Assembly (NCBI RefSeq): GCF_025836975.1 | Contig: NZ_CP107548.1 | Span: 2,852,001-2,916,000, forward strand | Length of the DNA: 64,000 nt | Source of the DNA: Pollutimonas sp. M17 | GTDB lineage: Bacteria; Pseudomonadota; Gammaproteobacteria; Burkholderiales; Burkholderiaceae_B | Reading direction: 5' to 3' | Part shown: positions 1 to 64,000 of the stretch, piece after piece | How positions within the stretch are numbered: position 1 is the first letter of the stretch | Layout: each line of letters begins with the position of its first letter | Translations under genes and position numbers: made by a program | Notes under the pieces: model-generated | Database searches by the model: none | What the model was told of the DNA's origin: nothing | Seen by the model: only the letters and a program-made list of their open reading frames with translations

Positions 1-1038
1 CACCCGGTCGAGGACGCGCTGGAAGGCATCACCCACAGCATCTGCACCCTGGAGTTCGAAGACCAGCGCCCCTTCTACGACTGGATACTGAACCAGCTGG
101 CCGACCTGGGGCAACTGGCCCGTCCCCTGCCCCGGCAGCACGAATTCGCCCGCCTGCACCTCAGCTACGTCGTGACCAGCAAGCGCAAGCTGCTGGAACT
201 GGTGCGCGAAGGCCATGTTAACGGCTGGGACGATCCGCGCATGCCCACCCTGGCGGGATTGCGCCGCCGCGGCTACACGCCCTCGTCGATACGGCTGTTC
301 TGCGAGCGCCTGGGCGTGTCCAAGGCCGACTCCCGCATCGACTACAGCATCCTGGAGCAGGCCTTGCGCGACGACCTGGACCCCAAGGCCGAGCGCCTGG
401 TGGCGGTGCTCGATCCCGTCAAGCTGGTCATCACCAATTACCCCGAAGGCCAGACCGAACTGTGCCATGCGCCGCGCAATCCCCATGACCCGGACGCCGG
501 CATGCGCGAGTTCCCCTTTGCGCGGGAACTGTTGATCGAGCGCGACGATTTCCGCGAGGATCCGCCCAAGAAGTACTTCCGCCTCTTCCCGGGCAATACC
601 GTGCGGCTCAAGTACGGCTACATCGTCCGCTGCACCGGCTGCGTCAAGGATGCGGACGGCAACGTCACCGAGGTCCATGCCGAATACCTGCCCGATACCA
701 AAAGCGGCACACCCGGCGCGGACGCGGTCAAGGTCAAGGGCAATATCACCTGGGTCAGCGCGGCCCATGCCGTACCCGCCGAGGTCCGCCTCTACGACCG
801 GCTGTTTTCCGATCCGCATCCCGACGCCGGCGACAAGAACTTCCTCGACGCGCTGAACCCCGCCTCCTGCACCACCGTGCAGGCCTGGCTGGAGCCCGGT
901 GCCCAGGCCGCTCCCGAAACGCGCTGGCAGTTCGAGCGCCTGGGCTATTTCGTCGCCGACCGCGAGACATCCACCATCGAGAAGCCGGTCATCAATCGCG
1001 CCATCACGCTCAAGGACTCCTGGGCGCAGCAAAAATGA
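1..1038 (+). CDS. glnS: Glutaminyl-tRNA synthetase, C-terminal part (5' end outside window)
   Basis: The reading frame is open from base 1 to the TGA at 1036-1038, giving about 345 residues. It joins glutamine to tRNA(Gln) in the cytoplasm. The visible part starts near the end of the class I catalytic domain. It contains the KMSKS-like loop as VTSKRKL (169-189), where E. coli has VMSKRKL, then the GWDDPRMPT and LRRRGY segments. The two C-terminal beta-barrels that read the anticodon follow (KLVI..., KVKGNITWVSAAHA, RLYDRLF). It ends normally at the family C-terminus (EKPVINRA..LKDSW). minC follows 54 bp downstream on the same strand with no clear terminator between. Identity is certain; only the N-terminal part is missing. 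Confidence 0.97.
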   Translation, partial: HPVEDALEGITHSICTLEFEDQRPFYDWILNQLADLGQLARPLPRQHEFARLHLSYVVTSKRKLLELVREGHVNGWDDPRMPTLAGLRRRGYTPSSIRLFCERLGVSKADSRIDYSILEQALRDDLDPKAERLVAVLDPVKLVITNYPEGQTELCHAPRNPHDPDAGMREFPFARELLIERDDFREDPPKKYFRLFPGNTVRLKYGYIVRCTGCVKDADGNVTEVHAEYLPDTKSGTPGADAVKVKGNITWVSAAHAVPAEVRLYDRLFSDPHPDAGDKNFLDALNPASCTTVQAWLEPGAQAAPETRWQFERLGYFVADRETSTIEKPVINRAITLKDSWAQQK

Positions 1039-1092
1039 ACAAGGGCAGGCGCCTCGCGCCGGATATGTAATTTTCTATTAGCGGACAATGAA

Positions 1093-1890
1093 GTGAGCGA
1101 CTCTTCTTCCGGCCGGAAAGGCCAGTTGGCACTGGATTTCAAAAGCGCCACGCTGTATGCCGTACGCGTCGTGCTGCACAGCCACGACGCCGCCGAGCTG
1201 TCGTCGGCGCTGGAACAGCGCATGAAGGACGCGGGCTCGTTCTTCGAGAACGAACCGGTGGTGATCGATGCGAATCAGATCGAACAGGCCATAGACTGGC
1301 CCGCCCTGCTGGACGCATTGCGGAGGCACAGCCTGCATCCGGTGGGCGTGGTGGCCGAGGGAGCCAACCTGAAGGCCGCCCAGGCGCAGGGACTGACCGC
1401 CGTGGACCTGGCCAACCCTGTTCCGCGTCCGGCCAGCACGCCCGCACCGGATCAGGAAGTGCCGGTCGTTGCGCCGCCCGCGGCCGGCGATGAAAAACCG
1501 GCCGGCGCCGCGCCGCCTCCCCAGGAGACGGCTCACGTCCCTTCCGACATCGCGCCCGCCGCCATGGTCATCAATCGCCCCCTGCGGTCGGGACAGCGCA
1601 TCTACGCCCGCAATACCGACCTGATCGTCATCGGCGTGGTCAGCCAGGGCGCCGAGGTGATCGCCGACGGCAACATCCATGTCTACGGCCCCTTGCGCGG
1701 CAAGGCCATGGCCGGCGCCCGGGGAGATGCCACGGCCCGCATCTTCACCACCCAGCTGGATCCCGAACTGCTGGCCATTGCCGGCGTGTACCGGGTCATC
1801 GAAACCCAGCTGGACAAAACCTTGCGCAATCAGCCCAGCATCGTGCACCTCGATGGCGACATCCTGCGCATGACCCCGCTGGGCCAATGA
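1093..1890 (+). CDS. minC: Septum site-determining protein MinC
   Basis: MinC blocks FtsZ ring formation away from mid-cell, with MinD and MinE. The protein is 265 residues from a GTG start. The ATG at 1088 runs straight into TGA, so GTG 1093 is preferred although its ribosome site is weak. Residues about 12-105 form the FtsZ-inhibiting N-domain ([17 protein letters not shown]). A proline/alanine-rich linker spans about 115-155. The C-terminal right-handed beta-helix contains the MinD-binding [13 protein letters not shown] and [14 protein letters not shown] segments. It is the first gene of minCDE. minD follows after 113 bp, a gap long enough to hold another promoter, although I could not define one. 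Confidence 0.96.
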
Positions 1891-2003
1891 CGGATATCTT
1901 TTGTTGCCAAGCCGGGCACGAATTAGCGCCGGCTTAGGCTGTTTTGATGCAGTTTTGCATTACGATTACGTGATTTACAAAAACCTAAAGGAATTCTAAC
2001 GTC

Positions 2004-2819
2004 ATGGCGCGAATTGTTGTGGTGACTTCCGGCAAAGGCGGGGTGGGCAAAACGACCACCAGTGCGAGCTTCTCTTCCGGGCTGGCGATGAAAGGCCATA
2101 AAACCGTGGTTATCGATTTCGACGTCGGCTTGCGCAACCTGGACCTGATCATGGGCTGCGAACGGCGGGTGGTCTACGACTTCGTCAACGTCATCCAGGG
2201 CGAAGCCACGCTGAACCAGGCGCTGATCCGCGACAAGCAGCTTGAGAACCTGTTCATCCTGCCCGCATCGCAAACCCGCGACAAAGACGCACTGACCCGC
2301 GAAGGCGTCGAAAAGGCGTTGAACGACCTGGCCGACATGGGTTTTGAATACATCATCTGCGATTCGCCCGCCGGCATCGAAACCGGCGCGCTGATGGCCT
2401 CGTATTTCGCCGACGACGCGCTGGTCGTGACCAACCCCGAAGTCTCCTCGGTGCGCGACTCCGACCGCATCCTGGGCATACTATCGGCCAAGTCCCGGCG
2501 CGCGGAAAAAGGCGAAGAACCCATCAAGGAGTACCTGCTGCTCACCCGCTACAACCCCAAGCGCGTCGCCGAAGGCGAAATGCTCTCGCTGAAAGACATC
2601 GAGGACATCCTGCGCATCAAGCTGATCGGGGTGGTGCCGGAATCCGAAGCCGTGCTGCAGGCTTCGAACCAGGGCATTCCGGCCATCCATCTGCGCGACA
2701 GCGACGTCGCCATCGCCTACCAGGACGTCGTGGCGCGCTACCTGGGCGAGGAGAAGCCGCTGCGTTTCGTCGACTACGAAAAACCCGGCCTGTTCAAGCG
2801 CCTTTTCGGAGGGAAATAA
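2004..2819 (+). CDS. minD: Septum site-determining ATPase MinD
   Basis: MinD is a membrane-associated ParA/MinD-family ATPase that recruits MinC and oscillates from pole to pole under MinE control. It has 271 residues, the usual family length. The deviant Walker A motif KGGVGKTT lies at residues 10-17 with both lysines present. [10 protein letters not shown] and CDSPAGIE are the switch regions. The C-terminus [12 protein letters not shown] is the amphipathic membrane-targeting helix. A good ribosome site (AAAGGAATT) precedes the ATG. minE begins one base after the stop codon, so the two are cotranscribed. Confidence 0.98.
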
Positions 2820-2820
2820 C

Positions 2821-3087
2821 ATGTCCTTCCTATCCTTTCTGCGCGGCCAGAAGAAAACATCGGCCAGTGTCGCCCGCGATCGCCTTCAGCTTATTCTCAT
2901 CAACGAGCGCGGCGACGGCGTAACGCCCGATTACCTGCCCCGCCTGCAAAAAGAGCTGGTCGAGGTCATTTCGCGCTATGTCAAGATCGATCCCAACGAC
3001 ATCAAGGTCAATCTGGAGCGCCAGGACTCCCTTGAAATCCTCGAGGTCAAGATCGAAATGCCCCAGCCGGAAGGCGGCCAGGGCTGA
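2821..3087 (+). CDS. minE: Cell division topological specificity factor MinE
   Basis: MinE stimulates MinD ATPase and displaces MinC, confining the inhibitor to the poles. It has 88 residues, typical for the family. The N-terminus ([10 protein letters not shown]) is the membrane-contacting segment. Residues about 13-32 ([13 protein letters not shown]) are the MinD-contacting switch helix. The remainder, with [18 protein letters not shown] and the [10 protein letters not shown] strand, is the dimerising topological-specificity domain. It is the last gene of minCDE and is followed by a strong intrinsic terminator. Confidence 0.97.
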
Positions 3088-3154
3088 TCCGCCAGGCTCG
3101 GCCCGGGCCGCCGGCCCATCCCGTTGCGCCAGCGACAGGCCGCCCATAAAAAAA

Positions 3155-3173
3155 CCGCTGCGCGATGCAGCGG
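3155..3173. terminator. Bidirectional intrinsic terminator between minE and the lipoprotein gene
   Basis: The stem CCGCTGC/GCAGCGG is perfect over 7 bp with a 5-nt loop. It has an A-tract on the left (3148-3154) and a T-tract on the right (3174-3181). It can therefore terminate minCDE on the plus strand and the convergent lipoprotein gene on the minus strand. Confidence 0.9.
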
Positions 3174-3194
3174 TTTTTTTTATTCGGCTCGTGC

Positions 3195-3422
3195 TTAGCG
3201 GTTCTTGCCCACCTGATCGCCGATGACGCCGCCAATGGCCGCGCCCCCCACCGTACCCAGGATGCCGCCTCCGGTGATCACCGCACCGGCGACGCCGCCC
3301 AGGCCCGCGCCCGTCACGGCGCTTTTCTGGCGGTGGCTCATGTTGTCCCAGGACGAACAACCGCCCAGTGCCAGGGCAAGGATTCCGACGGCGGTCAATT
3401 TACCGAGAGTTGCTGATGTCAT
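3195..3422 (-). CDS. Small glycine-zipper (OsmB-like) outer-membrane lipoprotein
   Basis: The 75-residue protein starts at the ATG whose complement is 3420-3422, behind a GGAG ribosome site. A signal peptide ends in the lipobox LALGGC, so Cys22 would be lipidated. The mature part has a short linker (SSWDNMSHRQKS). It is followed by a glycine-rich hydrophobic hairpin with GxxxG-type spacing (AGLGGVAGAVITGGGILG... GGAAIGGVIGD), the glycine-zipper pattern of OsmB/YmgG-like lipoproteins. The family is envelope-associated and often stress-induced; its molecular role is unclear. The gene is convergent with minE and shares its terminator. Confidence 0.85.
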   Translation of the reverse strand: MTSATLGKLTAVGILALALGGCSSWDNMSHRQKSAVTGAGLGGVAGAVITGGGILGTVGGAAIGGVIGDQVGKNR

Positions 3423-3537
3423 TTTTCGATCTCCAAATAATGCGAGCGACACGCTAAAGTAGCCGATAGTCCAGGTCCCAGGCAACACCTGCGCACATGG
3501 GCTTGTGAACGTGCGAAACAGTTGTATCAGGATGAGC

Positions 3538-4080
3538 TCAGGACGACTTGACCAGGGCGAGGACGTCCCTGAATTGCGGATGCGAGGGGGTTTCCAGCCA
3601 CTCGAACATGGCCATTTCAGCGCTTATCTGCTCCAAGCCATGGTGATTCCAGCGGTTTTGCGCCGCAAGGAGATCGGCGGGGCGCCGGGAGCCGATGCAA
3701 TCGGAAACCAGGATAGGGCCAAGGCCCTGGCGCGCCAGGCCCAGGCCGGTTTGTAACACGCATACATGGGCCTCGGTGCCGATTAACAACACGTTGGTTC
3801 GGCGCTTGGGCATTTCCTGCAGGAAATGCGTTTCGCGCGTGGCATCGAAGTGCGTCTTGTGGATCACGTGATCGACCCATGGCCGCAGGACCGGGCTGGT
3901 CTCGCCGATTTTATCGGCGCAATGCTCGGTCGCGACCACGGGCACCCCCAGCAGCTGGGCCGCCTTCACCAGGCGCAATGCGCCCTGCAACAAGGGCTCA
4001 TGTCGGTCGATGGCGGGCAGCAGCGATGCCTGCATGTCGACCAGCAGGATCATGGAATCGTGAGAGCTCAGGACAGGCAT
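3538..4080 (-). CDS. Isochorismatase-family cysteine hydrolase (YcaC-like)
   Basis: The 180-residue cytosolic protein has the isochorismatase-like fold. The catalytic triad is visible as Asp15 (LLVDMQ), Lys75 (HKTHFDA) and Cys107 (GTEAHVCVLQT). All three are present, so it should be an active amidase or hydrolase rather than a non-catalytic relative. The substrate cannot be told from the sequence. The gene lies 22 bp downstream of... its own start faces the end of ettA, which is upstream on the coordinate scale but transcribed in the same direction, so the two could share a transcript only by read-through from ettA. No regulator is adjacent. Confidence 0.85.
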   Translation of the reverse strand: MPVLSSHDSMILLVDMQASLLPAIDRHEPLLQGALRLVKAAQLLGVPVVATEHCADKIGETSPVLRPWVDHVIHKTHFDATRETHFLQEMPKRRTNVLLIGTEAHVCVLQTGLGLARQGLGPILVSDCIGSRRPADLLAAQNRWNHHGLEQISAEMAMFEWLETPSHPQFRDVLALVKSS

Positions 4081-4102
4081 GGGGCGGCTTCCGGAACACG
4101 GG

Positions 4103-5776
4103 CTATTTCAGTGCTTTATACCGCAAACGCCGCGGCTTGGCACCCTCTTCGCCCAGCCGGCGCTTCTTGTCGGCCTCGTATTCCTGGTAGTTGCCGTCGA
4201 AGAACACGACCTGCGAATCGCCCTCGAAGGCCAGGATGTGCGTGGCGATGCGGTCCAGGAACCAGCGGTCGTGGCTGATGACCATGACGCTGCCGGCGAA
4301 CTCCAGCAAGGCGTCCTCCAGGGCGCGCAGGGTCTCCACGTCCAGGTCGTTGGACGGCTCGTCGAGCAGCAGGACGTTGCCGCCCGCGATCAGCGTCTTG
4401 GCCAAGTGCAGGCGCCCGCGCTCGCCGCCCGACAGCTTGCCCACCACCTTGTTCTGGTCGGCTCCCTTGAAATTGAAGCGGCCCAGGTAGGCGCGCGACG
4501 GCATCTCGAAGCGGCCCACCGTCAGGAGATCGGCGCCGTCGGACACGGCGTCGAACACCGTCTTGTCGTCGGGCAGGGACTCGCGCGACTGGTCCACGAA
4601 GGCCAGCTTCACGGTCTTGCCCAGCTTCACCGAGCCCGAATCCGGCTGCTCCTTGCCGGCGATCATGCGGAACAGCGTGGACTTGCCGGCGCCGTTGGGG
4701 CCGATGATCCCGACGATGGCGCCCGCGGGTATCTTGAAACTGAGGTTGTCGATGAGCAGGCGGTCGCCGTAGGCCTTGCTGACGTTCTCGAACTCGATGA
4801 CGTCATTGCCCAGGCGCTCGGCCACGGGAATGAAGATTTCCTGGGTTTCGTTGCGCTTCTGATATTCGTGCGAGGAAAGTTCCTCGAAGCGGGCCAGGCG
4901 CGCCTTGGCCTTGGCCTGCCTGCCTTTGGGGTTCTGCCGCACCCATTCGAGCTCTTTCTTGATGGTGCGCTGGCGGGCCGATTCGGACGCCTCTTCCTGC
5001 TTCAGCCTGTCGTCCTTCTGCTCGAGCCAGGAACTGTAGTTGCCCTTCCAGGGAATGCCGTAGCCGCGATCCAGTTCCAGTATCCATTCGGCCGCATTGT
5101 CCAGGAAGTAGCGGTCGTGGGTCACGCCCACCACCGTGCCCGGGAACTTGCGCAGGAACTGTTCCAGCCATTCCACGCTTTCGGCGTCCAGGTGGTTGGT
5201 GGGCTCGTCCAGCAGCAGCATGTCGGGCTTGGACAGCAGCAGGCGGCACAACGCCACGCGGCGTTTCTCGCCGCCCGAGAGATTACCGATGAGCGCATCC
5301 CAGGGAGGCAGGCGCAGCGCATCGGCGGCGATTTCCATCTGGTGCTCGATGTCGTCGGCGCCCGTCGTGGCGGCGGCGGCGATGATCGCTTCCAATTCGG
5401 CCTGCTCCGTCGCCAGCTTGTCGAAGTCGGCATCGGGCTCGGAGTAGGCGGCATACACCTCGTCGAGCCGCTTGCGGGCGGAAAACAGCTCTCCCAGGCC
5501 TTCCTCGACCGACTCGCGCACCGTGTGCTCCGGATTCAGCACGGGCTCCTGGGGAAGGTAGCCGATCTTGATGCCCGGCATGGGAATGGCTTCGCCCTCG
5601 ATCTCGCGGTCCAGGCCCGCCATGATCTTCAACAAGGTCGACTTGCCCGAGCCATTCAGGCCCAGCACGCCAATCTTGGCGCCGGGGAAAAACGACAAGG
5701 AGATGTCGCGCAGTATCTGCCGCTTCGGCGGCACGATCTTGCCGACCCGATTCATCGTATATACGTATTGAGCCAT
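4103..5776 (-). CDS. ettA: Energy-dependent translational throttle protein EttA (ABC-F ATPase)
   Basis: EttA is an ABC-F protein that binds the ribosomal E site and gates entry into elongation according to the ATP/ADP ratio. The chosen start gives MAQYVYTMNRVGKIVPPK and 557 residues, the family norm; a frame extending about 30 codons upstream is not conserved. There are two ATPase cassettes. The first Walker A is GLNGSGKST at 39-47, with signature LSGGEKRR and DEPTNHLD. The second has GPNGAGKST, LSGGERGR and DEPSNDLD. Between them is the charged linker (KKELEWVRQNPKGRQAKAKAR). The basic C-terminal tail is typical. It has no membrane domain, so it is not a transporter. Confidence 0.96.
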   Translation of the reverse strand: MAQYVYTMNRVGKIVPPKRQILRDISLSFFPGAKIGVLGLNGSGKSTLLKIMAGLDREIEGEAIPMPGIKIGYLPQEPVLNPEHTVRESVEEGLGELFSARKRLDEVYAAYSEPDADFDKLATEQAELEAIIAAAATTGADDIEHQMEIAADALRLPPWDALIGNLSGGEKRRVALCRLLLSKPDMLLLDEPTNHLDAESVEWLEQFLRKFPGTVVGVTHDRYFLDNAAEWILELDRGYGIPWKGNYSSWLEQKDDRLKQEEASESARQRTIKKELEWVRQNPKGRQAKAKARLARFEELSSHEYQKRNETQEIFIPVAERLGNDVIEFENVSKAYGDRLLIDNLSFKIPAGAIVGIIGPNGAGKSTLFRMIAGKEQPDSGSVKLGKTVKLAFVDQSRESLPDDKTVFDAVSDGADLLTVGRFEMPSRAYLGRFNFKGADQNKVVGKLSGGERGRLHLAKTLIAGGNVLLLDEPSNDLDVETLRALEDALLEFAGSVMVISHDRWFLDRIATHILAFEGDSQVVFFDGNYQEYEADKKRRLGEEGAKPRRLRYKALK

Positions 5777-5930
5777 AACAGGAAAAACAAAGAATGAATG
5801 GATAAAGGCCCGATTGTAGGCGCTACAGGAAAACCGTGGCATGACGCGCGGCCTCACGCGCTTCGAAACCACTTTGGGCGCGGGGCCCGATGCCTTAGAA
5901 TATCGAATACGTTTTTTTCTTTTGACTCAC

Positions 5931-6443
5931 ATGTCCAGCCAGCAAGCCCCACAACTCGTCTTCACCGCCGAAGAACTCGACCTACTGGGCCGCAGCGCCG
6001 ACGCGCTGAGCGCCTACATGGGCAAGCCCGTTCTGGCCGAAGTCATCGATGCCGGGGAAACCGGCTTCGAATGGGTGGTCTTCGGTGTGCCGCTGGACAT
6101 CCAGGACGACCCGGGCGACCACGTGCTCGTGCAGATCGGCGGCGATGGGGCCAAGCTCATCGGCAACACCGGCGGCATGATCATCGCCGACGGCGACGTG
6201 TTCGATTGCGAATACCTGTGGGCCATCCAGCTGTCCGACCTGGAAGGCGTGCGCTTCATCAAGGTGAACCAGGAAGGCGAGGAAATCGCCTGGACCGAGA
6301 ACCTGCGCGACATCCTGCCCTTCATCATGAACGACGAGCCGGCCGCCGACGACGATCCGGACGACGACAGCTACGATGACGACGACGATCGGGATGACGA
6401 CATCTACGGCTCCGACTTCGACCCGCCCCGCACCCTGCACTGA
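5931..6443 (+). CDS. Hypothetical acidic cytosolic protein with Asp-rich C-terminal tail
   Basis: The 170-residue protein starts at ATG 5931 (MSSQQAPQLVFTAEEL). No signal peptide or membrane segment is seen. Residues about 1-130 look like a compact mixed alpha/beta domain, with TAEELDLLGRSADALSAYMGKPV and FEWVVFGVPLDIQDDPGDH. The tail from about 135 to 160 is almost all aspartate (DDDPDDDSYDDDDDRDDD), giving a very acidic protein. I do not recognise a family or function. It is transcribed divergently from ettA, with 154 bp between the two starts, and converges on the glycosyltransferase gene 15 bp beyond its stop. Confidence 0.7.
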   Translation: MSSQQAPQLVFTAEELDLLGRSADALSAYMGKPVLAEVIDAGETGFEWVVFGVPLDIQDDPGDHVLVQIGGDGAKLIGNTGGMIIADGDVFDCEYLWAIQLSDLEGVRFIKVNQEGEEIAWTENLRDILPFIMNDEPAADDDPDDDSYDDDDDRDDDIYGSDFDPPRTLH

Positions 6444-6458
6444 CGCGGCCGGCCGCCG

Positions 6459-7394
6459 CTAAGCCGTCTGCGCCCTGACGCGATCGCGCACGTACAGCAT
6501 TGCGCCCACGGGCCACATCAGGCCCACCAGCGTACAGGACGCCATGCCCCTCAGCCTGTGCCCTTTGGGCAGCGTCTGCCTGCTGTGCCGCAGATGCAGC
6601 GAAAAGCGCGTGTAGCGCGCCGCCGCCATCAGGAAAGTCTGCGGCTGATAGCGAAACCAGGGCAGGCATTCCACCACGGTGTCCTGCGCCAGCAGCCACA
6701 AGCCCAGGGCGTGCTGCTGGCTTTCCCTGGCCTGCTGGGTCAGGGAATCGGGGCTGTCGTGATACACCCTGAACACCTGATTGACGAAGCGGGTCAGGTA
6801 ACCGGCCCGCGCGATGGCGCGCCAGACCAGGCTTTCGGGGACGAAGCCCGCGATCTCTTCGGGAAAGGGAAACTGAAGCAGCACATCGGTGCGCAGGCAG
6901 CCGAATTTTTCGCCTTTTACGTGATACTTGAACGTCATGTCCAGCGCCGTGGCATCGAAGACGTCGCGCGGAAACATATCGCCCACGATGTGGCCATCGG
7001 GCTGAGCGCACAGGCCGGTGATGGCGACGAAGCGTGAACGGTCCCGAGGCGGGATCTCGCTCCAGACCAGCGCCATCGTGTACAGGGCATTGGCATCCAG
7101 GCTGTCGTCGCTGTCCAGCGCCACCACCAGTTCGCCGCTGGCCTTGCGGACGCCGCGGTTGAAGGCAGTCTTCTTGTGCTGGTTTTTCTGCCACATGTAG
7201 TGGATGGGAAAGCTGGCCTCCTGCTGCCAGCCCATGACCATGGCGCGGGTGCTGTCGGTGGAGCCGTCGTCGACGATCACCCACTCGAAGTCCTGGAAAG
7301 ACTGTTCACGCAAGGATGAATACACTCTTTCCAGTGTGTGCGCCCGGTTATAAGTGGGCGTCACAACCGTAAAAAGATGGCGCCAGGTGGACAT
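6459..7394 (-). CDS. Family 2 glycosyltransferase
   Basis: The 311-residue protein has the GT-A fold. It has the nucleotide-sugar site TPTYNRAHTLERVYSSL, then VIVDDGSTDST, the metal-binding ALDSDDSLD and a GEKFGCLRTDVL acceptor-region segment. Such enzymes move a sugar from a nucleotide donor to lipopolysaccharide, capsule or another glycan. Donor and acceptor cannot be inferred here, as no other glycan genes are near. A hydrophobic stretch close to the C-terminus (LVGLMWPVGAML) may associate with the membrane. The start MSTWRHLF is chosen because the alternative 16 codons upstream would begin inside the A/T tract of a terminator. Confidence 0.85.
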   Translation of the reverse strand: MSTWRHLFTVVTPTYNRAHTLERVYSSLREQSFQDFEWVIVDDGSTDSTRAMVMGWQQEASFPIHYMWQKNQHKKTAFNRGVRKASGELVVALDSDDSLDANALYTMALVWSEIPPRDRSRFVAITGLCAQPDGHIVGDMFPRDVFDATALDMTFKYHVKGEKFGCLRTDVLLQFPFPEEIAGFVPESLVWRAIARAGYLTRFVNQVFRVYHDSPDSLTQQARESQQHALGLWLLAQDTVVECLPWFRYQPQTFLMAAARYTRFSLHLRHSRQTLPKGHRLRGMASCTLVGLMWPVGAMLYVRDRVRAQTA

Positions 7395-7449
7395 GTCGTT
7401 TTCTTTGGGTCTATTTTGACTATTGCGGTCATCATAGGCCAAAAAAAAA

Positions 7450-7470
7450 CCGCAGACCCGGTATCTGCGG
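7450..7470 (-). terminator. Intrinsic terminator downstream of the small basic-protein gene
   Basis: The 7-bp stem CCGCAGA/TCTGCGG has a 7-nt loop. On the minus strand it is followed by a run of nine T (complement of 7441-7449). It lies 72 bp beyond the stop of the 42-residue gene at 7543-7671 and just upstream of the glycosyltransferase, insulating the two. Confidence 0.85.
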
Positions 7471-7492
7471 TTTTCTTGCCATACTAACGTTT

Positions 7493-7508
7493 TGACACAA
7501 AGGTGTCA
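7493..7508. repeat. Perfect 16-bp dyad TGACAC-N4-GTGTCA
   Basis: TGACAC and GTGTCA are separated by AAAG, between the small gene's stop (7543) and its terminator. It would form a second, weaker hairpin in the 3' untranslated part of that transcript, or be a protein-binding site. No further evidence is available. Confidence 0.5.
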
Positions 7509-7542
7509 TCAAGCTGCATGAATGCGGCCTGGCAGCGCTGCT

Positions 7543-7671
7543 TCAGGCGCGCTTTACCTTTTCCAGCATCTTGAAAACGCCTTTGGGCGCGCGCACGAAA
7601 AGGCGCTTGAATGCCTTGCCAAGGCAACGGCGTTCAAGGGTGTTGCGACGCGTACGTTTGATTTCTGCCAT
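7543..7671 (-). CDS. Small basic protein, 42 residues, unknown function
   Basis: A short gene supported by three signals: a good ribosome site (GGAG, 7 bases before ATG), a high-quality intrinsic terminator downstream, and strongly biased composition. The product starts MAEIKRTRRNTLERRCLGK and ends MLEKVKRA. About a third of residues are Arg or Lys, with one Cys (16) and an amphipathic middle (FKRLFVRAPKGVFKML). It has no signal peptide. The composition suggests RNA, ribosome or nucleoid binding, but this is inference; I do not recognise the family. It is divergent from the uvrA gene, with 144 bp between starts. Any upstream extension of UvrA would overlap it and is therefore rejected. Confidence 0.65.
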   Translation of the reverse strand: MAEIKRTRRNTLERRCLGKAFKRLFVRAPKGVFKMLEKVKRA

Positions 7672-7815
7672 GATGATCTCCGATCTTTGCATGCAAGGCT
7701 CGCAAACACGCGGCCCCTAAAAATTCAGTCAACCCGTGATTCTACCTCAAAACAATCCCCCGACACAAAAACGGGGATGCCGGGTAGCCTCCGGCAGAAC
7801 GATTATCATATCGCC

Positions 7816-10800
7816 ATGAGCTCACGTATCCGCATCTTCGGCGCACGCCAGAACAACCTCAAAAACCTCGATGTCGACATCAACACCGGTGAACTGCTGG
7901 TCGTTACCGGCGTATCCGGATCGGGCAAAAGTTCGCTGGCCTTCGACACCCTTTACGCCGAAGGCCAGCGGCGCTACGTGGAAACCTTCTCGCCCTATGC
8001 GCGCCAGTTTCTGGACCGCATGGACAAGCCCAAGGTCGAGCGCATCGACGGCATTCTGCCAGCCATTGCCATCGACCAGGTGAACCCGGTGCGCAATTCG
8101 CGCAGCACGGTCGGCACCATGACCGAGCTGAACGACCACCTGAAGCTGCTGTTCGCACGCCTGGGCCGGCTCTACTGCCAATGCTGCGGCCGGCGGGTGC
8201 AGCGCGACAGCCCCGAATCAATCCAGCAGCAGCTGGCCGCGCTTTCGCAGTCCGGCGATCCCCGGCTGGTGATCACCTTCCCCATTGTGATCCCCTCGAA
8301 CTACACCGAGGAAGAGGTCCGCGGCTTCCTGGACCAGCAGGGCTATACGCGCATCCACCACGAAGAGACCCGGCTGCATACGCCGCCGGCTCCCAAGGGA
8401 AAAGGGAAAGGCAAGCGCGCTGCCAAGGCCGAGAAGCTGCGCGTCCTGCATGTCGTGCAGGATCGCTTCCGCTATGGCACCGCCGAGCCGCAACGCGTGA
8501 TGGAAGCGCTGGATGCGGCGCTCAAGCAGGGCGATGGCCATGTCACGGTCTACGCCATGCCCGAGTCCTCCGACGAGAGCGGCGCCGAAACCGCGTGGCG
8601 CTTCAGCAACCGCCTGCATTGCGCGAACTGCGACATCGAGTACAGCACGCCCCTGCCCAGCGCCTTTTCCTTCAATTCCCCGCTGGGCGCCTGCGAGTCC
8701 TGCCGCGGCTTCGGCCGCGTCATGGGCATAGACTATGGCCTGGTCGTGCCCGACGAGAAAAAGACCTTGCGCGGCGGCGCCATCAAACCCTGGCAGACCA
8801 ACAGCTACAAGGAATGCCAGGCCGAGATGGAGCAATACGCCGGCGCGGCGAATGTGCGGCTGGACACGCCCTGGGAAGCCCTGGAGGAACGCGAGAAGCG
8901 CTGGGTCATCGACGGAACGCCGGACTGGAAGGGCGGCGCCAACGCCTGGAAAACCCAGTGGTACGGCGCGCAGCGCTTCTTCGACTGGCTGGAATCGCGC
9001 GCCTACAAGATGCATGTGCGCGTCCTGCTGTCGAAGTACCGCAGCTATACCCCCTGCCCCGCCTGCGGAGGCGCACGGCTCAAGCCCGAAGCCACGCTCT
9101 GGCGCCTGGGCGGCGATACCCGGGCGGACGGCGACGGACGCTATCCGCGCTTCATGCCGGTCAATGCCGACTGGAGCCGCGAACTGCTGGACTCCCTGCC
9201 AGGCCTGTGCATACACGACCTGATGCGCCTGCCCATCGAGCGCGTCCGCGACTATTTTCTGGACATCAGCTTCGGCGCCAGCCTGGACGCCGCCATCGAA
9301 CTGCTGCTTACCGAAGTGCGCACGCGTCTTAAATTCCTGTGCGACGTCGGCCTGGGCTATCTGTCGCTGGACAGGCAAAGCCGTACTTTGTCCGGCGGCG
9401 AGGTCCAGCGCATCAACCTCACCACCGCCCTGGGCACTTCGCTGGTCAACACCCTGTTCGTGCTGGACGAGCCGTCCATCGGCCTGCATCCCCGCGACAT
9501 GCATCGCGTGGTGGAGGTCATGCATCGCCTGAGGGCCAACGGCAACACGCTGGTTGTCGTGGAACACGATCCGCAGGTCATGGTTGCCGCCGACCGCATC
9601 CTGGACATCGGCCCCGGGCCGGGCGAACGCGGCGGACAGATCGTCTTCGACGGCACACCGGCGCAATTGCGCCAGGCCGACACCCTGACCGGCCGTTACC
9701 TGGGCGACCGCCTGCGCGTAGAGGCCCCACGCCCCATGCCGGTGGCCGCCAACACGCCCCGCCTGCTTCTGGAGGGCGTACGGGCCAACAACCTCAAGAA
9801 CGTTTCCATATCCATTCCCCTGGGACGCCTGGTCTGCGTCACCGGCGTATCGGGCTCGGGCAAATCCACCCTGATACAGGATGTGCTGCACCCGGCCATA
9901 CTGAAGCATCAGGGCAAGCCAACCGAATCGCCCGGCGAGCACGACCGCCTGCTGGGCGCGGAGCAACTGGCCGAGGTCGTCATGGTGGACCAGACGCCCA
10001 TCGGCAAGACGGCCCGCTCCAATCCGGCCAGCTATGTGGGCGCCTTCGATGCCATACGCAAGCTCTTCGCGCAGGCCACGCTGTCCAGGGAGCGCGGCTA
10101 TACGGCCGGCACCTTCAGTTTCAACACCGGCGACGGGCGCTGCCCGACTTGCGGCGGCACCGGCTTCGAGCACGTCGAAATGCAATTCCTGTCGGACGTC
10201 TATCTGCGCTGTCCGGACTGCGACGGCAAGCGCTTCCGCCCGGAAATCCTGGAAGTCAGGGTGGAACACCTGGGGCGCAGCGCATCGATCGATGAAGTTC
10301 TGGAAATGACCATCAGCGAAGCCCTGGATTTCTTCAGCGGCCTGCGCGACGTCCAATGGGGCCTGGCGCCGCTGGCCGACGTGGGCCTGGAATACGTGCG
10401 CCTGGGCCAGCCGGTGCCGACGCTGTCCGGCGGCGAAGCCCAGCGGCTGAAACTGGCCGGCCACCTGGCCAGCGCGGCGCGCGACGGGATATCCACCGCC
10501 AAGGTCGCCCGCAAGGGCAGCCTGTTCCTGTTCGACGAGCCCACCACCGGCCTGCACTTCGATGACGTGGCCCGCCTGATGCGCGCCTTCCGCAAGCTGC
10601 TGGCCGCCGGCCATTCCCTGCTGATCATCGAGCACAACCTCGACGTGATCCGTGCCGCCGACTGGCTGATCGACCTGGGGCCGGAAGGCGGCGACGCGGG
10701 CGGCCAGGTCGTGGGCACGGGCACGCCCGAAGACCTGATGCGGATTCCGGAATCTCATACCGGCCAGGCGCTGGCCGACTACACCAGCGCCATCGTCTAC

Positions 10801-13545
10801 GAAGACAAATCGCAGCAGGCGCGCTTGCTGGCCGAGCCGGCCCGCAACTACGGCGACACGGGAACCCCGCTGCAAAGCCTGCTGAAACGCGGCCGCTCGG
10901 CGGCGACCAGCATAGACATACTCAATGCCCGCGAACACAACCTCAAGGGCGTGAACGTAAGCATTCCGCGCGACACCTTCACCGTCATCACGGGCGTCTC
11001 GGGCTCGGGCAAGTCCACGCTGGCCTTCGACATCCTGTTCAACGAGGGCCAGCGCCGCTACCTGGAGTCGCTGAACGCCTATGCGCGAGCCATCGTCCAG
11101 CCGGCGGGCAAGCCCGACGTGGACGCGATCTACGGCATACCGCCCACGGTCGCGATCGAGCAGCGCACCAGCCGCGGCGGCCGCAAGTCCACCGTAGCCA
11201 CCATGACGGAGATCCATCATTTCCTGCGCCTGCTGTATGTGAAGCTGGGCACGCAGATGTGCCCCGACTGCATGGTTCCGGTCGAGCCGCAAAAGGCCGA
11301 GCAGATCGTTGCGCAGATACTGACGGACTACCGGGGCCGCCATATCGGCATCGTGGCGCCCCTGGTCAGCGCCCGCAAAGGCTATTACACCGACCTGGCC
11401 AAATGGGCGGCGGGCAAGGGTCACACGCACTTGCGCGTCGACGGAGAGTTCATTCCCGTTGCGCCGTGGCCGCGGCTGGACCGCTACAAGGAACACACCA
11501 TAGAACTGCCGGTGGCCGACCTGCTGGTCGACCCCCGGCATGAATCCGAATTGCGCGAAGCCGTACGCAGCGCGCTGGAGCATGGCCAGGGCAGCTTCAG
11601 CGTGCTGCTCGACCTGACGCCGGAAGGCGCCGCATCGCTGGACGAGCGGCGCACGGCCGAACCCCGCTCCGCCCCGGAACAAAAGCATTTTTCGGTCAAG
11701 CGCGCCTGCCCAAGCTGCGGCACCAGCTTTCCCGAACCCGATCCCCGCATGTTCTCGTACAACTCCAAACACGGCTGGTGCACCGCCTGCTTCGGCACCG
11801 GCCTGCAACTGACCGGTTTCGACGCCGAGCAGACCGGCGAGGAAACCGCCTGGAACGCCTGGTACGAAGGCAACAGCGAAACCTGCGCCGCCTGCCACGG
11901 CGAACGGCTGAATCCCGTGTCACGCGCCTTCCGCTGGCGCGACCGGTCCATTGCCGAACTGGCGGCGCTGCCGGTGTCGGATGCGCAGGCCTTCTTCACC
12001 GGACTGGTCAGCCGTGGCCGCGAAGGCGAGATCGCCCGCGACATTCTTGCGGAAATCCAGGGCCGCCTGAACTTCATGCAGCAAGTGGGCTTGGGCTACC
12101 TGGCGCTGGACCGCGCCGCCCCCACGCTTTCGGGCGGCGAAGCGCAGCGCATACGCCTGGCGGCCCAGCTTGGCTCCAACTTGCAGGGCGTGTGCTACGT
12201 GCTGGACGAACCCACGATAGGGCTGCATGCGCGCGACAACCGGATCCTGCTCGATGCGCTGGCCGCGCTGGAAGGCCACGGCAACACGCTGGTGGTCGTC
12301 GAGCATGACGAAGACACCATACGGCGCGCCTCGCACATCATCGACATCGGCCCCGGCGCCGGCGTGCGGGGCGGCATGGTGGTGGCGCAAGGCACGGCGC
12401 AAGACCTGATGGACAACCCTGCCTCGGTCACCGGACGCTATCTGAAGAAGCCCTTGCCGCATCCCTTGCAGGCCCGCCGCCCCATCGACGGCGATACCGG
12501 CATGATCAGCGTCGAGGGCGCGCACCTGCACAATCTGCGCAATGTGGCGGCCAGCCTGCCCGTGGGCCGGCTCAGCGTCGTCACCGGCGTATCCGGATCC
12601 GGCAAGTCCACACTGGCCCGCGATGTGCTGCTGGACAATCTGGCGCAAGCCGTGTCGCAGCGCAAGGCGCCCGCATGGCACGGCTGCGTCGGCATTTCGG
12701 GATGGGAACACATAGACCGCGTGCTGGAGGTCGACCAGACCCCCATAGGCAAGACGCCCCGCTCCTGCCCGGCCACCTATGTCGGCTTCTGGGACGACGT
12801 GCGCAAGCTGTTCGCCGACACTCGCGATGCGCGCGTGCGCGGCTGGACGGCGGCCCGCTTCTCCTTCAACACCGGTGAAGGACGCTGCCCGGTCTGCGAA
12901 GGCCAGGGCATGCGCACCATAGAAATGAGCTTCCTGCCCGACGTGAAGGTGCTGTGCGACGGCTGCAACGGCGAACGTTTCAATCGCGATACGCTGAACG
13001 TGACCTGGCGCGGCAAGAGCGCCGGCGAAGTCCTGAAGATGGAAGTGGATGAAGCCGTGGAGTTCTTCGCGGCGCATTCCAGGATCTCGCGCATACTGCA
13101 ACTGATGCAGGACGTGGGACTGGGCTACCTGACGCTGGGCCAGCCTTCGCCCACCCTGTCGGGCGGCGAGGCGCAGCGCATCAAGCTGGTCACCGAACTG
13201 GCCAAGGCCAGGCTGACCGACGGCGTCATCAAGACCGGGCGGGCCTCGCGCATACCGCACACGCTGTACGTGCTGGACGAGCCCACCGTGGGCCTGTCCA
13301 TCGCCGACGTCGAAAAGCTGATCCACGTACTGCACCGCCTGGTCGAGGCGGGCAATACCGTCGTCGTCATTGAGCACAACCTGGACATCGTCGCCGAAGC
13401 CGACTGGGTGCTGGACCTGGGCCCCGAGGGCGGCAGCGGCGGCGGGCGGCTGGTGGCGCAAGGCACGCCCGAACACATCATCGGCCTGAGAGCCAAATCG
13501 CACACCGGCGCGGTCTTGCACGATTTCCTGGAAGCCGCCGGTTGA
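7816..13545 (+). CDS. uvrA: Double-length UvrA (four ABC ATPase cassettes), excinuclease subunit A family
   Basis: The 1909-residue protein is about twice the normal UvrA length (about 940) and reads as two complete UvrA units fused in tandem. Each unit has two ATPase halves. Walker A motifs GVSGSGKS lie near residues 32, 676, 1059 and 1590. ABC signatures LSGGE lie near 524, 870, 1437 and 1780. Cys pairs typical of UvrA zinc modules appear near 271-295 (CANC...CESC), about 775-800 (CPTC...CPDC), about 1297-1320 (CPSC...CTAC) and about 1690-1720 (CPVC...CDGC). UvrA scans DNA for lesions and loads UvrB. Double-length versions are known in Burkholderiales; whether this one does nucleotide excision repair or a UvrA2-like role is open. 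Start MSSRIRIFGARQNNL is the canonical UvrA beginning. pabB follows immediately. Confidence 0.92.
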   Translation: MSSRIRIFGARQNNLKNLDVDINTGELLVVTGVSGSGKSSLAFDTLYAEGQRRYVETFSPYARQFLDRMDKPKVERIDGILPAIAIDQVNPVRNSRSTVGTMTELNDHLKLLFARLGRLYCQCCGRRVQRDSPESIQQQLAALSQSGDPRLVITFPIVIPSNYTEEEVRGFLDQQGYTRIHHEETRLHTPPAPKGKGKGKRAAKAEKLRVLHVVQDRFRYGTAEPQRVMEALDAALKQGDGHVTVYAMPESSDESGAETAWRFSNRLHCANCDIEYSTPLPSAFSFNSPLGACESCRGFGRVMGIDYGLVVPDEKKTLRGGAIKPWQTNSYKECQAEMEQYAGAANVRLDTPWEALEEREKRWVIDGTPDWKGGANAWKTQWYGAQRFFDWLESRAYKMHVRVLLSKYRSYTPCPACGGARLKPEATLWRLGGDTRADGDGRYPRFMPVNADWSRELLDSLPGLCIHDLMRLPIERVRDYFLDISFGASLDAAIELLLTEVRTRLKFLCDVGLGYLSLDRQSRTLSGGEVQRINLTTALGTSLVNTLFVLDEPSIGLHPRDMHRVVEVMHRLRANGNTLVVVEHDPQVMVAADRILDIGPGPGERGGQIVFDGTPAQLRQADTLTGRYLGDRLRVEAPRPMPVAANTPRLLLEGVRANNLKNVSISIPLGRLVCVTGVSGSGKSTLIQDVLHPAILKHQGKPTESPGEHDRLLGAEQLAEVVMVDQTPIGKTARSNPASYVGAFDAIRKLFAQATLSRERGYTAGTFSFNTGDGRCPTCGGTGFEHVEMQFLSDVYLRCPDCDGKRFRPEILEVRVEHLGRSASIDEVLEMTISEALDFFSGLRDVQWGLAPLADVGLEYVRLGQPVPTLSGGEAQRLKLAGHLASAARDGISTAKVARKGSLFLFDEPTTGLHFDDVARLMRAFRKLLAAGHSLLIIEHNLDVIRAADWLIDLGPEGGDAGGQVVGTGTPEDLMRIPESHTGQALADYTSAIVYEDKSQQARLLAEPARNYGDTGTPLQSLLKRGRSAATSIDILNAREHNLKGVNVSIPRDTFTVITGVSGSGKSTLAFDILFNEGQRRYLESLNAYARAIVQPAGKPDVDAIYGIPPTVAIEQRTSRGGRKSTVATMTEIHHFLRLLYVKLGTQMCPDCMVPVEPQKAEQIVAQILTDYRGRHIGIVAPLVSARKGYYTDLAKWAAGKGHTHLRVDGEFIPVAPWPRLDRYKEHTIELPVADLLVDPRHESELREAVRSALEHGQGSFSVLLDLTPEGAASLDERRTAEPRSAPEQKHFSVKRACPSCGTSFPEPDPRMFSYNSKHGWCTACFGTGLQLTGFDAEQTGEETAWNAWYEGNSETCAACHGERLNPVSRAFRWRDRSIAELAALPVSDAQAFFTGLVSRGREGEIARDILAEIQGRLNFMQQVGLGYLALDRAAPTLSGGEAQRIRLAAQLGSNLQGVCYVLDEPTIGLHARDNRILLDALAALEGHGNTLVVVEHDEDTIRRASHIIDIGPGAGVRGGMVVAQGTAQDLMDNPASVTGRYLKKPLPHPLQARRPIDGDTGMISVEGAHLHNLRNVAASLPVGRLSVVTGVSGSGKSTLARDVLLDNLAQAVSQRKAPAWHGCVGISGWEHIDRVLEVDQTPIGKTPRSCPATYVGFWDDVRKLFADTRDARVRGWTAARFSFNTGEGRCPVCEGQGMRTIEMSFLPDVKVLCDGCNGERFNRDTLNVTWRGKSAGEVLKMEVDEAVEFFAAHSRISRILQLMQDVGLGYLTLGQPSPTLSGGEAQRIKLVTELAKARLTDGVIKTGRASRIPHTLYVLDEPTVGLSIADVEKLIHVLHRLVEAGNTVVVIEHNLDIVAEADWVLDLGPEGGSGGGRLVAQGTPEHIIGLRAKSHTGAVLHDFLEAAG

Positions 13546-13553
13546 GCCCGTCA

Positions 13554-14801
13554 ATGCCCATGCTTTGCCGCTATGAAAACCGGCTGACGGGCCAGGCGCT
13601 GGAACTGGACGGTTTCGTCCGCCGCATCGCCGCGCATGCGGCGGATGAACTGCCCGCCGCCTTCCGCCAGATCGCCGATGCGCAGAAGCAAGGCTGCTGG
13701 ATCTCGCTGCTGCTGGACTATGAGCTGGGCGAATGGCTGGAGCCGGCCCTCTCCGAATCCGGCCCCGCCGCCGCTCATGGGAATCCGCCGGCGGCAGGCG
13801 GGCCGGCCCGGACCATCGAGGCCCCACAACGGCCGCGCCTGGCCGCCTTGGTGTTTCAGCGGGCGCGTGAAGCTCCTGTGTGGGGACCGCCCGAATCCGC
13901 CGGACCGATTTCCTTGCGCAGCCGCCCCCTGATCGACAAGCGCCGCTATCTTGAACACATCGCCGGCCTGCGCGCAAGCATAGGGCGCGGCGAGCTGTAC
14001 CAGGCCAACTACACCTTCCCCATCGCCCTGGAGAGCTCGGCGCCGCCGCGCGACCTCTACCGGCACATCGCGGCCAGGCATCCCGCCGCGCATGCGGCCT
14101 ACATCGAAGACGGCGCACGCAGCATCCTGTCGTTCTCTCCGGAGCTGTTCGTGGCTCGCCAGGGCGCCACGCTGACCGTGCGCCCCATGAAAGGCACGGC
14201 ACCGCGCCATATCGATCCCGTGCTGGACCGGCAGGCCGCGCAAGAGCTGCTGGGCAGCGAGAAGAACCGCGCCGAGAACCTGATGATCGTCGACTTGCTG
14301 CGCAACGACCTGGGGCGCCTGGCCACGCCCGGATCAGTCCAGGTCACCGATATGTTCACCCTGGAGCGCTATCCCTCCGTCTGGACCCTGACGTCCACTG
14401 TTACGGCCCAGGCGCCCCAAGCCGGCCTGGAAGACCTGCTGCGCGCCTTGTTCCCTTGCGGTTCGATCACCGGCGCGCCCAAGATCGCGGCGATGAACGC
14501 CATCAGGTCGCTGGAGGCTTCGGCGCGCGGCATTTACTGCGGCAGCCTGGGCTGGCTGGCACCCAGCGGCGATTGCTCGCTGAATGTGGCCATACGGACG
14601 ATAGAAATGAAGGACGGGCGCAACGGCATATTCGGCGTGGGCGGCGGCATCGTCCACGACTCCCGGGCCGAACTGGAATGGGAGGAGTGCTTGTGGAAAG
14701 CGCGCATCCTGGATACCGGTTCCGCGGCGGATCCGGACACGCTCCCGACTTCCTCCAGCACCTGGACACGCCATGGACTTGCAGAATATTCAGCTGATTG
14801 A
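13554..14801 (+). CDS. pabB: Aminodeoxychorismate synthase component I
   Basis: PabB aminates chorismate to 4-amino-4-deoxychorismate for p-aminobenzoate and folate. About 415 residues from ATG 13554; a TTG at 13542 overlapping the uvrA stop is possible. The chorismate-binding domain is complete: GELYQANYTFP, VRPMKGTAPRH near residue 211, EKNRAENLMIVDLLRNDLGR and GSITGAPKIAAM near 303. The Lys in the PMKGT motif marks PabB rather than TrpE, which has Ala there. The reading frame ends inside the first codons of pabC (29-bp overlap), so the two products are translationally linked. No glutamine amidotransferase (pabA) gene is adjacent. Confidence 0.92.
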   Translation: MPMLCRYENRLTGQALELDGFVRRIAAHAADELPAAFRQIADAQKQGCWISLLLDYELGEWLEPALSESGPAAAHGNPPAAGGPARTIEAPQRPRLAALVFQRAREAPVWGPPESAGPISLRSRPLIDKRRYLEHIAGLRASIGRGELYQANYTFPIALESSAPPRDLYRHIAARHPAAHAAYIEDGARSILSFSPELFVARQGATLTVRPMKGTAPRHIDPVLDRQAAQELLGSEKNRAENLMIVDLLRNDLGRLATPGSVQVTDMFTLERYPSVWTLTSTVTAQAPQAGLEDLLRALFPCGSITGAPKIAAMNAIRSLEASARGIYCGSLGWLAPSGDCSLNVAIRTIEMKDGRNGIFGVGGGIVHDSRAELEWEECLWKARILDTGSAADPDTLPTSSSTWTRHGLAEYSAD

Positions 14802-15408
14802 AACCATGCGCGTCGAAACCGGACGGCGCATTCCGCTGCTGGCGGGCCATCGCCGGCGCCTGGAGGCATCGTGCCTGGCGCTGGGCCATGCCTTTCCGGG
14901 CGGGCCCCTGGATGCCGCCATCGAGGAATGCCTTGCGGGCCTGGACCCGGATATCGTCCATCGCCTGCGGCTGCTGGTCGGCATGGACGGCGAGTTCTCG
15001 CTGGAAGCCAACCCGCTTCCTCCCACGCCGGCACCCGTACGGCTGCGCCTGTCTTCCGCGCCGCTGCAAACCGATGCCGTGTGGCTGCGGCACAAGACCA
15101 CGCGGCGGCCCTGGTATGCGCAGGCCCAGGCATGGCTGGAGCGGCATCCCGAATTCTTCGACGTCGTGTACTGCAACGACAGGAACGAGGCCTGCGAAGG
15201 CAGCCGCAGCAATATCTATGTCAGGGACGCCTCGGGCGCCTGGCTGACGCCGCCCGTATCCTGCGGCCTGCTGCCCGGCGTCCAGCGCCAGGCTTTGCTG
15301 GACCAGGGCTTGGCGCGCGTCGCCGCGCTCAGCCGGCGCGACCTGGAAAACGCGCCCGCCCTGCGCGTGTCCAACGCCCTGCGAGGCTGGTTGGACGCCG
15401 CGCTATAG
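14773..15408 (+). CDS. pabC: Aminotransferase class IV, probable 4-amino-4-deoxychorismate lyase
   Basis: The 211-residue fold-type IV PLP enzyme is shorter than E. coli PabC (269). The catalytic Lys108 lies in LRHKTTRRPW. CNDRNEACEGSRSNIYV carries the PLP phosphate and glutamate contacts, and GLLPGVQRQALL is the conserved C-terminal loop. It would eliminate pyruvate from aminodeoxychorismate to give p-aminobenzoate. Its overlap with pabB supports this over a branched-chain aminotransferase role. In many betaproteobacteria PabB and a PabC-like domain are fused; here they are two overlapping frames. Confidence 0.85.
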   Translation: MDLQNIQLIETMRVETGRRIPLLAGHRRRLEASCLALGHAFPGGPLDAAIEECLAGLDPDIVHRLRLLVGMDGEFSLEANPLPPTPAPVRLRLSSAPLQTDAVWLRHKTTRRPWYAQAQAWLERHPEFFDVVYCNDRNEACEGSRSNIYVRDASGAWLTPPVSCGLLPGVQRQALLDQGLARVAALSRRDLENAPALRVSNALRGWLDAAL

Positions 15409-15469
15409 CTCTTTCGGCGCCACGGATTTATGGTTATCCTGTATGCAGAGACCCAACCGAAGGACATGC

Positions 15470-16174
15470 ATGCCCGATCTATCCGCTTTTCCCATCACCC
15501 GCAAATGGCCGGCCCGGCATCCCGAGCGCATCCAGCTGTATTCGCTGCCCACGCCCAATGGCGTCAAGGCCTCGATCATGCTCGAGGAAACCGGCCTGCC
15601 CTACGAGCCCCATCTGGTCAGCTTCGACACGAATGACCAGACTTCGCCGGAGTTCCTTTCCCTCAGCCCCAACAACAAGATTCCCGCCATCCTGGATCCC
15701 GATGGGCCAGGAGGCAAGCCGCTGCCGCTGTTCGAGTCGGGCGCCATCCTGATCTACCTGGCCGAGAAATCCGGGCGATTCATGCCGGCCGACGCCGCCG
15801 GACGCTACGAGACCATACAGTGGCTGATGTTCCAGATGGGCGGCATAGGCCCCATGTTCGGGCAGTTGGGCTTCTTCCACAAGTTCGCCGGCAAGGACTA
15901 CGAAGACAAGCGTCCGCGCGACCGCTACGTGGCCGAATCGAAGCGACTACTTGGCGTGCTGGACAAACAGCTCGACGGCCGCGACTGGATCATGGGCGAC
16001 AGCTACACCATCGCCGACATTGCCATCTTTCCCTGGGTGCGCAACCTGATCGGCTTCTATGGCGCGGGCGAACTGGTGGGCATACAGGACTTCCACAATG
16101 TAAGCCGGGTGCTCGATTCGTTTTTAAGCAGGCCGGCCGTGGCGAAGGGGCTGGACATACCCAAGCGCGGCTAA
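15470..16174 (+). CDS. Glutathione S-transferase family protein (YghU/Ure2-like)
   Basis: The 234-residue cytosolic protein has an N-terminal thioredoxin-like domain (QLYSLPTPNGVKASIMLEETGLPYE, NKIPAILDPDG, LFESGAILIYLAEK) and a C-terminal all-helical domain (WIMGDSYTIADIAIFPWV). The TPNGVK and NNKIPAI segments match the nu-class/YghU group, which binds two glutathiones and acts as a disulfide-bond reductase. The start at 15470 has AAGGA at the right distance. It stands alone downstream of pabC, 61 bp away. Confidence 0.88.
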   Translation: MPDLSAFPITRKWPARHPERIQLYSLPTPNGVKASIMLEETGLPYEPHLVSFDTNDQTSPEFLSLSPNNKIPAILDPDGPGGKPLPLFESGAILIYLAEKSGRFMPADAAGRYETIQWLMFQMGGIGPMFGQLGFFHKFAGKDYEDKRPRDRYVAESKRLLGVLDKQLDGRDWIMGDSYTIADIAIFPWVRNLIGFYGAGELVGIQDFHNVSRVLDSFLSRPAVAKGLDIPKRG

Positions 16175-16208
16175 GCCGGTTTCCACCGAAGCGTCAAAGG
16201 GGGTCATC

Positions 16209-16598
16209 ATGTCTAATCGATTGTTGTCCGTCACCACAGGAGGCTTGTTCGCTTCCTGCCTGTTCCTGTCCAGCGCCTGGGCGCATCACGGCTGGGAATG
16301 GGCCGAAGCAGAACAGATGGAGCTTACGGGCACCGTGAAATCCGTTGCAATCATTCCGCCCCACCCCCGCCTGGACGTCGAGACACCGAACGACGGCGTG
16401 TGGCGCATCGAACTGGGCAATCCCTCGCAGACCAAGCGGGCGGGATTCGTCGAAGGATCGGCCAAGGTTGGCGACACCATCACCGCCACGGGCAATCGCG
16501 CCAAAGATCATGGCGAGAAGCGCATGAAAGCGGTACAGATCACCGTGAATGGCAAAACCTACGACATCTACCCCGACCGCATCAGGAAGGCGAAATAA
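16209..16598 (+). CDS. Exported DUF6152-type protein
   Basis: The 129-residue protein has a signal peptide (positive MSNRL, hydrophobic core, cleavage near AWAHHG) and so is periplasmic. The mature N-terminus HHGWEWAE, the ELTGTVKSV strand and GDTITATGNRAKDHGEKRMKAVQ form a small OB-like beta domain typical of DUF6152. The N-terminal histidines could bind metal, which is inference. It is followed after 3 bp by a membrane protein of the partner type, so the two form a small operon of unknown function. Confidence 0.75.
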   Translation: MSNRLLSVTTGGLFASCLFLSSAWAHHGWEWAEAEQMELTGTVKSVAIIPPHPRLDVETPNDGVWRIELGNPSQTKRAGFVEGSAKVGDTITATGNRAKDHGEKRMKAVQITVNGKTYDIYPDRIRKAK

Positions 16599-16601
16599 GC
16601 C

Positions 16602-17075
16602 ATGGCATGGATGGAGTGGCTGGCCGGCCTGCCGCCGTCTTTGCTGCTGCAACAATCGGGCACGGCTTATCTGCTCGTGAATGCCGCCCATATCGTCTTT
16701 CTGGGCGTGCTGGTGGGATCCATTGTTTCGCTGGACTTGCGCCTGTTGGGGGCAGGCCGGTCGCTGCCCTTGAACCTTGTCGGCCCCTTTCTGTCGCGGA
16801 TGGCGGCCGGCGGCCTGGCGCTGGCGATACTGACCGGTTTCTGGCTGTTCATTACGCAACCCGGCGAATACATCGGCAACACGGCTTTCCTGGTCAAGAT
16901 GGCGCTGGTGGCGGCCGGTGTGCTGAATGCCTTGTGGCTGGGCGCCAGCACGGCCTGGCGCCAGGCGCTGCTGCCCGACGCCGCCGTGCCCGCCATTGTG
17001 CGAGTGCAGGCGCTTGCATCGCTGATGATCTGGCTTGCCGCCGTTCTGGCTGGCCGGTGGATCGCTTTCCTGTAG
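16602..17075 (+). CDS. Four-helix membrane protein (DUF6644-like)
   Basis: The 157-residue integral membrane protein has about four hydrophobic helices (AAHIVFLGVLVGSIVSL, LALAILTGFWLFI, FLVKMALVAAGVLNALWLG, ASLMIWLAAVLAGRWIAFL). The conserved His in NAAHIVFLG and an Asp/Arg pair (SLDLRLLG) resemble the DUF6644/DUF2214 group of small cytochrome-like or copper-associated membrane proteins. It starts 3 bp after the DUF6152 gene and is probably its membrane partner. The function is not established. Confidence 0.7.
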   Translation: MAWMEWLAGLPPSLLLQQSGTAYLLVNAAHIVFLGVLVGSIVSLDLRLLGAGRSLPLNLVGPFLSRMAAGGLALAILTGFWLFITQPGEYIGNTAFLVKMALVAAGVLNALWLGASTAWRQALLPDAAVPAIVRVQALASLMIWLAAVLAGRWIAFL

Positions 17076-17087
17076 CGTTGACGGGCG

Positions 17088-17642
17088 CTAGGCGCCCGCT
17101 TCGGTGTGGCGAATCGACGTGATCACGATGCCGTCGGCATCGGCGTAGAGCCAATCGCCCGTGCGGATGGCGTGGCCATGCAGCATGAGCTCGCCGCCGG
17201 CACGCGCGGGCGGCATGCTTGCTGGCCGGTTCGGCACCGCGGCCAGCGCGTGCACGCCCACCGGCATCCGGGCCAGTACCTGGGTATCACGCACATAGCC
17301 GTGCATCAGCACGCCGCTCCAGCCGTTATGCACGGCCAGCGCCGCCATGCGGTCGCCCAGAATCGCGCAGGCTCCGACGGCCGTGGCATCCACCACCAGC
17401 ACCCGCCCCAATCCGGGCTCCGTCAGAATCGCCGCAAGCGAACAGCCTTCGCTCGGACAAGCGCCCGGTACCGCCAGTATCGGCCCGAAATACCAGGGCC
17501 GGCCACCGAACGATCGATAAACGGGCGGCAGCACGCGCAAGTTGAGCGCCGGCGTGCTCAAGGCCCGGTCGCAAAGATCGGCGGTGGTCCAGGTGGCATC
17601 GGGAGCGTCGTGATAACTGGGAGGCGTGAAGGTCTGATTCAT
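17088..17642 (-). CDS. RraA-like protein / putative HMG-CHA-type aldolase
   Basis: The 184-residue protein starts at MNQTFTPPSY. The core is RraA-like: TTADLCDRALS, VYRSFGGRPWYFGPILAV, GLGRVLVVDATAVGACAILGDRMAALAVHNGWSGVLMHGYVRD. Genuine RraA of E. coli inhibits RNase E and lacks the aldolase residues. The enzymatic members (4-hydroxy-4-methyl-2-oxoglutarate/oxaloacetate lyases) keep a GDxxAxxA segment and an Arg-Asp pair. Here GDRMA and VRD are both present, favouring a metal-dependent lyase. It is convergent with the DUF6644 gene (12 bp). Confidence 0.75.
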   Translation of the reverse strand: MNQTFTPPSYHDAPDATWTTADLCDRALSTPALNLRVLPPVYRSFGGRPWYFGPILAVPGACPSEGCSLAAILTEPGLGRVLVVDATAVGACAILGDRMAALAVHNGWSGVLMHGYVRDTQVLARMPVGVHALAAVPNRPASMPPARAGGELMLHGHAIRTGDWLYADADGIVITSIRHTEAGA

Positions 17643-17783
17643 TCCGTCGGCAAAAAATGTGAAGTCGAATACGGCTGGCGCTAGTATATTGCCTCTGTGC
17701 ATGGCCGGCAGCAGGCTATGCTAAGGTTTGCCGCAGCTGACGCGCCCCGGCGTCATGAAGCCCCAAGGAGGTCCGGACCGGCC

Positions 17784-18422
17784 ATGCTTCGTTCTCATAT
17801 CGATCATCTCGTCGTGACGGCGCCCACACTCGAACAAGGCGCAGCCTATGTGGAAAATGCAGTGGGCATCGTCCCGCAAGTGGGCGGTGAACATCCGCGC
17901 ATGGGCACCCACAACCTGGTGCTCAGGCTGGGCGCCGACGTCTATCTGGAAGTCATCGCCGTCAATCCGAAAGCGCTGCCGCCCGATCGCCCGCGCTGGT
18001 TCGAGCTCGATGGCTCGCCCCCGACGCCGCGCCTTGCGACATGGGTCGCCCGCAGCAACAGCATCCATGACGCCTGCACGGCGTCGCCCGTGCCGCTGGG
18101 CCACGTCGAAGCCATGACGCGCGGGCAGCTGGAATGGAGCATCACCCTATCCGAAGACGGCAAGCTGCCTCTGCAAGGCATTGCGCCAGCCCTAATACAA
18201 TGGCGGGGCCAGGCTCACCCGGCCGCCGCCATGCCGGACATGGGCTGCGCACTGATCCGGGTCGATGCCTTTCATCCGGAGGCCGGGTTGGGCAACCGCA
18301 TGCTTGAAAGCATCGGTTTCGACGGGGTGCTGCGCATGCTGCCTGCGCCGGCCGGCATCGCGCCCCACCTGGTCGCCTACATCCAGACGCCGTCGGGACC
18401 GCGTCAACTGGGCGGGACGTAG
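17784..18422 (+). CDS. Glyoxalase-like (VOC fold) domain protein
   Basis: The 212-residue protein starts at ATG 17784 behind AAGGAGG. The first half (HIDHLVVTAPTLEQGAAYVENAVGIVPQVGGEHPRMGTHNLVLRL, then YLEVIAVNP) is a glyoxalase-like VOC unit. The His in HIDH and Glu in YLEVIAV are the usual metal-ligand positions. The second half is a diverged repeat. Such proteins are metal-dependent isomerases, dioxygenases or binding proteins, and the substrate is not predictable. It is divergent from the RraA-like gene (142 bp between starts). Confidence 0.75.
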   Translation: MLRSHIDHLVVTAPTLEQGAAYVENAVGIVPQVGGEHPRMGTHNLVLRLGADVYLEVIAVNPKALPPDRPRWFELDGSPPTPRLATWVARSNSIHDACTASPVPLGHVEAMTRGQLEWSITLSEDGKLPLQGIAPALIQWRGQAHPAAAMPDMGCALIRVDAFHPEAGLGNRMLESIGFDGVLRMLPAPAGIAPHLVAYIQTPSGPRQLGGT

Positions 18423-18558
18423 GCGCCGCAAGCACGGCGGCGGGAGTCGCCCTCCTGGCGGCTCATACGCTATACTCCAACGCGGGTGTTCACACATTGG
18501 GGTGTGGCAGGTTTATGCGATGGTCGGGCCGCCACGCGGTTTTCACACGACCCGATCC

Positions 18559-19818
18559 ATGAACACACCCTCACTTATCCAGATCATTGGCGCCACCCTG
18601 TTCGGCCTGGCCGTCCTGCACACCTTTTCCACCAAATACTTCGAACGCCTGGCCCATACCCAGCCTCGCCATGCCGGCATCTGGCATCTGCTGGGCGAGG
18701 TCGAAGTGGTTTTCGGTTTCTGGGCCATGGTGCTGATGCTCTTCATGTTCGGCATCAACGGCAAACAGGAGGCAACGGCCTATCTGGAATCCCGCAATTT
18801 CACCGAACCCATGTTCGTCTTCGCCATCATGGTCGTGGCGGGCACACGGCCCATCCTGCAGCTGGCGGGCTCAGCTGTGCGGCTCATCGCTCACTACCTG
18901 CCCCTGCCTCAAGGCATGGCGCTTTACTTCCTGGTCCTGGCGTTTGTGCCCTTGCTGGGATCCTTCATTACCGAGCCCGCCGCCATGACGCTGGCCGCGC
19001 TGATGCTGCGCGATACCCTGTTCTCCCGCGAGGTTTCCAACAAACTCAAGTATGCGACCCTGGGCGTCCTGTTCGTCAATGTATCCATAGGCGGCACCCT
19101 GACCCCATTCGCGGCGCCGCCCGTGCTGATGGTTGCGGCCAAGTGGAACTGGGACATCTGGTTCATGATTTCCAATTTCGGATGGAAAGCCGCCATCGCC
19201 GTGCTGCTCAATGCGGGTTCGGCCATGCTGCTGTTCCGGCGCGAGCTGGGCCATATGGGGGCCCGGCCGCAAGATCGGAGCGGCTCCTTGCCCGCCGCGG
19301 TCATTCTGATCCACTTGATTTTCCTGATCCTGATCGTGGCCTTTGCGCACCACCCTCCCGTATTCCTGGGGCTGCTCCTGTTTTTCCTGGGATTCGCCAC
19401 CGCGTACCAGCGGCACCAGGATCCGCTCATTCTCCGGGAGGCTTTATTGGTCGCCTTCTTCCTGGCCGGCCTGGTCGTCCTGGGGGGATTGCAGCAGTGG
19501 TGGCTGGAGCCAGTGCTGATGGGCATGGATGCGAACGCGGTTTTCTTCGGCGCCACGGCCCTGACCGCCATCACCGACAATGCCGCGCTGACCTATCTTG
19601 GCTCCCTGGTGGAAGGCCTGAGCCTGGACTTCAAGACGGCGCTTGTGGCCGGCGCCGTTACCGGCGGCGGCCTGACCTTGATCGCAAATGCGCCCAATCC
19701 CGCCGGTGCGGCGATACTGAAGGAGAAGTTCTCCCACAATGCCATCCAGCCCTTGGGGCTGCTGATCGCGGCGCTGCCGCCAACCCTGGTTGCAGTCCTG
19801 GCCTTTCGCTTGCTGTAG
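18559..19818 (+). CDS. Putative Na+/H+ antiporter (PF07399-type) membrane protein
   Basis: The 419-residue polytopic membrane protein starts at MNTPSLIQIIGATLFG and has about eleven hydrophobic segments. The conserved polar motifs of the ion-transporter family occur in membrane context: FITEPAAMTLAALMLRDTLFS, NVSIGGTLTPFAAPPVLMVA and TAITDNAALTYLGSLV. The Asp-Asn and Glu-Pro elements in the two halves resemble the inverted repeat of the NhaD/arsenite-permease superfamily. Substrate assignment is by family name only. The frame is open upstream, but no conserved start precedes 18559. Confidence 0.8.
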   Translation: MNTPSLIQIIGATLFGLAVLHTFSTKYFERLAHTQPRHAGIWHLLGEVEVVFGFWAMVLMLFMFGINGKQEATAYLESRNFTEPMFVFAIMVVAGTRPILQLAGSAVRLIAHYLPLPQGMALYFLVLAFVPLLGSFITEPAAMTLAALMLRDTLFSREVSNKLKYATLGVLFVNVSIGGTLTPFAAPPVLMVAAKWNWDIWFMISNFGWKAAIAVLLNAGSAMLLFRRELGHMGARPQDRSGSLPAAVILIHLIFLILIVAFAHHPPVFLGLLLFFLGFATAYQRHQDPLILREALLVAFFLAGLVVLGGLQQWWLEPVLMGMDANAVFFGATALTAITDNAALTYLGSLVEGLSLDFKTALVAGAVTGGGLTLIANAPNPAGAAILKEKFSHNAIQPLGLLIAALPPTLVAVLAFRLL

Positions 19819-19857
19819 GATCTGGCCCGAAAGGCGGGCAGCCGCGGGAAGCCGGCA

Positions 19858-20850
19858 TCAAGCCGCTTTTGCCTGTGGATTTCCGCGAAAGAGCTTCCGG
19901 TATGCGGCCGGTGTCGTTTTAAAAACCGCCCGAAAGTGTTGCCTCAGCGAAAGCGCGGACCCGAAGCCCGCCTGCTGAGCCACGACATCGATGGATGCGT
20001 TGCCCGATTCGAGCATGCGTTGCGCATGCGCCAGCCGCTGGTTCAGCAGCCATTGCTTGAACGAGGTGCCCGTCGCCTGGCGGAAACGGCGTGTGAAGTT
20101 GCGCCGGCTCATCGCGGCGCGCCCGGCCAGCGAATCCAGGCTGTGGGCTTGCTCCAGGTGACGCTCCACCCACTGCAGCACCTCGGAGAATCGGCTGTCG
20201 CTGCGGGATACCGGCAGCGGCCGCTCGATGAATTGGGCCTGCCCGCCCTGACGCTGCGGCGCAACCACGAGCTGGCGAGCCACGCGATTGACGGCTTCGG
20301 CGCCACACAGCCGGCGCAACAGATGCAGGCAGCAGTCCAGGCCGGCCGCGACGCCGGCGGACGTCAGGACATCGCCCTCGTCCACATAAAGCACGTCGCG
20401 ATTGACGTTTACTTTGGGGTAGCGCCTGGATAAGGCTTCGGCATAAGCCCAGTGGGTCGAGGCGGACTTGCCGTCCAGCAGGCCGGCCTGGGCCAGCGGA
20501 AATGCGCCAAGGCACAAGCCCATGATTCGCACGCCCTGGGCGTGGGCACGGCGCAGCGCTTCGATCAGGATGGGCGGCGCCTCGCGGCAATCGTCATGCC
20601 AGGTGGGCATGATCACGATATCGGCCTCCTCCACCGCCGAAAGACCATGCTTGACGGCGATGTCGAATCCGGCCGACGTGCTCATGACCGGCTGTTCGAA
20701 GGCGCAGACGTCCACCTGGAAAGCCGGCGCCGCCGAATCTGCCTGCCTGGATCCGAAGACCAGGCAGGGAACCGACAGGTGAAACGGGGTCATGCCGTCA
20801 AACGCGATGACGGCCACTTTGTATCGATCAGGCTGGGTGAATGTACGCAT
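19858..20850 (-). CDS. GlxA-family AraC-type transcriptional regulator
   Basis: The 330-residue protein has an N-terminal DJ-1/PfpI-like domain (VAVIAFDGMTPFHLSVP, ADIVIMPTWHD, IMGLCLGAFPLAQAGLLDGK). The nucleophile-position Cys sits in LCLGAF. The C-terminal AraC double helix-turn-helix spans about 225-320 (LDSLAGRAAMSRRNFTRRFRQATG... IDVVAQQAGFGSALSLRQHFR). Such regulators usually activate adjacent or divergent genes. Here the divergent cysteine hydrolase at 20981 is the likely target. The 130-bp spacer holds a CGATA-T-TATCG dyad (20855-20865). Confidence 0.88.
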   Translation of the reverse strand: MRTFTQPDRYKVAVIAFDGMTPFHLSVPCLVFGSRQADSAAPAFQVDVCAFEQPVMSTSAGFDIAVKHGLSAVEEADIVIMPTWHDDCREAPPILIEALRRAHAQGVRIMGLCLGAFPLAQAGLLDGKSASTHWAYAEALSRRYPKVNVNRDVLYVDEGDVLTSAGVAAGLDCCLHLLRRLCGAEAVNRVARQLVVAPQRQGGQAQFIERPLPVSRSDSRFSEVLQWVERHLEQAHSLDSLAGRAAMSRRNFTRRFRQATGTSFKQWLLNQRLAHAQRMLESGNASIDVVAQQAGFGSALSLRQHFRAVFKTTPAAYRKLFRGNPQAKAA

Positions 20851-20980
20851 GGCCCGATATTATCGTATATATGCCTTCGGGCCAATGTCTTTCCACATAG
20901 GACGAACGGACAATAGGACCCATCAGGTGGCAGGCCCTGATTCGAAATCATCCGCCCGCCCATTTACTCAGGAGAGCATT

Positions 20981-21607
20981 ATGTCTGTATCCCCCCGCCG
21001 CGCCTTGCTTGTCATCGACGTGCAGAATGAATACATCACCGGAAATCTGCTGATCGAGCATCCGCCCGTGGAGAACTCTTTACAAAACATCGGCATTGCA
21101 ATGGATGCCGCCCGCGCGGCAGGCATTCCCGTCATTGTCGTGCAGCACGACGCCCCCAAGGACTCGCCCCTGTTCGCCCAGGGATCCGATGCCTGGCAAC
21201 TGCATTCCACGGTTGCGCAGCGCCCGGCGGACCATCGGATAAACAAGAAGATGGCCAGCGCATTCACCGATACCGACCTCGCCCAATGGCTGGCGGATAA
21301 AAGCATCGACACACTGACCGTGGTGGGCTACATGACGCATAACTGCGATGCGGCCACGATTTATCATGCATCGCATGACGGGCTGAACGTGGAGTTCCTC
21401 GGGGACGCGAGCGGATCGCCGTCGTACAGGAACTCGGCCGGCAGCGCCAGCGCCGAGGAAATACACCGGGTATTCAGCACCGTGTTCCACTCCAGCTTCG
21501 CCGCCGTCGCCACGACCCGGGACTGGATCGCCGCCGTGAACGAAGGCCGCAAGATCGAGCGCGATAATATCTATCTGTCCAATCAGCGAACGAAGACAGG
21601 GGCCTGA
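20981..21607 (+). CDS. Isochorismatase-like cysteine hydrolase
   Basis: The 208-residue cytosolic enzyme has a visible triad: Asp13 (LVIDVQNEY), Lys89/90 (HRINKKMASAF) and Cys122 (GYMTHNCDAAT). Together with cis-peptide-type glycine GYMTHNC this is the nicotinamidase/isochorismatase fold. The start at 20981 has GGAGAG upstream. It is transcribed divergently from a GlxA-type regulator, a common pairing for inducible amide or carbamoyl hydrolases. The natural substrate is unknown. Confidence 0.85.
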   Translation: MSVSPRRALLVIDVQNEYITGNLLIEHPPVENSLQNIGIAMDAARAAGIPVIVVQHDAPKDSPLFAQGSDAWQLHSTVAQRPADHRINKKMASAFTDTDLAQWLADKSIDTLTVVGYMTHNCDAATIYHASHDGLNVEFLGDASGSPSYRNSAGSASAEEIHRVFSTVFHSSFAAVATTRDWIAAVNEGRKIERDNIYLSNQRTKTGA

Positions 21608-21632
21608 TTCACGCAAGCGTGCTCGCCGGCGG

Positions 21633-22271
21633 CTACCTGACAGGCTGTGGCCGGCGAACCGTCCTGACCACCCCAAGGTCTGCGCCGCCGCAGAAGAACA
21701 AGTCCCGGCCATCGGACTCGAGGCCCGATACGGCCGCTCCGGGCGGCATCTCCAGTATTTCCAGGACTTCTCCCGTCGAGGCATCGACCCGTCTCAGTTC
21801 ACTGGCGCCGTCTTCCCAGGTGCCGTGCCAGAGATCTCCGTCCACCCAGCTGACCCCGGTGACATGGCGGTTGGACTGGACGCTGCGTAATACGGCTCCC
21901 GTTTCCGGATCGATCTGATGGATCTTGCGTTCCCGGTACTGTCCCACCCATAAGAAGCCTTCGGCCCAGGTCAGGCCCGAGACCTGGCCGTCAGGCGCCG
22001 GTATCGTTGCAAGCACGCGACCCGTATCAGGGTCGATTTTCCGGATGCGGCCCTTAGCCATCTGGAACAGATGTTTGCCATCGAAGGCGGTTCCGGCGTC
22101 GGCGGGAACGTCGATGGAACGCAACACTCTTCCGCTGTCGGGGTCGAGCGCATTCATTCGTCCATCCGTGGCAAACCAGACTTGCCGCCCATCATAGGTG
22201 ACTCCGTGTATGCCCTCGACATCTGGAAGAGGCCCATATTCGCGAGTGACTTCAGCGCTTGATGTGTGCAT
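21633..22271 (-). CDS. Beta-propeller (PQQ/YncE-like) repeat protein
   Basis: The 212-residue protein starts at ATG (complement 22269-22271) with GAGG upstream. It contains four copies of a blade-end motif: LDPDSGRVL, IDPDTGRVL, IDPETGAVL and VDASTGEVL. They are interleaved with FxxxxLW-type strands (GKHLFQMAKG, EGFLWVGQYRE, DGDLWHGTW). This is a small five-bladed propeller, as in glutaminyl-cyclase or YncE relatives. No signal peptide is seen, so it would be cytosolic. The adjacent upstream gene (22330-23550) is a regulator on the same strand, 58 bp away. A role in ligand sensing with it is inference. Confidence 0.75.
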   Translation of the reverse strand: MHTSSAEVTREYGPLPDVEGIHGVTYDGRQVWFATDGRMNALDPDSGRVLRSIDVPADAGTAFDGKHLFQMAKGRIRKIDPDTGRVLATIPAPDGQVSGLTWAEGFLWVGQYRERKIHQIDPETGAVLRSVQSNRHVTGVSWVDGDLWHGTWEDGASELRRVDASTGEVLEILEMPPGAAVSGLESDGRDLFFCGGADLGVVRTVRRPQPVR

Positions 22272-22329
22272 GTTTTCAATCCTCAAGTAGTGTGGGGTTC
22301 ATTCAAATACGAACCAGCCAAACTACACA

Positions 22330-23550
22330 CTAGCCGATCGACATCGCGTCCGGGAGTAACAAAGCTGTCGTGAATCCCGGAACGGGGCAGGCAATCCAGC
22401 GGCGAGCGCGCCCCCTTCCAAACGGCTGCACCCTGCCCGATGCCGTCAATGCGTCGAGCTGCCTCTGCACGGTGCGCTGGCTGGCGCCAAGCGCAAGCGC
22501 CAGGGCCGAACTGGACCAGGATTCGCCGTCGGCCAGGAAAGCCAGTACCGCCGCATGCCGTTCCTCCACCGGCCTGGCCAGCACGGCGACGTCGCGCGCC
22601 CGGCGAGGCTCCAATGCAAAACCCCGTTTCGTCGCCCTTACATCGGCCAAAGCCCGAAGTTCCGCACGCAGGCGCCCCACTTCGACGCGCAGGCGTGCGC
22701 GATATGAATCATCGGCGGTCCTCGCACGGAAAATCCGCGCAACCAGCGTATCCCGCGACACATCGTGGGGCCATGCCTCCCCCAGCGCACGAGCAAGCGC
22801 AAACAGCACCGGACGCCGTACGAGCGAGACGGTTTTACCGGCGTCGCGCACGACATACCGGAACGCATCCAGGACCAGCGCCTCGGACTCCATGAGCGCT
22901 TCGACTTCACCGAGCCGCAATGAGCGCTCGAGTCCGCTGCGCATCAAGCGCGCTGCCGGCGCGTTCAGGACTTGAAGCGTATTGTCCACCTCCGCCGTCA
23001 GCGCAGGGATGCCCGCTCTTTGCGCCGCGCGCCCGGCCCGGTCCAGCGCGGCATGCGCCGCGGCCGCCTTCAGGTGCCGCATCTGGATGCCGGCGGAGAT
23101 CAGTTCGTGGATGGCCGTCATCGACGGCGGGAAGGACGCCGGATTCAACTGATCGAGCTTGCGCTCAGCCTCGTCGGGGTGTCCCAGCAGCAGAAGGCGG
23201 CGGGCTTCGAGATAGCGCGCATAGGCGGCATTGGCCTTGTCGCCATGCGCCTCGAGCGTCGCCCGCGCCGCGTCGAGAGACTTCGCCGCCCAGTTCAGCT
23301 CGCGCGAAGCCAGTGCAATATCGGCTTCGGCGACGACGCATCTGGCACGAGCGACGGCCTGCCGTGCGCCGAAAGCGCGCATCGCCCTGCGCAAGAGCAT
23401 TCTGGCACGGCTGAAGTCCCCCAACTGGGCCAGGGCAATTCCTCGAAGCGCAAGCGCAGGCGCATCGTCGCGCAAAGCGACCCGATCAAGGGCACCCAGA
23501 GGGTCGCCCGCCGCCAGCGCATGCGCCGCAGCCGAGATCATCGAATCCAT
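22330..23550 (-). CDS. TPR-like and dual winged-helix transcriptional regulator
   Basis: The 406-residue cytosolic protein has three parts. Residues about 1-215 are alanine-rich helical repeats resembling TPR (ALRGIALAQLGDFSRARMLLRRA, ARYLEARRLLLLGHPDEAERKL). Residues about 230-315 look like an OmpR/SARP-type winged helix (RPVLFALARAL... RDTLVARIF... YRARLRVEVGRLRAEL... KRGFAL). Residues about 328-388 form a second winged helix (HAAVLAFLADGESWSSSALALALGASQRTVQRQLDALTASGRVQPFGRG). Two DNA-binding domains in one chain are unusual. The neighbouring propeller gene is the probable target or partner. Confidence 0.7.
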   Translation of the reverse strand: MDSMISAAAHALAAGDPLGALDRVALRDDAPALALRGIALAQLGDFSRARMLLRRAMRAFGARQAVARARCVVAEADIALASRELNWAAKSLDAARATLEAHGDKANAAYARYLEARRLLLLGHPDEAERKLDQLNPASFPPSMTAIHELISAGIQMRHLKAAAAHAALDRAGRAAQRAGIPALTAEVDNTLQVLNAPAARLMRSGLERSLRLGEVEALMESEALVLDAFRYVVRDAGKTVSLVRRPVLFALARALGEAWPHDVSRDTLVARIFRARTADDSYRARLRVEVGRLRAELRALADVRATKRGFALEPRRARDVAVLARPVEERHAAVLAFLADGESWSSSALALALGASQRTVQRQLDALTASGRVQPFGRGRARRWIACPVPGFTTALLLPDAMSIG

Positions 23551-23589
23551 CAGCCTCCCATAGATCGCGGCTACGGCACGCGGGTTCCG

Positions 23590-23721
23590 CTAGCCCGCCT
23601 TCTCCTGGATCTTTTCCCCCCCGCGCTCGATGTCCTGCCCGGCGCCGCGGAAGGTATTGCTGCATCCGGCCGCAAGCGCCGCCAAAAGCAACATCGATAG
23701 CAAAATCCGCATTTTTTTCAT
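23590..23721 (-). CDS. Entericidin A/B family lipoprotein
   Basis: The 43-residue lipoprotein has AGGAG 7 bases before ATG. The signal peptide MKKMRILLSMLLLAALAAGC ends in lipobox LAAGC with Cys20. The mature tail is the family signature (NTFRGAGQDIERGGEKIQEKAG). Entericidins are tiny inner or outer envelope lipoproteins first described as toxin/antidote peptides in E. coli; single copies are common in betaproteobacteria. It lies 39 bp from the regulator's start, in the same direction. Confidence 0.9.
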   Translation of the reverse strand: MKKMRILLSMLLLAALAAGCSNTFRGAGQDIERGGEKIQEKAG

Positions 23722-23985
23722 GTCGTTCTCCTGAGCAAGGCCACCGCCTTGCGGAATCACCCGCCTTGGCGGCCGGGCCTCGATGCCCCAGCAAATTCCG
23801 GACCCGCCGCCCGTGGCGGCGGGTCCAGGGTCCGCTCCCCGTTTTCTCCTGCTGCATCCCGCCTTTGCCTGAGCTATGCTAAGGCTTGCACAGCCCCTCA
23901 TCGAGAGGACATGGCCCGTCATGCTCCATTCGTACACCGATTCTATCGCCATTGTTCCCGATACTCCGTCCGTATCCCGCCCATC

Positions 23986-24783
23986 ATGAAACTGACCATA
24001 TTCCATATCGATGCATTCACCGACACACCCTTCAAGGGCAACCCGGCCGCCGTGGTGCCCCTGAATACCTGGCTGCCCGAAGCCGATATGCAAGCCATCG
24101 CGACCGAAAACAATCTTTCCGAAACCGCGTTCTTCGTGCTCGATGCCAACGGCAAGTTCCACATTCGCTGGTTTTCGCCCATGACCGAGATCGCGTTTTG
24201 CGGGCACGCCACACTGGCCAGCGCCTATGTGTTGTTCAGGCATCAAATGGCCGCATCGCCAGTGACGTTCTGGGCCAAGGCTGTCGGAGACATCGTCGTT
24301 GTGCAAGGCGACGACGGGCTTATCGAAATGAGCTTCCCGAATCGTGAGCCATCGCCCCTGGCCGCCGCGGACATTCCCCCTGCGCTGAAAGAAGGCCTTT
24401 CCATCGCGCCGCTTGAAGTCCTGAAGAACCAGCAGGCCTATATTGCCGTGTACGGCCGCCAGGACGATGTCCTGAATGTCGTGCCGGACCTGCAGCGTCT
24501 GAAAGCCTTGGCGCCGCTGGACGTGGCTGTCACCGCTCCCGGCGTCCAGCATGATTTCGCATCGCGTTATTTCTGGCCGGCGAACGGCGGCGACGAGGAT
24601 CCGGTCACCGGATCCATCCATGCCGGCCTGGCGCCCTACTGGGCCCGGCGCCTGGACCAGCCTTTGCTGACCGCCTTGCAGGCATCCCGCCGGGGCGGCT
24701 TGCTGACATGTCGAGTCGAAGGCGACCGCGTGTATGTGTCGGGCTCTTGCGTGCAGTACCTGGAAGGCACGATCGAAGTCTGA
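23986..24783 (+). CDS. PhzF-family isomerase/epimerase-fold protein
   Basis: The 265-residue protein has the diaminopimelate-epimerase-like double fold. The family catalytic Glu is Glu46 (ENNLSETAFF). IRWFSPMTEIAFCGHATLASAYVLF and NGGDEDPVTGSIHAGLAPYW are the two diagnostic phosphate/carboxylate-binding segments. PhzF itself acts in phenazine synthesis, but no phenazine genes are present, so this is one of the many uncharacterised relatives. Start 23986 (MKLTIFHIDAFTDTPF) is the canonical family start. It converges with tcdA (54 bp); the gap contains an imperfect TCGGGG/CCCCGA hairpin. Confidence 0.88.
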   Translation: MKLTIFHIDAFTDTPFKGNPAAVVPLNTWLPEADMQAIATENNLSETAFFVLDANGKFHIRWFSPMTEIAFCGHATLASAYVLFRHQMAASPVTFWAKAVGDIVVVQGDDGLIEMSFPNREPSPLAAADIPPALKEGLSIAPLEVLKNQQAYIAVYGRQDDVLNVVPDLQRLKALAPLDVAVTAPGVQHDFASRYFWPANGGDEDPVTGSIHAGLAPYWARRLDQPLLTALQASRRGGLLTCRVEGDRVYVSGSCVQYLEGTIEV

Positions 24784-24837
24784 GTCTTCGATGAAGCCGT
24801 ATCGGGGTGGAACATCCACATCCCCGAACCGCTGGCC

Positions 24838-25734
24838 TCAGGCCGTGAACCGCCCGGTCAGCAGCCAGTGCAAGGCTTCGTTGGCCGCCGCCATGCCCAT
24901 GGTGGCCGTAACGGTCACCGCCGAGCCATAGCCCGCGCAGGACAAGCCCTGCAAGGCCGCGGCCTGCGGCGCCTGGGCCGCCATCTGTCCCAGTTCCTGC
25001 CTGCCATCGGCCATTCCGGCCATCGGGTCCCGCCCATCCGCTTTGCCGCCGGCACCCAGCCAGTGCGCCGGCAGCAAGGCCGGCTGGTCGAGCCACAAGG
25101 CCCGCACGCCCATTCTGGGCACGCGCTTGCGCACTTTGCCGGCCTGATCCGACGCCTTGGGATAACGGTGCTGGCGCCTCAGCGTATTGCGCAGCTTGGA
25201 CAGCAGCGCATCGTTGACGGCGGCCGAGAGATCGCCGGCGCGCAGGGCCAGCGGGTTGGTCTTGCCGCCCGCGCCGCCGCACACCACGATGGGTATGGAC
25301 CGGCGCTTCGCCTCCAGGATCATGGCGATCTTGGCGAGGGCCTGGTCGGTGCAATCGATGACAAGCCGGGTGTCGGCCGGAATGAGCTCTCCGACGTTGT
25401 CCGGGCTGACGAAATCGTCGATCATCGCCACCCGGCATCCCGGATTGATGCCATGCACGCGCTGGGCCATGGCCACCACCTTGGCCTGCCCCAGGGTTTC
25501 GGTCAAGGCGTGCAACTGGCGGTTGACATTGGATTCGGCGATATGATCGAGATCGATCAGCCCCAGCGCGCCCACCCCCGAACGGGCCAGCGCTTCCGCG
25601 CACCAGGACCCCACGCCGCCTATGCCCGCCACCGTCACATGGGCGGCGCCCAGCCGCCCAAGGCTGTCCGGGCCGTACAAGCGCTCGAGGCCGCCGAAAC
25701 GGCGCAGGGTATCGGGAGGAAAGGCATCGGACAT
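24838..25734 (-). CDS. tcdA: tRNA threonylcarbamoyladenosine dehydratase TcdA (CsdL)
   Basis: TcdA cyclises t6A37 of tRNAs to ct6A in an ATP-dependent reaction. It has 298 residues from MSDAFPPDT. The E1-like Rossmann domain has VAGIGGVGSWCAEALARSGVG (ATP loop, about 35-55), LIDLDHIAESNVNRQ, VIDCTDQALAKI and VVCGGAGGKTNP. The C-terminus (YGSAVTVTATMGMAAANEALHWLL) is hydrophobic. Unlike ubiquitin-type E1 enzymes it has no adjacent sulphur-carrier gene. The Sua5-family gene at 49595 makes the t6A precursor step elsewhere in this window. Confidence 0.92.
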   Translation of the reverse strand: MSDAFPPDTLRRFGGLERLYGPDSLGRLGAAHVTVAGIGGVGSWCAEALARSGVGALGLIDLDHIAESNVNRQLHALTETLGQAKVVAMAQRVHGINPGCRVAMIDDFVSPDNVGELIPADTRLVIDCTDQALAKIAMILEAKRRSIPIVVCGGAGGKTNPLALRAGDLSAAVNDALLSKLRNTLRRQHRYPKASDQAGKVRKRVPRMGVRALWLDQPALLPAHWLGAGGKADGRDPMAGMADGRQELGQMAAQAPQAAALQGLSCAGYGSAVTVTATMGMAAANEALHWLLTGRFTA

Positions 25735-25921
25735 GTCGGGCTCGGGAATCGATGGGATGGATCGCCGGCGCACTATCGGTAAGCGGCGGGGCCAGAAAAG
25801 AAGTTTACCGTACGCCCCGCCGGCGTACTGCCTAAAAGCGACAGACGGCACAAACGATCGGGCGGACGCCCCGGACTGCCGTAAAATAAGGCGTGCATTC
25901 GCGCCAGGAGCCGCCCGCAAA

Positions 25922-26572
25922 GTGAACACCGTTTTTTCGCCCGACCCCCATCCCATCCCCGCCCCCGGCAGTTTCCGCCTGCTTACCGAAGCCGAACGAC
26001 ACGCCTCCCTGCAACAATCGCTGGCTGGCTGGAAGGCCGATGAAGACATCTGGGTTTACGGCTACGGCTCCTTGATCTGGCGACCGGAGTTCGAGTTCAC
26101 CGAAAAGCGCGACGCCCTGCTCCATGGCTATCACCGCGCCCTGTGCCTCTGGTCGCGCGTCAACCGCGGCACACCCGACCAGCCCGGGCTGGTGTTCGGC
26201 CTGGATGCCGGAGGCTCCTGCCGGGGCATGGTCTACCGCATTCCGGCCTGCGATGTGCCCGGCACCATGGAAGCGCTCTGGCGGCGCGAGATGCCCAGCG
26301 GCGCCTACATCCCCAAATGGCTCAGCTGCCGCACCGGCCATGGCCTAGTCACGGCCCTGGTCTTTACCATGAACCGCAACACCGATGCCTACGTGCGCGG
26401 CCTGCCCACCGAGCGCCTGATCCATATCGTGCGCAATGCCCATGGCAGCTATGGGCCCTGCGTGGAGTATGTGCTGGAAACGGCGCAGGCCCTGAAGCAG
26501 TCGAATATCCATGACAAGCGGCTGCAAGCCTTGGTGGGCGAGCTGCGCAGTTCACTGGCGGGCGGCGCCTGA
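25922..26572 (+). CDS. Gamma-glutamylcyclotransferase, ChaC family
   Basis: The 216-residue cytosolic enzyme is expected to cleave glutathione to 5-oxoproline and Cys-Gly. The GTG start at 25922 is chosen because AGGAG lies 11 bases upstream. It has the nucleotide-independent substrate loop VYGYGSLIWRPEF (about 41-53), GYHRALCLWS, LDAGGSCRGMVYRI and the acidic C-terminal helix region. It diverges from tcdA (187 bp) and is followed after 93 bp, which contain a GC-rich 14-bp palindrome (26614-26627), by pdxH. Confidence 0.88.
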   Translation: MNTVFSPDPHPIPAPGSFRLLTEAERHASLQQSLAGWKADEDIWVYGYGSLIWRPEFEFTEKRDALLHGYHRALCLWSRVNRGTPDQPGLVFGLDAGGSCRGMVYRIPACDVPGTMEALWRREMPSGAYIPKWLSCRTGHGLVTALVFTMNRNTDAYVRGLPTERLIHIVRNAHGSYGPCVEYVLETAQALKQSNIHDKRLQALVGELRSSLAGGA

Positions 26573-26665
26573 GCCCGCGCCGCCGCGCCGGCCGACGGCG
26601 CGACGGCCGCGAAGCTTGCGCGCAAGCGAGTAAACTATGGCTTAATCACTTTTATCCTTGCCGCC

Positions 26666-27298
26666 ATGTCCGTTGCCGATATCCGCCAGCAGTATGAAAA
26701 GTTCGAATTGCTTGAAGCGTCTCTGGCCGCCACGCCGCTGGAACAATTCACCCTGTGGTTCGGCGAAGCGCTGAAAGCGCAGGTGCCCGAGCCCAATGCC
26801 ATGACGCTTGCCACCGCCACGCCGGCCGGCCGGCCATCGGCACGCATCGTCCTGCTCAAGGGCTTCGACGAGCGCGGACTGGTGTTCTTTACCAATTACA
26901 CATCCCGCAAGGGCGATGAGCTGGCCCGGAACCCTCACGCCAGCCTGCTTTTCTTCTGGCCGGAGCTCGAACGCCAGGTGCGCCTGGAAGGCGCCGTCGA
27001 AAAAGTATCGGCGGCCGAGTCCGACGACTACTTCCACAGCCGTCCCCTGGGTTCGCGCATCGGCGCCTGGGTGTCGCCTCAAAGCCAGCCCATCACGCGC
27101 GCCGAGCTCGAAGCCCGCAATGCCGCCCTGACCGAATCGCTGGGCGCCGAGCCGCCCCGGCCCGAGCACTGGGGCGGCTATCGGCTCTCGCCCGATTACG
27201 TCGAGTTCTGGCAGGGTCGCCCGTCGCGCCTGCACGACCGCCTGGTATTCCAGCGCGGCCCGGACAAGCAGTGGTCGCGCATGCGCCTGGCGCCCTGA
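26666..27298 (+). CDS. pdxH: Pyridoxamine 5'-phosphate oxidase
   Basis: PdxH oxidises pyridoxine or pyridoxamine phosphate to pyridoxal phosphate with FMN and O2. It has 210 residues, the family norm. The FMN-binding split barrel contains [56 protein letters not shown] follows. [14 protein letters not shown] and [26 protein letters not shown] form the substrate site. The final RLAP is the conserved C-terminus. A flavin-reductase-type gene begins 21 bp downstream and may be cotranscribed. Confidence 0.96.
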
Positions 27299-27319
27299 TC
27301 GCGCTGCCGGCTTCACTTT

Positions 27320-27841
27320 ATGACAGCGACCCCACCCGATTTCGATTCCCGCTTCTTCCGATCGGCGCTAGGCCGCTTTGCGACCGGCGTGACCGTCATC
27401 ACCACCGAAACCGCCCAGGACCCAAAGCCCGTGGGGCTGACGATCAGCTCCTTCAATTCCGTGTCCCTGGATCCGCCCATGATACTGTGGACCTTGTCGA
27501 AGAAAGCGTCATCGCTGGCGCATTTTCTGCAAACCCGCCGCTATGTGGTCCATGTGCTGGCGGCGCCCCAGCTGTCCCTGGCCAAACGTTTTGCGCAAGG
27601 TCCCCAGGCCGAGCGCTTCAAGGGGCTGGCGTTGGCGCGGGCTCCGGGCGGCACGCTGATGCTGGATGCGGCCGAATGCGCCGCCTGGTTCGAATGCTAC
27701 AACCTGACCCAGCACGACGCGGGAGATCACACGATTTTCATCGGCCAGGTGGAACGTTGCCATCGCAACTTCGGCCAGCCTCTGGTTTATCATGCCGGCG
27801 ACTTTGATCTAACCCCTTCGACCGAACCGCTGTCCGGCTGA
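27320..27841 (+). CDS. Flavin reductase-like FMN-binding domain protein
   Basis: The 173-residue protein is of the HpaC/DIM6-NTAB type. FRSALGRFATGVTVITTE is the family N-terminal motif. VGLTISSFNSVSLDPPMILWTLSKKASS forms the flavin site. HVLAAPQLSLAKRFAQG and GDHTIFIGQVERC follow. Such proteins reduce free flavin with NAD(P)H, often for a partner monooxygenase. No dedicated monooxygenase is adjacent, so its client is unknown. It lies between pdxH (21 bp) and an FAD oxidase (35 bp). Confidence 0.85.
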   Translation: MTATPPDFDSRFFRSALGRFATGVTVITTETAQDPKPVGLTISSFNSVSLDPPMILWTLSKKASSLAHFLQTRRYVVHVLAAPQLSLAKRFAQGPQAERFKGLALARAPGGTLMLDAAECAAWFECYNLTQHDAGDHTIFIGQVERCHRNFGQPLVYHAGDFDLTPSTEPLSG

Positions 27842-27876
27842 GACCGGCCGGCGTATTCTTTTTGATGTAGAAAACT

Positions 27877-28980
27877 ATGGCAGCAGATATAGACTGTGTC
27901 GTCCTGGGAGCGGGCGTTGTAGGCCTGGCCGTGGCCCGTGAATTGGCGCTCGCCGGACGGGAAGTGCTGGTGGTGGAGGCGACCGAAGCCATCGGCACCG
28001 GCACCAGCTCGCGCAATTCCGAAGTCATCCACGCCGGCATCTACTACGCGCTGGACAGCCTGAAAGCCAGGCTATGCGTCAGCGGCAAGGAAATGCTCTA
28101 CGCCTATTGCGCCGAGCGCGGCATACCGCACAAGCGGCTGGGCAAGCTCATCGTCGCGGCAACGCCGGAACAAAGCGCCAAGCTGCAGCAGATCGCCGAC
28201 CAGGCCGCCCGCAATGGCGTCACCGACCTGTACCGCATCAGCGGGGCCGAGGCGCGCGAACTGGAGCCGGCGCTGGTGTGCGACGCGGCGCTGGTGTCGC
28301 CCTCCACCGGCATCATCGACAGCCACGCGCTGATGCTGGCCCTGCAGGGCGATGCCGAGAACCACGGCGCCCAATGCGTCTTCCACACGGAATTCAGCGC
28401 GGGCCGCATCCTGGATTCGGGCGAATTCCACCTGGAGTTCAAAGGCGACGAAGCCATGGAGCTGACCGCGAATTGCGTCATCAACTCCACCGGACTGTCG
28501 GCGCCCATGACGGCGCGCAAGCTGCTCGGACAGCCGGAAGCACTGATACCGCCGGCCTACTTCTGCAAAGGCAACTACTTCACGCTGGCCGGCCGCTCGC
28601 CCTTCGGCCGGCTCATCTATCCCATGCCCAACGAGGCCGGCCTGGGCGTGCACCTGACCCTGGACATGGGCGGCCAGGCCAAGTTCGGCCCCGATACGGA
28701 ATGGGTGGACCACGAAGACTACACACTGGACGCCCGCCGGGCCGACGCTTTCTACGAGGCTGTGCGCAGCTATTGGCCCGCCCTGCCCGACGGAGCGCTG
28801 AACCCCGGCTACACCGGCATCCGGCCCAAGATCGTCGGCCCCGGATCGCCGGCCGCCGATTTCATCATCGCCGGCCCTTCGTCCCACGGAGTCCCCCAAC
28901 TGGTCAACCTGTTCGGCCTGGAATCGCCCGCCCTGACGGCATGCCTGGCGATTGCGCAAACAGTCAAAGCCTCTTTGTAG
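27877..28980 (+). CDS. FAD-dependent oxidoreductase, L-2-hydroxyglutarate oxidase (LhgO)-like
   Basis: The 367-residue DAO-type flavoenzyme begins with the FAD dinucleotide motif [44 protein letters not shown] is the typical LhgO/D-amino-acid-oxidase His-containing segment. [21 protein letters not shown] and GYTGIRPKI contact substrate, and [27 protein letters not shown] closes the FAD domain. The likely reaction is oxidation of L-2-hydroxyglutarate to 2-oxoglutarate. Glutarate-side metabolism (gcdH) is encoded only 5.5 kb away, but a link is inference. Confidence 0.82.
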
Positions 28981-29018
28981 TTCCCCGCTCAGTACAAGAC
29001 ACCCCCGCTGCATCCCAC

Positions 29019-29867
29019 ATGAACGACTATATCCTAACCCTCTCCTGCCCGGATCGCACCGGCATCGTGCATAGCGTCAGCAGCTGGCTGCTGGACCTGC
29101 ACGGCAACATCATCGACGCCCAGCAGTTCGGCGACCTGGAAACGCAACGCTTTTTCCTGCGCGTCCATTTCGTGCTGCCCGAGCCGACCGACGTCCCCGC
29201 CCTGGAAGCCTCTTTTTCCTCCGTGGCGGCCAGGTTCGGCATGCAGGCCAAGATCTACGACGCGCGGCGCAAGAGCCGCCTGCTGATCCTGGTCAGCCGC
29301 CAGGGCCATTGCCTGAACGACCTGCTGTTCCGCACCCACAGCGGACAGCTGCCGGTGGAGATCGCGGGCATCGTGTCCAACCATCCGGACTTCGCCGGGA
29401 TGGCTCACGCCTATGGCATCCCCTTCCATCATCTGCCGGTGAATGCGGATACGCGCGCAGACCAGGAGCAGCAGATACTGAATATCGTGGACAAGGAGAA
29501 TGTCGACCTGGTCGTGCTGGCGCGCTATATGCAGATACTGACGGACAGGCTGTGCAAGGCGCTGTCGGGCAAGGCCATCAATATCCATCACAGCTTCCTG
29601 CCCAGTTTCAAGGGGGCCCGCCCCTATCATCAGGCGCACGCGCGGGGCGTGAAGATCATCGGCGCCACGGCGCATTACGTGACCGCCGACCTGGACGAAG
29701 GCCCCATCATCGAGCAGGACATCGAACGCGTGGATCACGCCATGAGCGCCCATGACCTGACCCAGGTGGGCAGCGATGTGGAGTCCCTGGTCCTGGCGCG
29801 CGCGGTGCGTTCGCATGTGGAGCACCGCATCCTGCTGAACGGCCAGCGCACGGTGGTCTTCCGCTAG
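29019..29867 (+). CDS. purU: Formyltetrahydrofolate deformylase
   Basis: PurU hydrolyses 10-formyl-THF to formate and THF, balancing one-carbon pools. It has 282 residues. The N-terminal ACT domain (about 1-85, YILTLSCPDRTGIVHSVSSWLLD) would sense glycine or methionine. The formyltransferase-like domain has IVSNHPDF, NIHHSFLPSFKGARPYHQAHARGVKIIGATAHYV and DLDEGPIIEQD, including the catalytic Asn/His/Asp set. It converges with ggt, and the stop codons of the two genes overlap within the tetranucleotide CTAG (29864-29867). Confidence 0.95.
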   Translation: MNDYILTLSCPDRTGIVHSVSSWLLDLHGNIIDAQQFGDLETQRFFLRVHFVLPEPTDVPALEASFSSVAARFGMQAKIYDARRKSRLLILVSRQGHCLNDLLFRTHSGQLPVEIAGIVSNHPDFAGMAHAYGIPFHHLPVNADTRADQEQQILNIVDKENVDLVVLARYMQILTDRLCKALSGKAINIHHSFLPSFKGARPYHQAHARGVKIIGATAHYVTADLDEGPIIEQDIERVDHAMSAHDLTQVGSDVESLVLARAVRSHVEHRILLNGQRTVVFR

Positions 29868-31687
29868 CCTCCGACGGCCACGCCTTCGCGCCGCGGATCC
29901 GCTCCTCCCTCCAGGCCGTCGGGCGTCAGCACGATGCCCTGCAGGCCGCTGGGAAAATCGACTTCCCGCACTTCATGCCCCATGGCCCGCAAGGCGGGAG
30001 CCAGGCCAGGCAGCCGGCCTTTTTCCAGCTCGGTAAAACGATTCCGGCTGCCGTAGTTGGGCAAGTCTATGGCCTGTTGTATATCCAGGCCCCAATCCAG
30101 GACGCCCAGCAGGGTTTTTGCCACGTAGTTGATGATGGCCGCCCCGCCGGGCGAGCCGATGGCCATGAAGGGCTTGCCGTCCTTGAGCACGATCATGGGC
30201 GCCATCGAACTGCGCGGCCGTTTCAGGGGTTCCAGGCGGTTGGCCACCGGCTTGCCCTGCTCATCCACGCCCGACAGCGAAAAATCCGTCAGCTGGTTGT
30301 TCAGCAGGAAGCCATCCACGAAAATCTTGCTGCCGAAAGCCGTTTCGATCGAGCTGGTCATGGACACCACATTGCCCGCCCGGTCCACCGCCACGACATG
30401 ACTGGTGGACGGCAGCTCGGGGGAATCGTCCTGGCCCCGTATCGCCTTCAAGCCCACCGGATCGCCCGGCGGCGCTCTTCCGATGGTGGCATCCGCTTCG
30501 ATCAGCCCCGCCCGCAGGGCCAGATAGCGCCGGTCCAGCAAGACTTTTACCGGCACGTCGATGAAATCCGGGTCGGCCACGTATACATCGCGGTCGGCGA
30601 ATGCCAGCTTGCCCGCCTCGGAGAAGTAATGAACCGCCTCGAGCGAGGTGGGCGGCAAACGGGCAATCGGCGTATGCGACAGGATTTCCAGCATCTGGAT
30701 CACAGCCAGCGGGCCTGAACTGGGCGGCGGCATGCCGCACAGCGTATAGGCCTTATAGGGCGCGCACAGCGGCGGGCGCGCTTTGGCCCGATAGGCGGAC
30801 ATGTCGGCCAGACTGAGGTCGCCGGGCACGGCATGCGAGGCGACCGCGCCGACGATGTCCCGCGCCGCCTTGCCCTCATAGAAGGCTTGCGGCCCGTCCC
30901 GTGCAATGCTGCGCAGCAAGGCCGCGAACGCGGGGTTCCTCAGGATATGGCCGACAGGCCATGGCCGGCCTTGTGCATCGTAGAAATAGGCGGCGGCCGC
31001 CGCTTGCTGCCGCAAAGCCTGGTTGTCCTCCAGCAAGGCATGCAGTCGCGGGGACACCGGAAAGCCCTTCTCGGCCAGATCGATGGCGGGTTGAAGCAGG
31101 CTGGCCCAGCTTGCCCGGCCATGCCGTTCGTGCATCAGTCCCAATACCGCCACCACGCCCGGCACGCCCACAGACCGCCCGCTATTGACGGCATCCCGGA
31201 AGGGAATGGCCTTGCCGTCCTTCATGAAACGATCACTGTGCGCAGCGGCGGGCGCCGTTTCACGGCCGTCGTAGGACTGCACCACGCCTTGCTTCGAGTC
31301 GTAGCGGACGACAAAGGCGCCGCCGCCGATTCCCGAAGACTGCGGCTCGACCAGGTTCAATACCATCTGCGCCGCGATCAGCGCATCGGTGGCGCTGCCG
31401 CCCTCGGCCAGAATGCGGGCGCCGGCCTGGCTGGCCAACGGATTGGCGCTGCTGATCATGTAGTCACGTGCGCGCGCAAGACGGCGCTCGCCCAGCCCGG
31501 TGCCGGCTTCAGGCTGGAAGTCCTCCTTCGCCTGAATGAGGCCGGCCTCGCCGGCGTCCAGGGGCGGGGCCGCGAAGACGGGCCAGACGCAGGCCGCGGC
31601 CAGCAGCAGCGCCACGCCGCACCCCAAGGCCTTGCTTCCCATGGCGGCCAACCCGCCTGCGGGCCGGAGCGAGGGATTATGGATCAT
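29864..31687 (-). CDS. ggt: Gamma-glutamyltransferase (glutathione hydrolase)
   Basis: The 607-residue periplasmic Ntn-hydrolase starts at MIHNPSLRP behind a very strong GGAGGAG site; upstream codons are ignored. A signal segment (about 18-40, LGCGVALLLAAACVWPVFA) directs export. The precursor self-cleaves before the catalytic threonine, about Thr428 in LPSTSHVVAVD. NLVEPQSSGIGGGAFVV is the Arg/oxyanion-side segment of the large subunit, and MIVLKDGKPFMAIGSPGGAAI belongs to the small subunit. It cleaves glutathione and gamma-glutamyl peptides. It starts 11 bp after the LysR gene on the same strand, so the two are probably cotranscribed. Confidence 0.93.
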   Translation of the reverse strand: MIHNPSLRPAGGLAAMGSKALGCGVALLLAAACVWPVFAAPPLDAGEAGLIQAKEDFQPEAGTGLGERRLARARDYMISSANPLASQAGARILAEGGSATDALIAAQMVLNLVEPQSSGIGGGAFVVRYDSKQGVVQSYDGRETAPAAAHSDRFMKDGKAIPFRDAVNSGRSVGVPGVVAVLGLMHERHGRASWASLLQPAIDLAEKGFPVSPRLHALLEDNQALRQQAAAAAYFYDAQGRPWPVGHILRNPAFAALLRSIARDGPQAFYEGKAARDIVGAVASHAVPGDLSLADMSAYRAKARPPLCAPYKAYTLCGMPPPSSGPLAVIQMLEILSHTPIARLPPTSLEAVHYFSEAGKLAFADRDVYVADPDFIDVPVKVLLDRRYLALRAGLIEADATIGRAPPGDPVGLKAIRGQDDSPELPSTSHVVAVDRAGNVVSMTSSIETAFGSKIFVDGFLLNNQLTDFSLSGVDEQGKPVANRLEPLKRPRSSMAPMIVLKDGKPFMAIGSPGGAAIINYVAKTLLGVLDWGLDIQQAIDLPNYGSRNRFTELEKGRLPGLAPALRAMGHEVREVDFPSGLQGIVLTPDGLEGGADPRREGVAVGG

Positions 31688-31698
31688 GTTCTCCTCCA

Positions 31699-32589
31699 TC
31701 ATGGTTGTGTGATGCCGGCCAGCCATGACTCGAAGGCGATCAAGGCCTCACTGCGTTCACTGGACACCGGATAACTGAAGAAGTAGGCGTCGCTGACGGC
31801 CAATACGCCGGGAGACGGTGCAACAAGGCTGCCACGGGCCAGTTCGTCCTGCGCCAGGAAGCGCGGAACCAGGGCGACGCCCAATCCGGCCCGGACGGCC
31901 GCCAGCGTCATGGTGAACAGTTCATAGCGCGGACCGGCGCTCATCGACGGCAGGTATTCCTTGCCTTGCGCCTGATACCACTGGCGCCAGGCATCGGGCC
32001 GCGACAGCATGTGCAAGTGTGTCAGGCCATCCAGGGCGCGCAGCGGATCCGCAGCGTCCGCCACCAGCTCCGGAATGCAGACCGGCAGCAGCTCCTCCTC
32101 GTCGAACAACTTTATGCCCGCCGTCTGCGGCCAGATCTGCGCTGCGTGGTAGATGGCCGCGTCGAAGGGATGATCGTTGAACTGGAAGGGCAGGGTCCGC
32201 ACGGACAGGCTGACCGCGATATCGCCATGCAGGCGCTGGAAATCGGGCAGGCGCGGCACCAGCCAGGTGGTGGCCAGGGTGGGCAGCACGGCGATGTGCA
32301 GGCTGCGGCCCATGCCCGAGCGCGACACCAGCCCGAAGGTGTCCTTCTCGAGTTGCTCCAGGTGATGGCGCACGCGCGCCGCGTATTCCGCGCCGGCCTC
32401 GGTGACGGCAACGCGCCGGCGCACCCGGGTCAGCAGCTGCACCCCCAGCCGCTCCTCCAGGCCGGTGACCTGGCGATAGACCGCGCTGTGAGTCAGCGAC
32501 AGCTCTTCGGCCGCCCTGGAAAAAGAACCCAGGCGCGCCGTGGCCTCGAAAGCCTGCAGCGCGCCCAGATTGGGTATGCCATTTCTCAT
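31699..32589 (-). CDS. LysR-family transcriptional regulator (GcvA-like)
   Basis: The 296-residue protein has an N-terminal winged helix (GALQAFEATARLGSFSRAAEELSLTHSAVYRQVTGLEERLGVQLL, about 7-55) and a type 2 periplasmic-binding-like effector domain. The N-terminal IPNLGALQAFEATARLGSFSRAA wording is typical of the GcvA/AmpR subgroup. It is divergent from a ThDP enzyme and gcdH, with two dyads in the 149-bp spacer. It is followed by ggt (11 bp). The target is most likely the divergent unit, as usual for LysR proteins; ggt may simply be carried on its transcript. Confidence 0.9.
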   Translation of the reverse strand: MRNGIPNLGALQAFEATARLGSFSRAAEELSLTHSAVYRQVTGLEERLGVQLLTRVRRRVAVTEAGAEYAARVRHHLEQLEKDTFGLVSRSGMGRSLHIAVLPTLATTWLVPRLPDFQRLHGDIAVSLSVRTLPFQFNDHPFDAAIYHAAQIWPQTAGIKLFDEEELLPVCIPELVADAADPLRALDGLTHLHMLSRPDAWRQWYQAQGKEYLPSMSAGPRYELFTMTLAAVRAGLGVALVPRFLAQDELARGSLVAPSPGVLAVSDAYFFSYPVSSERSEALIAFESWLAGITQP

Positions 32590-32643
32590 GGACTGATCTT
32601 AGTGCAATGCCCGCGCCGGCGGTAGAATCGACGGCGACGGATG

Positions 32644-32673
32644 TTGATCGGCGTCTTGCATACTATGCATAAT
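32644..32673 (+). promoter_or_regulatory. Probable promoter of the ThDP-enzyme gene
   Basis: TTGATC (32644-32649) and CATAAT (32668-32673) are 18 bp apart and point at the ATG at 32739. The -10 region is overlapped by the TGCATA-C-TATGCA dyad, as expected for regulated initiation. Confidence 0.45.
32657..32669. promoter_or_regulatory. LysR-type T-N11-A dyad
   Basis: TGCATA-C-TATGCA is a perfect 13-bp palindrome that exactly fits the T-N11-A LysR box. It lies midway between the divergent LysR and ThDP-enzyme genes. Confidence 0.55.
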
Positions 32674-32687
32674 AGGCAAGACATTGT

Positions 32688-32704
32688 GCAATTTTATCAA
32701 TTGC
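32688..32704. promoter_or_regulatory. Second dyad in the LysR intergenic region
   Basis: GCAATT-TTATC-AATTGC is a perfect 6-bp inverted repeat with a 5-bp spacer, 18 bp beyond the first dyad. It could be a second LysR half-operator or another factor's site. Confidence 0.45.
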
Positions 32705-32738
32705 GTTGTGCAGCCAACGCACATTATTCTCGAACCTT

Positions 32739-34436
32739 ATGAAAGCAAGCTCACACCCCACCCCGCGCCCCCGCCTGGGCGGCCATATTCTTGTCGATCA
32801 ACTGGCGGCGCAAGGCGTCAAACACGTTTTTTGCGTTCCCGGGGAAAGCTACCTGGCCGTATTGGACGGATTGCACGACGCTTCAATCCAGGTCACGGTA
32901 TGCCGTCAGGAAGGCGGCGCGGCAATGATGGCCGATGCCCACGGCAAGCTTACGGGCGAACCCGGCATCTGCATGGTCACACGCGGACCCGGGGCCTCCA
33001 ATGCCCTGGCCGGTGTGCACATTGCCATGCAGGACTCCACGCCCCTCATTCTTTTCGTCGGCCAGATCGAGCGCGGCATGCGCGAACGCGAGGCCTTCCA
33101 GGAAATGGACTATCGCGCCGTGTTCGGCACGCAAGCCAAATGGGTCACCGAAATCGACCAGGTCGAGCGCATACCGGAAATCATTTCGCGCGCCTTCCAT
33201 GTAGCCACATCGGGACGCCCCGGTCCGGTGATCATCGCCTTGCCCGAGGACATGCTGGTGGAGTATGCCGAAGTGGCCGATGCTCCCCATTACGAAGTGC
33301 CCGAAACAGCGCCCACCCCGCAGCAGATGGAAGCCCTGGCCGCGCAATTGGCGCAGGCTCGCAAGCCCATCGCCATCCTGGGCGGCACGCGTTGGGACCA
33401 AGAAGCCGTGGATCAGTTCGCAGCCTTCGCCGAGCGCCATCGCTTGCCGGTAGCGGTGCAATTCCGCCGACAAATGCTGTTTTCCACCAGCCATCCCTGT
33501 TTTGTGGGCGACGTGGGCCTGGGCGGCAACCCGGCGCTGATGCAATACATCAAGGATGCCGACCTCATTCTGCTGGTGGGCGGCCGCATGTCGGAAATCG
33601 CCAGCCAAAGCTACACCTTGCTGGACATACCCGTACCGGCGCAAACCCTGGTGCATGTCTACCCCGATCCGCTGGAACTGAACCGCGTCTACCGCGCGGA
33701 CGTGGCCATCAATGTATCGCCGATATCCTTTGCCCAGTCCGTTGCCGCCCTTCAGCCCGCCGGCCAGCCGGCATGGTCGGGCGAGCTGGATGGCATGCGG
33801 GCCAGCTACCTGGCCTGGACCGATCCGCAGAAAATCAAGCACCCCGGCGCCTTGCAGATGGGCCAGGTCATGAGCTACCTGCGCACAGCCCTGCCCGACG
33901 ACGCCATCATGTGCAATGGCGCGGGCAACTATGCCACCTGGCTGCACCGCTTCCATCCCTTCCAGCGCTACGGCACCCAGTTGGCGCCCACTTCGGGTTC
34001 CATGGGTTACGGGCTGCCCGCCGCCGTCGGTGCCAAGCGCATCGATCCGTCGAAAACCGTGGTGTGCTTTGCCGGCGACGGCTGTTTCATGATGCATGGC
34101 CAGGAGTTCGCCACCGCAGTGCAGTACAAGCTGCCCATCATCGTGCTGCTGATCGATAACGGCATGTACGGCACCATACGCATGCACCAGGAGCGCCACT
34201 ACCCCGCGCGCCCGTCCGCCACAGCGTTGCAGAATCCCGATTTCGCCGCCTACGCACAGGCCTTCGGCGGCCATGGCGAACGCGTCGAAACGACCGAGCA
34301 GTTCGCTCCCGCCTTCGAACGAGCCCTGGCCAGCGGCAAACCAGCCATACTGCACTGCCTGATCGATCCCGAAACCATTTCGCCATCGACCACCTTGCAG
34401 AAGATTCGCGAACAGGCCCTGGCGGCCCAGTCGTAA
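32739..34436 (+). CDS. Thiamine diphosphate-dependent enzyme, acetolactate synthase-like
   Basis: The 565-residue protein has the three-domain ThDP decarboxylase/ligase layout. The N-terminal PYR domain has catalytic Glu58 (CRQEGGAAMMADAHGK). The middle domain starts near residue 195 (RKPIAILGGTRWD). The C-terminal PP domain has the GDG...N Mg-ThDP motif near 445-475 (FAGDGCFMMHGQEF... LLIDNGMYGTIR). It resembles catalytic subunits of acetolactate synthase but has no regulatory ilvN gene beside it, so it is probably another 2-oxoacid decarboxylase or carboligase. gcdH follows after a hairpin, 79 bp away. The divergent LysR is the likely regulator. Confidence 0.85.
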   Translation: MKASSHPTPRPRLGGHILVDQLAAQGVKHVFCVPGESYLAVLDGLHDASIQVTVCRQEGGAAMMADAHGKLTGEPGICMVTRGPGASNALAGVHIAMQDSTPLILFVGQIERGMREREAFQEMDYRAVFGTQAKWVTEIDQVERIPEIISRAFHVATSGRPGPVIIALPEDMLVEYAEVADAPHYEVPETAPTPQQMEALAAQLAQARKPIAILGGTRWDQEAVDQFAAFAERHRLPVAVQFRRQMLFSTSHPCFVGDVGLGGNPALMQYIKDADLILLVGGRMSEIASQSYTLLDIPVPAQTLVHVYPDPLELNRVYRADVAINVSPISFAQSVAALQPAGQPAWSGELDGMRASYLAWTDPQKIKHPGALQMGQVMSYLRTALPDDAIMCNGAGNYATWLHRFHPFQRYGTQLAPTSGSMGYGLPAAVGAKRIDPSKTVVCFAGDGCFMMHGQEFATAVQYKLPIIVLLIDNGMYGTIRMHQERHYPARPSATALQNPDFAAYAQAFGGHGERVETTEQFAPAFERALASGKPAILHCLIDPETISPSTTLQKIREQALAAQS

Positions 34437-34447
34437 ACGAAACGCAT

Positions 34448-34474
34448 AGCCTGGCCGGAACCGCCGGCCAGGCT
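34448..34474 (+). terminator. Hairpin terminator between ThDP gene and gcdH
   Basis: AGCCTGGCCGG and CCGGCCAGGCT form a perfect 11-bp stem with a 5-nt loop 11 bp after the ThDP-gene stop, followed by a moderately T-rich stretch. It may terminate or attenuate transcription into gcdH. Confidence 0.7.
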
Positions 34475-34515
34475 GTCTTCCATCTTTGTATCCATTTCTG
34501 AACCGGAGCATTCCT

Positions 34516-35709
34516 ATGTCGGCAGCCCCCTCCTTCCACTGGCAAGACCCTCTTTTGCTGGACACCCAGCTTACCGAGGAAGAGCGCATGGTGCGCGACG
34601 CCGCCCAGGCCTACGCCCAGGACAAGCTTGCAACCCGAGTCCTTGAGGCCTTCCGCCACGAGAAAACAGACCCCGCCATCTTTTCCGAAATGGGTGAATT
34701 GGGCCTGCTGGGCGCCACCATTCCCGAAGAATACGGCGGCGCCGGGCTGAACTATGTCAGCTACGGCCTGATCGCCCGCGAAGTCGAACGCATCGATTCG
34801 GGCTACCGCTCCATGATGAGTGTGCAGTCCTCGCTGGTGATGGTGCCCATCAATGAATTCGGCAGTGAAGAACAGAAGCGCAAATACCTGCCCAAGCTGG
34901 CCAGCGGCCAATGGATAGGCTGCTTCGGCCTGACCGAACCCAACCATGGCTCTGATCCCGGCAACATGGAAACACGTGCAGTCAAGACCAGCGACGGCTA
35001 CCGGATCAGCGGCAGCAAGATGTGGATTACCAACTCGCCCATCGCCGACGTATTCGTGGTGTGGGCCAAGGTGGTCGGCGGAGACGACGACGGCAAGATC
35101 CGCGGCTTCATCCTGGACAAAGGCATGAAGGGCCTGTCGGCTCCCGCCATCCATGGCAAGGTTGGCCTGCGCGCCTCCATTACCGGCGAAATCGTCATGG
35201 ACGAGGTCGAGGTCGGCGCCGAGCAGATGATGCCCAAGGTCAGCGGCCTGCGCGGCCCCTTTACCTGCCTGAACTCGGCGCGCTACGGCATTGCCTGGGG
35301 CGCCTTGGGCGCAGCCGAGGCCTGCTGGCACACCGCCCGCCAGTACACCCTGGACCGCAAGCAATTCGGCCGTCCGCTGGCCGCCAACCAACTGATCCAG
35401 AAGAAGCTGGCCGACATGCAGACCGAGATCACCCTGGCACTGCAAGGCTGCCTGCGCCTGGGCCGCATGAAGGACGAGGGCACGGCGGCGGTGGAAATCA
35501 CCTCCATCATGAAGCGTAACTCTTGCGGCAAGGCGCTGGACATCGCCCGACTCGCCCGCGACATGCTGGGCGGGAACGGCATCTCCGATGAGTTCGGCGT
35601 GGCCCGCCACCTGGTCAACCTGGAAGTCGTGAACACCTACGAAGGCACGCACGATGTCCACGCCCTGATCCTGGGCCGGGCCCAGACCGGACTGCAGGCC
35701 TTCTTCTAA
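34516..35709 (+). CDS. gcdH: Glutaryl-CoA dehydrogenase
   Basis: The 397-residue FAD enzyme oxidises and decarboxylates glutaryl-CoA to crotonyl-CoA, the end of lysine, tryptophan and some aromatic degradation. It has the acyl-CoA dehydrogenase motifs [19 protein letters not shown] and [20 protein letters not shown], and [33 protein letters not shown]. Catalytic Glu376 lies in [20 protein letters not shown], the glutaryl-CoA-specific C-terminal signature. It ends in a long perfect hairpin. The ThDP gene lies upstream on the same strand and a MaoC gene converges from the other side. Confidence 0.94.
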
Positions 35710-35735
35710 GGCCGCGCCGGGCGCAACGCCGCAAG

Positions 35736-35767
35736 CAACAAGGGCTGCCCGCGGGCAGCCCTTGTTG
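35736..35767 (+). terminator. Long perfect hairpin after gcdH
   Basis: A perfect 15-bp inverted repeat (35736-35750 with 35753-35767) with a 2-base centre lies 26 bp after the gcdH stop. There is no strong T-run (TTGTTGTAT), so it may stabilise the 3' end as well as terminate. Confidence 0.65.
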
Positions 35768-35776
35768 TATCCATGA

Positions 35777-35810
35777 CGCTTAAACGAATAATGCAGTGTC
35801 CGTTTAAGCG
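35777..35810. repeat. 10-bp perfect inverted repeat CGCTTAAACG...CGTTTAAGCG
   Basis: Arms 35777-35786 and 35801-35810 are separated by 14 bp, just after the gcdH hairpin and 10 bp before the stop of the MaoC gene. The right arm belongs to an imperfect longer dyad (AGTGTCC...GGGCACT, 35796-35821). It could be a second terminator stem for the MaoC gene or a relic of a mobile-element end; nothing else identifies it. Confidence 0.5.
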
Positions 35811-35819
35811 AACAGGGCA

Positions 35820-36269
35820 CTAGCTGGCCGTCGGCGCACCCAGATCGAACAGGCTGGTTGCCTCGACCTCGAGCACCTGCTCGTCACGCTGATTGAACAC
35901 CCGCCACGACCAGCGCATGATGCCCAGGTCGTCGCGCGTGGACGAAGTGCGAACGGAGTCCACCGTGGCTTCAAGCCTTACCGCATCGCCGGGGCGCACC
36001 GGAAGCAGCCAGCGCAAACGCTCCAGCCCAGGCGAACCGAAAGACTCGGAGTCGTACAAAGCGGAGTCAACCGCCATGCGCATGGCCAGGCTGCAAGTGA
36101 GCCAGCCACTGGCGATCAACCCTCCCCAACGCCCCTTCTTCGCATGTTCTTCGTCGACGTGGAACCACTGCGGATCGTACGACCTTGCGAAATCCAGCAT
36201 TTGCTGCTCGTCGACGACGATAGGCCCATGCTTGATCACCATTCCAACCTTGAACTCGCTAAATTTCAT
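35820..36269 (-). CDS. MaoC-family hot-dog dehydratase/hydratase
   Basis: The 149-residue protein starts at MKFSEFKVGMVIKHG; a TTG 12 codons upstream is less likely. It is a MaoC-type (R)-specific enoyl-CoA hydratase domain. The catalytic region ARSYDPQWFHVDEEHAKKGRWGGLIASGWLTCSLAMR holds the Asp/His pair of the hydratase-2 motif. RPGDAVRLEATVDSVRTS follows. The substrate is unknown. It lies between gcdH (convergent) and boxA (same strand, 82 bp upstream), so it could be reached by read-through from boxCBA and serve downstream beta-oxidation, which is inference. Confidence 0.85.
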   Translation of the reverse strand: MKFSEFKVGMVIKHGPIVVDEQQMLDFARSYDPQWFHVDEEHAKKGRWGGLIASGWLTCSLAMRMAVDSALYDSESFGSPGLERLRWLLPVRPGDAVRLEATVDSVRTSSTRDDLGIMRWSWRVFNQRDEQVLEVEATSLFDLGAPTAS

Positions 36270-36351
36270 GGCAAAACCCGACAATTTCTCTGACTGGTAA
36301 GCCAAGAAGTTTAACCCTAAAGGCGATATGGGGTTTTCTCAAGTATTGTCC

Positions 36352-37623
36352 TCAATAGGTCTCGAAATGCAGCCGTCCTTGCGATTTCAATTGGGCGTGG
36401 AGTTCCGCCCACGGCCTGCCCGCATCCGACACCACGGCCTCGAGCGCTTGCAGCACTCCGTCTTCCATCCCTTTCAGGCCGCATACATAGATACAGGTGC
36501 TCTCGCTTTCGAGCAGCGGCAGCACATCGGCGGCCCGTTCACGGATCAGGTCCTGGACGTAGCGCTTGGGCCGGCCCTGTTCGCGCGACAAGGCCAGGTT
36601 GATATCGATGAAGTCCTTGGGCAGATTCATGAGCGGGCCGAAATACGGCAGTTCGCGCTCGGTTCGCGCGCCGAAGAACAGCATGAGCCTGCCCTTGAAT
36701 GCGTCTTCCTTGAGCAGGCGCCGGCAGCGCTCGGTCATGGCCCGCATGGGCGCCGAGCCCGTGCCGGTGCAGATCATGATGATGTTGGCATCGGCCTGAT
36801 TGGGCATCAGGAAGGTGTTGCCGAACGGGCCGATGATCTTGACCGTGTCGTTCTTCTTCAGGTCGCACAGGTAGTTGGAGCACACGCCCGCAGCGTCCTT
36901 GCCGTCGTAGTCGGTGGTGACCCGCTTCACGGTCAGCGACAGGTTGTTGTAGCGCGGCCGTTCGCCGTCGCGCGGGCTGGCAATGGAGTACTGGCGCGCA
37001 TGGTGCGGGCGCCCCGCCCCATCCGTGCCGGGCGGAAAGATGGCGATGGACTGGCCTTCCAGCACGGGAAACGATGTCGTGCCGAAGTCCAGGACGATGT
37101 GCCGGATGTCGCTTTCGGTATCGTCGCCGGTTACGCGATAGTTGCCGACCACCGTCGCCGTCACGGGATTCTTGTGGGTGTACAGGTTGACGTAGGGATG
37201 CGCCGCCGACCAGGGAGGTATGCTGGACCCGGCCGCCGTCGAAGGCATGCCTTCCAATGGCGAGATCTCGTCCAGCGCGTCCGCCTGGACGGCCTCTTCA
37301 GCTTGTGGGTCCGCCGGAGTTTCGCCACCCGCCATGCCGTCGGGGATGTCCTGCGCCGCAGGCAGCACATCCCAGCCGAACTGGTCCTGCATCGAGTAAG
37401 CCTGGTCGGACAAGACCTTCAGCCAGTTGTCGATCGCGCCCGTGGGACAAGGCGGCACGCAGGCCATGCAATGATTGCAGATGCCGGGGTCGACCACGTA
37501 GTTGTTTGCATCGTGCGTGATCGCGTCGATGGGACAGGTCTCTTCGCAGGTGTTGCACCGTATGCAGATCTCGGGATCGATGAGGTGCTGATTCAGCACC
37601 CTGGACGGTATGGGCGCATTCAT
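36352..37623 (-). CDS. boxA: Benzoyl-CoA 2,3-epoxidase, reductase subunit BoxA
   Basis: BoxA passes electrons from NADPH to BoxB. It has 423 residues. Two 4Fe-4S clusters are bound by C20-C23-C26-C30 ([12 protein letters not shown]) and C49-C52-C55-C59 ([12 protein letters not shown]). A low-complexity acidic linker (about 90-125) leads to an FNR-like reductase: [13 protein letters not shown] (FAD), [26 protein letters not shown] and [13 protein letters not shown] (NADPH), and [18 protein letters not shown] near the C-terminus. It is the last box gene on this transcript; boxB ends 1 bp upstream of its start codon. Confidence 0.95.
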
Positions 37624-37624
37624 G

Positions 37625-39052
37625 TCAGTTGAAGCGGATGTACTCGAAGTTGATGGGCTGGCGGTTGACGCCGATGACCGGAGGAGCGATCCAATTGGCG
37701 AACTTGCCCGGCTCCACCACGCGCCCCATCAGCGATGCGACGAATGCGCGGTCTTCCGGCGTGGGCAGCCATTCGTGCTCGTGCGCCTTCCATTGTTCTT
37801 CGCTCAGCACGGTTCCCTCGGGAGAGACGCGGATGCCGGCCAGGGTGCCGATGCGGCGATTGAAGGCCTTGTGCGGCACTTGCAGGCGGAAGGCGATGCC
37901 GTTCTTCTCCAGCACCTTGTTCCAGCGGCCCACGCCGGCCATGGAGTCCTTGATGAAATCGTCGCGCAGCACTTCGTTCAGGGCGTTGAGCATGGGCACT
38001 TCGATTTCGCGCAGTTGCCCGTTGACCACCTCGAGCACGCGGTAGGTGTCGTTCTTCAGGACGTGGTCGTCCGTGCGCTTGCCCTCTTCATACCGGCCCT
38101 TCAGGCCGGAACTGTAGAAAATGGCCGCATTGGAGGACTGGTCGGCGCCGAACAGGTCTATCGTCACGCTGTAGTGGAAGTTCAGGTAGCGCTGGATGGT
38201 GGGCAGATCGATGACGCCGGCGGCGCGCAAGGCGGCCGGATCCTCGGTCTTGAGCTGGTTCATGACCTCGGCGGTGCGCTGCAGAACACGCGACACGCCC
38301 GATTCGCCCACGAACATATGATGGGCCTCTTCGGTAAGCATGAACTTGGTGGTGCGGGCCAGAGGATCGAAGCTGGACTCGGCCAGGGCGCACAACTGGA
38401 ACTTGCCGTCGCGATCGGTGAAATAGGTGAACATGTAGAAGGCCAGCCAGTCGGGCGTTTTTTCGTTGAAGGCGCCCAGGATGCGCGGGCTGTCCTCGTC
38501 GCCGGAATTGCGCTGCAGCAGGGCATCGGCCTCTTCGCGGCCGTCGCGGCCGAAGTAGCGGTGCAGCAGGTACACCATGGCCCACAAATGGCGGCCCTCT
38601 TCGACGTTGACCTGAAACAGGTTGCGCAAGTCGTATTGCGAAGGCGCGGTCAGGCCCAGGTGGCGCTGCTGCTCGACCGAGGCAGGCTCGGTATCGCCCT
38701 GCGTGACGATGATGCGGCGCAGGTTGGCGCGATGCTCGCCTGGCGCGTCCTGCCATACGTCGCGGCCGATGTTCTCGCCGAAGTGGATCTTGCGGCTGCC
38801 GTCCTGGGGCGCCAGGAAGATGCCCCAGCGGTAGTCCGGCATTTTCACGTGGTCGAAGTGGGCCCAGCCGTCCGGCTGCACGCTGACGGCCGTGCGCAGG
38901 TAGACGTCGAAATTCTGGGCGGCCTCGGGGCCCATTTCCTGCCACCATTGCAGGTAGTTGGGTTGCCAGTGCTCCAGCGCGCGCTGCAAGGCGCGGTCGC
39001 CCGACAGATTCACGTTGTTGGGTATTTTTTCCGAATAATTGATGCCTGACAT
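37625..39052 (-). CDS. boxB: Benzoyl-CoA 2,3-epoxidase, oxygenase subunit BoxB
   Basis: BoxB is the di-iron oxygenase that adds one O atom to the benzoyl-CoA ring, forming the 2,3-epoxide. It has 475 residues, the family length. AGGAG stands 8 bases before ATG. Carboxylate/His iron ligands are visible in the two helix motifs [15 protein letters not shown] and [13 protein letters not shown], with a further Glu in the preceding helix region. The C-terminus ([16 protein letters not shown]) is typical. It is cotranscribed between boxC (51 bp) and boxA (1 bp). Confidence 0.96.
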
Positions 39053-39103
39053 GTCTGCTCTCCTAGGGGATGTTCCGTTCCTTATGCGTCGCGCCAAGAG
39101 GCC

Positions 39104-40762
39104 CTAGACGCGGTTCCAGTCGAAGCTGGCCTGCTCGCCCTTGCCGTACAGCTTGAGCGCGCCCTTTTCGCCGGCGGCGTTGGGACGGTTGAAGATCCAG
39201 TTCTGCCACGCCGTCAGGCGCCCGAATATGCGGGTCTCCATGGTTTCAGCGCCGCCGAAACGCAGGTTGGCCTCCAGGCCCGTCAGCGCATCCGGCGAAA
39301 GCGCCCTGCGCTCTTCGAGTGCAATCCGGATCTCGTCGTCCCAATCGATGCTGTCGGGCGAGAAGGTGACCAGGCCCAGCGATTCGGCTTGTCGCGCGGA
39401 GATCATGTCGCCCATGGCGCCACGGATCGCATCAAGAGGCTCGGATTCTTCATAGAAACGACGGTTCAGCCGGCTTTGGCCGTTGACCATGGGGTAATGG
39501 CCCAGATTCATCTCGCTGACCGCGATCTGCGCCGGCCGGGCGGCATCCGGATCGTCCAGCATATAGCTGCGATCGCAAGCCAGCGCCAGTTCAAGCAAGG
39601 TACCCGCAAAGCAGGAGCCTTCCTCGATCAGGGCGAACATCGAGCGCGAGCTGACATCCAGCCTGGCCAGCGTGCGGCGCAGCATGCCCAGGGTTTCGCG
39701 GACCAGCCAATGGCCCGCATGACGCTGCAGGGTCTGATCGCTGTCCAGGACCAGGGCCGGATCTCCGCTGGTCTTGAATACCCAGCTGCCGATATCCAGT
39801 TCGTTGGTGCGCAGATGCAGGATGGCGTCATCCAGCTCGCGGGCCAGTTGCAGGGGCCACCACGCGTCGCCCTGCGCCACGATGCCGTCGATGTCCTTGG
39901 GCGCGGCCGCCTCGGGCCCGCGCACCGTCCAGGTGGCCAGCCGCTTCTCGCGGTCTATCTTTACCTGAACGTATTTGTAGTCGATGCCGCTGCTGGAATC
40001 GACCCGCTGCAAGGGTGTCAGGCTGATGCCTTTGGCATCGGCCGGGCGGTCGCTTTGCGAGGCGAGTTCGGCGGCCCGTCGCCCGACCTCTTCCTGGAAC
40101 TGCGCGGGCTTGATGATCTGATCGACCAGGCGCCAGTCCTTGGCGCGCTGGCCGCGCACGCCCTCGACCAGGGTGCAGAAAATGTCGGCGTGGTCATGGC
40201 GCACCTTGCGCTTGTCGGTCACACGCGTCAGGCCGCCCGTGCCCGGCAGCACGCCCAGCAGGGGGACCTCCGGCAAGGACACTGCCGAGGAGCGGTCGTC
40301 GATCAGCAGGATTTCATCGCAGGCCAGCGCCAGCTCGTACCCGCCGCCCGCGCAGGCGCCATTGAGCGCCGCCACGAATTTCAGGCCGCTGAACCGGCTG
40401 GAGTCTTCGATGCCGTTGCGGGTTTCGTTGGTGAATTTGCAGAAGTTCACCTTCCATGCATGCGAGGACAGGCCCAGCATGAAGATGTTGGCGCCCGAAC
40501 AGAAAATACGGTCCTTCAGGCTGGTGACCACCACCGTGCGGACTTCGGGATGCTCGAAGCGTATGCGCTGCAGGGCGTCGTGCAATTCGATGTCCACGCC
40601 CAGATCGTAGGAGTTCAGCTTGAGCTTGTAGCCCGGACGTATGCCGCCGTCTTCCGCCACGTCCATGGCCAGCGTCGCAACGGCGCCATCGAAGGACAGC
40701 GTCCAATGCCGGTACTGGGAAGGGTCGGTACGGAAATCGACGTGCGTGCTGGCTTCGGTCAT
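39104..40762 (-). CDS. boxC: 2,3-epoxybenzoyl-CoA dihydrolase BoxC
   Basis: BoxC hydrolytically opens the epoxide ring to 3,4-dehydroadipyl-CoA semialdehyde and formate. The 552-residue protein carries two crotonase-like regions. The first has VVVTSLKDRIFCSGANIFML and ALNGACAGGGYELALACDEILL (CoA oxyanion hole). The second contains FALIEEGSCFAGTLLELALACDRSYML. The start MTEASTHVDF is preceded by AGGG. It is the first gene of boxCBA and is driven by the promoter at 40819-40847. Confidence 0.96.
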   Translation of the reverse strand: MTEASTHVDFRTDPSQYRHWTLSFDGAVATLAMDVAEDGGIRPGYKLKLNSYDLGVDIELHDALQRIRFEHPEVRTVVVTSLKDRIFCSGANIFMLGLSSHAWKVNFCKFTNETRNGIEDSSRFSGLKFVAALNGACAGGGYELALACDEILLIDDRSSAVSLPEVPLLGVLPGTGGLTRVTDKRKVRHDHADIFCTLVEGVRGQRAKDWRLVDQIIKPAQFQEEVGRRAAELASQSDRPADAKGISLTPLQRVDSSSGIDYKYVQVKIDREKRLATWTVRGPEAAAPKDIDGIVAQGDAWWPLQLARELDDAILHLRTNELDIGSWVFKTSGDPALVLDSDQTLQRHAGHWLVRETLGMLRRTLARLDVSSRSMFALIEEGSCFAGTLLELALACDRSYMLDDPDAARPAQIAVSEMNLGHYPMVNGQSRLNRRFYEESEPLDAIRGAMGDMISARQAESLGLVTFSPDSIDWDDEIRIALEERRALSPDALTGLEANLRFGGAETMETRIFGRLTAWQNWIFNRPNAAGEKGALKLYGKGEQASFDWNRV

Positions 40763-40811
40763 GAGAGGGTCCCTGATTTGAAACTGAAGAATACTGCCTG
40801 CCCTGAGGCCT

Positions 40812-40868
40812 TGCATGCATAATATTGCAGATAAAATTCAGTGTCAATAAAACATGCATGAAAATGCA
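40812..40868 (-). promoter_or_regulatory. boxCBA promoter with two BoxR-type operators
   Basis: On the minus strand, -35 TTGACA (40842-40847) and -10 TATTAT (40819-40824) are 17 bp apart, near-perfect sigma-70 consensus. Two TGCA-N6-TGCA sites are present. Site 1 (40816-40829) covers the -10; an extra TGCA abuts it at 40812-40815. Site 2 (40855-40868) lies just upstream of the -35. TGCA-N6-TGCA is the operator described for BzdR/BoxR in Azoarcus. Repression released by benzoyl-CoA is the expected mode. Confidence 0.85.
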
Positions 40869-40937
40869 TTTCATGGCGCGCCTGCCGATACATCGGAACA
40901 CCCCGGGGTGACCGCCTTTTGCGTGTGAGGGCGACGG

Positions 40938-41867
40938 CTAGGCCGCCAGGCTGGCCGCCTCGCGGACATGTGTGCGCAGTCCGTCGAAGCATTGCTCCAG
41001 AGTGACGTTGCTGGTGGAGCAGATCCAGTCGGCCTTGGCGTAAAAGCCCTCGCGGCTGGCCAGGATGCGCTTCAGGTCGGCCATGGCTTCATTGTTGCCG
41101 GCCATGGGGCGGAAGTCGCCTTGCGCCATGACGCGCTGCATGTGCTCTTCGGGGCTGGCCTTGACCCAGACCGTATAGCAATGGGACAGCATCAGATTCA
41201 TGGTGGCCGGTTCCGAAACCAGCCCGCCCGGCGTGGCCAGCACCATTTCCGGGTAAAGCTGCAAGGTTTCCTCAAGGGCGCGGCGCTCGTAGCGGCGATA
41301 AGCGGTAGGCCCGTACAGGCTGTGAATTTCCAGGATGCCGCAACCGGCGACGCGCTCGATTTCCGCGCTGAGCTCGACGAAGGGATAGCCGATATCGGCA
41401 GCCAGCAGACGGCCCAGCGTGGACTTGCCGGCGCCGCGCAGGCCGACCAGGGCGATCTGACGCATGCGGTTGCGGCGTCCCGACGAAACCGGGTCGTCGA
41501 AGAGCCGCATCAGCGCTTCGCGCGCCTGCTGCAATTCCTGTTCGGACCGTTTTTCCAGTAATTCGCGGATGAGCAGCCATTCGGGGCTGGCCGTGGTGAC
41601 GTCGCCCACCAGCTCCGCCATGGCGCAGTTGAAGGCATGGGCGATCTGCCGCAGCACCAGGACGGATACATTGCCCACGCCCAGTTCCAGGTTGGCCAGG
41701 TGGCGTTCGGAGACGCCCGCTGCCCGCGCCAGCTCTTTGCGGGTCATGCCGCGTATGGCACGCATGCGCCGGACGCGTTCGCCCAGGGAGGCCAGATAAG
41801 GGTCTGCGCCGTTGGAGGAGTCGAGCAGGGCCACGGCCGCTTTCCGATCCAGCAATTTCTTTTTCAC
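40938..41867 (-). CDS. boxR: Benzoyl-CoA-responsive repressor BoxR
   Basis: The 309-residue protein starts at GTG 41867. It is a two-domain regulator. The N-terminal XRE helix-turn-helix spans about 27-85 (LGERVRRMRAIRGMTRKELARAAGVSERHLANLE). A helical linker (about 95-125) follows. The C-terminal shikimate-kinase-like domain has Walker A GLRGAGKST (142-150) and the ATPGGLVSEP and YRRYERRALEE segments. This BzdR/BoxR design uses the kinase-like domain to bind benzoyl-CoA rather than phosphorylate shikimate. It is co-oriented with boxCBA but has its own promoter, and the box promoter lies between it and boxC. Confidence 0.94.
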   Translation of the reverse strand: MKKKLLDRKAAVALLDSSNGADPYLASLGERVRRMRAIRGMTRKELARAAGVSERHLANLELGVGNVSVLVLRQIAHAFNCAMAELVGDVTTASPEWLLIRELLEKRSEQELQQAREALMRLFDDPVSSGRRNRMRQIALVGLRGAGKSTLGRLLAADIGYPFVELSAEIERVAGCGILEIHSLYGPTAYRRYERRALEETLQLYPEMVLATPGGLVSEPATMNLMLSHCYTVWVKASPEEHMQRVMAQGDFRPMAGNNEAMADLKRILASREGFYAKADWICSTSNVTLEQCFDGLRTHVREAASLAA

Positions 41868-41896
41868 CCAGAAAAACCCTTAGCTATCAATGAACA

Positions 41897-41910
41897 TGCA
41901 TTATAGTGCT
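41897..41910 (-). promoter_or_regulatory. boxR -10 region overlapped by an imperfect BoxR site
   Basis: TGCATTATAGTGCT matches TGCA-N6-TGCA with one mismatch in the last base. Its core on the minus strand is a perfect TATAAT (41900-41905), well placed for boxR (GTG 41867). No good -35 is seen. This suggests autoregulation by BoxR. Confidence 0.55.
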
Positions 41911-41938
41911 TGACTTGCCAGAACAAAAGCCCTAATTT
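41910..41938 (+). promoter_or_regulatory. Possible promoter for the divergent benzoate activation/uptake genes
   Basis: TTGACT (41910-41915) and TAATTT (41933-41938) have a 17-bp spacer and point to the DUF4863 gene at 42005. The -35 touches the imperfect BoxR site. The -10 is weak. Confidence 0.4.
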
Positions 41939-42004
41939 CCACCCTGTAGCGGCAAAAGTTGACATGCATCAAGATAGATCGACGCGCATTACAAGGACCC
42001 GGCC

Positions 42005-42490
42005 ATGAGCGGCACAGAAGCATTCCAGCAATTGATCCAATCGCTTACCCGCGAGATCGGCGCACGCCCGCTCGACGCGGCGCTGCAGGCCGACCTGCGG
42101 CGTCTGTTTCCCTATGAAGGCGAGGTATGCCAGCGCATACTCCAGGCCTGCAAGCAGGGCATGGAAGAGGGCTGGATGTGCAAGTATGAACAAGGCGGCA
42201 TACGCTATGGCCGCGTCATCAAGCCGGGCCCCGAACTGCACGGCTATTCGGTCGACGTCGTTGAAATGAACGACGTCGCCGGCCCCGAGCACCGCCACCC
42301 CCTGGGCGAGATCGACCTGATCATGCCGCTGGAAGGCCAGGCCCTGTTTGACGGCGCGCCGGCCGGCTGGCTGGTCTACGGTCCCGGCACGGTCCACCGC
42401 CCTACCGTCAGCCAGGGCCGGGCGCTGATCCTGTACCTGTTGCCCGAAGGACAAATCGAATTCACCCGGCAAGCGGGCGGCCAACACTGA
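42005..42490 (+). CDS. DUF4863 family protein of the box cluster (4-hydroxylaminobenzoate lyase-like)
   Basis: The 161-residue cytosolic protein has a helical N-terminus (FQQLIQSLTREIGARPLD) and a cupin-like C-terminal part with VEMNDVAGPEHRHPLGEIDLIMPLEG. The His/Glu residues there are plausible metal ligands, and WLVYGPGTVHRPTV follows. The DUF4863 family includes the 4-hydroxylaminobenzoate lyase of nitrobenzoate degraders, and members recur in aerobic benzoyl-CoA clusters with no proven role there. It is the first gene of the plus-strand unit and is followed after 63 bp by benzoate-CoA ligase. Confidence 0.82.
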   Translation: MSGTEAFQQLIQSLTREIGARPLDAALQADLRRLFPYEGEVCQRILQACKQGMEEGWMCKYEQGGIRYGRVIKPGPELHGYSVDVVEMNDVAGPEHRHPLGEIDLIMPLEGQALFDGAPAGWLVYGPGTVHRPTVSQGRALILYLLPEGQIEFTRQAGGQH

Positions 42491-42553
42491 ACAGCGCGCC
42501 CGCCGCGCCACCCGCCATGCGGGCACACCATAAAAAAACTTCCGGAGACCCAC

Positions 42554-44101
42554 ATGCAAGCCTGTCCGACCGAGCTGAACTTCGCCGCTCACCTTGTGCA
42601 AATCAATGCCGCCAGGGCGGACAAGCCTGCCTACATCGACGACCGGCGCAGCCTGAGCTATGGCGAACTGGCTGCCGGAATCGCCCGCTTTGCCGGCCTG
42701 TTGCAGAACCTGGGCATCCGGCGCGAAGAGCGCGTTCTGCTGCTGATGCACGATACCGTCGATTGGCCCGTGGCTTTCCTGGGCGCCCTGCACGCCGGGG
42801 TGGTGCCCGTGGCCGTCAACACCCTGCTGACGTCCGACGACTATGCCTATATGCTGCGCCACAGCCGCAGCCAGGCGGTGTTCGTATCGGGAGCGCTGCT
42901 GCCCGTCTTGCAGCAGGCCATGTCCGGCGAGCATGACGTCAAGCACGTCGTGGTGTCGGAAGCGGTCGACGAGCTGCCCGCGGGCGCGCATGAGTTCCAG
43001 CAATTGATGGCGCAAGCCGAAGAGCGGCCCGCCTGTCGCACGGCGGCCGATGAAGTCGCCTTCTGGCTTTATTCCTCGGGTTCGACCGGACAGCCCAAGG
43101 GCGTGATTCATACGCATGCCAACCTGTGGTACACGGCCGAGCTCTATGGGAAGCCCGTGCTGGGCGTCAAGGAAGGCGACACGGTGTTTTCCGCTGCCAA
43201 GCTGTTCTTTGCCTACGGCCTGGGAAATGGGCTGACTTTCCCGCTGTCGGTGGGCGCCACCACGGTCCTGATGGCCGAACGCCCCACGCCCGATGCGGTG
43301 TTCAAGCGCCTGACGCAGCATCGCCCCACCGTATTCTGCGGCGTCCCCACCTTGTACGCCAGCATGCTGGCTTCGCCCGGGCTGCCCGCCCGCGACAGCG
43401 TGGCCCTGCGCATCTGCGCTTCGGCCGGCGAAGCGCTGCCCAAGGACCTGGGCAACCGCTTCCTCCAGCATTTCGGCTGCGACATCCTGGACGGCATCGG
43501 CTCCACCGAGATGCTGCATATTTTCCTGTCCAACCAGCCCGGGCGCATACGCTACGGCACCACCGGCCAGCCGGTGCCCGGCTACGAGGTCGACCTGCGC
43601 GACGAGCATGGCCAGAGCGTTCCCGTGGACACCATCGGCGACCTGTACATCAGGGGCCCCAGCGCCGCCCTGATGTACTGGCACAACCGGTCGAAATCGC
43701 AGGAGACCTTCCAGGGCCACTGGCTGAAAAGCGGCGACAAGTACACCCGCGACGCCGATGGCTACTACACCTACGCCGGGCGCAGCGACGACATGATCAA
43801 GGTCAGCGGCCAGTATGTGTCGCCCATCGAAGTCGAAAACACGCTGGCCCAGCACGACGCCGTGCTGGAGGCCGCGGTCATCGGCGTGGCCGACGGCGAT
43901 GGCCTGATGAAAACCACCGCCTATGTCGTGCTGCGCAACGGCGGGGCGGGCGATTCCGCCATCGAACACGAATTGCAGGCTTACGTAAAACAGCACCTGG
44001 CGCCTTTCAAGTATCCTCGCAGTATTCATTTCATCGACGACCTGCCCAAGACCGCCACCGGAAAGATCCAGCGCTTCCGCCTGCGTCAACTGAACAAATA
44101 G
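42554..44101 (+). CDS. bclA: Benzoate-CoA ligase
   Basis: The 515-residue AMP-forming ligase activates benzoate to benzoyl-CoA, the entry step of the box pathway. Adenylation motifs are FWLYSSGSTGQPKGVIHTH (P-loop), GIGSTEMLHIFLSN, SGDKYTRDADGYYTYAGRSDDMIKVSGQYVSP and the catalytic Lys in DLPKTATGKIQRFRLRQL. The KLFFAYGLGNGLTFPL segment is characteristic of the benzoate-CoA ligase family rather than of acetyl-CoA or fatty-acid ligases. An alpha/beta hydrolase follows after 9 bp. Confidence 0.94.
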   Translation: MQACPTELNFAAHLVQINAARADKPAYIDDRRSLSYGELAAGIARFAGLLQNLGIRREERVLLLMHDTVDWPVAFLGALHAGVVPVAVNTLLTSDDYAYMLRHSRSQAVFVSGALLPVLQQAMSGEHDVKHVVVSEAVDELPAGAHEFQQLMAQAEERPACRTAADEVAFWLYSSGSTGQPKGVIHTHANLWYTAELYGKPVLGVKEGDTVFSAAKLFFAYGLGNGLTFPLSVGATTVLMAERPTPDAVFKRLTQHRPTVFCGVPTLYASMLASPGLPARDSVALRICASAGEALPKDLGNRFLQHFGCDILDGIGSTEMLHIFLSNQPGRIRYGTTGQPVPGYEVDLRDEHGQSVPVDTIGDLYIRGPSAALMYWHNRSKSQETFQGHWLKSGDKYTRDADGYYTYAGRSDDMIKVSGQYVSPIEVENTLAQHDAVLEAAVIGVADGDGLMKTTAYVVLRNGGAGDSAIEHELQAYVKQHLAPFKYPRSIHFIDDLPKTATGKIQRFRLRQLNK

Positions 44102-44110
44102 ACCCGACCC

Positions 44111-44935
44111 ATGAATCAAGCCATCGCCGACCCCGCCATCCAGCTTGTCCCGGTACACGCCATGGGCCGCGACATGACGATCGAATGCCAGTGGATCGCG
44201 CCGGACAAGACCGAAGGCGACCTGCTGGTGTTCCTGCACGAGGGGCTGGGATCGGCATCGATGTGGAAAGACTGGCCCGCCCGGCTCTGTGCGGCCGCCG
44301 GCTGCCGCGGCCTGGTCTTTTCGCGCTATGGATACGGCAACAGCACTCCGCGCCCCCATGATGAAAAGTGGCCCGTCGACTTCATGCACATTCAGGCGCG
44401 GGACGCCCTGCCGGCGCTCTTCCAGGCGCTGGGCATCGACGGCGAGCGCCCCATTCTGTTCGGCCACAGCGACGGCGGCTCCATCGCCCTGCTGTATGCC
44501 GCCATGTATCCGGAACGGGTCAAGGCCATTGCCGTGGCGGCGCCCCACATCTTCGTGGAAGACATCACCATTTCAAATATCGAACAGGCGCGCGTCGCCT
44601 ACCTGACCACCAGCCTGCCGGAAAAGCTGGGGCGCTACCACCAGGATCCCGACTCCGCCTTCTGGGGCTGGAACGACATCTGGCTGAATCCCGGCTTCCG
44701 CGCCTGGAACATCGAGTCCTTCCTGGACAGGATCGCCTGTCCCGTGCTGGCGATACAAGGCGAAGGCGACGAATACGGAACCCTGGACCAGATATACGGC
44801 ATACGGCGCCTGGCCCCGCAAACCGAATTGTGCGTCATTGCGGACTGCGGCCATTCGCCACACCGCGACCAGCCCGACACGGTGATCGGCGCCGTAAGCG
44901 CCTTCATGGGCAAACTCAATTCGCGCCATCCCTGA
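44111..44935 (+). CDS. Alpha/beta hydrolase of the box cluster
   Basis: The 274-residue alpha/beta hydrolase has the nucleophile elbow GHSDGGSIALLYA (Ser in GHSDGG) and an oxyanion segment FLHEGLGSASMWKDW. The acid is likely in AIQGEGDEYGTLDQIYG, with His in IADCGHSPHRDQPDTV. Box clusters in Azoarcus and Burkholderia also carry a hydrolase of this type, suggested to act on lactone or thioester side products. It starts 9 bp after the ligase, so it is cotranscribed. Confidence 0.85.
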   Translation: MNQAIADPAIQLVPVHAMGRDMTIECQWIAPDKTEGDLLVFLHEGLGSASMWKDWPARLCAAAGCRGLVFSRYGYGNSTPRPHDEKWPVDFMHIQARDALPALFQALGIDGERPILFGHSDGGSIALLYAAMYPERVKAIAVAAPHIFVEDITISNIEQARVAYLTTSLPEKLGRYHQDPDSAFWGWNDIWLNPGFRAWNIESFLDRIACPVLAIQGEGDEYGTLDQIYGIRRLAPQTELCVIADCGHSPHRDQPDTVIGAVSAFMGKLNSRHP

Positions 44936-45000
44936 TTTACCGCCACACCGCGCATTGCGCATAATGCAGTCATTTTTATAAAAACCGAAGGAGCAGACAA

Positions 45001-46158
45001 ATGAAACATGTATTCACAGGCGCCGCCATGGCGACCGCGCTCGCCCTGGCCAGCGGCAGTGCCCTGGCCAGCGTCAAAGTGGGCTTCATGCTGCCCTACA
45101 GCGGCACCTACGCCGCCCTGGGCCAGGCCATTGAAAACGGCTTCAAGCTTTATGTGAAGGAGCAAGGCGGCAAGCTGGCCGGCCAGGAGCTGGAATACTT
45201 TCAGGTCGACGACGAATCCAATCCGTCCAAGGGGCCGGACAACGCCAACCGCCTGATCAAGCGCGACCAGGTCGACGTATTGGTCGGCACCGTGCACTCG
45301 GGCGTGGCCATGGCGCTGGCCAAGGCCGCCAAGGATTCCGACACCACGCTGATCATTCCCAATGCCGGCGCCGACGCCATCACCGGGCCGCTGTGCAGCA
45401 AGAACATTTTCCGCACCTCGTTCTCCAACTGGCAGCCCTCGTATGCCATGGGCCCCGTTGCCGCCGAGAAAGGCTACAAGACAGCCGTCACCATTACCTG
45501 GAACTACGCGGCAGGCAAGGAAGCCATCGCCGGCTTCAAGGAATCGTTTGAAAAGCACGGCGGCAAGGTCGTGAAGGAACTGACCCTGCCCTTCCCCAAC
45601 GTCGAATTCCAGCCCCTGCTGACGGAAGTCGCCTCGATCAAGCCCGACGCGGTCTTCACCTTCTTCGCGGGCGGCGGCGCAGTGAAGTTCGTACAGGACT
45701 ATGCGGCCTCGGGCCTGGGCAAGACCGTGCCGCTGCTGAGCAGCGGCTTCATGACGGACGGCACCCTGAAGGCGCAGGGCGAATCGGCCCAGGGCCTGTT
45801 CACCACGCTGCACTATGCCGATGGGCTGAACACGCCGCGCGACAATGCCTTCCGCGAAAACTACTCCAAGAACTACCCCGACATGCAGCCCGACGTCTAT
45901 GCCGTGCAAGGCTATGACGCCGCCCAGCTGCTGGCCGCGGGCCTCGAGGCGGTCAAGGGCGATGTCTCCAAGAAGGAAGCGATGCGCAGCGCCATGAGCA
46001 GCGCCACCATCGACAGCCCGCGCGGCAAGTTCACCCTGTCCAAGGCCAACAACCCCATCCAGGACATCTACCTGCGCCAGGTCAAGGGCGAGCAGAACCT
46101 CAGCCAGGGCGTTGCCATCAAGGCGCTGGCCGATCCGGCCCGCGGCTGCCGCCTGTAA
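45001..46158 (+). CDS. Branched-chain-type ABC transporter substrate-binding protein
   Basis: The 385-residue periplasmic protein has a signal peptide (MKHVFTGAAMATALALASGSALA) cleaved before SVKVGFML. The type I periplasmic-binding fold is shown by FMLPYSGTYAALGQAIENGFKLYV, VDVLVGTVHSGVAMALAKAAK and TVTITWNYAAGKEA-like strands. Its location right after benzoate-CoA ligase suggests benzoate or another aromatic acid as ligand rather than leucine. It heads a five-gene transporter set continuing to 49511. Confidence 0.9.
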   Translation: MKHVFTGAAMATALALASGSALASVKVGFMLPYSGTYAALGQAIENGFKLYVKEQGGKLAGQELEYFQVDDESNPSKGPDNANRLIKRDQVDVLVGTVHSGVAMALAKAAKDSDTTLIIPNAGADAITGPLCSKNIFRTSFSNWQPSYAMGPVAAEKGYKTAVTITWNYAAGKEAIAGFKESFEKHGGKVVKELTLPFPNVEFQPLLTEVASIKPDAVFTFFAGGGAVKFVQDYAASGLGKTVPLLSSGFMTDGTLKAQGESAQGLFTTLHYADGLNTPRDNAFRENYSKNYPDMQPDVYAVQGYDAAQLLAAGLEAVKGDVSKKEAMRSAMSSATIDSPRGKFTLSKANNPIQDIYLRQVKGEQNLSQGVAIKALADPARGCRL

Positions 46159-46171
46159 ACGGAGAGGCTTC

Positions 46172-47053
46172 GTGGACCCGGTCATATTCCTGATCCAATG
46201 CCTGAATGCGGTGCAGTACGGCCTGCTGCTGTTCCTGGTGGCAAGCGGACTGACGCTGATATTCGGCATCATGGGCATCATCAACCTTGCCCATGGCAGC
46301 TTCTATATGATCGGGGCCTACATGGCCTTCGCGCTGCAGCCCGTGGTCGCCCAGTATGCGGGCGGAGGCTTTCTGGTCACCGTCCTGCTCTGCCTGCTGC
46401 TGGCCATCCTTCTCGGCTATTTTCTTGAATGGGCCTTCTTCAGCTTTCTGTACCGCCGCGATCACCTGCAGCAAGTGCTCATGACCTACGGGCTGATCCT
46501 GGTGTTCGAGGAATTGCGCAGCCTGGCCGTTGGAAACGACGTGCACGGCGTCTCGCCGCCGGCCTGGCTGGCGGGCTCGATCGCGTTGGGCGACGTCATG
46601 ACCTATCCGGTCTACCGGCTGTTCATCTCCATTGTCTGTCTGGTGGTCGCCGGCCTGCTGTACTGGGTGCTGGGCCGCACGCGGCTGGGCATGATGATAC
46701 GCGCGGGCGCCAGCAACCGGGAGATGATCAGTTCCCTGGGCATAGACATCAACCGCCTGTACCGCATCGTGTTCGCCATCGGGGTCGCTCTGGCGGCACT
46801 GGCCGGCGCCATCGCCGCGCCGGTCTCGTCGGTCTACCCGGGCATGGGCAACAGCGTGCTCATCATCTGCTTCGTCGTAGTGGTCATCGGCGGCATCGGC
46901 TCCATCAAGGGCGCCTTCCTGGCCGCCATGCTGGTGGGCTTCGTCGATACCTTCGGGCAGGTCTTCTTCCCCAGCATCGCCGGCGTGCTGGTGTACGTTC
47001 TGATGGCGGGCATTCTTCTTTTCAGGCCCGAAGGGCTGTTCAAACAAGGCTGA
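46172..47053 (+). CDS. LivH-type ABC transporter permease
   Basis: The 293-residue inner-membrane protein has about eight helices. The GTG start at 46172 has GGAGAGG upstream. It has LivH motifs (LTLIFGIMGIINLAHGSFYMIGAYMAF, RAGASNREMISSLGI for the ATPase contact, VVVIGGIGSIKGAFLAAMLVG). It follows the binding protein by 13 bp and precedes the LivM-type permease by 3 bp, forming the heterodimeric channel. Confidence 0.92.
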   Translation: MDPVIFLIQCLNAVQYGLLLFLVASGLTLIFGIMGIINLAHGSFYMIGAYMAFALQPVVAQYAGGGFLVTVLLCLLLAILLGYFLEWAFFSFLYRRDHLQQVLMTYGLILVFEELRSLAVGNDVHGVSPPAWLAGSIALGDVMTYPVYRLFISIVCLVVAGLLYWVLGRTRLGMMIRAGASNREMISSLGIDINRLYRIVFAIGVALAALAGAIAAPVSSVYPGMGNSVLIICFVVVVIGGIGSIKGAFLAAMLVGFVDTFGQVFFPSIAGVLVYVLMAGILLFRPEGLFKQG

Positions 47054-47056
47054 TTC

Positions 47057-48058
47057 ATGCAAGCTACCTTGCGCTCTTTTTGCATGGCCGGGCTGCTGTG
47101 CCTGTTCGCCCTGTTTCCGCTGGTCGCCAATGATTATTACATCAGCCTGGCGATCAAGATCATGATTTACTCCATCTTTGCGCTCAGCCTGCAATTGCTG
47201 GTGGGCGGCGCGGGCCTGGTCAGCCTGGGCCATGCCGCATTCTTCGGCATCGCGGCCTACGCCACCACGCTGCTTTCCCCCGAATCGGGGCCGGGCAACC
47301 TGCTGTGGCTGTTGCCGGCCGCCATGATCTGCGCGCTGGCGTATGCGCTGTTGACGGGCGCCCTGGCGCTTCGCACCCGCGGCGTCTACTTCATCATGGT
47401 GACGCTGGCCTTCTCGCAAATGGCCTATTACGTCTTCCACGATACCGACGTGGGCGGCGGCAGCGACGGGATCTACCTGTACTTCAGGCCCGAACTGCGG
47501 CTGGGCGATAGCGTGCTGCTGAATGTCGACAGCCCGTACAGCTTCTTCCTCTTCACCCTGGCCTGCCTGGTTCTGGTCTGGGCCTTCCTGGCCATGCTGA
47601 TGCGCTCGCGCTTCGGCGCGGCGCTGACCGGCATCCGCGTGAATGAACAGCGCATGCGCAGCGCCGGATACTCCACCTTCAATTACAAGCTGGTGGCCTA
47701 TGCCCTGGCCGGCGCGCTGGCCGGCGTCAGCGGCCTGCTGTACGCCGCCAAAGACGGCTTCGTCAACCCCGAACTGCTTGCCTGGGAACAATCGGGCCTG
47801 GTGCTGCTCATGGTGATCCTGGGCGGCAGCGGCCGCCTATGGGGCGCCATCCTGGGCGCGGTCGGCCTGACGCTGCTGCAAGAAGCCTTCCAATCCCAGG
47901 CCCTGTTCGGCGACTGGTCGGCCCACTGGCATCTGACCTTCGGCCTGTCCATCATCGCGCTGGTGGCCCTCATGCCCAACGGCCTGATCGGCATGCAGGC
48001 GCAATGGCGCGGCCGTCCGCGACGGGCCTCCGCCCCTTCTCCCAGGACGAAATCATGA
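47057..48058 (+). CDS. LivM-type ABC transporter permease
   Basis: The 333-residue membrane protein has about ten hydrophobic segments. AGLVSLGHAAFFGIAAYATTLL is the LivM signature. ALTGIRVNEQRMRSAGYSTFNYKLVAYALAGALAGVSGLLYA and MVILGGSGRLWGAILGAVGLTLLQE provide the ATPase contact and the C-terminal helices. Its stop overlaps the ATG of the LivG gene (ATGA, 48055-48058), indicating coupled translation. Confidence 0.92.
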   Translation: MQATLRSFCMAGLLCLFALFPLVANDYYISLAIKIMIYSIFALSLQLLVGGAGLVSLGHAAFFGIAAYATTLLSPESGPGNLLWLLPAAMICALAYALLTGALALRTRGVYFIMVTLAFSQMAYYVFHDTDVGGGSDGIYLYFRPELRLGDSVLLNVDSPYSFFLFTLACLVLVWAFLAMLMRSRFGAALTGIRVNEQRMRSAGYSTFNYKLVAYALAGALAGVSGLLYAAKDGFVNPELLAWEQSGLVLLMVILGGSGRLWGAILGAVGLTLLQEAFQSQALFGDWSAHWHLTFGLSIIALVALMPNGLIGMQAQWRGRPRRASAPSPRTKS

Positions 48059-48804
48059 CAGACGTGCTCCTGTCGGCCAGAAACATAAGCCGCCGCTTTC
48101 GCGGACTGACCGCCCTCGACCAGGTCTCGCTGTCCCTGGCGCGCGGCACCGTGCATGCCGTCATCGGCACGAATGGCGCCGGAAAATCCACCCTGGTCAG
48201 CGTGCTGGCCGGCGAGCTGGCGCCCAACGAAGGCAGCATCTTCCTGCATCGCCAGGAAGTCACGTCCTGGCCGCAGCCGCGCCGCGCCCGCGCGGGCCTG
48301 GGACGCAGCTATCAGCGCACCACCATTTTCCCGTCGCTCACGGTGCATGAGAACTGCCGCCTTGCCGCGCAAGCCAGGCATCAGGCCTTCTGGAACTGGG
48401 CCTCCCCGGCCAGCGGCTGCCGGCTCAGCAATGAAGCGGCCGATCAGGCCATTTCGCTGGCGGGCCTGGAGCATGACGCGCGCCAGGTGGCCGGATTGCT
48501 GTCGCATGGCCGCAAGCGCCAGCTCGAGATCGCCATGAGCCTGGCCACCGCGCCCAGCGTGCTGCTGCTGGACGAGCCGCTGGCCGGCATGGGCCCGGAG
48601 GAAACCGAAAGAATGCTGGACCTGCTGGCATCGCTGAAAGCCGGGCATGCCGTCCTGCTGGTCGAGCACGACATGGATGCGGTCTTCAGGGTGGCCGACG
48701 AGATCACCGTCATGGTCAATGGAAAAGTCATCGCCCATGGGGCGCCGCAGGCCATACGCGACAATCCCGATGTGCAGGCGGCCTACCTGGGAGACGGCGA
48801 ATGA
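48055..48804 (+). CDS. LivG-type ABC transporter ATPase
   Basis: The 249-residue cytosolic ATPase has Walker A GTNGAGKST (about 38-46), the LivG signature LSHGRKRQLEIAMSL in place of LSGGQ, Walker B SVLLLDEPLAGMGPEET and the His switch LVEHDMDAVF. It powers aromatic-acid import with the LivF partner. It overlaps both neighbours by 4 bp (ATGA). Confidence 0.93.
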   Translation: MTDVLLSARNISRRFRGLTALDQVSLSLARGTVHAVIGTNGAGKSTLVSVLAGELAPNEGSIFLHRQEVTSWPQPRRARAGLGRSYQRTTIFPSLTVHENCRLAAQARHQAFWNWASPASGCRLSNEAADQAISLAGLEHDARQVAGLLSHGRKRQLEIAMSLATAPSVLLLDEPLAGMGPEETERMLDLLASLKAGHAVLLVEHDMDAVFRVADEITVMVNGKVIAHGAPQAIRDNPDVQAAYLGDGE

Positions 48805-49511
48805 GCCCCCTGATCATGGCCGATGCGGTGCATGCGCATTATGGCGAAAGCCATGTCCTGCAGGGCGTCAGCCTGCGTATCGGAGCCGGTGAATCGATCG
48901 GCCTGCTCGGGCGCAACGGCATGGGAAAAAGCACCCTGATACGGACCATCATGGGACACGTTCCGGCGACCGGCGGCACCATTACCGTACGCGGCAGGGA
49001 CTGCACGCGTTCGGCGCCCCACCAGGTGTCGCGCCTGGGCGTGGCCTATGTGCCGGAAGGCCGGGGAATATTCCCCAACCTGAATGTGCGCGAGAACCTG
49101 CAGGTGGCCGCCCGCCGCGGTTACGACGGCCGGAACGACTGGACCTACGAACGGGTGCTGGATACCTTTCCCCGCCTGTCCGAGCGCCTGGATCATGGCG
49201 GGCAGCAGTTATCGGGGGGCGAGCAGCAGATGCTGGCCATCGGCCGCGCCCTCATGACCAATCCCGATGTGCTGATCCTGGACGAAGCCACCGAGGGGCT
49301 GGCGCCGCTGATCATTGCCGAGATCTGGCGCATCATCGCGGCCGTGCGCGGAACCGGCATGTCGACCCTGATCGTGGACCGGAACTACCGCAAGGTGCTG
49401 GCCCACACGGACCGCTGCGTGGTGCTGGAAAAAGGCTGCCTGGTCGAGGCGCAGGACAGCGCCGCCCTGGCCGAGCGTCCCGAAACACTTATGCGCTATC
49501 TGGGTGTTTAA
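48801..49511 (+). CDS. LivF-type ABC transporter ATPase
   Basis: The 236-residue second ATPase has Walker A GRNGMGKST, AYVPEGRGIFPNLNVREN (Q-loop region), signature LSGGEQQMLAIGRAL, Walker B VLILDEATEGL and IVDRNYRKVL at the switch position. The usual His of the switch is replaced by Arg-Asn, which is common in LivF proteins. It is the last gene of the plus-strand box/uptake unit. No clear terminator follows before the convergent Sua5 gene (83 bp). Confidence 0.92.
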   Translation: MSPLIMADAVHAHYGESHVLQGVSLRIGAGESIGLLGRNGMGKSTLIRTIMGHVPATGGTITVRGRDCTRSAPHQVSRLGVAYVPEGRGIFPNLNVRENLQVAARRGYDGRNDWTYERVLDTFPRLSERLDHGGQQLSGGEQQMLAIGRALMTNPDVLILDEATEGLAPLIIAEIWRIIAAVRGTGMSTLIVDRNYRKVLAHTDRCVVLEKGCLVEAQDSAALAERPETLMRYLGV

Positions 49512-49594
49512 GGCCCCGTCCATGTTGCCTGCATCGCCAGCCCGTTGCCGGCCGGCGCAGCGTCCGTTTCAGCGCTGACAGGCCCCAGTCCGCG

Positions 49595-50632
49595 TTACGA
49601 CGGCTCGAAGGCCGCGGCCGCGCGGCCTATGCGGTCATTCACCGCCTGCCAGGCAATGCCGCGTGGCGGCCGTTCCATCAGGATGCGGGCATAGCCCTGC
49701 TGGTCCAGGCGGCGCAGCAGGGAATAGAGTTCGCGGGCATACGCAGCGGGATCGTCCGGGCACTCCAGCCAGTCCACCTGCTCCATAGCGGGTCCCGCAT
49801 GGCCCGGAAACACCACGGCCGCCGTGCGTCCCGAGACGGGTTCGGCCGCGGCTTCCAGCAGGCGGTCCAGCGCTTGCAGCAGCAAGGGCGTGCGAGGCGC
49901 GTAGTGCGCCTTGAGCGAGCCCGAGACCTGCGGCGCCGCCGCATCCGGCCGGGCCGGCTCCACGCCCAGCACCTCGGCGATCTGCGCGGCCGATATATGG
50001 CCGGGACGCAGCAGCACCGGACCGATACCCTGACCGGTGCGCGACACATCGACGATGGTGGATTCGATGCCCACCTGCGCGGGCCCGCCTTCCAGCACCA
50101 TCAGATCGGCCGGCCCCAGATCGGGAAATTCCGAATGCACATGGGCGGCATGGGTGGGCGATACCTGACCGAACTTGTTGGCCGACGGCGCCGCGACGCC
50201 GCCTTGTCCGTTGGCCTTCAAACGCGCGAATTCCCTTAGCAGCGCCTGCGCCACCGGATGCGACGGACAGCGCAGCCCCACGCTGTCCTGCCCGCCGCTG
50301 ACGGCGGCGGGGATATGGGCGGCCCGTGGAAGAATGAGCGTCAGCGGTCCGGGCCAGAATGCCTGGATCAGGGCGCGCCCCTGAGCGGGTATCGACGCCG
50401 CCCAGTAGCCGATATCGGCTTCGGGCGCCACGTGGACGATGACCGGGTGATTCGAAGGCCGGCCCTTGGCCCGATAGATGCGGGCGATGGCCTCGGGGTT
50501 CTCGGCGTCGGCGCCCAGGCCATAGACAGTCTCGGTGGGAAAGGCCACCAGACCTCCGGCCGCGAGGCGCTGCGCGGCCTCGGCCAGGAGCAGGGTCGTA
50601 TCGGACGGCACCGGCATGGCTGGCGTGCTCAT
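49595..50632 (-). CDS. L-threonylcarbamoyladenylate synthase (Sua5/YwlC type)
   Basis: It makes threonylcarbamoyl-AMP for the t6A37 modification of tRNAs. The 345-residue protein is the two-domain Sua5 form rather than short TsaC. The N-terminal YrdC domain contains [38 protein letters not shown] and the [10 protein letters not shown] and [14 protein letters not shown] segments. The C-terminal Sua5 domain (about 210-345) starts after the [14 protein letters not shown] linker, which closes the active site. Its ATG overlaps the purK stop (ATGA), so translation is coupled. Confidence 0.93.
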
Positions 50633-51813
50633 GCCTGGAATTCTATGCCCAGTATGTGCGCCACCTGCGCCGCGGCCTCGCGGGCCTGCTCCAGCGTCTG
50701 GCCCAGCACATTCACATGCCCCATCTTGCGCCCCCGCCGCGCTTCCGCCTTGCCGTACAGATGCAGTTTGGCGCCGGGCACCGCAAGCACCCGGGCCCAA
50801 TCCGGTTCGCGCTTTTCGCCGCTGGTCGGGTCGAACCAGACATCGCCCAGGATGTTCAGCATGACGACCGGGGACAGGCAGCGGGTATCGCCCAAAGGCA
50901 AGCCCGCCATGGCCCGGACCTGCTGCTCGAACTGACTGGTGACGCAGGCGTTCATGGTGTAGTGCCCGCTGTTGTGGGGGCGCGGCGCGATTTCGTTGGC
51001 CACCAGGCTGCCGTCGTTCAGCACGAAGAATTCCACGCACATGACGCCCACGTAGTCCAGCGCCTGGGCGATGCGCTGCGCCGCCTCGGCCGCCATGGCC
51101 GCAAGTTCCGGAGCCAGCAGCGAGGCATCGACCGTCGAGATCGCCAGAATGCCCTCGCGGTGCTCGTTCTGCGCCGAGGGGTACAGCACAGTCCGTCCGT
51201 CGGCCCCGCGCGCCATGACCACCGACAATTCGCCGGCCAAAGGCAGCATGGCTTCCAGCACGCATTCGGCTTGCTTGAACTGCGCGAATGCCGCCTGTGC
51301 TTCCTCGCGGCTCTTGACGCGCGCCTGTCCCTTGCCGTCGTAACCCAGGCGGGCGACTTTGAGTATGCCCGGGAACAGCTCATCCGGCGCCGCGGCGATG
51401 TCCTCCGCCCCGTGTATGGGCGCATAAGGAGCAACGGGCACGCCCGCGCCCTCGATGAAGGCCTTTTCCCGTATGCGGTCCTGGACCACGGCCACCGCAT
51501 CGCCCGAAGGGCGTACGGCCGAGCGCAGGGCGAGGGTGCGCAGGCTTTGTGCAGGCACGTTCTCGAACTCGGTGGTGACGGCCTTGCAGCGGGCGGACAG
51601 TTGCTCCAGTCCCGCGCTGTCTTCATAGCCGGCCCGGATGTGCAGCTCGGCCACCGCGCCGGCGGGGCTGTGCTCGTCCGGGTCCAGCACCGCCACTTTG
51701 TAGCCCAGGCTTTGCGCCGCATGGCAGAACATGCGCCCCAGCTGCCCTCCTCCTATCATGCCCAGCCAGTCTCCCGGCAGGATGGCGGCAAAGGAATCGG
51801 AAGCGTCGTTCAT
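50629..51813 (-). CDS. purK: N5-carboxyaminoimidazole ribonucleotide synthase PurK
   Basis: PurK uses ATP and bicarbonate to carboxylate AIR to N5-CAIR in purine synthesis. It is a 394-residue ATP-grasp protein. [33 protein letters not shown] is the N-terminal nucleotide fold, [11 protein letters not shown] follows, [15 protein letters not shown] lies in the ATP-grasp domain, and [26 protein letters not shown] completes the metal and substrate site. purE precedes it by 61 bp, so purE-purK-Sua5 reads as one operon. Confidence 0.96.
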
Positions 51814-51874
51814 GGGTGGGAACCTGTCGTCAAAAGGCGAAAAGAGGATAGCGGAAATCGAACTGTGCGGGCCG

Positions 51875-52417
51875 CTACATGGTTACGTGAGGAGGAACGA
51901 CCATGGCCCTGGCCGCCTCGGTCTGCCGCGCGCGAAACGCCATCAACCTCTGCTGCAGGGCCGGGTCGGTCGTGGCCAGGCAGGCCACGGCATGCAGGGC
52001 CGCATTGGCCGCGCCCGCTTCGCCGATGGCGAAGGTGGCCACCGGCACCCCTTTGGGCATCTGCACGATGGACAGCAGGGAGTCTTCGCCACGCAGGTAT
52101 TTGGACGGCACCGGCACGCCGAACACCGGCACCGGAGTCAGCGCCGCCATCATGCCCGGCAGGTGCGCCGCGCCGCCGGCGCCCGCAATGATCGCGCGCA
52201 GGCCGCGGCCGGCCGCCTGTGCGCCGTAGTCCACCATGTCGAGCGGCATGCGATGCGCCGATACGACGCGCATCTCGTGGGCGATGCCGAATTCCTCCAG
52301 CATGGCGGCCGCATGCTTCATGACGTCCCAGTCGCTGGACGAGCCCATGATGATGCCCACCACCGGCGCCGCGCCGTCGTTGCCCTGTTTCGGATCGGTC
52401 ATGTGAAATTCAGCCAT
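51875..52417 (-). CDS. purE: N5-carboxyaminoimidazole ribonucleotide mutase PurE
   Basis: PurE moves the carboxylate of N5-CAIR to C4. It has about 180 residues from MAEFHMTDP; a start five codons later (MTDPKQG, 52402) is equally credible. Class I motifs are [37 protein letters not shown] (catalytic His), [13 protein letters not shown] and [25 protein letters not shown] hairpin (52426-52448) lies immediately upstream of the start, between purC and purE. Confidence 0.95.
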
Positions 52418-52425
52418 ATAAATGC

Positions 52426-52448
52426 AAAGAGTCCCCAATGGACTCTTT
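52426..52448 (-). terminator. Hairpin between purC and purE
   Basis: AAAGAGTC and GACTCTTT form an 8-bp stem with a 7-nt loop. It lies 33 bp past the purC stop and ends 8 bp before the first purE start codon. Without a real U-run it may act as a weak terminator, processing site or translation control element. Confidence 0.5.
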
Positions 52449-52481
52449 ATTGTACGGGCTGCCGCGCAATGCGCGCGGCGC

Positions 52482-53363
52482 TCATGCCATCAGGCGGTCG
52501 GCCGCCTCGCGGTACTTGGCCGCCGTTTTCTCAAGGACCTCGGCCGGCAGCTTGGGGGCGGGCGGCGTTTTATCCCAAACCTGGGTTTCCAGCCAGTCGC
52601 GCACGAACTGCTTGTCGAAGGACGGCGGGCTGATGCCGACCGCATAGCCCGAGGCCGGCCAGAAGCGCGAGGAATCGGGTGTCAGGACTTCGTCCATCAA
52701 GTGCAGCTGGCCCTGCTCGTCAAGCCCGAACTCGAACTTGGTGTCGGCGATGATGATGCCCTTGCCCGCCGCGAACTGCGCCGCTTCGGAATACAGCTTC
52801 AGGGTGACGGCGCGGATTTTCTCGGCCAGGTCCTGGCCGATCTGGCCCACCACGTAATCGAAATCCACGTTCTCGTCGTGCGAACCGAATTCCGCCTTGG
52901 CCGCCGGCGTGAAAATGGGCTCGGGCAGACGGCTGGCCTGCTGCAGGCCTGGCGGCAGGGCAACGCCGCAAATGCCGCCCGTGGCCTGGTAGTCTTTCCA
53001 GCCCGAACCGATCAGGTAGCCGCGCGCCACGGCTTCCACCAATATGGGTTTCAGGCGCTTGACCACCACGGCCCGGCCGGCGACCTGATCGCGTTCATCG
53101 GCGCCGACCACGTCCGCCGGATCGATGCCGGTGGAGTGATTGGGAAGGATGTGGGCCAGCTTCTTCAGCCAGAATTCGGTGAGCTCGGTCAGCACCTGCC
53201 CCTTGCCGGGGATGGGATCGTCAAGAATGACATCGAAGGCGGAAATCCGGTCGGACGCCACGATCAGCAGCTTGTCATCGCCCACCGCGTACATGTCGCG
53301 CACTTTTCCGCGAGCGATCAAAGGCAGCGATTTGATGCTTGATTGATGTAGAGCCTGAACCAC
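52482..53363 (-). CDS. purC: Phosphoribosylaminoimidazole-succinocarboxamide synthase PurC
   Basis: PurC joins CAIR and aspartate with ATP to give SAICAR. The 293-residue (long bacterial/yeast-like) form starts at GTG 53363 with AAGGA 6 bases upstream; no ATG fits. Motifs are [33 protein letters not shown] (nucleotide loop), [48 protein letters not shown] and [12 protein letters not shown]. It stands between the fba terminator and purE, so it probably has its own promoter in 53364-53437. Confidence 0.95.
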
Positions 53364-53437
53364 GATGTATCCTTGAAAAAAGAACCGATGCCCTCGATGG
53401 GGCGCTTGCGCCTTGAAGCGGGCCGGCAGCAAAAAAT

Positions 53438-53461
53438 CCCGTCGGCGCCATGCCGGACGGG
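53438..53461 (-). terminator. Intrinsic terminator after the fructose-bisphosphate aldolase gene
   Basis: CCCGTC (53438-53443) and GACGGG (53456-53461) pair around a GC-rich loop. On the minus strand a run of T follows (complement of 53431-53436). It separates the aldolase gene from purC. Confidence 0.8.
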
Positions 53462-53489
53462 ATGAAGGCTAGGCCCGGAAGCAGCGCAT

Positions 53490-54554
53490 TTATTGAACGA
53501 CTTGCGCCAATTCGCCGCCGGCGTAGCGCTTGGCCATCTCGGCCAGAGACACCGGCTTGATCTTGCTGGCATTGCCGGCGGTGCCGAACTGCTCGTAGCG
53601 CTGCTTGCAGATTTTCTTGGCGGCTTCGCGGGCGGGCTTCAGGTATTCGCGCGGATCGAACTTGCCGGGGTTCTCGGCCATGAAACGGCGAATGGCGCCC
53701 GTCATGGCCAGGCGGATGTCGGTGTCGATATTGACCTTGCGGACGCCGAACTTGATGGCTTCCTGGATTTCCTCGACCGGCACGCCGTAGGTTTCCTTCA
53801 TGTCGCCGCCGAACTCGCGGATCTCGGCCAGCAATTCTTGCGGCACGCTGGAACTGCCGTGCATGACCAGATGGGTATTGGGCAGGCGGCGGTGGATTTC
53901 CTTGATGCGGGAAATGGAGAGGATGTCGCCGGTGGGCTTGCGGGTGAACTTGTAGGCGCCGTGGCTGGTGCCGATGGCGATGGCCAGTGCGTCCAGCTGG
54001 GTGTGGCGGACGAAGTCGGCGGCCTGCTCGGGATCGGTGAGTAACTGCTCCATGGTCATGGTGCCTTCGGCGCCGTGGCCGTCTTCCTTGTCGCCCTTCA
54101 TGGTTTCAAGCGAACCCAGACAGCCGAGCTCGCCTTCGACGGTCACGCCCAGCTTGTGTGCCATTTCGACTACCTGGCGGGTGACGTCAAGGTTGTATTC
54201 ATACTCGGCGATGGTCTTGCCGTCGGCCTGCAGCGAGCCGTCCATCATGACGCTGGAAAAACCCAGGTCGATGGCGCCCTGGCAGACGGCGGGCGACTGG
54301 CCGTGATCCTGGTGCATGACGACGGGAATGTTGGGATAGCTTTCGACCGCGGCCTGGATCAGGTATTTCAGGAAGCCTTCGCCGGCGTATTTGCGGGCGC
54401 CGGCGGATGCCTGCATGATCACCGGGCTATCGGTCTCAGCGGCGGCTTCCATGATCGCTTGAACTTGCTCAAGGTTGTTGACGTTGAACGCGGGTATGCC
54501 ATAGCCATTCTCGGCTGCGTGGTCGAGCAGCTGGCGCATGGAAACAAGGGCCAT
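53490..54554 (-). CDS. fba: Fructose-bisphosphate aldolase, class II (Calvin-type)
   Basis: The zinc aldolase interconverts fructose-1,6-bisphosphate with DHAP and G3P. It has 354 residues. Zinc and catalytic residues sit in [55 protein letters not shown] and [10 protein letters not shown], with [18 protein letters not shown] binding phosphate. This is the CbbA-like subgroup common in betaproteobacteria. AGGAG precedes ATG. TAAAAT at about -40 on the minus strand could be the -10 box. It ends in an intrinsic terminator. Confidence 0.95.
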
Positions 54555-54654
54555 GAAAAGACTCCTGAAATCAATTAATAAGGGTTCCGCTCATTTTACC
54601 CGAATGTACAGGCCGGCCAGCCGCCGCTGGTATCGATAGGATACAGATCCCTTC

Positions 54655-55296
54655 TTAATTTGTACGCGCTGTCGGCCGAATGGCGGATTTGGGCCGGAAG
54701 GCCTTGACGATGTCCTCGCGGGTTTCAATATACGGCCCGCCGATCAGGTCGATGCAATACGGCACCGCCGCGAAGATTCCCGCCGTCAGCACTTGTCCGT
54801 CGGGGCCTTTCAGGCCTTCCAGCGTTTCCTTGATGGCCTTGGGCTGGCCCGGCAAGTTGATGATCAGCGCGGCGTGATCCGCCGTCTCCCGTATGACGGC
54901 CACCTGGCGCGACAAGATCGCGGTGGGCACGAACTTCAGGCTGATCTGGCGCATCTGCTCGCCGAAACCGGGCATTTCCCTGGTGGCGACGGCCAGAGTG
55001 GCTTCGGGGGTCAGGTCGCGCCGGGCCGGGCCCGTGCCGCCGGTGGTCAGCACCAGGTCACAGCCCAGCACATCGACGAGATGCACCAGGGTGGCGGAAA
55101 TCTGTTCCGGCTCGTCGGGAACCAGGCGCGCGGCGACCTGAGGCGCCCGCGTCAACGCGCCATCCAGCCACGATTGCAGGGCGGGTATGCCCTGGTCTTC
55201 GTATGTTCCGCTGGCGGCGCGATCGGAAATGGATACCAGGCCCACGAGCAATTGATCGGGGTGCTGGCGGACGAGAGGGGCTTGAGGCAAAGACAT
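54655..55296 (-). CDS. mog: Molybdopterin adenylyltransferase
   Basis: Mog adenylates molybdopterin before molybdate insertion. The 213-residue MogA/MoaB fold contains LVGLVSISDRAASGTYEDQGIPALQSWLD, LVLTTGGTGPARRDLTPEATL (the TGGTGxxxRD motif) and INLPGQPKAIKETLEGL. The start at 55296 lies 18 bp after the aldehyde dehydrogenase stop on the same strand, so the two may be cotranscribed. No other molybdenum-cofactor gene is nearby. Confidence 0.94.
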   Translation of the reverse strand: MSLPQAPLVRQHPDQLLVGLVSISDRAASGTYEDQGIPALQSWLDGALTRAPQVAARLVPDEPEQISATLVHLVDVLGCDLVLTTGGTGPARRDLTPEATLAVATREMPGFGEQMRQISLKFVPTAILSRQVAVIRETADHAALIINLPGQPKAIKETLEGLKGPDGQVLTAGIFAAVPYCIDLIGGPYIETREDIVKAFRPKSAIRPTARTN

Positions 55297-55314
55297 GGCG
55301 CTTCCGGTTGAGGG

Positions 55315-56748
55315 TTAATGCTTGATGGCAATCGTCTTGACGGTGGTGAAGCCATACAAGGCTTCGAAGCCCTTCTCGCGGCCGTAGCCCGACTGCCCCG
55401 TGCCGCCGAAAGGCAGCTCGACGCCGCCGCCCGCGCCATAGTTGTTGATGAATACCTGTCCCGAGCGGACGGCCCGCGCCATGCGCAGCTGCCTTGCGCC
55501 ATCCTGCGTCCAGATGCCGGCCACCAGGCCGAAAGGCGTTCCGTTGGCAATGCGCAAGGCATCGGCCTCGGTCTCGAAGGGAATGGCGGCGAGCACGGGG
55601 CCGAAGATTTCCTCCTGCGCCAGGCGGTGCGCCGGCGGGACGTCGCCCAGCAGCACAGGAGTTTGATAGAAGCCGCCCTGGGGCGCATTGGGATCGAGCA
55701 TCCCTTGCGCGACGAGCGAGACGCCGGACTCTTCAGCCTCCGACAGAAACCGCTTCACGCGCGCCTGCTGCTTTGCATTGATCAAGGGCCCGCAATCCGG
55801 ATCGTCGCCGGCGGGCCCCGTGCGCGTGCCCCTGAACAGCTCGGACAGCCGCCCGATCACATCGGCATAGATGGCGCGCTGCACCAGCAGTCGGCTGCCC
55901 GCCGAGCAGGTCTGCCCGGCGTTCTGGATGATGGCGTTCAACAGCACCGGCAAGGCGGCTTCGATGTCGGCGTCGGAAAACAGAATCTGCGGCGACTTGC
56001 CTCCCAGTTCCAGCGTAACGGGCGCAAAGTGCCCCGCCGCCGCCAAGGCTACCTGCTGGCCGGTCTGCGGCGAACCGGTGAATGAAATATGGTCGATGCC
56101 CGGGTGCGCCGACAAGGCGGCGCCCGCCTCGATGCCCAGGCCGGTGCAGATGTTCAGCGCCCCGGCGGGCAGGCCGGCCTCCATGGCAATCTCGGCCACC
56201 TTCAGCAGCGACAGGCAGGCATCCTCGGCCGGCTTGACCACGCAGGCGTTGCCGGCCGCCAGCGCCGCCCCCACACTGCGCCCAAAAATCTGCAAGGGGT
56301 AATTCCAGGGAACGATATGGCCAGTCACCCCGTGCGGCTCGCGCAGGGTCAGCACCGTGTAGTCACGGGGATAGGGAATGGTCGAGCCATGCAGCTTGTC
56401 GACCGCGCCGGCGTAGAACTCGAAATACCGCGCGACGGCGGCGGCGTCGGAGCGGGCCTGGCGCATCGGCTTGCCCGTGTCCTTCGACTCGATCCGGGCC
56501 AGCTCCTCGTGGTTGTCCTGCAAGGCGCGGCTGACACGCAAGAGCAGCCTGCTGCGTTCGGCGGGCGCCATCCTGCCCCATGCGCCCTCGAAGGCCGCAC
56601 GGGCGGCCCGAACGGCCACGTCGATGTCGGCTTCACCCGACCGGGCGATCTCCGCATAAAGCAGCCCGTTGGATGGATCGATAACCGGCACGGTCTGTCC
56701 CGCCAGCGCGCTTACCCATTGATTGGCAATGAAATTCTTGTGCATCAT
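55315..56748 (-). CDS. NAD(P)-dependent aldehyde dehydrogenase (betaine-aldehyde-dehydrogenase-like)
   Basis: The 477-residue protein starts at MMHKNFIANQWV; ATG 56778 further upstream is possible. ALDH motifs are HIVPWNYPLQIFGRSVGAALAAGNACVVKPAE (cofactor), SFTGSPQTGQQVA, TLELGGKSPQILF (general base Glu), NAGQTCSAGSRLLV (catalytic Cys) and EEIFGPVLAAIPFE. The substrate is not determined. It could oxidise semialdehydes, but its location 19 kb from boxCBA and next to mog gives no reason to call it the box semialdehyde dehydrogenase. Confidence 0.9.
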   Translation of the reverse strand: MMHKNFIANQWVSALAGQTVPVIDPSNGLLYAEIARSGEADIDVAVRAARAAFEGAWGRMAPAERSRLLLRVSRALQDNHEELARIESKDTGKPMRQARSDAAAVARYFEFYAGAVDKLHGSTIPYPRDYTVLTLREPHGVTGHIVPWNYPLQIFGRSVGAALAAGNACVVKPAEDACLSLLKVAEIAMEAGLPAGALNICTGLGIEAGAALSAHPGIDHISFTGSPQTGQQVALAAAGHFAPVTLELGGKSPQILFSDADIEAALPVLLNAIIQNAGQTCSAGSRLLVQRAIYADVIGRLSELFRGTRTGPAGDDPDCGPLINAKQQARVKRFLSEAEESGVSLVAQGMLDPNAPQGGFYQTPVLLGDVPPAHRLAQEEIFGPVLAAIPFETEADALRIANGTPFGLVAGIWTQDGARQLRMARAVRSGQVFINNYGAGGGVELPFGGTGQSGYGREKGFEALYGFTTVKTIAIKH

Positions 56749-56882
56749 GGCATCTGTCCCGTAGTGATTGGCTTGCATGCGGCCGTGGCGCTCGTATCGC
56801 GCGCTTTCGATATTGGCGTCCCTGCTGCCGGCTTTCCGAATTGTTATTCTACGATGAAGGCCTTATTTGATTGCACACGAAG

Positions 56883-57740
56883 ATGAATACTGAGAAACGC
56901 CGCATACTGCTGGCCGGCGGCGGGGACCTGTGCCGCCGCACTGGAGATATCCTGCTTGCCCAAGGCCACGATGTCTGGGCCTTGCGCCGGCACCCGCCCG
57001 CCGACGATACGGCCGGCCTGCGCTGGCTGGCCGCCGATCTGAGCCAGGCCGCCACGCTGGCCGCCCTGCCGGGCGGCATCAGCCATGTGCTTTACGCCGT
57101 GGCGCCGGGCGAGCGCAGCCCGCAAGCCTACCGCTCCGTGTTCCTGGACGGCGCCGCCAACCTGCTGGCGGCGCTGAACCATGAGGCCCTGCGGCGTTTC
57201 GTGTTCGTTTCGTCGTCCGCGGTGTATGGCGCCAGCGAAGACTGGGTCGATGAGGATACGCCGGCCCGGCCGCAAGGGTATAACGGCGAAATAGTGCTGG
57301 AAGCCGAGAATCACCTGCGGCGGAGCCTGGGCCGCAAGGCCGTGACACTGCGTCTGTCGGGGCTATATGGGCCGGGCCGCACGCAATTGCTGGACAGGCT
57401 GCGCCAGGGCCGGGCCGCCGTCATCCAGGATCCGCCCCATTGGACAAATCGTATGCATATTGAGGATGCGGCGCGCGCCTGCGCCCATTTGCTGATGCTG
57501 GACGGAGCACAGCCGTGCTATGTGGGCAGCGATGACAGGCCCATGCCCATGGCACAGTTGTATGACACCTTGGCCGACATGCTGAGCGCGCCTCAGCCAC
57601 CCAGGACCGACACCCCGAGGATCGCGGCCGGCAGCAAGCGGCTGTGCAATGCGCGCCTGAAAGCCAGCGGCTTCGCGCTGCGCTGGCCCGACGCCATCGA
57701 AGGCTATCGGGCCCTGATCGAGGCAGGGGATGCGCGATAA
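56883..57740 (+). CDS. NAD-dependent epimerase/dehydratase family protein (YeeZ-like)
   Basis: The 285-residue short-chain-type Rossmann protein has the dinucleotide motif ILLAGGGDLCRRTGDILLAQGHDVWALRR at residues about 8-36. VFVSSSAVYGASEDWVDEDTPARP carries Ser/Tyr of the SDR site, and TNRMHIEDAARACAHLL follows. The usual YxxxK is changed: the helix reads YNGEIVLEAE, lacking the Lys. It may therefore bind nucleotide without redox catalysis, as suspected for YeeZ-type proteins. It is the only plus-strand gene in the 49.6-62.2 kb block, diverging from the aldehyde dehydrogenase (134 bp). Confidence 0.82.
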   Translation: MNTEKRRILLAGGGDLCRRTGDILLAQGHDVWALRRHPPADDTAGLRWLAADLSQAATLAALPGGISHVLYAVAPGERSPQAYRSVFLDGAANLLAALNHEALRRFVFVSSSAVYGASEDWVDEDTPARPQGYNGEIVLEAENHLRRSLGRKAVTLRLSGLYGPGRTQLLDRLRQGRAAVIQDPPHWTNRMHIEDAARACAHLLMLDGAQPCYVGSDDRPMPMAQLYDTLADMLSAPQPPRTDTPRIAAGSKRLCNARLKASGFALRWPDAIEGYRALIEAGDAR

Positions 57741-57789
57741 GCCGCTGTCAATCTACAGGTCTTCGCGCTAAGCGGCCAACCGCTCCGGC

Positions 57790-58983
57790 CTAATCCCGCG
57801 CGCGCTGCTGCAGGATCTCCACGGCGGGCAATGTCCGGCCTTCCAGGAACTCCAGGAAAGCGCCGCCGCCGGTGGAGATATAGCCCACCTTGTCCTCGAT
57901 GCCGTATTTGGCAATCGCCGCCAGCGTATCGCCGCCGCCCGCAATCGAAAAGCCGTCCGAATCGGCAATGGCCTGCGCCACCACCTTGGTGCCGTTGGCG
58001 AAGGCGTCGAATTCGAACACGCCGACCGGACCGTTCCAGACTATGGTGCCCGCCTGCTTCAGAATGCCGGCCAGCTGCTGCGCGGTATCGGGACCGATAT
58101 CCAGGATCTGGTCGTCGCCGGCCACGTCGCCCGCCGCCTTCACCGTCGCGGCCGCGGTCGCGCTGAACTCCTTGGCGCAGACGACATCCGTCGGAATCGG
58201 CACAGCGGCGCCGCGCTTTTTCATCATCTCGATGACGGCGCCGGCCTGATCCACCTGGTCGGGCTCCGCCAGCGACTTGCCTATGGGCAGGCCGGCCGCC
58301 AGCATGAAGGTGTTGGCAATGCCGCCGCCCACCACCAGCTGGTCGACCTTGCCGGCCAGCGCCTGCAGGATGGACAGCTTGGTCGAGACCTTGGAGCCGC
58401 CCACAATGGCCACCAGGGGGCGCTTGGGATTCTCAAGCGCACGGCCCAGGGCATCGAGTTCGGCTTCCAGCAAAGGGCCCGCGCAGGCCACCGGGGCAAA
58501 GCGCGCCATGCCCTGTGTGGTGGCTTCGGCGCGATGCGCGGTGCCGAAAGCATCGTTGACGTAGACGTCGCACAGCGCCGCCATCTTGCGCGACAGTTCG
58601 GGATCGTTCTTTTTCTCGCCCACATTGCAGCGGCAGTTTTCCAACAGGACGACCTGGCCCGGACCGACCTGCACACCGTCCACCCAATCGCCACGCAATT
58701 CGACGGGCATGCCCAGCAGCTCGGACAGCCTGCGCGCCACCGGCGCCAGGGTATCGGCGGGAGCCACCGTGCCTTCGGTGGGGCGTCCAAGATGCGAGGT
58801 GACCATGACGGCCGCGCCCGCGTCCAGCGCCATGCGTATGGCCGGCACCGAGGCGCGGATGCGGGTGTCCTCGGTGATTTCGCCGTCCCTCAAGGGCACG
58901 TTCAGATCCGAGCGGATGAATACGCGTTTGCCCGAAAGCCCGCCGGAGGCAGCCAGGGAAGAAAGAGTTTTGATGGTAGACAT
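57790..58983 (-). CDS. pgk: Phosphoglycerate kinase
   Basis: Pgk transfers phosphate between 1,3-bisphosphoglycerate and ADP. It has 397 residues from [10 protein letters not shown]. Canonical motifs are [69 protein letters not shown] and the ATP loop [14 protein letters not shown] with [11 protein letters not shown]. It is the third gene of tkt-gap-pgk. A hairpin separates it from gap. Confidence 0.97.
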
Positions 58984-59019
58984 GATATGAGCGGCTCTTA
59001 AGGAATGGAACAGACACGG

Positions 59020-59043
59020 CAAGGGCGGGTTGCCCCGCCCTTG
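59020..59043 (-). terminator. Hairpin in the gap-pgk intergenic region
   Basis: CAAGGGCGGG and CCCGCCCTTG form a perfect 10-bp stem with the 4-nt loop TTGC. No U-run follows, so it is more likely an mRNA-stabilising or processing hairpin, or a weak attenuator that sets the gap:pgk ratio. Confidence 0.55.
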
Positions 59044-59087
59044 CGTGGGAGACTGGGCGACAAACCCGTGCTCCTGGAAAAACCGGC

Positions 59088-60101
59088 TTACTTGGCCGAC
59101 ATCAACGCGACCGTGGTATCGAGCATGCGATTGGAGAAGCCCCATTCGTTGTCGTACCAGGAAGACACCTTGACCAGGGAACCCGACACCTTGGTCAGGC
59201 CCGCGTCGACCGTGCTGGAAGCGGGATCGTGGTTGTAGTCCACTGACACCAGCGGTTCCTCGTTGTACTGCAGGATGCCTTTCAGGGGACCGCTTTCGGC
59301 GGCGGCCTTCAGGATGCCGTTGACTTCTTCGACGCTGGTGTCGCGCGCCGCCACGAAGGACAGATCAACGATGGAAACATTGATGGTGGGGACCCGGATG
59401 GCATAGCCGTCCAGCTTGCCGTTCAGTTCGGGCATGACCAGGCCCACGGCCGACGCGGCGCCGGTCTTGGTGGGGATCATGCTGTGCGTGGCCGAACGGG
59501 CACGGCGCAGGTCTTCGTGATAGACGTCGGTCAGGACCTGGTCGTTGGTGTAGGCGTGGATGGTGGTCATCAGGCCATTGACGATGCCCAGCTTCTCATG
59601 CAAAGGCTGGACCAGCGGAGCCAGGCAGTTGGTGGTGCACGATGCGTTGGAGATCACCGTATCACTGGACTTCAGCACGCCATGGTTCACGCCGTAAACG
59701 ATGGTGGCATCGACGTCTTTGCCGCCGGGAGCCGAGATAATGACTTTCTTGGCGCCGCCCTTCAGGTGCGCGCTGGCCTTTTCCTTGCTGGTGAAGAAGC
59801 CTGTGCATTCCAGCACGACGTCGACGCCCAGCTCGCCCCAAGGCAGGGCCGAAGGGTCGCGATTGGCCAGGACGCGGATCTTGTCGCCATTGACGACCAT
59901 GTAGTCGCCGTCGACCGTCACCTTGCCGGGGAACTTGCCGTGTGCCGTATCAAAGCGCGTCAAGTGGGCATTAGTATTGGGGTTGCCCAGGTCGTTGATG
60001 GCCACGATCTGAATATCGTGCTTCTTGCCGTCTTCGTAGTGTGCCCGCAAAATATTGCGCCCAATACGGCCATAGCCGTTGATCGCCACGCGTATCGTCA
60101 T
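59088..60101 (-). CDS. gap: Glyceraldehyde-3-phosphate dehydrogenase, type I
   Basis: The 337-residue NAD enzyme contains [15 protein letters not shown] (NAD), [21 protein letters not shown] (catalytic Cys) with IHAYTNDQ (His partner region), [18 protein letters not shown] and [13 protein letters not shown]. Asp/Asn at INDLGNPN favours NAD over NADP. The start is supported by AGGAGAG. It is cotranscribed with tkt (14 bp apart) and pgk. Confidence 0.97.
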
Positions 60102-60115
60102 TATTGCTCTCCTGT

Positions 60116-62161
60116 TTATAAAACCTGTTCGACGGCTGCAGCGACGTGCTCGGCCGTCAAGCCAAAATACTTGAACAATGCACCGGCCGGCGCGGATTCG
60201 CCGTAGGTGTCCAAACCGACCACGGCGCCATCCAGGCCGACGTATTTGTACCAGCCGGCGGTAACGCCCGCCTCGACGGCGACGCGCGGCATGCCCTTGG
60301 GCAGCACGCTCTCGCGCCATTGCGCGTCTTGCGCATCGAACACATTGGTGCAAGGCATGGACACCACGCGGACCGCGATCCCCTTGGCGGCCAGCTGTTC
60401 CTGCGCACCCAGGGCCAGGGCCACTTCGGATCCCGTGGCAATGATCACCGCGCGGGCGTCCTGCGCGTCGCGCAGCACGTAGCCGCCGCGGCTGATGCCT
60501 TCGATGGCCTGCGCGTCGCGCGCCACGAAAGGCAGGTTCTGGCGCGACAGCAGCAAGGCGCTGGGACCGCCATCGCGCACGTCCATGCCCACGCTGGCGG
60601 GACGCTGAATGGCGTAGGCCCAGGCCGCCGCCGTTTCCGTGGTGTCGCAGGGGCGCCAGACATGCAGGTTGGGGATCAGGCGCAGGCTCGCGGCATGCTC
60701 GACCGACTGGTGGGTGGGGCCGTCCTCGCCCAGGCCGATGGAGTCGTGCGTGAACACGTGCACCACCCGCTGCTTCATCAGCGCCGCCATGCGCAGGGCA
60801 TTGCGGGAGTAGTCGGAAAAGGTCAGGAAAGTACCGCCGAAGGGCAGGTAGCCGCCATGCAGGGCCACGCCGTTCATGACGGCGGCCATGCCGAATTCGC
60901 GCACGCCGTAGTTGATGTGGCGGCCGAAGCGCAGATGCAGGTCGCCGGCGCGCACGGGCTCGACGCCCTTCCAGTCGGTCAGGTTGGAGCCGGTCAGGTC
61001 GGCAGACCCGCCCAGCATCTCGGGCAGCATCTCGACGAAAGCGGTAATGGCCAGCTGCGAGGCCTTGCGGGTGGCGACGGTCTCGGCCTTCTGGTTGGTG
61101 GCGTCGACAAAGGCGCGTGCGCGCTCGGCGAAGTCGCCGGGCAGCTCGCTCAGCATGCGGCGCTGAAACTCAGCGGCTTCGACGGGATAGGCCTTGGCGT
61201 AGGCATCGAACCGCGTTTGCCATTCGCCCTGCTGCTGTTGTCCTTTTTCCTTGCCGTCCCAATAGGCGTAGATTTCGGCGGGAATATCGAAGGCGGGGTA
61301 AGGCCAGTTCAGCGCCTGGCGGGTGGCCTGGATTTCGTCCCCACCCAGCGGAGCGCCGTGCACCTTCTCGGTGCCGGCCGCATGGGGAGCGCCCTTGCCG
61401 ATGACGGTGCGGCAGCAGATAAGAGTGGGGCCTTTGCCTTGGCCGGCCAGCTTCTGGGCCTGGACGATGGCGGCATCGACGGCTTCGATATCATGACCGT
61501 CGACATCGCGCAGCACGTTCCAGCCGTAGCTTTCAAAACGCTGCGGGGTGTTGTCGCCGAACCAGTTTTCGACGCGCCCGTCGATGGAGATGCCGTTGTC
61601 GTCGTAGAAGACGATAAGCTTGGACAGCTTCAGCGTGCCGGCCAGCGAGCAGGCTTCATGCGAGATGCCTTCCATCAGGCAGCCGTCGCCCACGAAGGCA
61701 TAGGTGTAGTGGTCGACGATGGCATGGCCGGCGCGATTGAATTCCTGGGCCAGCAGGGCTTCGGCCAGCGCCATGCCGACGGAGTTGGCCAGCCCCTGGC
61801 CCAGGGGGCCGGTGGTGGTCTCGATGCCGGAGGTAATGCCGACTTCGGGATGGCCGGGTGTGCGGGAATGCAGTTGCCGGAAGTTCTTGAGCTCTTCGAT
61901 GGGCAGGTCGTAGCCGGTCAGGTGCAGCAAGGCATAGATCAGCATGGAGCCGTGGCCGTTGGAGAGCACGAAACGGTCGCGGTTGGCCCAGGTGGGATCG
62001 GCGGGGTTATGGCGCAGGTGGCGCGTCCATAATGCCTCGGCAATATCGGCCATTCCCATGGGGGCGCCGGGATGACCCGAATTGGCTTGTTGAACCGCAT
62101 CCATGGCCAGGGCGCGTATAGCGTTGGCCATGGACGAATCTTGGGCAGGCGTAAGGCTCAT
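60116..62161 (-). CDS. tkt: Transketolase
   Basis: The ThDP enzyme of the pentose phosphate pathway moves two-carbon units. It has 681 residues. Motifs are [64 protein letters not shown] with [11 protein letters not shown] (ThDP/Mg), [35 protein letters not shown] and [15 protein letters not shown]. The start [10 protein letters not shown] agrees with the family. It is the first gene of tkt-gap-pgk. Its promoter must lie in 62162-62300, where a TACCGC-N4-GCGGTA dyad (62264-62279) is present. Confidence 0.97.
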
Positions 62162-62307
62162 TGAAGACTCGCAAGAGGGCTGGGTCCGCGTGGCGCGGCC
62201 GACCCTCGTCATTGAAGGTTTACAAAGCCTCTGATTTTACCACCGGGGGGTGTATCTGTTATTTACCGCGATTGCGGTAGGGCTTATGGCTTGTTGAGAT
62301 CAGGAAA

Positions 62308-62536
62308 GGCTCGCGGGGAGTGAGGGCTGTGCCGGGCTAACGCGCCAGCGGCCCTGGCTTTGCCAGGGCTTCCCGCGCAGCCGAACAGCGCGGGGGCGGC
62401 CGCGAACTCGCGCGTCGTACAGCCACTGGCTGTACGAAAACGTCGCGCTCAGACAGCGCGGCCTTGCATCCCCCGCGCCGTCCGACCGCGCGGCGCTGCG
62501 CAAACCGCCCGGCACAGCCCTCACTCCCCGCGAGCC
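62308..62536. repeat. Nested palindromic element 1 (229 bp)
   Basis: The outer arms 62308-62336 and 62508-62536 are a perfect 29-bp inverted repeat. Nested inside are GCGCGGGGG/CCCCCGCGC (62388-62396, 62470-62478) and GGCCGCG/CGCGGCC (62398-62404, 62457-62463). The centre is a perfect 10-bp hairpin TCGTACAGCC-ACT-GGCTGTACGA (62415-62437). A side hairpin GCCCTGGC-TTT-GCCAGGGC lies at 62351-62369. The central hairpin is within a few bases of the midpoint of the outer arms. It encodes no protein that I can support. Confidence 0.9.
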
Positions 62537-62629
62537 GACACAGGCCGGCTCAATAGCGGAGAAAAACGCCAGCCGAAGCCAAATCCAAACCCTCTTCCCG
62601 AGTGCGATTTCGTCTCATTTCTGCTTCAA

Positions 62630-62854
62630 GGCTCGGGGGGCTTGGCCTGGGGCTGGCGGTTCACGGGCAAGCCGCGCCGGCCCAGGAAACGGGGATGCAA
62701 GTGCGCGGCTGTTTGAGCCCGGGCTTATGGACGGCCGGGGGCCGTCCATTCGGGCGAGTTCCGCGCACGCCCCGTTTCCTGGGCCGGTGCGGGTAGTCAC
62801 GGCGCAGCCGGGACCTTGCTCGTCTAGCCAGCCCCAGGCCAAGCCCCCCGAGCC
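62630..62854. repeat. Nested palindromic element 2 (225 bp)
   Basis: The outer arms 62630-62657 and 62827-62854 are a perfect 28-bp inverted repeat. Nested inside are GCAAG/CTTGC (62667-62671, 62815-62819), an 18-bp perfect pair (62677-62694, 62770-62787) and GTGCGCGG/CCGCGCAC (62701-62708, 62761-62768). The centre is ATGGACGGCC-GGG-GGCCGTCCAT (62727-62749). The architecture is the same as element 1, and the termini are nearly the same (GGCTCGSGGGG), while the interiors differ. Confidence 0.9.
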
Positions 62855-63035
62855 GTTCAACAAAAAACACCCAATAGCGAAACAAAAAAACCGCAACACC
62901 TCAGTAATAAAAAAGCGAAGCAAATCATCAGAAAAAAGACGTCAGCACAACACCCACCTTGACCATAGCCGCATCGGACAATACGCCATAAAGTATGATG
63001 CCCTCACAGTCGTCCGCAGACAGCCCCCTCACCAT

Positions 63036-63770
63036 ATGGCCATCCCCCGATTCTTCTGCCCCACGCCCCTGGCGGCCAACACCACCCTCGAGCTCCCTGA
63101 CGCGCTTGCGCACCATGCCATACGTGTCTTGCGCCTGAAGCCGGATTCAGACATCGTCCTCTTCGATGGCAAGGGCGGCCAATACAGCGCGAAGCTCATC
63201 ATCGACGGAAAGCGCGGCCACGCCGCCCTGGGCGAACACGATCCCGTCGAAACCGAACTCGACGGCCGCATCACCCTGGTCCAGGGCATACCCTCCGGCG
63301 ACAAAATGGACTGGATCATAGAGAAAGCCGTTGAACTGGGCGCCGTCCGGGTCGTTCCCATCGCCGCTCGCCGTAGCGTATTGCAGCTGACCGGCGACCG
63401 CCTCCGCAAGCGGCTGGAACACTGGCGCCGCATCGCCCAGGCCGCCAGCGAACAAAGCGGCCGCAACCGCATCATGGACATCGCCGAACCGTGTTCACTG
63501 GACCATTACCTGGCCAGGGACATGACCGACGCCGCAGCCACCCTCTTCTGCCATCCCGACAGCCCATGCAGCCTGGCTCAGGCCCTGCAGGCACAACAGA
63601 CGGAACTCGCCCTGTTGGTCGGCCCCGAAGGAGGATGGTCGGATGAGGAACAGGATCTGGTGGCGCGCTGCAAGCTGACCGGCGTCAGCTTCGGCAAGCG
63701 CGTCCTGCGCACCGAAACCGCGGGGCTCGCGCTGATTGCGGCCGTCAGCGCCCTGCAAGGCTGGAGCTAG
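63036..63770 (+). CDS. rsmE: 16S rRNA m3U1498 methyltransferase RsmE
   Basis: The 244-residue SPOUT methyltransferase has an N-terminal PUA-like domain (about 1-75, MAIPRFFCPTPL... HHAIRVLRLKPDSDIVLFDGKGGQY). The trefoil-knot domain follows (QGIPSGDKMDWIIEKAVELGAVRVVPIAARRS, EQSGRNRIMDI). The SAM loop is ALLVGPEGGWSDEEQDL and GKRVLRTETAGLALIAAVSAL. The frame is open upstream through the palindrome, but the family begins at ATG 63036. It diverges from tkt across the palindromic spacer. Confidence 0.95.
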   Translation: MAIPRFFCPTPLAANTTLELPDALAHHAIRVLRLKPDSDIVLFDGKGGQYSAKLIIDGKRGHAALGEHDPVETELDGRITLVQGIPSGDKMDWIIEKAVELGAVRVVPIAARRSVLQLTGDRLRKRLEHWRRIAQAASEQSGRNRIMDIAEPCSLDHYLARDMTDAAATLFCHPDSPCSLAQALQAQQTELALLVGPEGGWSDEEQDLVARCKLTGVSFGKRVLRTETAGLALIAAVSALQGWS

Positions 63771-63888
63771 ACGGCAGCGGATTTCCCGTGGCACTCATGC
63801 CGCAGTGCTGACGTCGCAAAAATGAAAAATACCGTCAAAAGCGCTTAGGGCTCATGCCTGTATCGAGGAGTGGCCGCAACAGTGTCAG

Positions 63889-64000
63889 CTACTCTTCCCG
63901 GCCGCCCGAATAAGGCGTGGGTTCGACGCCGGGCTCGGGGTCGGGATGCTTGCCCGCATGCTCGACCGCAAAGGCGAAGCGCCTGTCATTGTTCGAGGCG
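63889..64000 (-). CDS. 3' end of an unidentified gene (5' part outside window)
   Basis: A minus-strand frame runs from the window edge to a TAG at 63889-63891 and encodes about 36 residues, including SNNDRRFAFAVEHAGKHPD and ending YSGGREE. The composition (charged, Pro-rich tail) and codon use fit a real gene end. The family cannot be recognised from so little. The 118 bp between it and rsmE hold only a weak GCACT/AGTGC hairpin. Confidence 0.5.
   Translation of the reverse strand, partial: ASNNDRRFAFAVEHAGKHPDPEPGVEPTPYSGGREE

Follow-up and report, generated by a model that had tools for sequence, protein, structure and literature searches.

The palindrome under study (element 2; 62630..62854, 225 nt, folding on the plus strand) and its neighbor element 1 (62308..62536, 229 nt, folding on the minus strand) are, on balance, best explained as a single copy of a non-autonomous, MITE-like element of the Alcaligenaceae that carries structured RNA modules, with the two palindromes as its outward-facing halves. 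Both lie in the window, the whole stretch of 64,000 nucleotides of Pollutimonas sp. M17 DNA that was analyzed. They are the same module in opposite orientation, as judged from fold and arm comparison, and belong to a dispersed repeat family with about thirty copies in the genome. Base-pair changes within the family are compensated and one strand is selected to fold. In a relative, here G001, units of the family possess terminal inverted repeats and target duplications. From these data we infer that the modules are transcribed and have a function.

Locus and fold of the two elements

The twin elements occupy the spacer between two divergently oriented genes, a transketolase gene on the minus strand (60116..62161; TIGR00232) and a gene for an RsmE-type 16S rRNA methyltransferase on the plus strand (63036..63770; NF008692). 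The coordinates given for the transketolase gene are those of the scanned stretch; its start is uncertain, with alternatives at 62212 (longest open reading frame) and 62131 (simple gene finder). The longest open frame of rsmE (62727-63770) begins within element 2, so that an automatic gene call could extend into the palindrome. The center between the modules (62537..62629), to which no strand is assigned, measures 93 bp instead of the 94 bp initially reported. Beyond element 2, an A/C-rich, G-poor flank was found on the plus strand (62855..62960; A 0.51, C 0.27, G 0.11, T 0.10). The region 62150-63060 contains a single sigma-70-like match, identified by consensus match alone, which lies on the minus strand between element 1 and the transketolase gene (62234..62262) and outside the center of the twin elements.

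The fold of element 2 has an energy of −190.9 kcal/mol (z −13.4), that of the minus strand of element 1 an energy of −198.7 kcal/mol (z −15.9), and in both cases 0/200 dinucleotide shuffles were as stable. In element 2, stems were assigned on the plus strand from the fold together with arm complementarity (P1 and P2) or pairing analysis (P3), and the unpaired segments from the core alignment, motifs and conservation. The outer stem P1 consists of perfect 28-mers (62630..62657 and 62827..62854), in agreement with the initial annotation. It leads to a three-way junction with the side hairpin P5 (62796..62814), which is present at the same place in other copies. The second long stem, P2 (62672..62694 with 62770..62792), has 96% complementary arms and comprises 23 bp, where a nested stem of 18 bp had been described. 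A conserved 6-nt bulge ATGCAA (62695..62700) marks the boundary between P2 and P3 (62701..62708, paired with 62761-62768). The internal loop above P3 is formed by CTGTTTGA on the 5′ side (62709..62716), which contains most of the motif TGTYYGAGC, and by GAGTT on the 3′ side (62756..62760), the end of the motif GCGAGTT. The terminal hairpin P4 (62717..62755) has an upper part of 10 bp (62727-62736 with 62740-62749) and the loop GGG (62737-62739); this central hairpin, as well as the nesting of the stems, had been recognized correctly. The copies have an architecture in common, with modules of about 225 nt that comprise the outer stem P1, the junction from which the side hairpin branches, a long P2, the conserved 6-nt bulge, P3, the conserved asymmetric internal loop and a P4 capped by 3 nt.

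Elements 1 (minus strand) and 2 both carry GATGCAAG and the pair TGTYYGAGC...GCGAGTT at the same place of the fold, inside stems that differ in sequence, and the description of their interiors as unrelated has to be abandoned. A global alignment of the two elements resulted in 61% identity over 223 positions; since this alignment is uncontrolled and places the GATGCAAG motifs out of register, it is the common motifs that provide the evidence of kinship.

The repeat family in the source genome

A blast search with element 2 against its own genome revealed five further places, and the folds there represent one architecture. The motif pair TGTYYGAGC...GCGAGTT was found 20 times in the 3.85-Mb genome vs. 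0 times for the reversed pattern; the match L016, located inside a coding frame, was dropped as a chance hit. The 20 cores fall into two subgroups of identical stem order, 11 whose bulge resembles ATGCAA (group A) and 9 with GTAAGA (group B). MAFFT and RNAalifold yielded a poor consensus for all 20 cores, and the structure was set by hand on the 11 group-A cores of the genome, from which the covariance model R1 was built. Eight of the nine group-B cores were aligned and left out of R1. The model matches the cores of element 2 (62681-62783, plus strand) and element 1 (62383-62483, minus strand). In total, R1 identified 24 elements in the genome (26 rows minus two minus-strand echoes) and 29 in the 23 sources searched (31 rows minus two minus-strand echoes). 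As the copy at position 2839261 lies outside these 23 sources, the genome contains at least 30 copies.

The outer stems differ from copy to copy, whereas the unpaired bases of the interior are best conserved, which is the reverse of the conserved ends and variable interiors proposed at first. The terminal pattern noted at that time is indeed common to elements 1 and 2. A search of the whole genome for this pattern with a partner at a gap of 190-220 bp retrieved only these two elements; being confined to the window locus, it does not serve as a family signature. A search of Rfam gave a best match of E 0.036 with 29.9 bits, compared to a gathering score of 150, and no match at all for four distant loci, so that an RNA already in Rfam was rejected.

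Several other repeats were observed near the modules. A second type of palindrome, about 150-200 nt in length and containing GGCGACTTTCGGGGCCGAGC, adjoins the R1 module within about 600 bp in the loci L154, L157, L162, and L168. It faces some of the single copies and is not detected by R1. Tandem arrays are located on the outer side of the modules in L081 (6816-6952 and 5970-6071, with units of 43 and 38 bp) and, as seen by eye, in L005 (about 43 bp) and L155 (20 bp, about six copies). The motif TCAAGAA occurs within the arrays of L081 (right side) and L005, and a 16-bp inverted repeat with a 5-nt loop (AAGGCCTGAGTCCGGT) was found close to the module at L005:1773-1809.

Compensatory changes and conserved loops

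The initial annotation had suggested a family in which pairing is kept while the stems change, and the comparison of copies bears this out. Among the 11 cores, 98.3% of the cells form a standard pair and 27 of the 37 pairs are changed on both sides. Double changes were counted in 88 cells vs. 24 in shuffles, next to 3 one-sided changes and 7 unpaired cells. All five measures of covariation gave 0/500 shuffles, and sliding the alignment by 1-3 columns lowered the paired fraction to 36-42%.

Compensatory changes were also found when copies from related species were compared that resemble each other in their flanks. This comparison covered seven pairs with similar neighborhoods, six closer ones and one across genera. 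In the six closer pairs, 32 double changes are of the Watson-Crick type; single changes led to G.U in 11 cases and to C.A in 4, and pairing was broken by 8 further single and 3 double changes. For the seventh pair, which is 60% identical and whose alignment is not to be trusted, the numbers are 17 Watson-Crick double changes, 9 to G.U, 7 to C.A and 23 breaking ones. In the copies L131:5004 and L093:157, whose flanks are alike, P2 is swapped as a block on both arms. This looks like conversion from another copy, and inter-copy conversion therefore accounts for part of the compensation.

In the model columns, unpaired positions reach 1.45-1.64 bits, compared to 0.72-0.89 bits for paired positions. 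These values come from three sets of cores, one of them found by R1 and another consisting of 83 cores from motif-found loci, for which the loop conservation is consequently in part built in.

Strand of folding

On the strand of the model, the cores contain 103 G.U vs. 13 C.A combinations, a count that the model may favor. The outer stems were detected outside R1 in a strand-symmetric manner, excluding stems too near to the locus ends or too weak. Here, G.U outnumbers C.A by 117 to 23 (107 of 112 elements) and, in a larger set, by 191 to 51 (176 of 182 stems); in the same 176 stems 160 G.A are opposed to 25 C.T. The direction of the mismatches is alike in 20/21 and 21/22 of the genomes that show a difference. 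The genome set of the strand and energy tests comprises 25 genomes, maybe fewer, as some may duplicate named records. From pairing in DNA alone, equal numbers of G.T and C.A are expected, and the large excess of G.U over C.A on one strand only indicates that this strand folds. Regional mutation bias is not the cause: the content of G+T on the folding strand is 0.387 beyond the 3′ side and 0.448 on the 5′ side (174 of 182), and in flanks poor in G+T a C-to-T or A-to-G bias would push in the opposite way.

The folding strand is also the more stable one in 166 of 174 elements, but the same applies to 83 of 90 shuffles, with a mean gain of −9.8 kcal/mol compared to −7.6 kcal/mol in shuffles. This energy difference is mostly due to composition and was rejected as proof of the strand, so that the assignment rests on the mismatch types.

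A functionless palindrome, cruciform in DNA or plainly perfected by template-switch correction, would agree with the ratio of double to one-sided changes in the first alignment (88 to 3) and with the block replacement that occurs on both arms. Neither the strand asymmetry in 20 of the 21 genomes with a difference nor the conservation of unpaired bases follows from such correction, and we regard this explanation as improbable.

RNA is most simply the carrier of the folding strand, with single-stranded DNA as the alternative carrier. In the latter case, the folding strand would act as a substrate of transposition or replication, like the ends of IS200/IS605 or the attC sites of integrons. The strand asymmetry cannot separate the two, because G.T and G.A mismatches are tolerated better in DNA as well, and the transposon ends and duplications in G001 would suit a DNA substrate. 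However, inverted ends in combination with 8-bp duplications, as found in G001, mark double-strand transposition of the DDE type and not single-strand transposition, and conserved loops within variable stems are typical of RNA. A single-stranded DNA substrate is considered rather unlikely, and an RNA is preferred.

Arrangement of the copies and gene context

In the loci searched, neighboring copies less than 1.3 kb apart are without exception arranged minus-then-plus, that is outward-facing (46/46 pairs, at least one of which was counted twice because L119 and L202 are the same place). In G001, 13 such pairs align as one larger unit. The palindromes had initially been treated as separate elements, a view that does not agree with this arrangement, and the window pair is likewise taken to form one larger unit. 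Two independent structured repeats that merely lie side by side, each conserved for a local function in the transketolase-rsmE promoter region, would account for the uniqueness of the terminal pattern at this locus. Against this stand the outward orientation of all side-by-side pairs and the presence of about thirty similar copies, to which both modules belong, which leaves such a local origin with very little plausibility.

For the 79 copies with both neighbors known, the flanking genes are convergent in 39 cases, codirectional in 33 and divergent in 7, as classified with a crude gene finder trained on the window. The twin elements of the window, located between divergent genes, are thus an exception to the usual context. 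For 24 of 29 copies in the own genome, the closest gene on one of the two sides has its end facing the copy, and those genes would read the non-folding strand.

Both the preference for gene ends and the prevalence of convergent flanks would be in line with a hairpin acting in the sense transcript of the neighboring gene, either as a back-up terminator or as a stabilizer of the 3′-end, like REP, ERIC, and NEMIS. The folding strand, however, is antisense to the nearest gene, and the window twin is flanked by divergent genes. In addition, the scan of the spacer for intrinsic terminators gave only one match, inside element 1, vs. 1.2 expected. A role in the sense transcript is hence held to be unlikely. 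The repeat resembles intrinsic terminators in being a GC-rich hairpin near gene ends; it differs from them in that the spacer scan showed no T-tract after element 2, on which ground a plain intrinsic terminator was rejected, and in that the units of G001 insert at T/A tracts.

Ends, duplications and transposases

The 13 aligned twins of G001 constitute one unit with the ends GGTTCTTCG...CGAAGAACC, located beside runs of T or A, several of which resemble the tails of terminator hairpins by eye. The pattern of the terminal inverted repeats gave 43 matches in this genome vs. 0 in the reversed control. In total, 22 units with a length of 465-772 bp were identified, at which T or A tracts are duplicated over 8 bp. 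Their flanking octamers match at 6.18 of 8 positions on average, and 11 of the 22 units reach 7 or 8; this includes the poor cases L292 (0), L189 (3), and L280 (4), which were kept. Permutation within the T-tract and A-tract classes resulted in a mean of 5.49, and the observed value was reached in 0/20000 permutations.

For the site L176 of G001, nine congeners match the left flank only, the right flank being without match. Behind the orthologous gene, the unit is absent in six of eight congener loci read, again with the left flank matched only; in the remaining two, it is the opposite side of the gene that is seen, and L316 was left out. Among eight single copies read in the own genome, six have an end of the TTCTTRAG type, on one side only. 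The end search across all fetched loci was passed by 9 units, of which 7 are from G001. At the window copy, inspection of the sequence by eye revealed neither clear ends in the form of terminal inverted repeats nor a recognizable target-site duplication; by analogy with the G001 units, this copy would have arisen by the same kind of insertion. With its ends and duplications in G001, the repeat works like a MITE.

Insertion sequences of the ISL3 family generate 8-bp AT-rich duplications and have a family end consensus. The units are similar to them in that their ends begin with GGYTCT and their 8-bp duplications are AT-rich. ISL3-type transposases are present in some relatives. In G001, only a weak kind of match and no full-length ISL3 transposase was found, and DDE_Tnp_ISL3 gave no match at the places of the units. 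The ISL3 copies of G437, which belongs to the genus of G001, have the ends GGCTCTACATCATAAAAGGGGGA, compared to GGTTCTTCGAARAATTTCGG in the G001 units, and because of these differing ends ISL3 was rejected as the driver. Among ISL3-type transposases with readable ends, no autonomous partner sharing the unit ends was found. The accessible part of PMC4133298 gives no duplication length for ISL3.

In the own genome, two adjacent matches at G000:C1:3133109-3133349 represent a degenerate remnant of an ISL3-type transposase. A weak partial match to DDE_Tnp_ISL3, in a frame of about 400 aa and in some cases with in-frame stops, recurs in most genomes (e.g., G000:C1:1607544-1607831) and is unlikely to be an insertion sequence.

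Distribution in other genomes

R1 was positive in at least 16 of 41 genomes, the own included, and with stricter filters (E 1e-4) in at least 71 of 250 genomes of the family, again including the own, from at least 23 of 43 genera. In the 250-genome scan up to 16 candidates per genome were scored, and 179 genomes had no R1 match at E 1e-4 among the matches listed. The motif pattern of group A was found in 73 stretches of named genomes, nearly all of them Alcaligenaceae, with the genera Pusillimonas, Pollutimonas, Parapusillimonas, Paralcaligenes, Candidimonas, and Alcaligenes. Four matches of this pattern in assemblies of Bacteroidia, Planctomycetota (two), and Actinomycetota had no R1 match. 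Across the phylum, a looser motif was present in 39 of 398 genomes; many of these matches appear to be due to chance, and the reversed pattern was found as well. In G122 (two places), G245, and G400, which belong to other families of the same order, the motif lies within large hairpins, each with a second hairpin behind it, and the same holds for G165, assigned by its kinship label to another order of the same class. This arrangement is absent from G328, and one folded match of the phylum-wide search (L264) forms no hairpin of this kind.

The second hairpin was observed at the distant loci L251, L253, L254, and L257, from G122, G245, G400, and G165, with sequences such as CTTTCTTT...AAAGAAAG. 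In G122, a more distant genome, an outward-facing pair is located at G122:C1:187069 (−) and 187791 (+). Spurious open reading frames encoding 'FERSEF' presumably derive from such repeats, and a text search of the literature for 'FERSEF' retrieved nothing relevant.

Blastn against phages and plasmids gave no match for element 2 or for the relative at L257. The relative at L254 matched 245 plasmid records, none of which covers 80% of the query; among the best 15 of the 245, 14 are short (6-8% of the query) and one, H1 from Variovorax, covers 13% in two pieces. On these results, plasmid or phage cargo was rejected. Between genera, 22 pairs of copies have gene neighbors in common, too few to prove vertical inheritance.

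Comparison with described repeats

No published description of this repeat family was recognized in literature searches of titles and abstract openings. By description rather than by sequence, the nearest families in print are BRE and the Bor repeats. Bordetella belongs to the same bacterial family as the source genome, and like its Bor families, the present repeat is a stem-loop repeat. The Bor repeats in the accessible part of PMC1590033 are 26-30 bp in length, while Bor-2 is an intergenic repeat of 167 bp with 17 copies in B. bronchiseptica (PMC1590033, PMC2267715, each as available in part). As compared by description, the present repeat might be identical with Bor-2. BRE is a dispersed, mobile-looking chromosomal repeat of the Betaproteobacteria and part of the transcribed sRNA bprJ; in Bordetella it measures 75-91 bp and is arranged in tandem in several loci (PMC3110155). 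Unlike the present repeat, it is described without a large palindrome in the accessible part of that paper.

Bacterial MITEs such as NEMIS/Correia, ERIC, and RU-2 can carry transcribed RNA structural motifs, according to the part of PMC2229807 available. The present repeat is likewise small, dispersed and mobile in appearance, but differs from them, by description, in its two outward multi-helix modules, conserved loops, compensatory stems and strand-specific fold. From REP/RAYT, short GTAG-tagged palindromes with a Y1 transposase, it differs in length and architecture.

Proposed role and significance

The mode of action considered most likely combines these observations. The unit is probably moved by a putative transposase acting in trans and inserts at T or A tracts, as shown in G001. 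Outward transcription would yield an RNA in which the stems serve as scaffolding, while a protein would recognize the conserved loops or these would build a tertiary motif. This RNA may serve the element itself, e.g., by restricting transcription of itself and of adjoining gene ends; if so, insertions just behind genes would be tolerated. That the modules shield the inserted unit against transcription would be our best guess.

Small repeats in bacterial genomes are commonly regarded as passive debris, whereas the present family has maintained an elaborate single-strand fold. Together with the transposon-like units of G001, the compensatory changes and conserved loops point to a real role, be it of an undescribed RNA or of a single-strand substrate. 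For genome annotation, the family accounts for one kind of odd intergenic palindrome rich in GC, and caution is advised with gene calls made across such sequences. More tentatively, and with some doubt, the modules could represent a new class of structured RNA, defined by the bulge and the internal loop, which occurs as outward pairs in small transposable elements, is old enough to extend beyond the Alcaligenaceae to other families of their order and to one genome from a different order of the class, and may be needed for the spread of these elements or their tolerance by the host.
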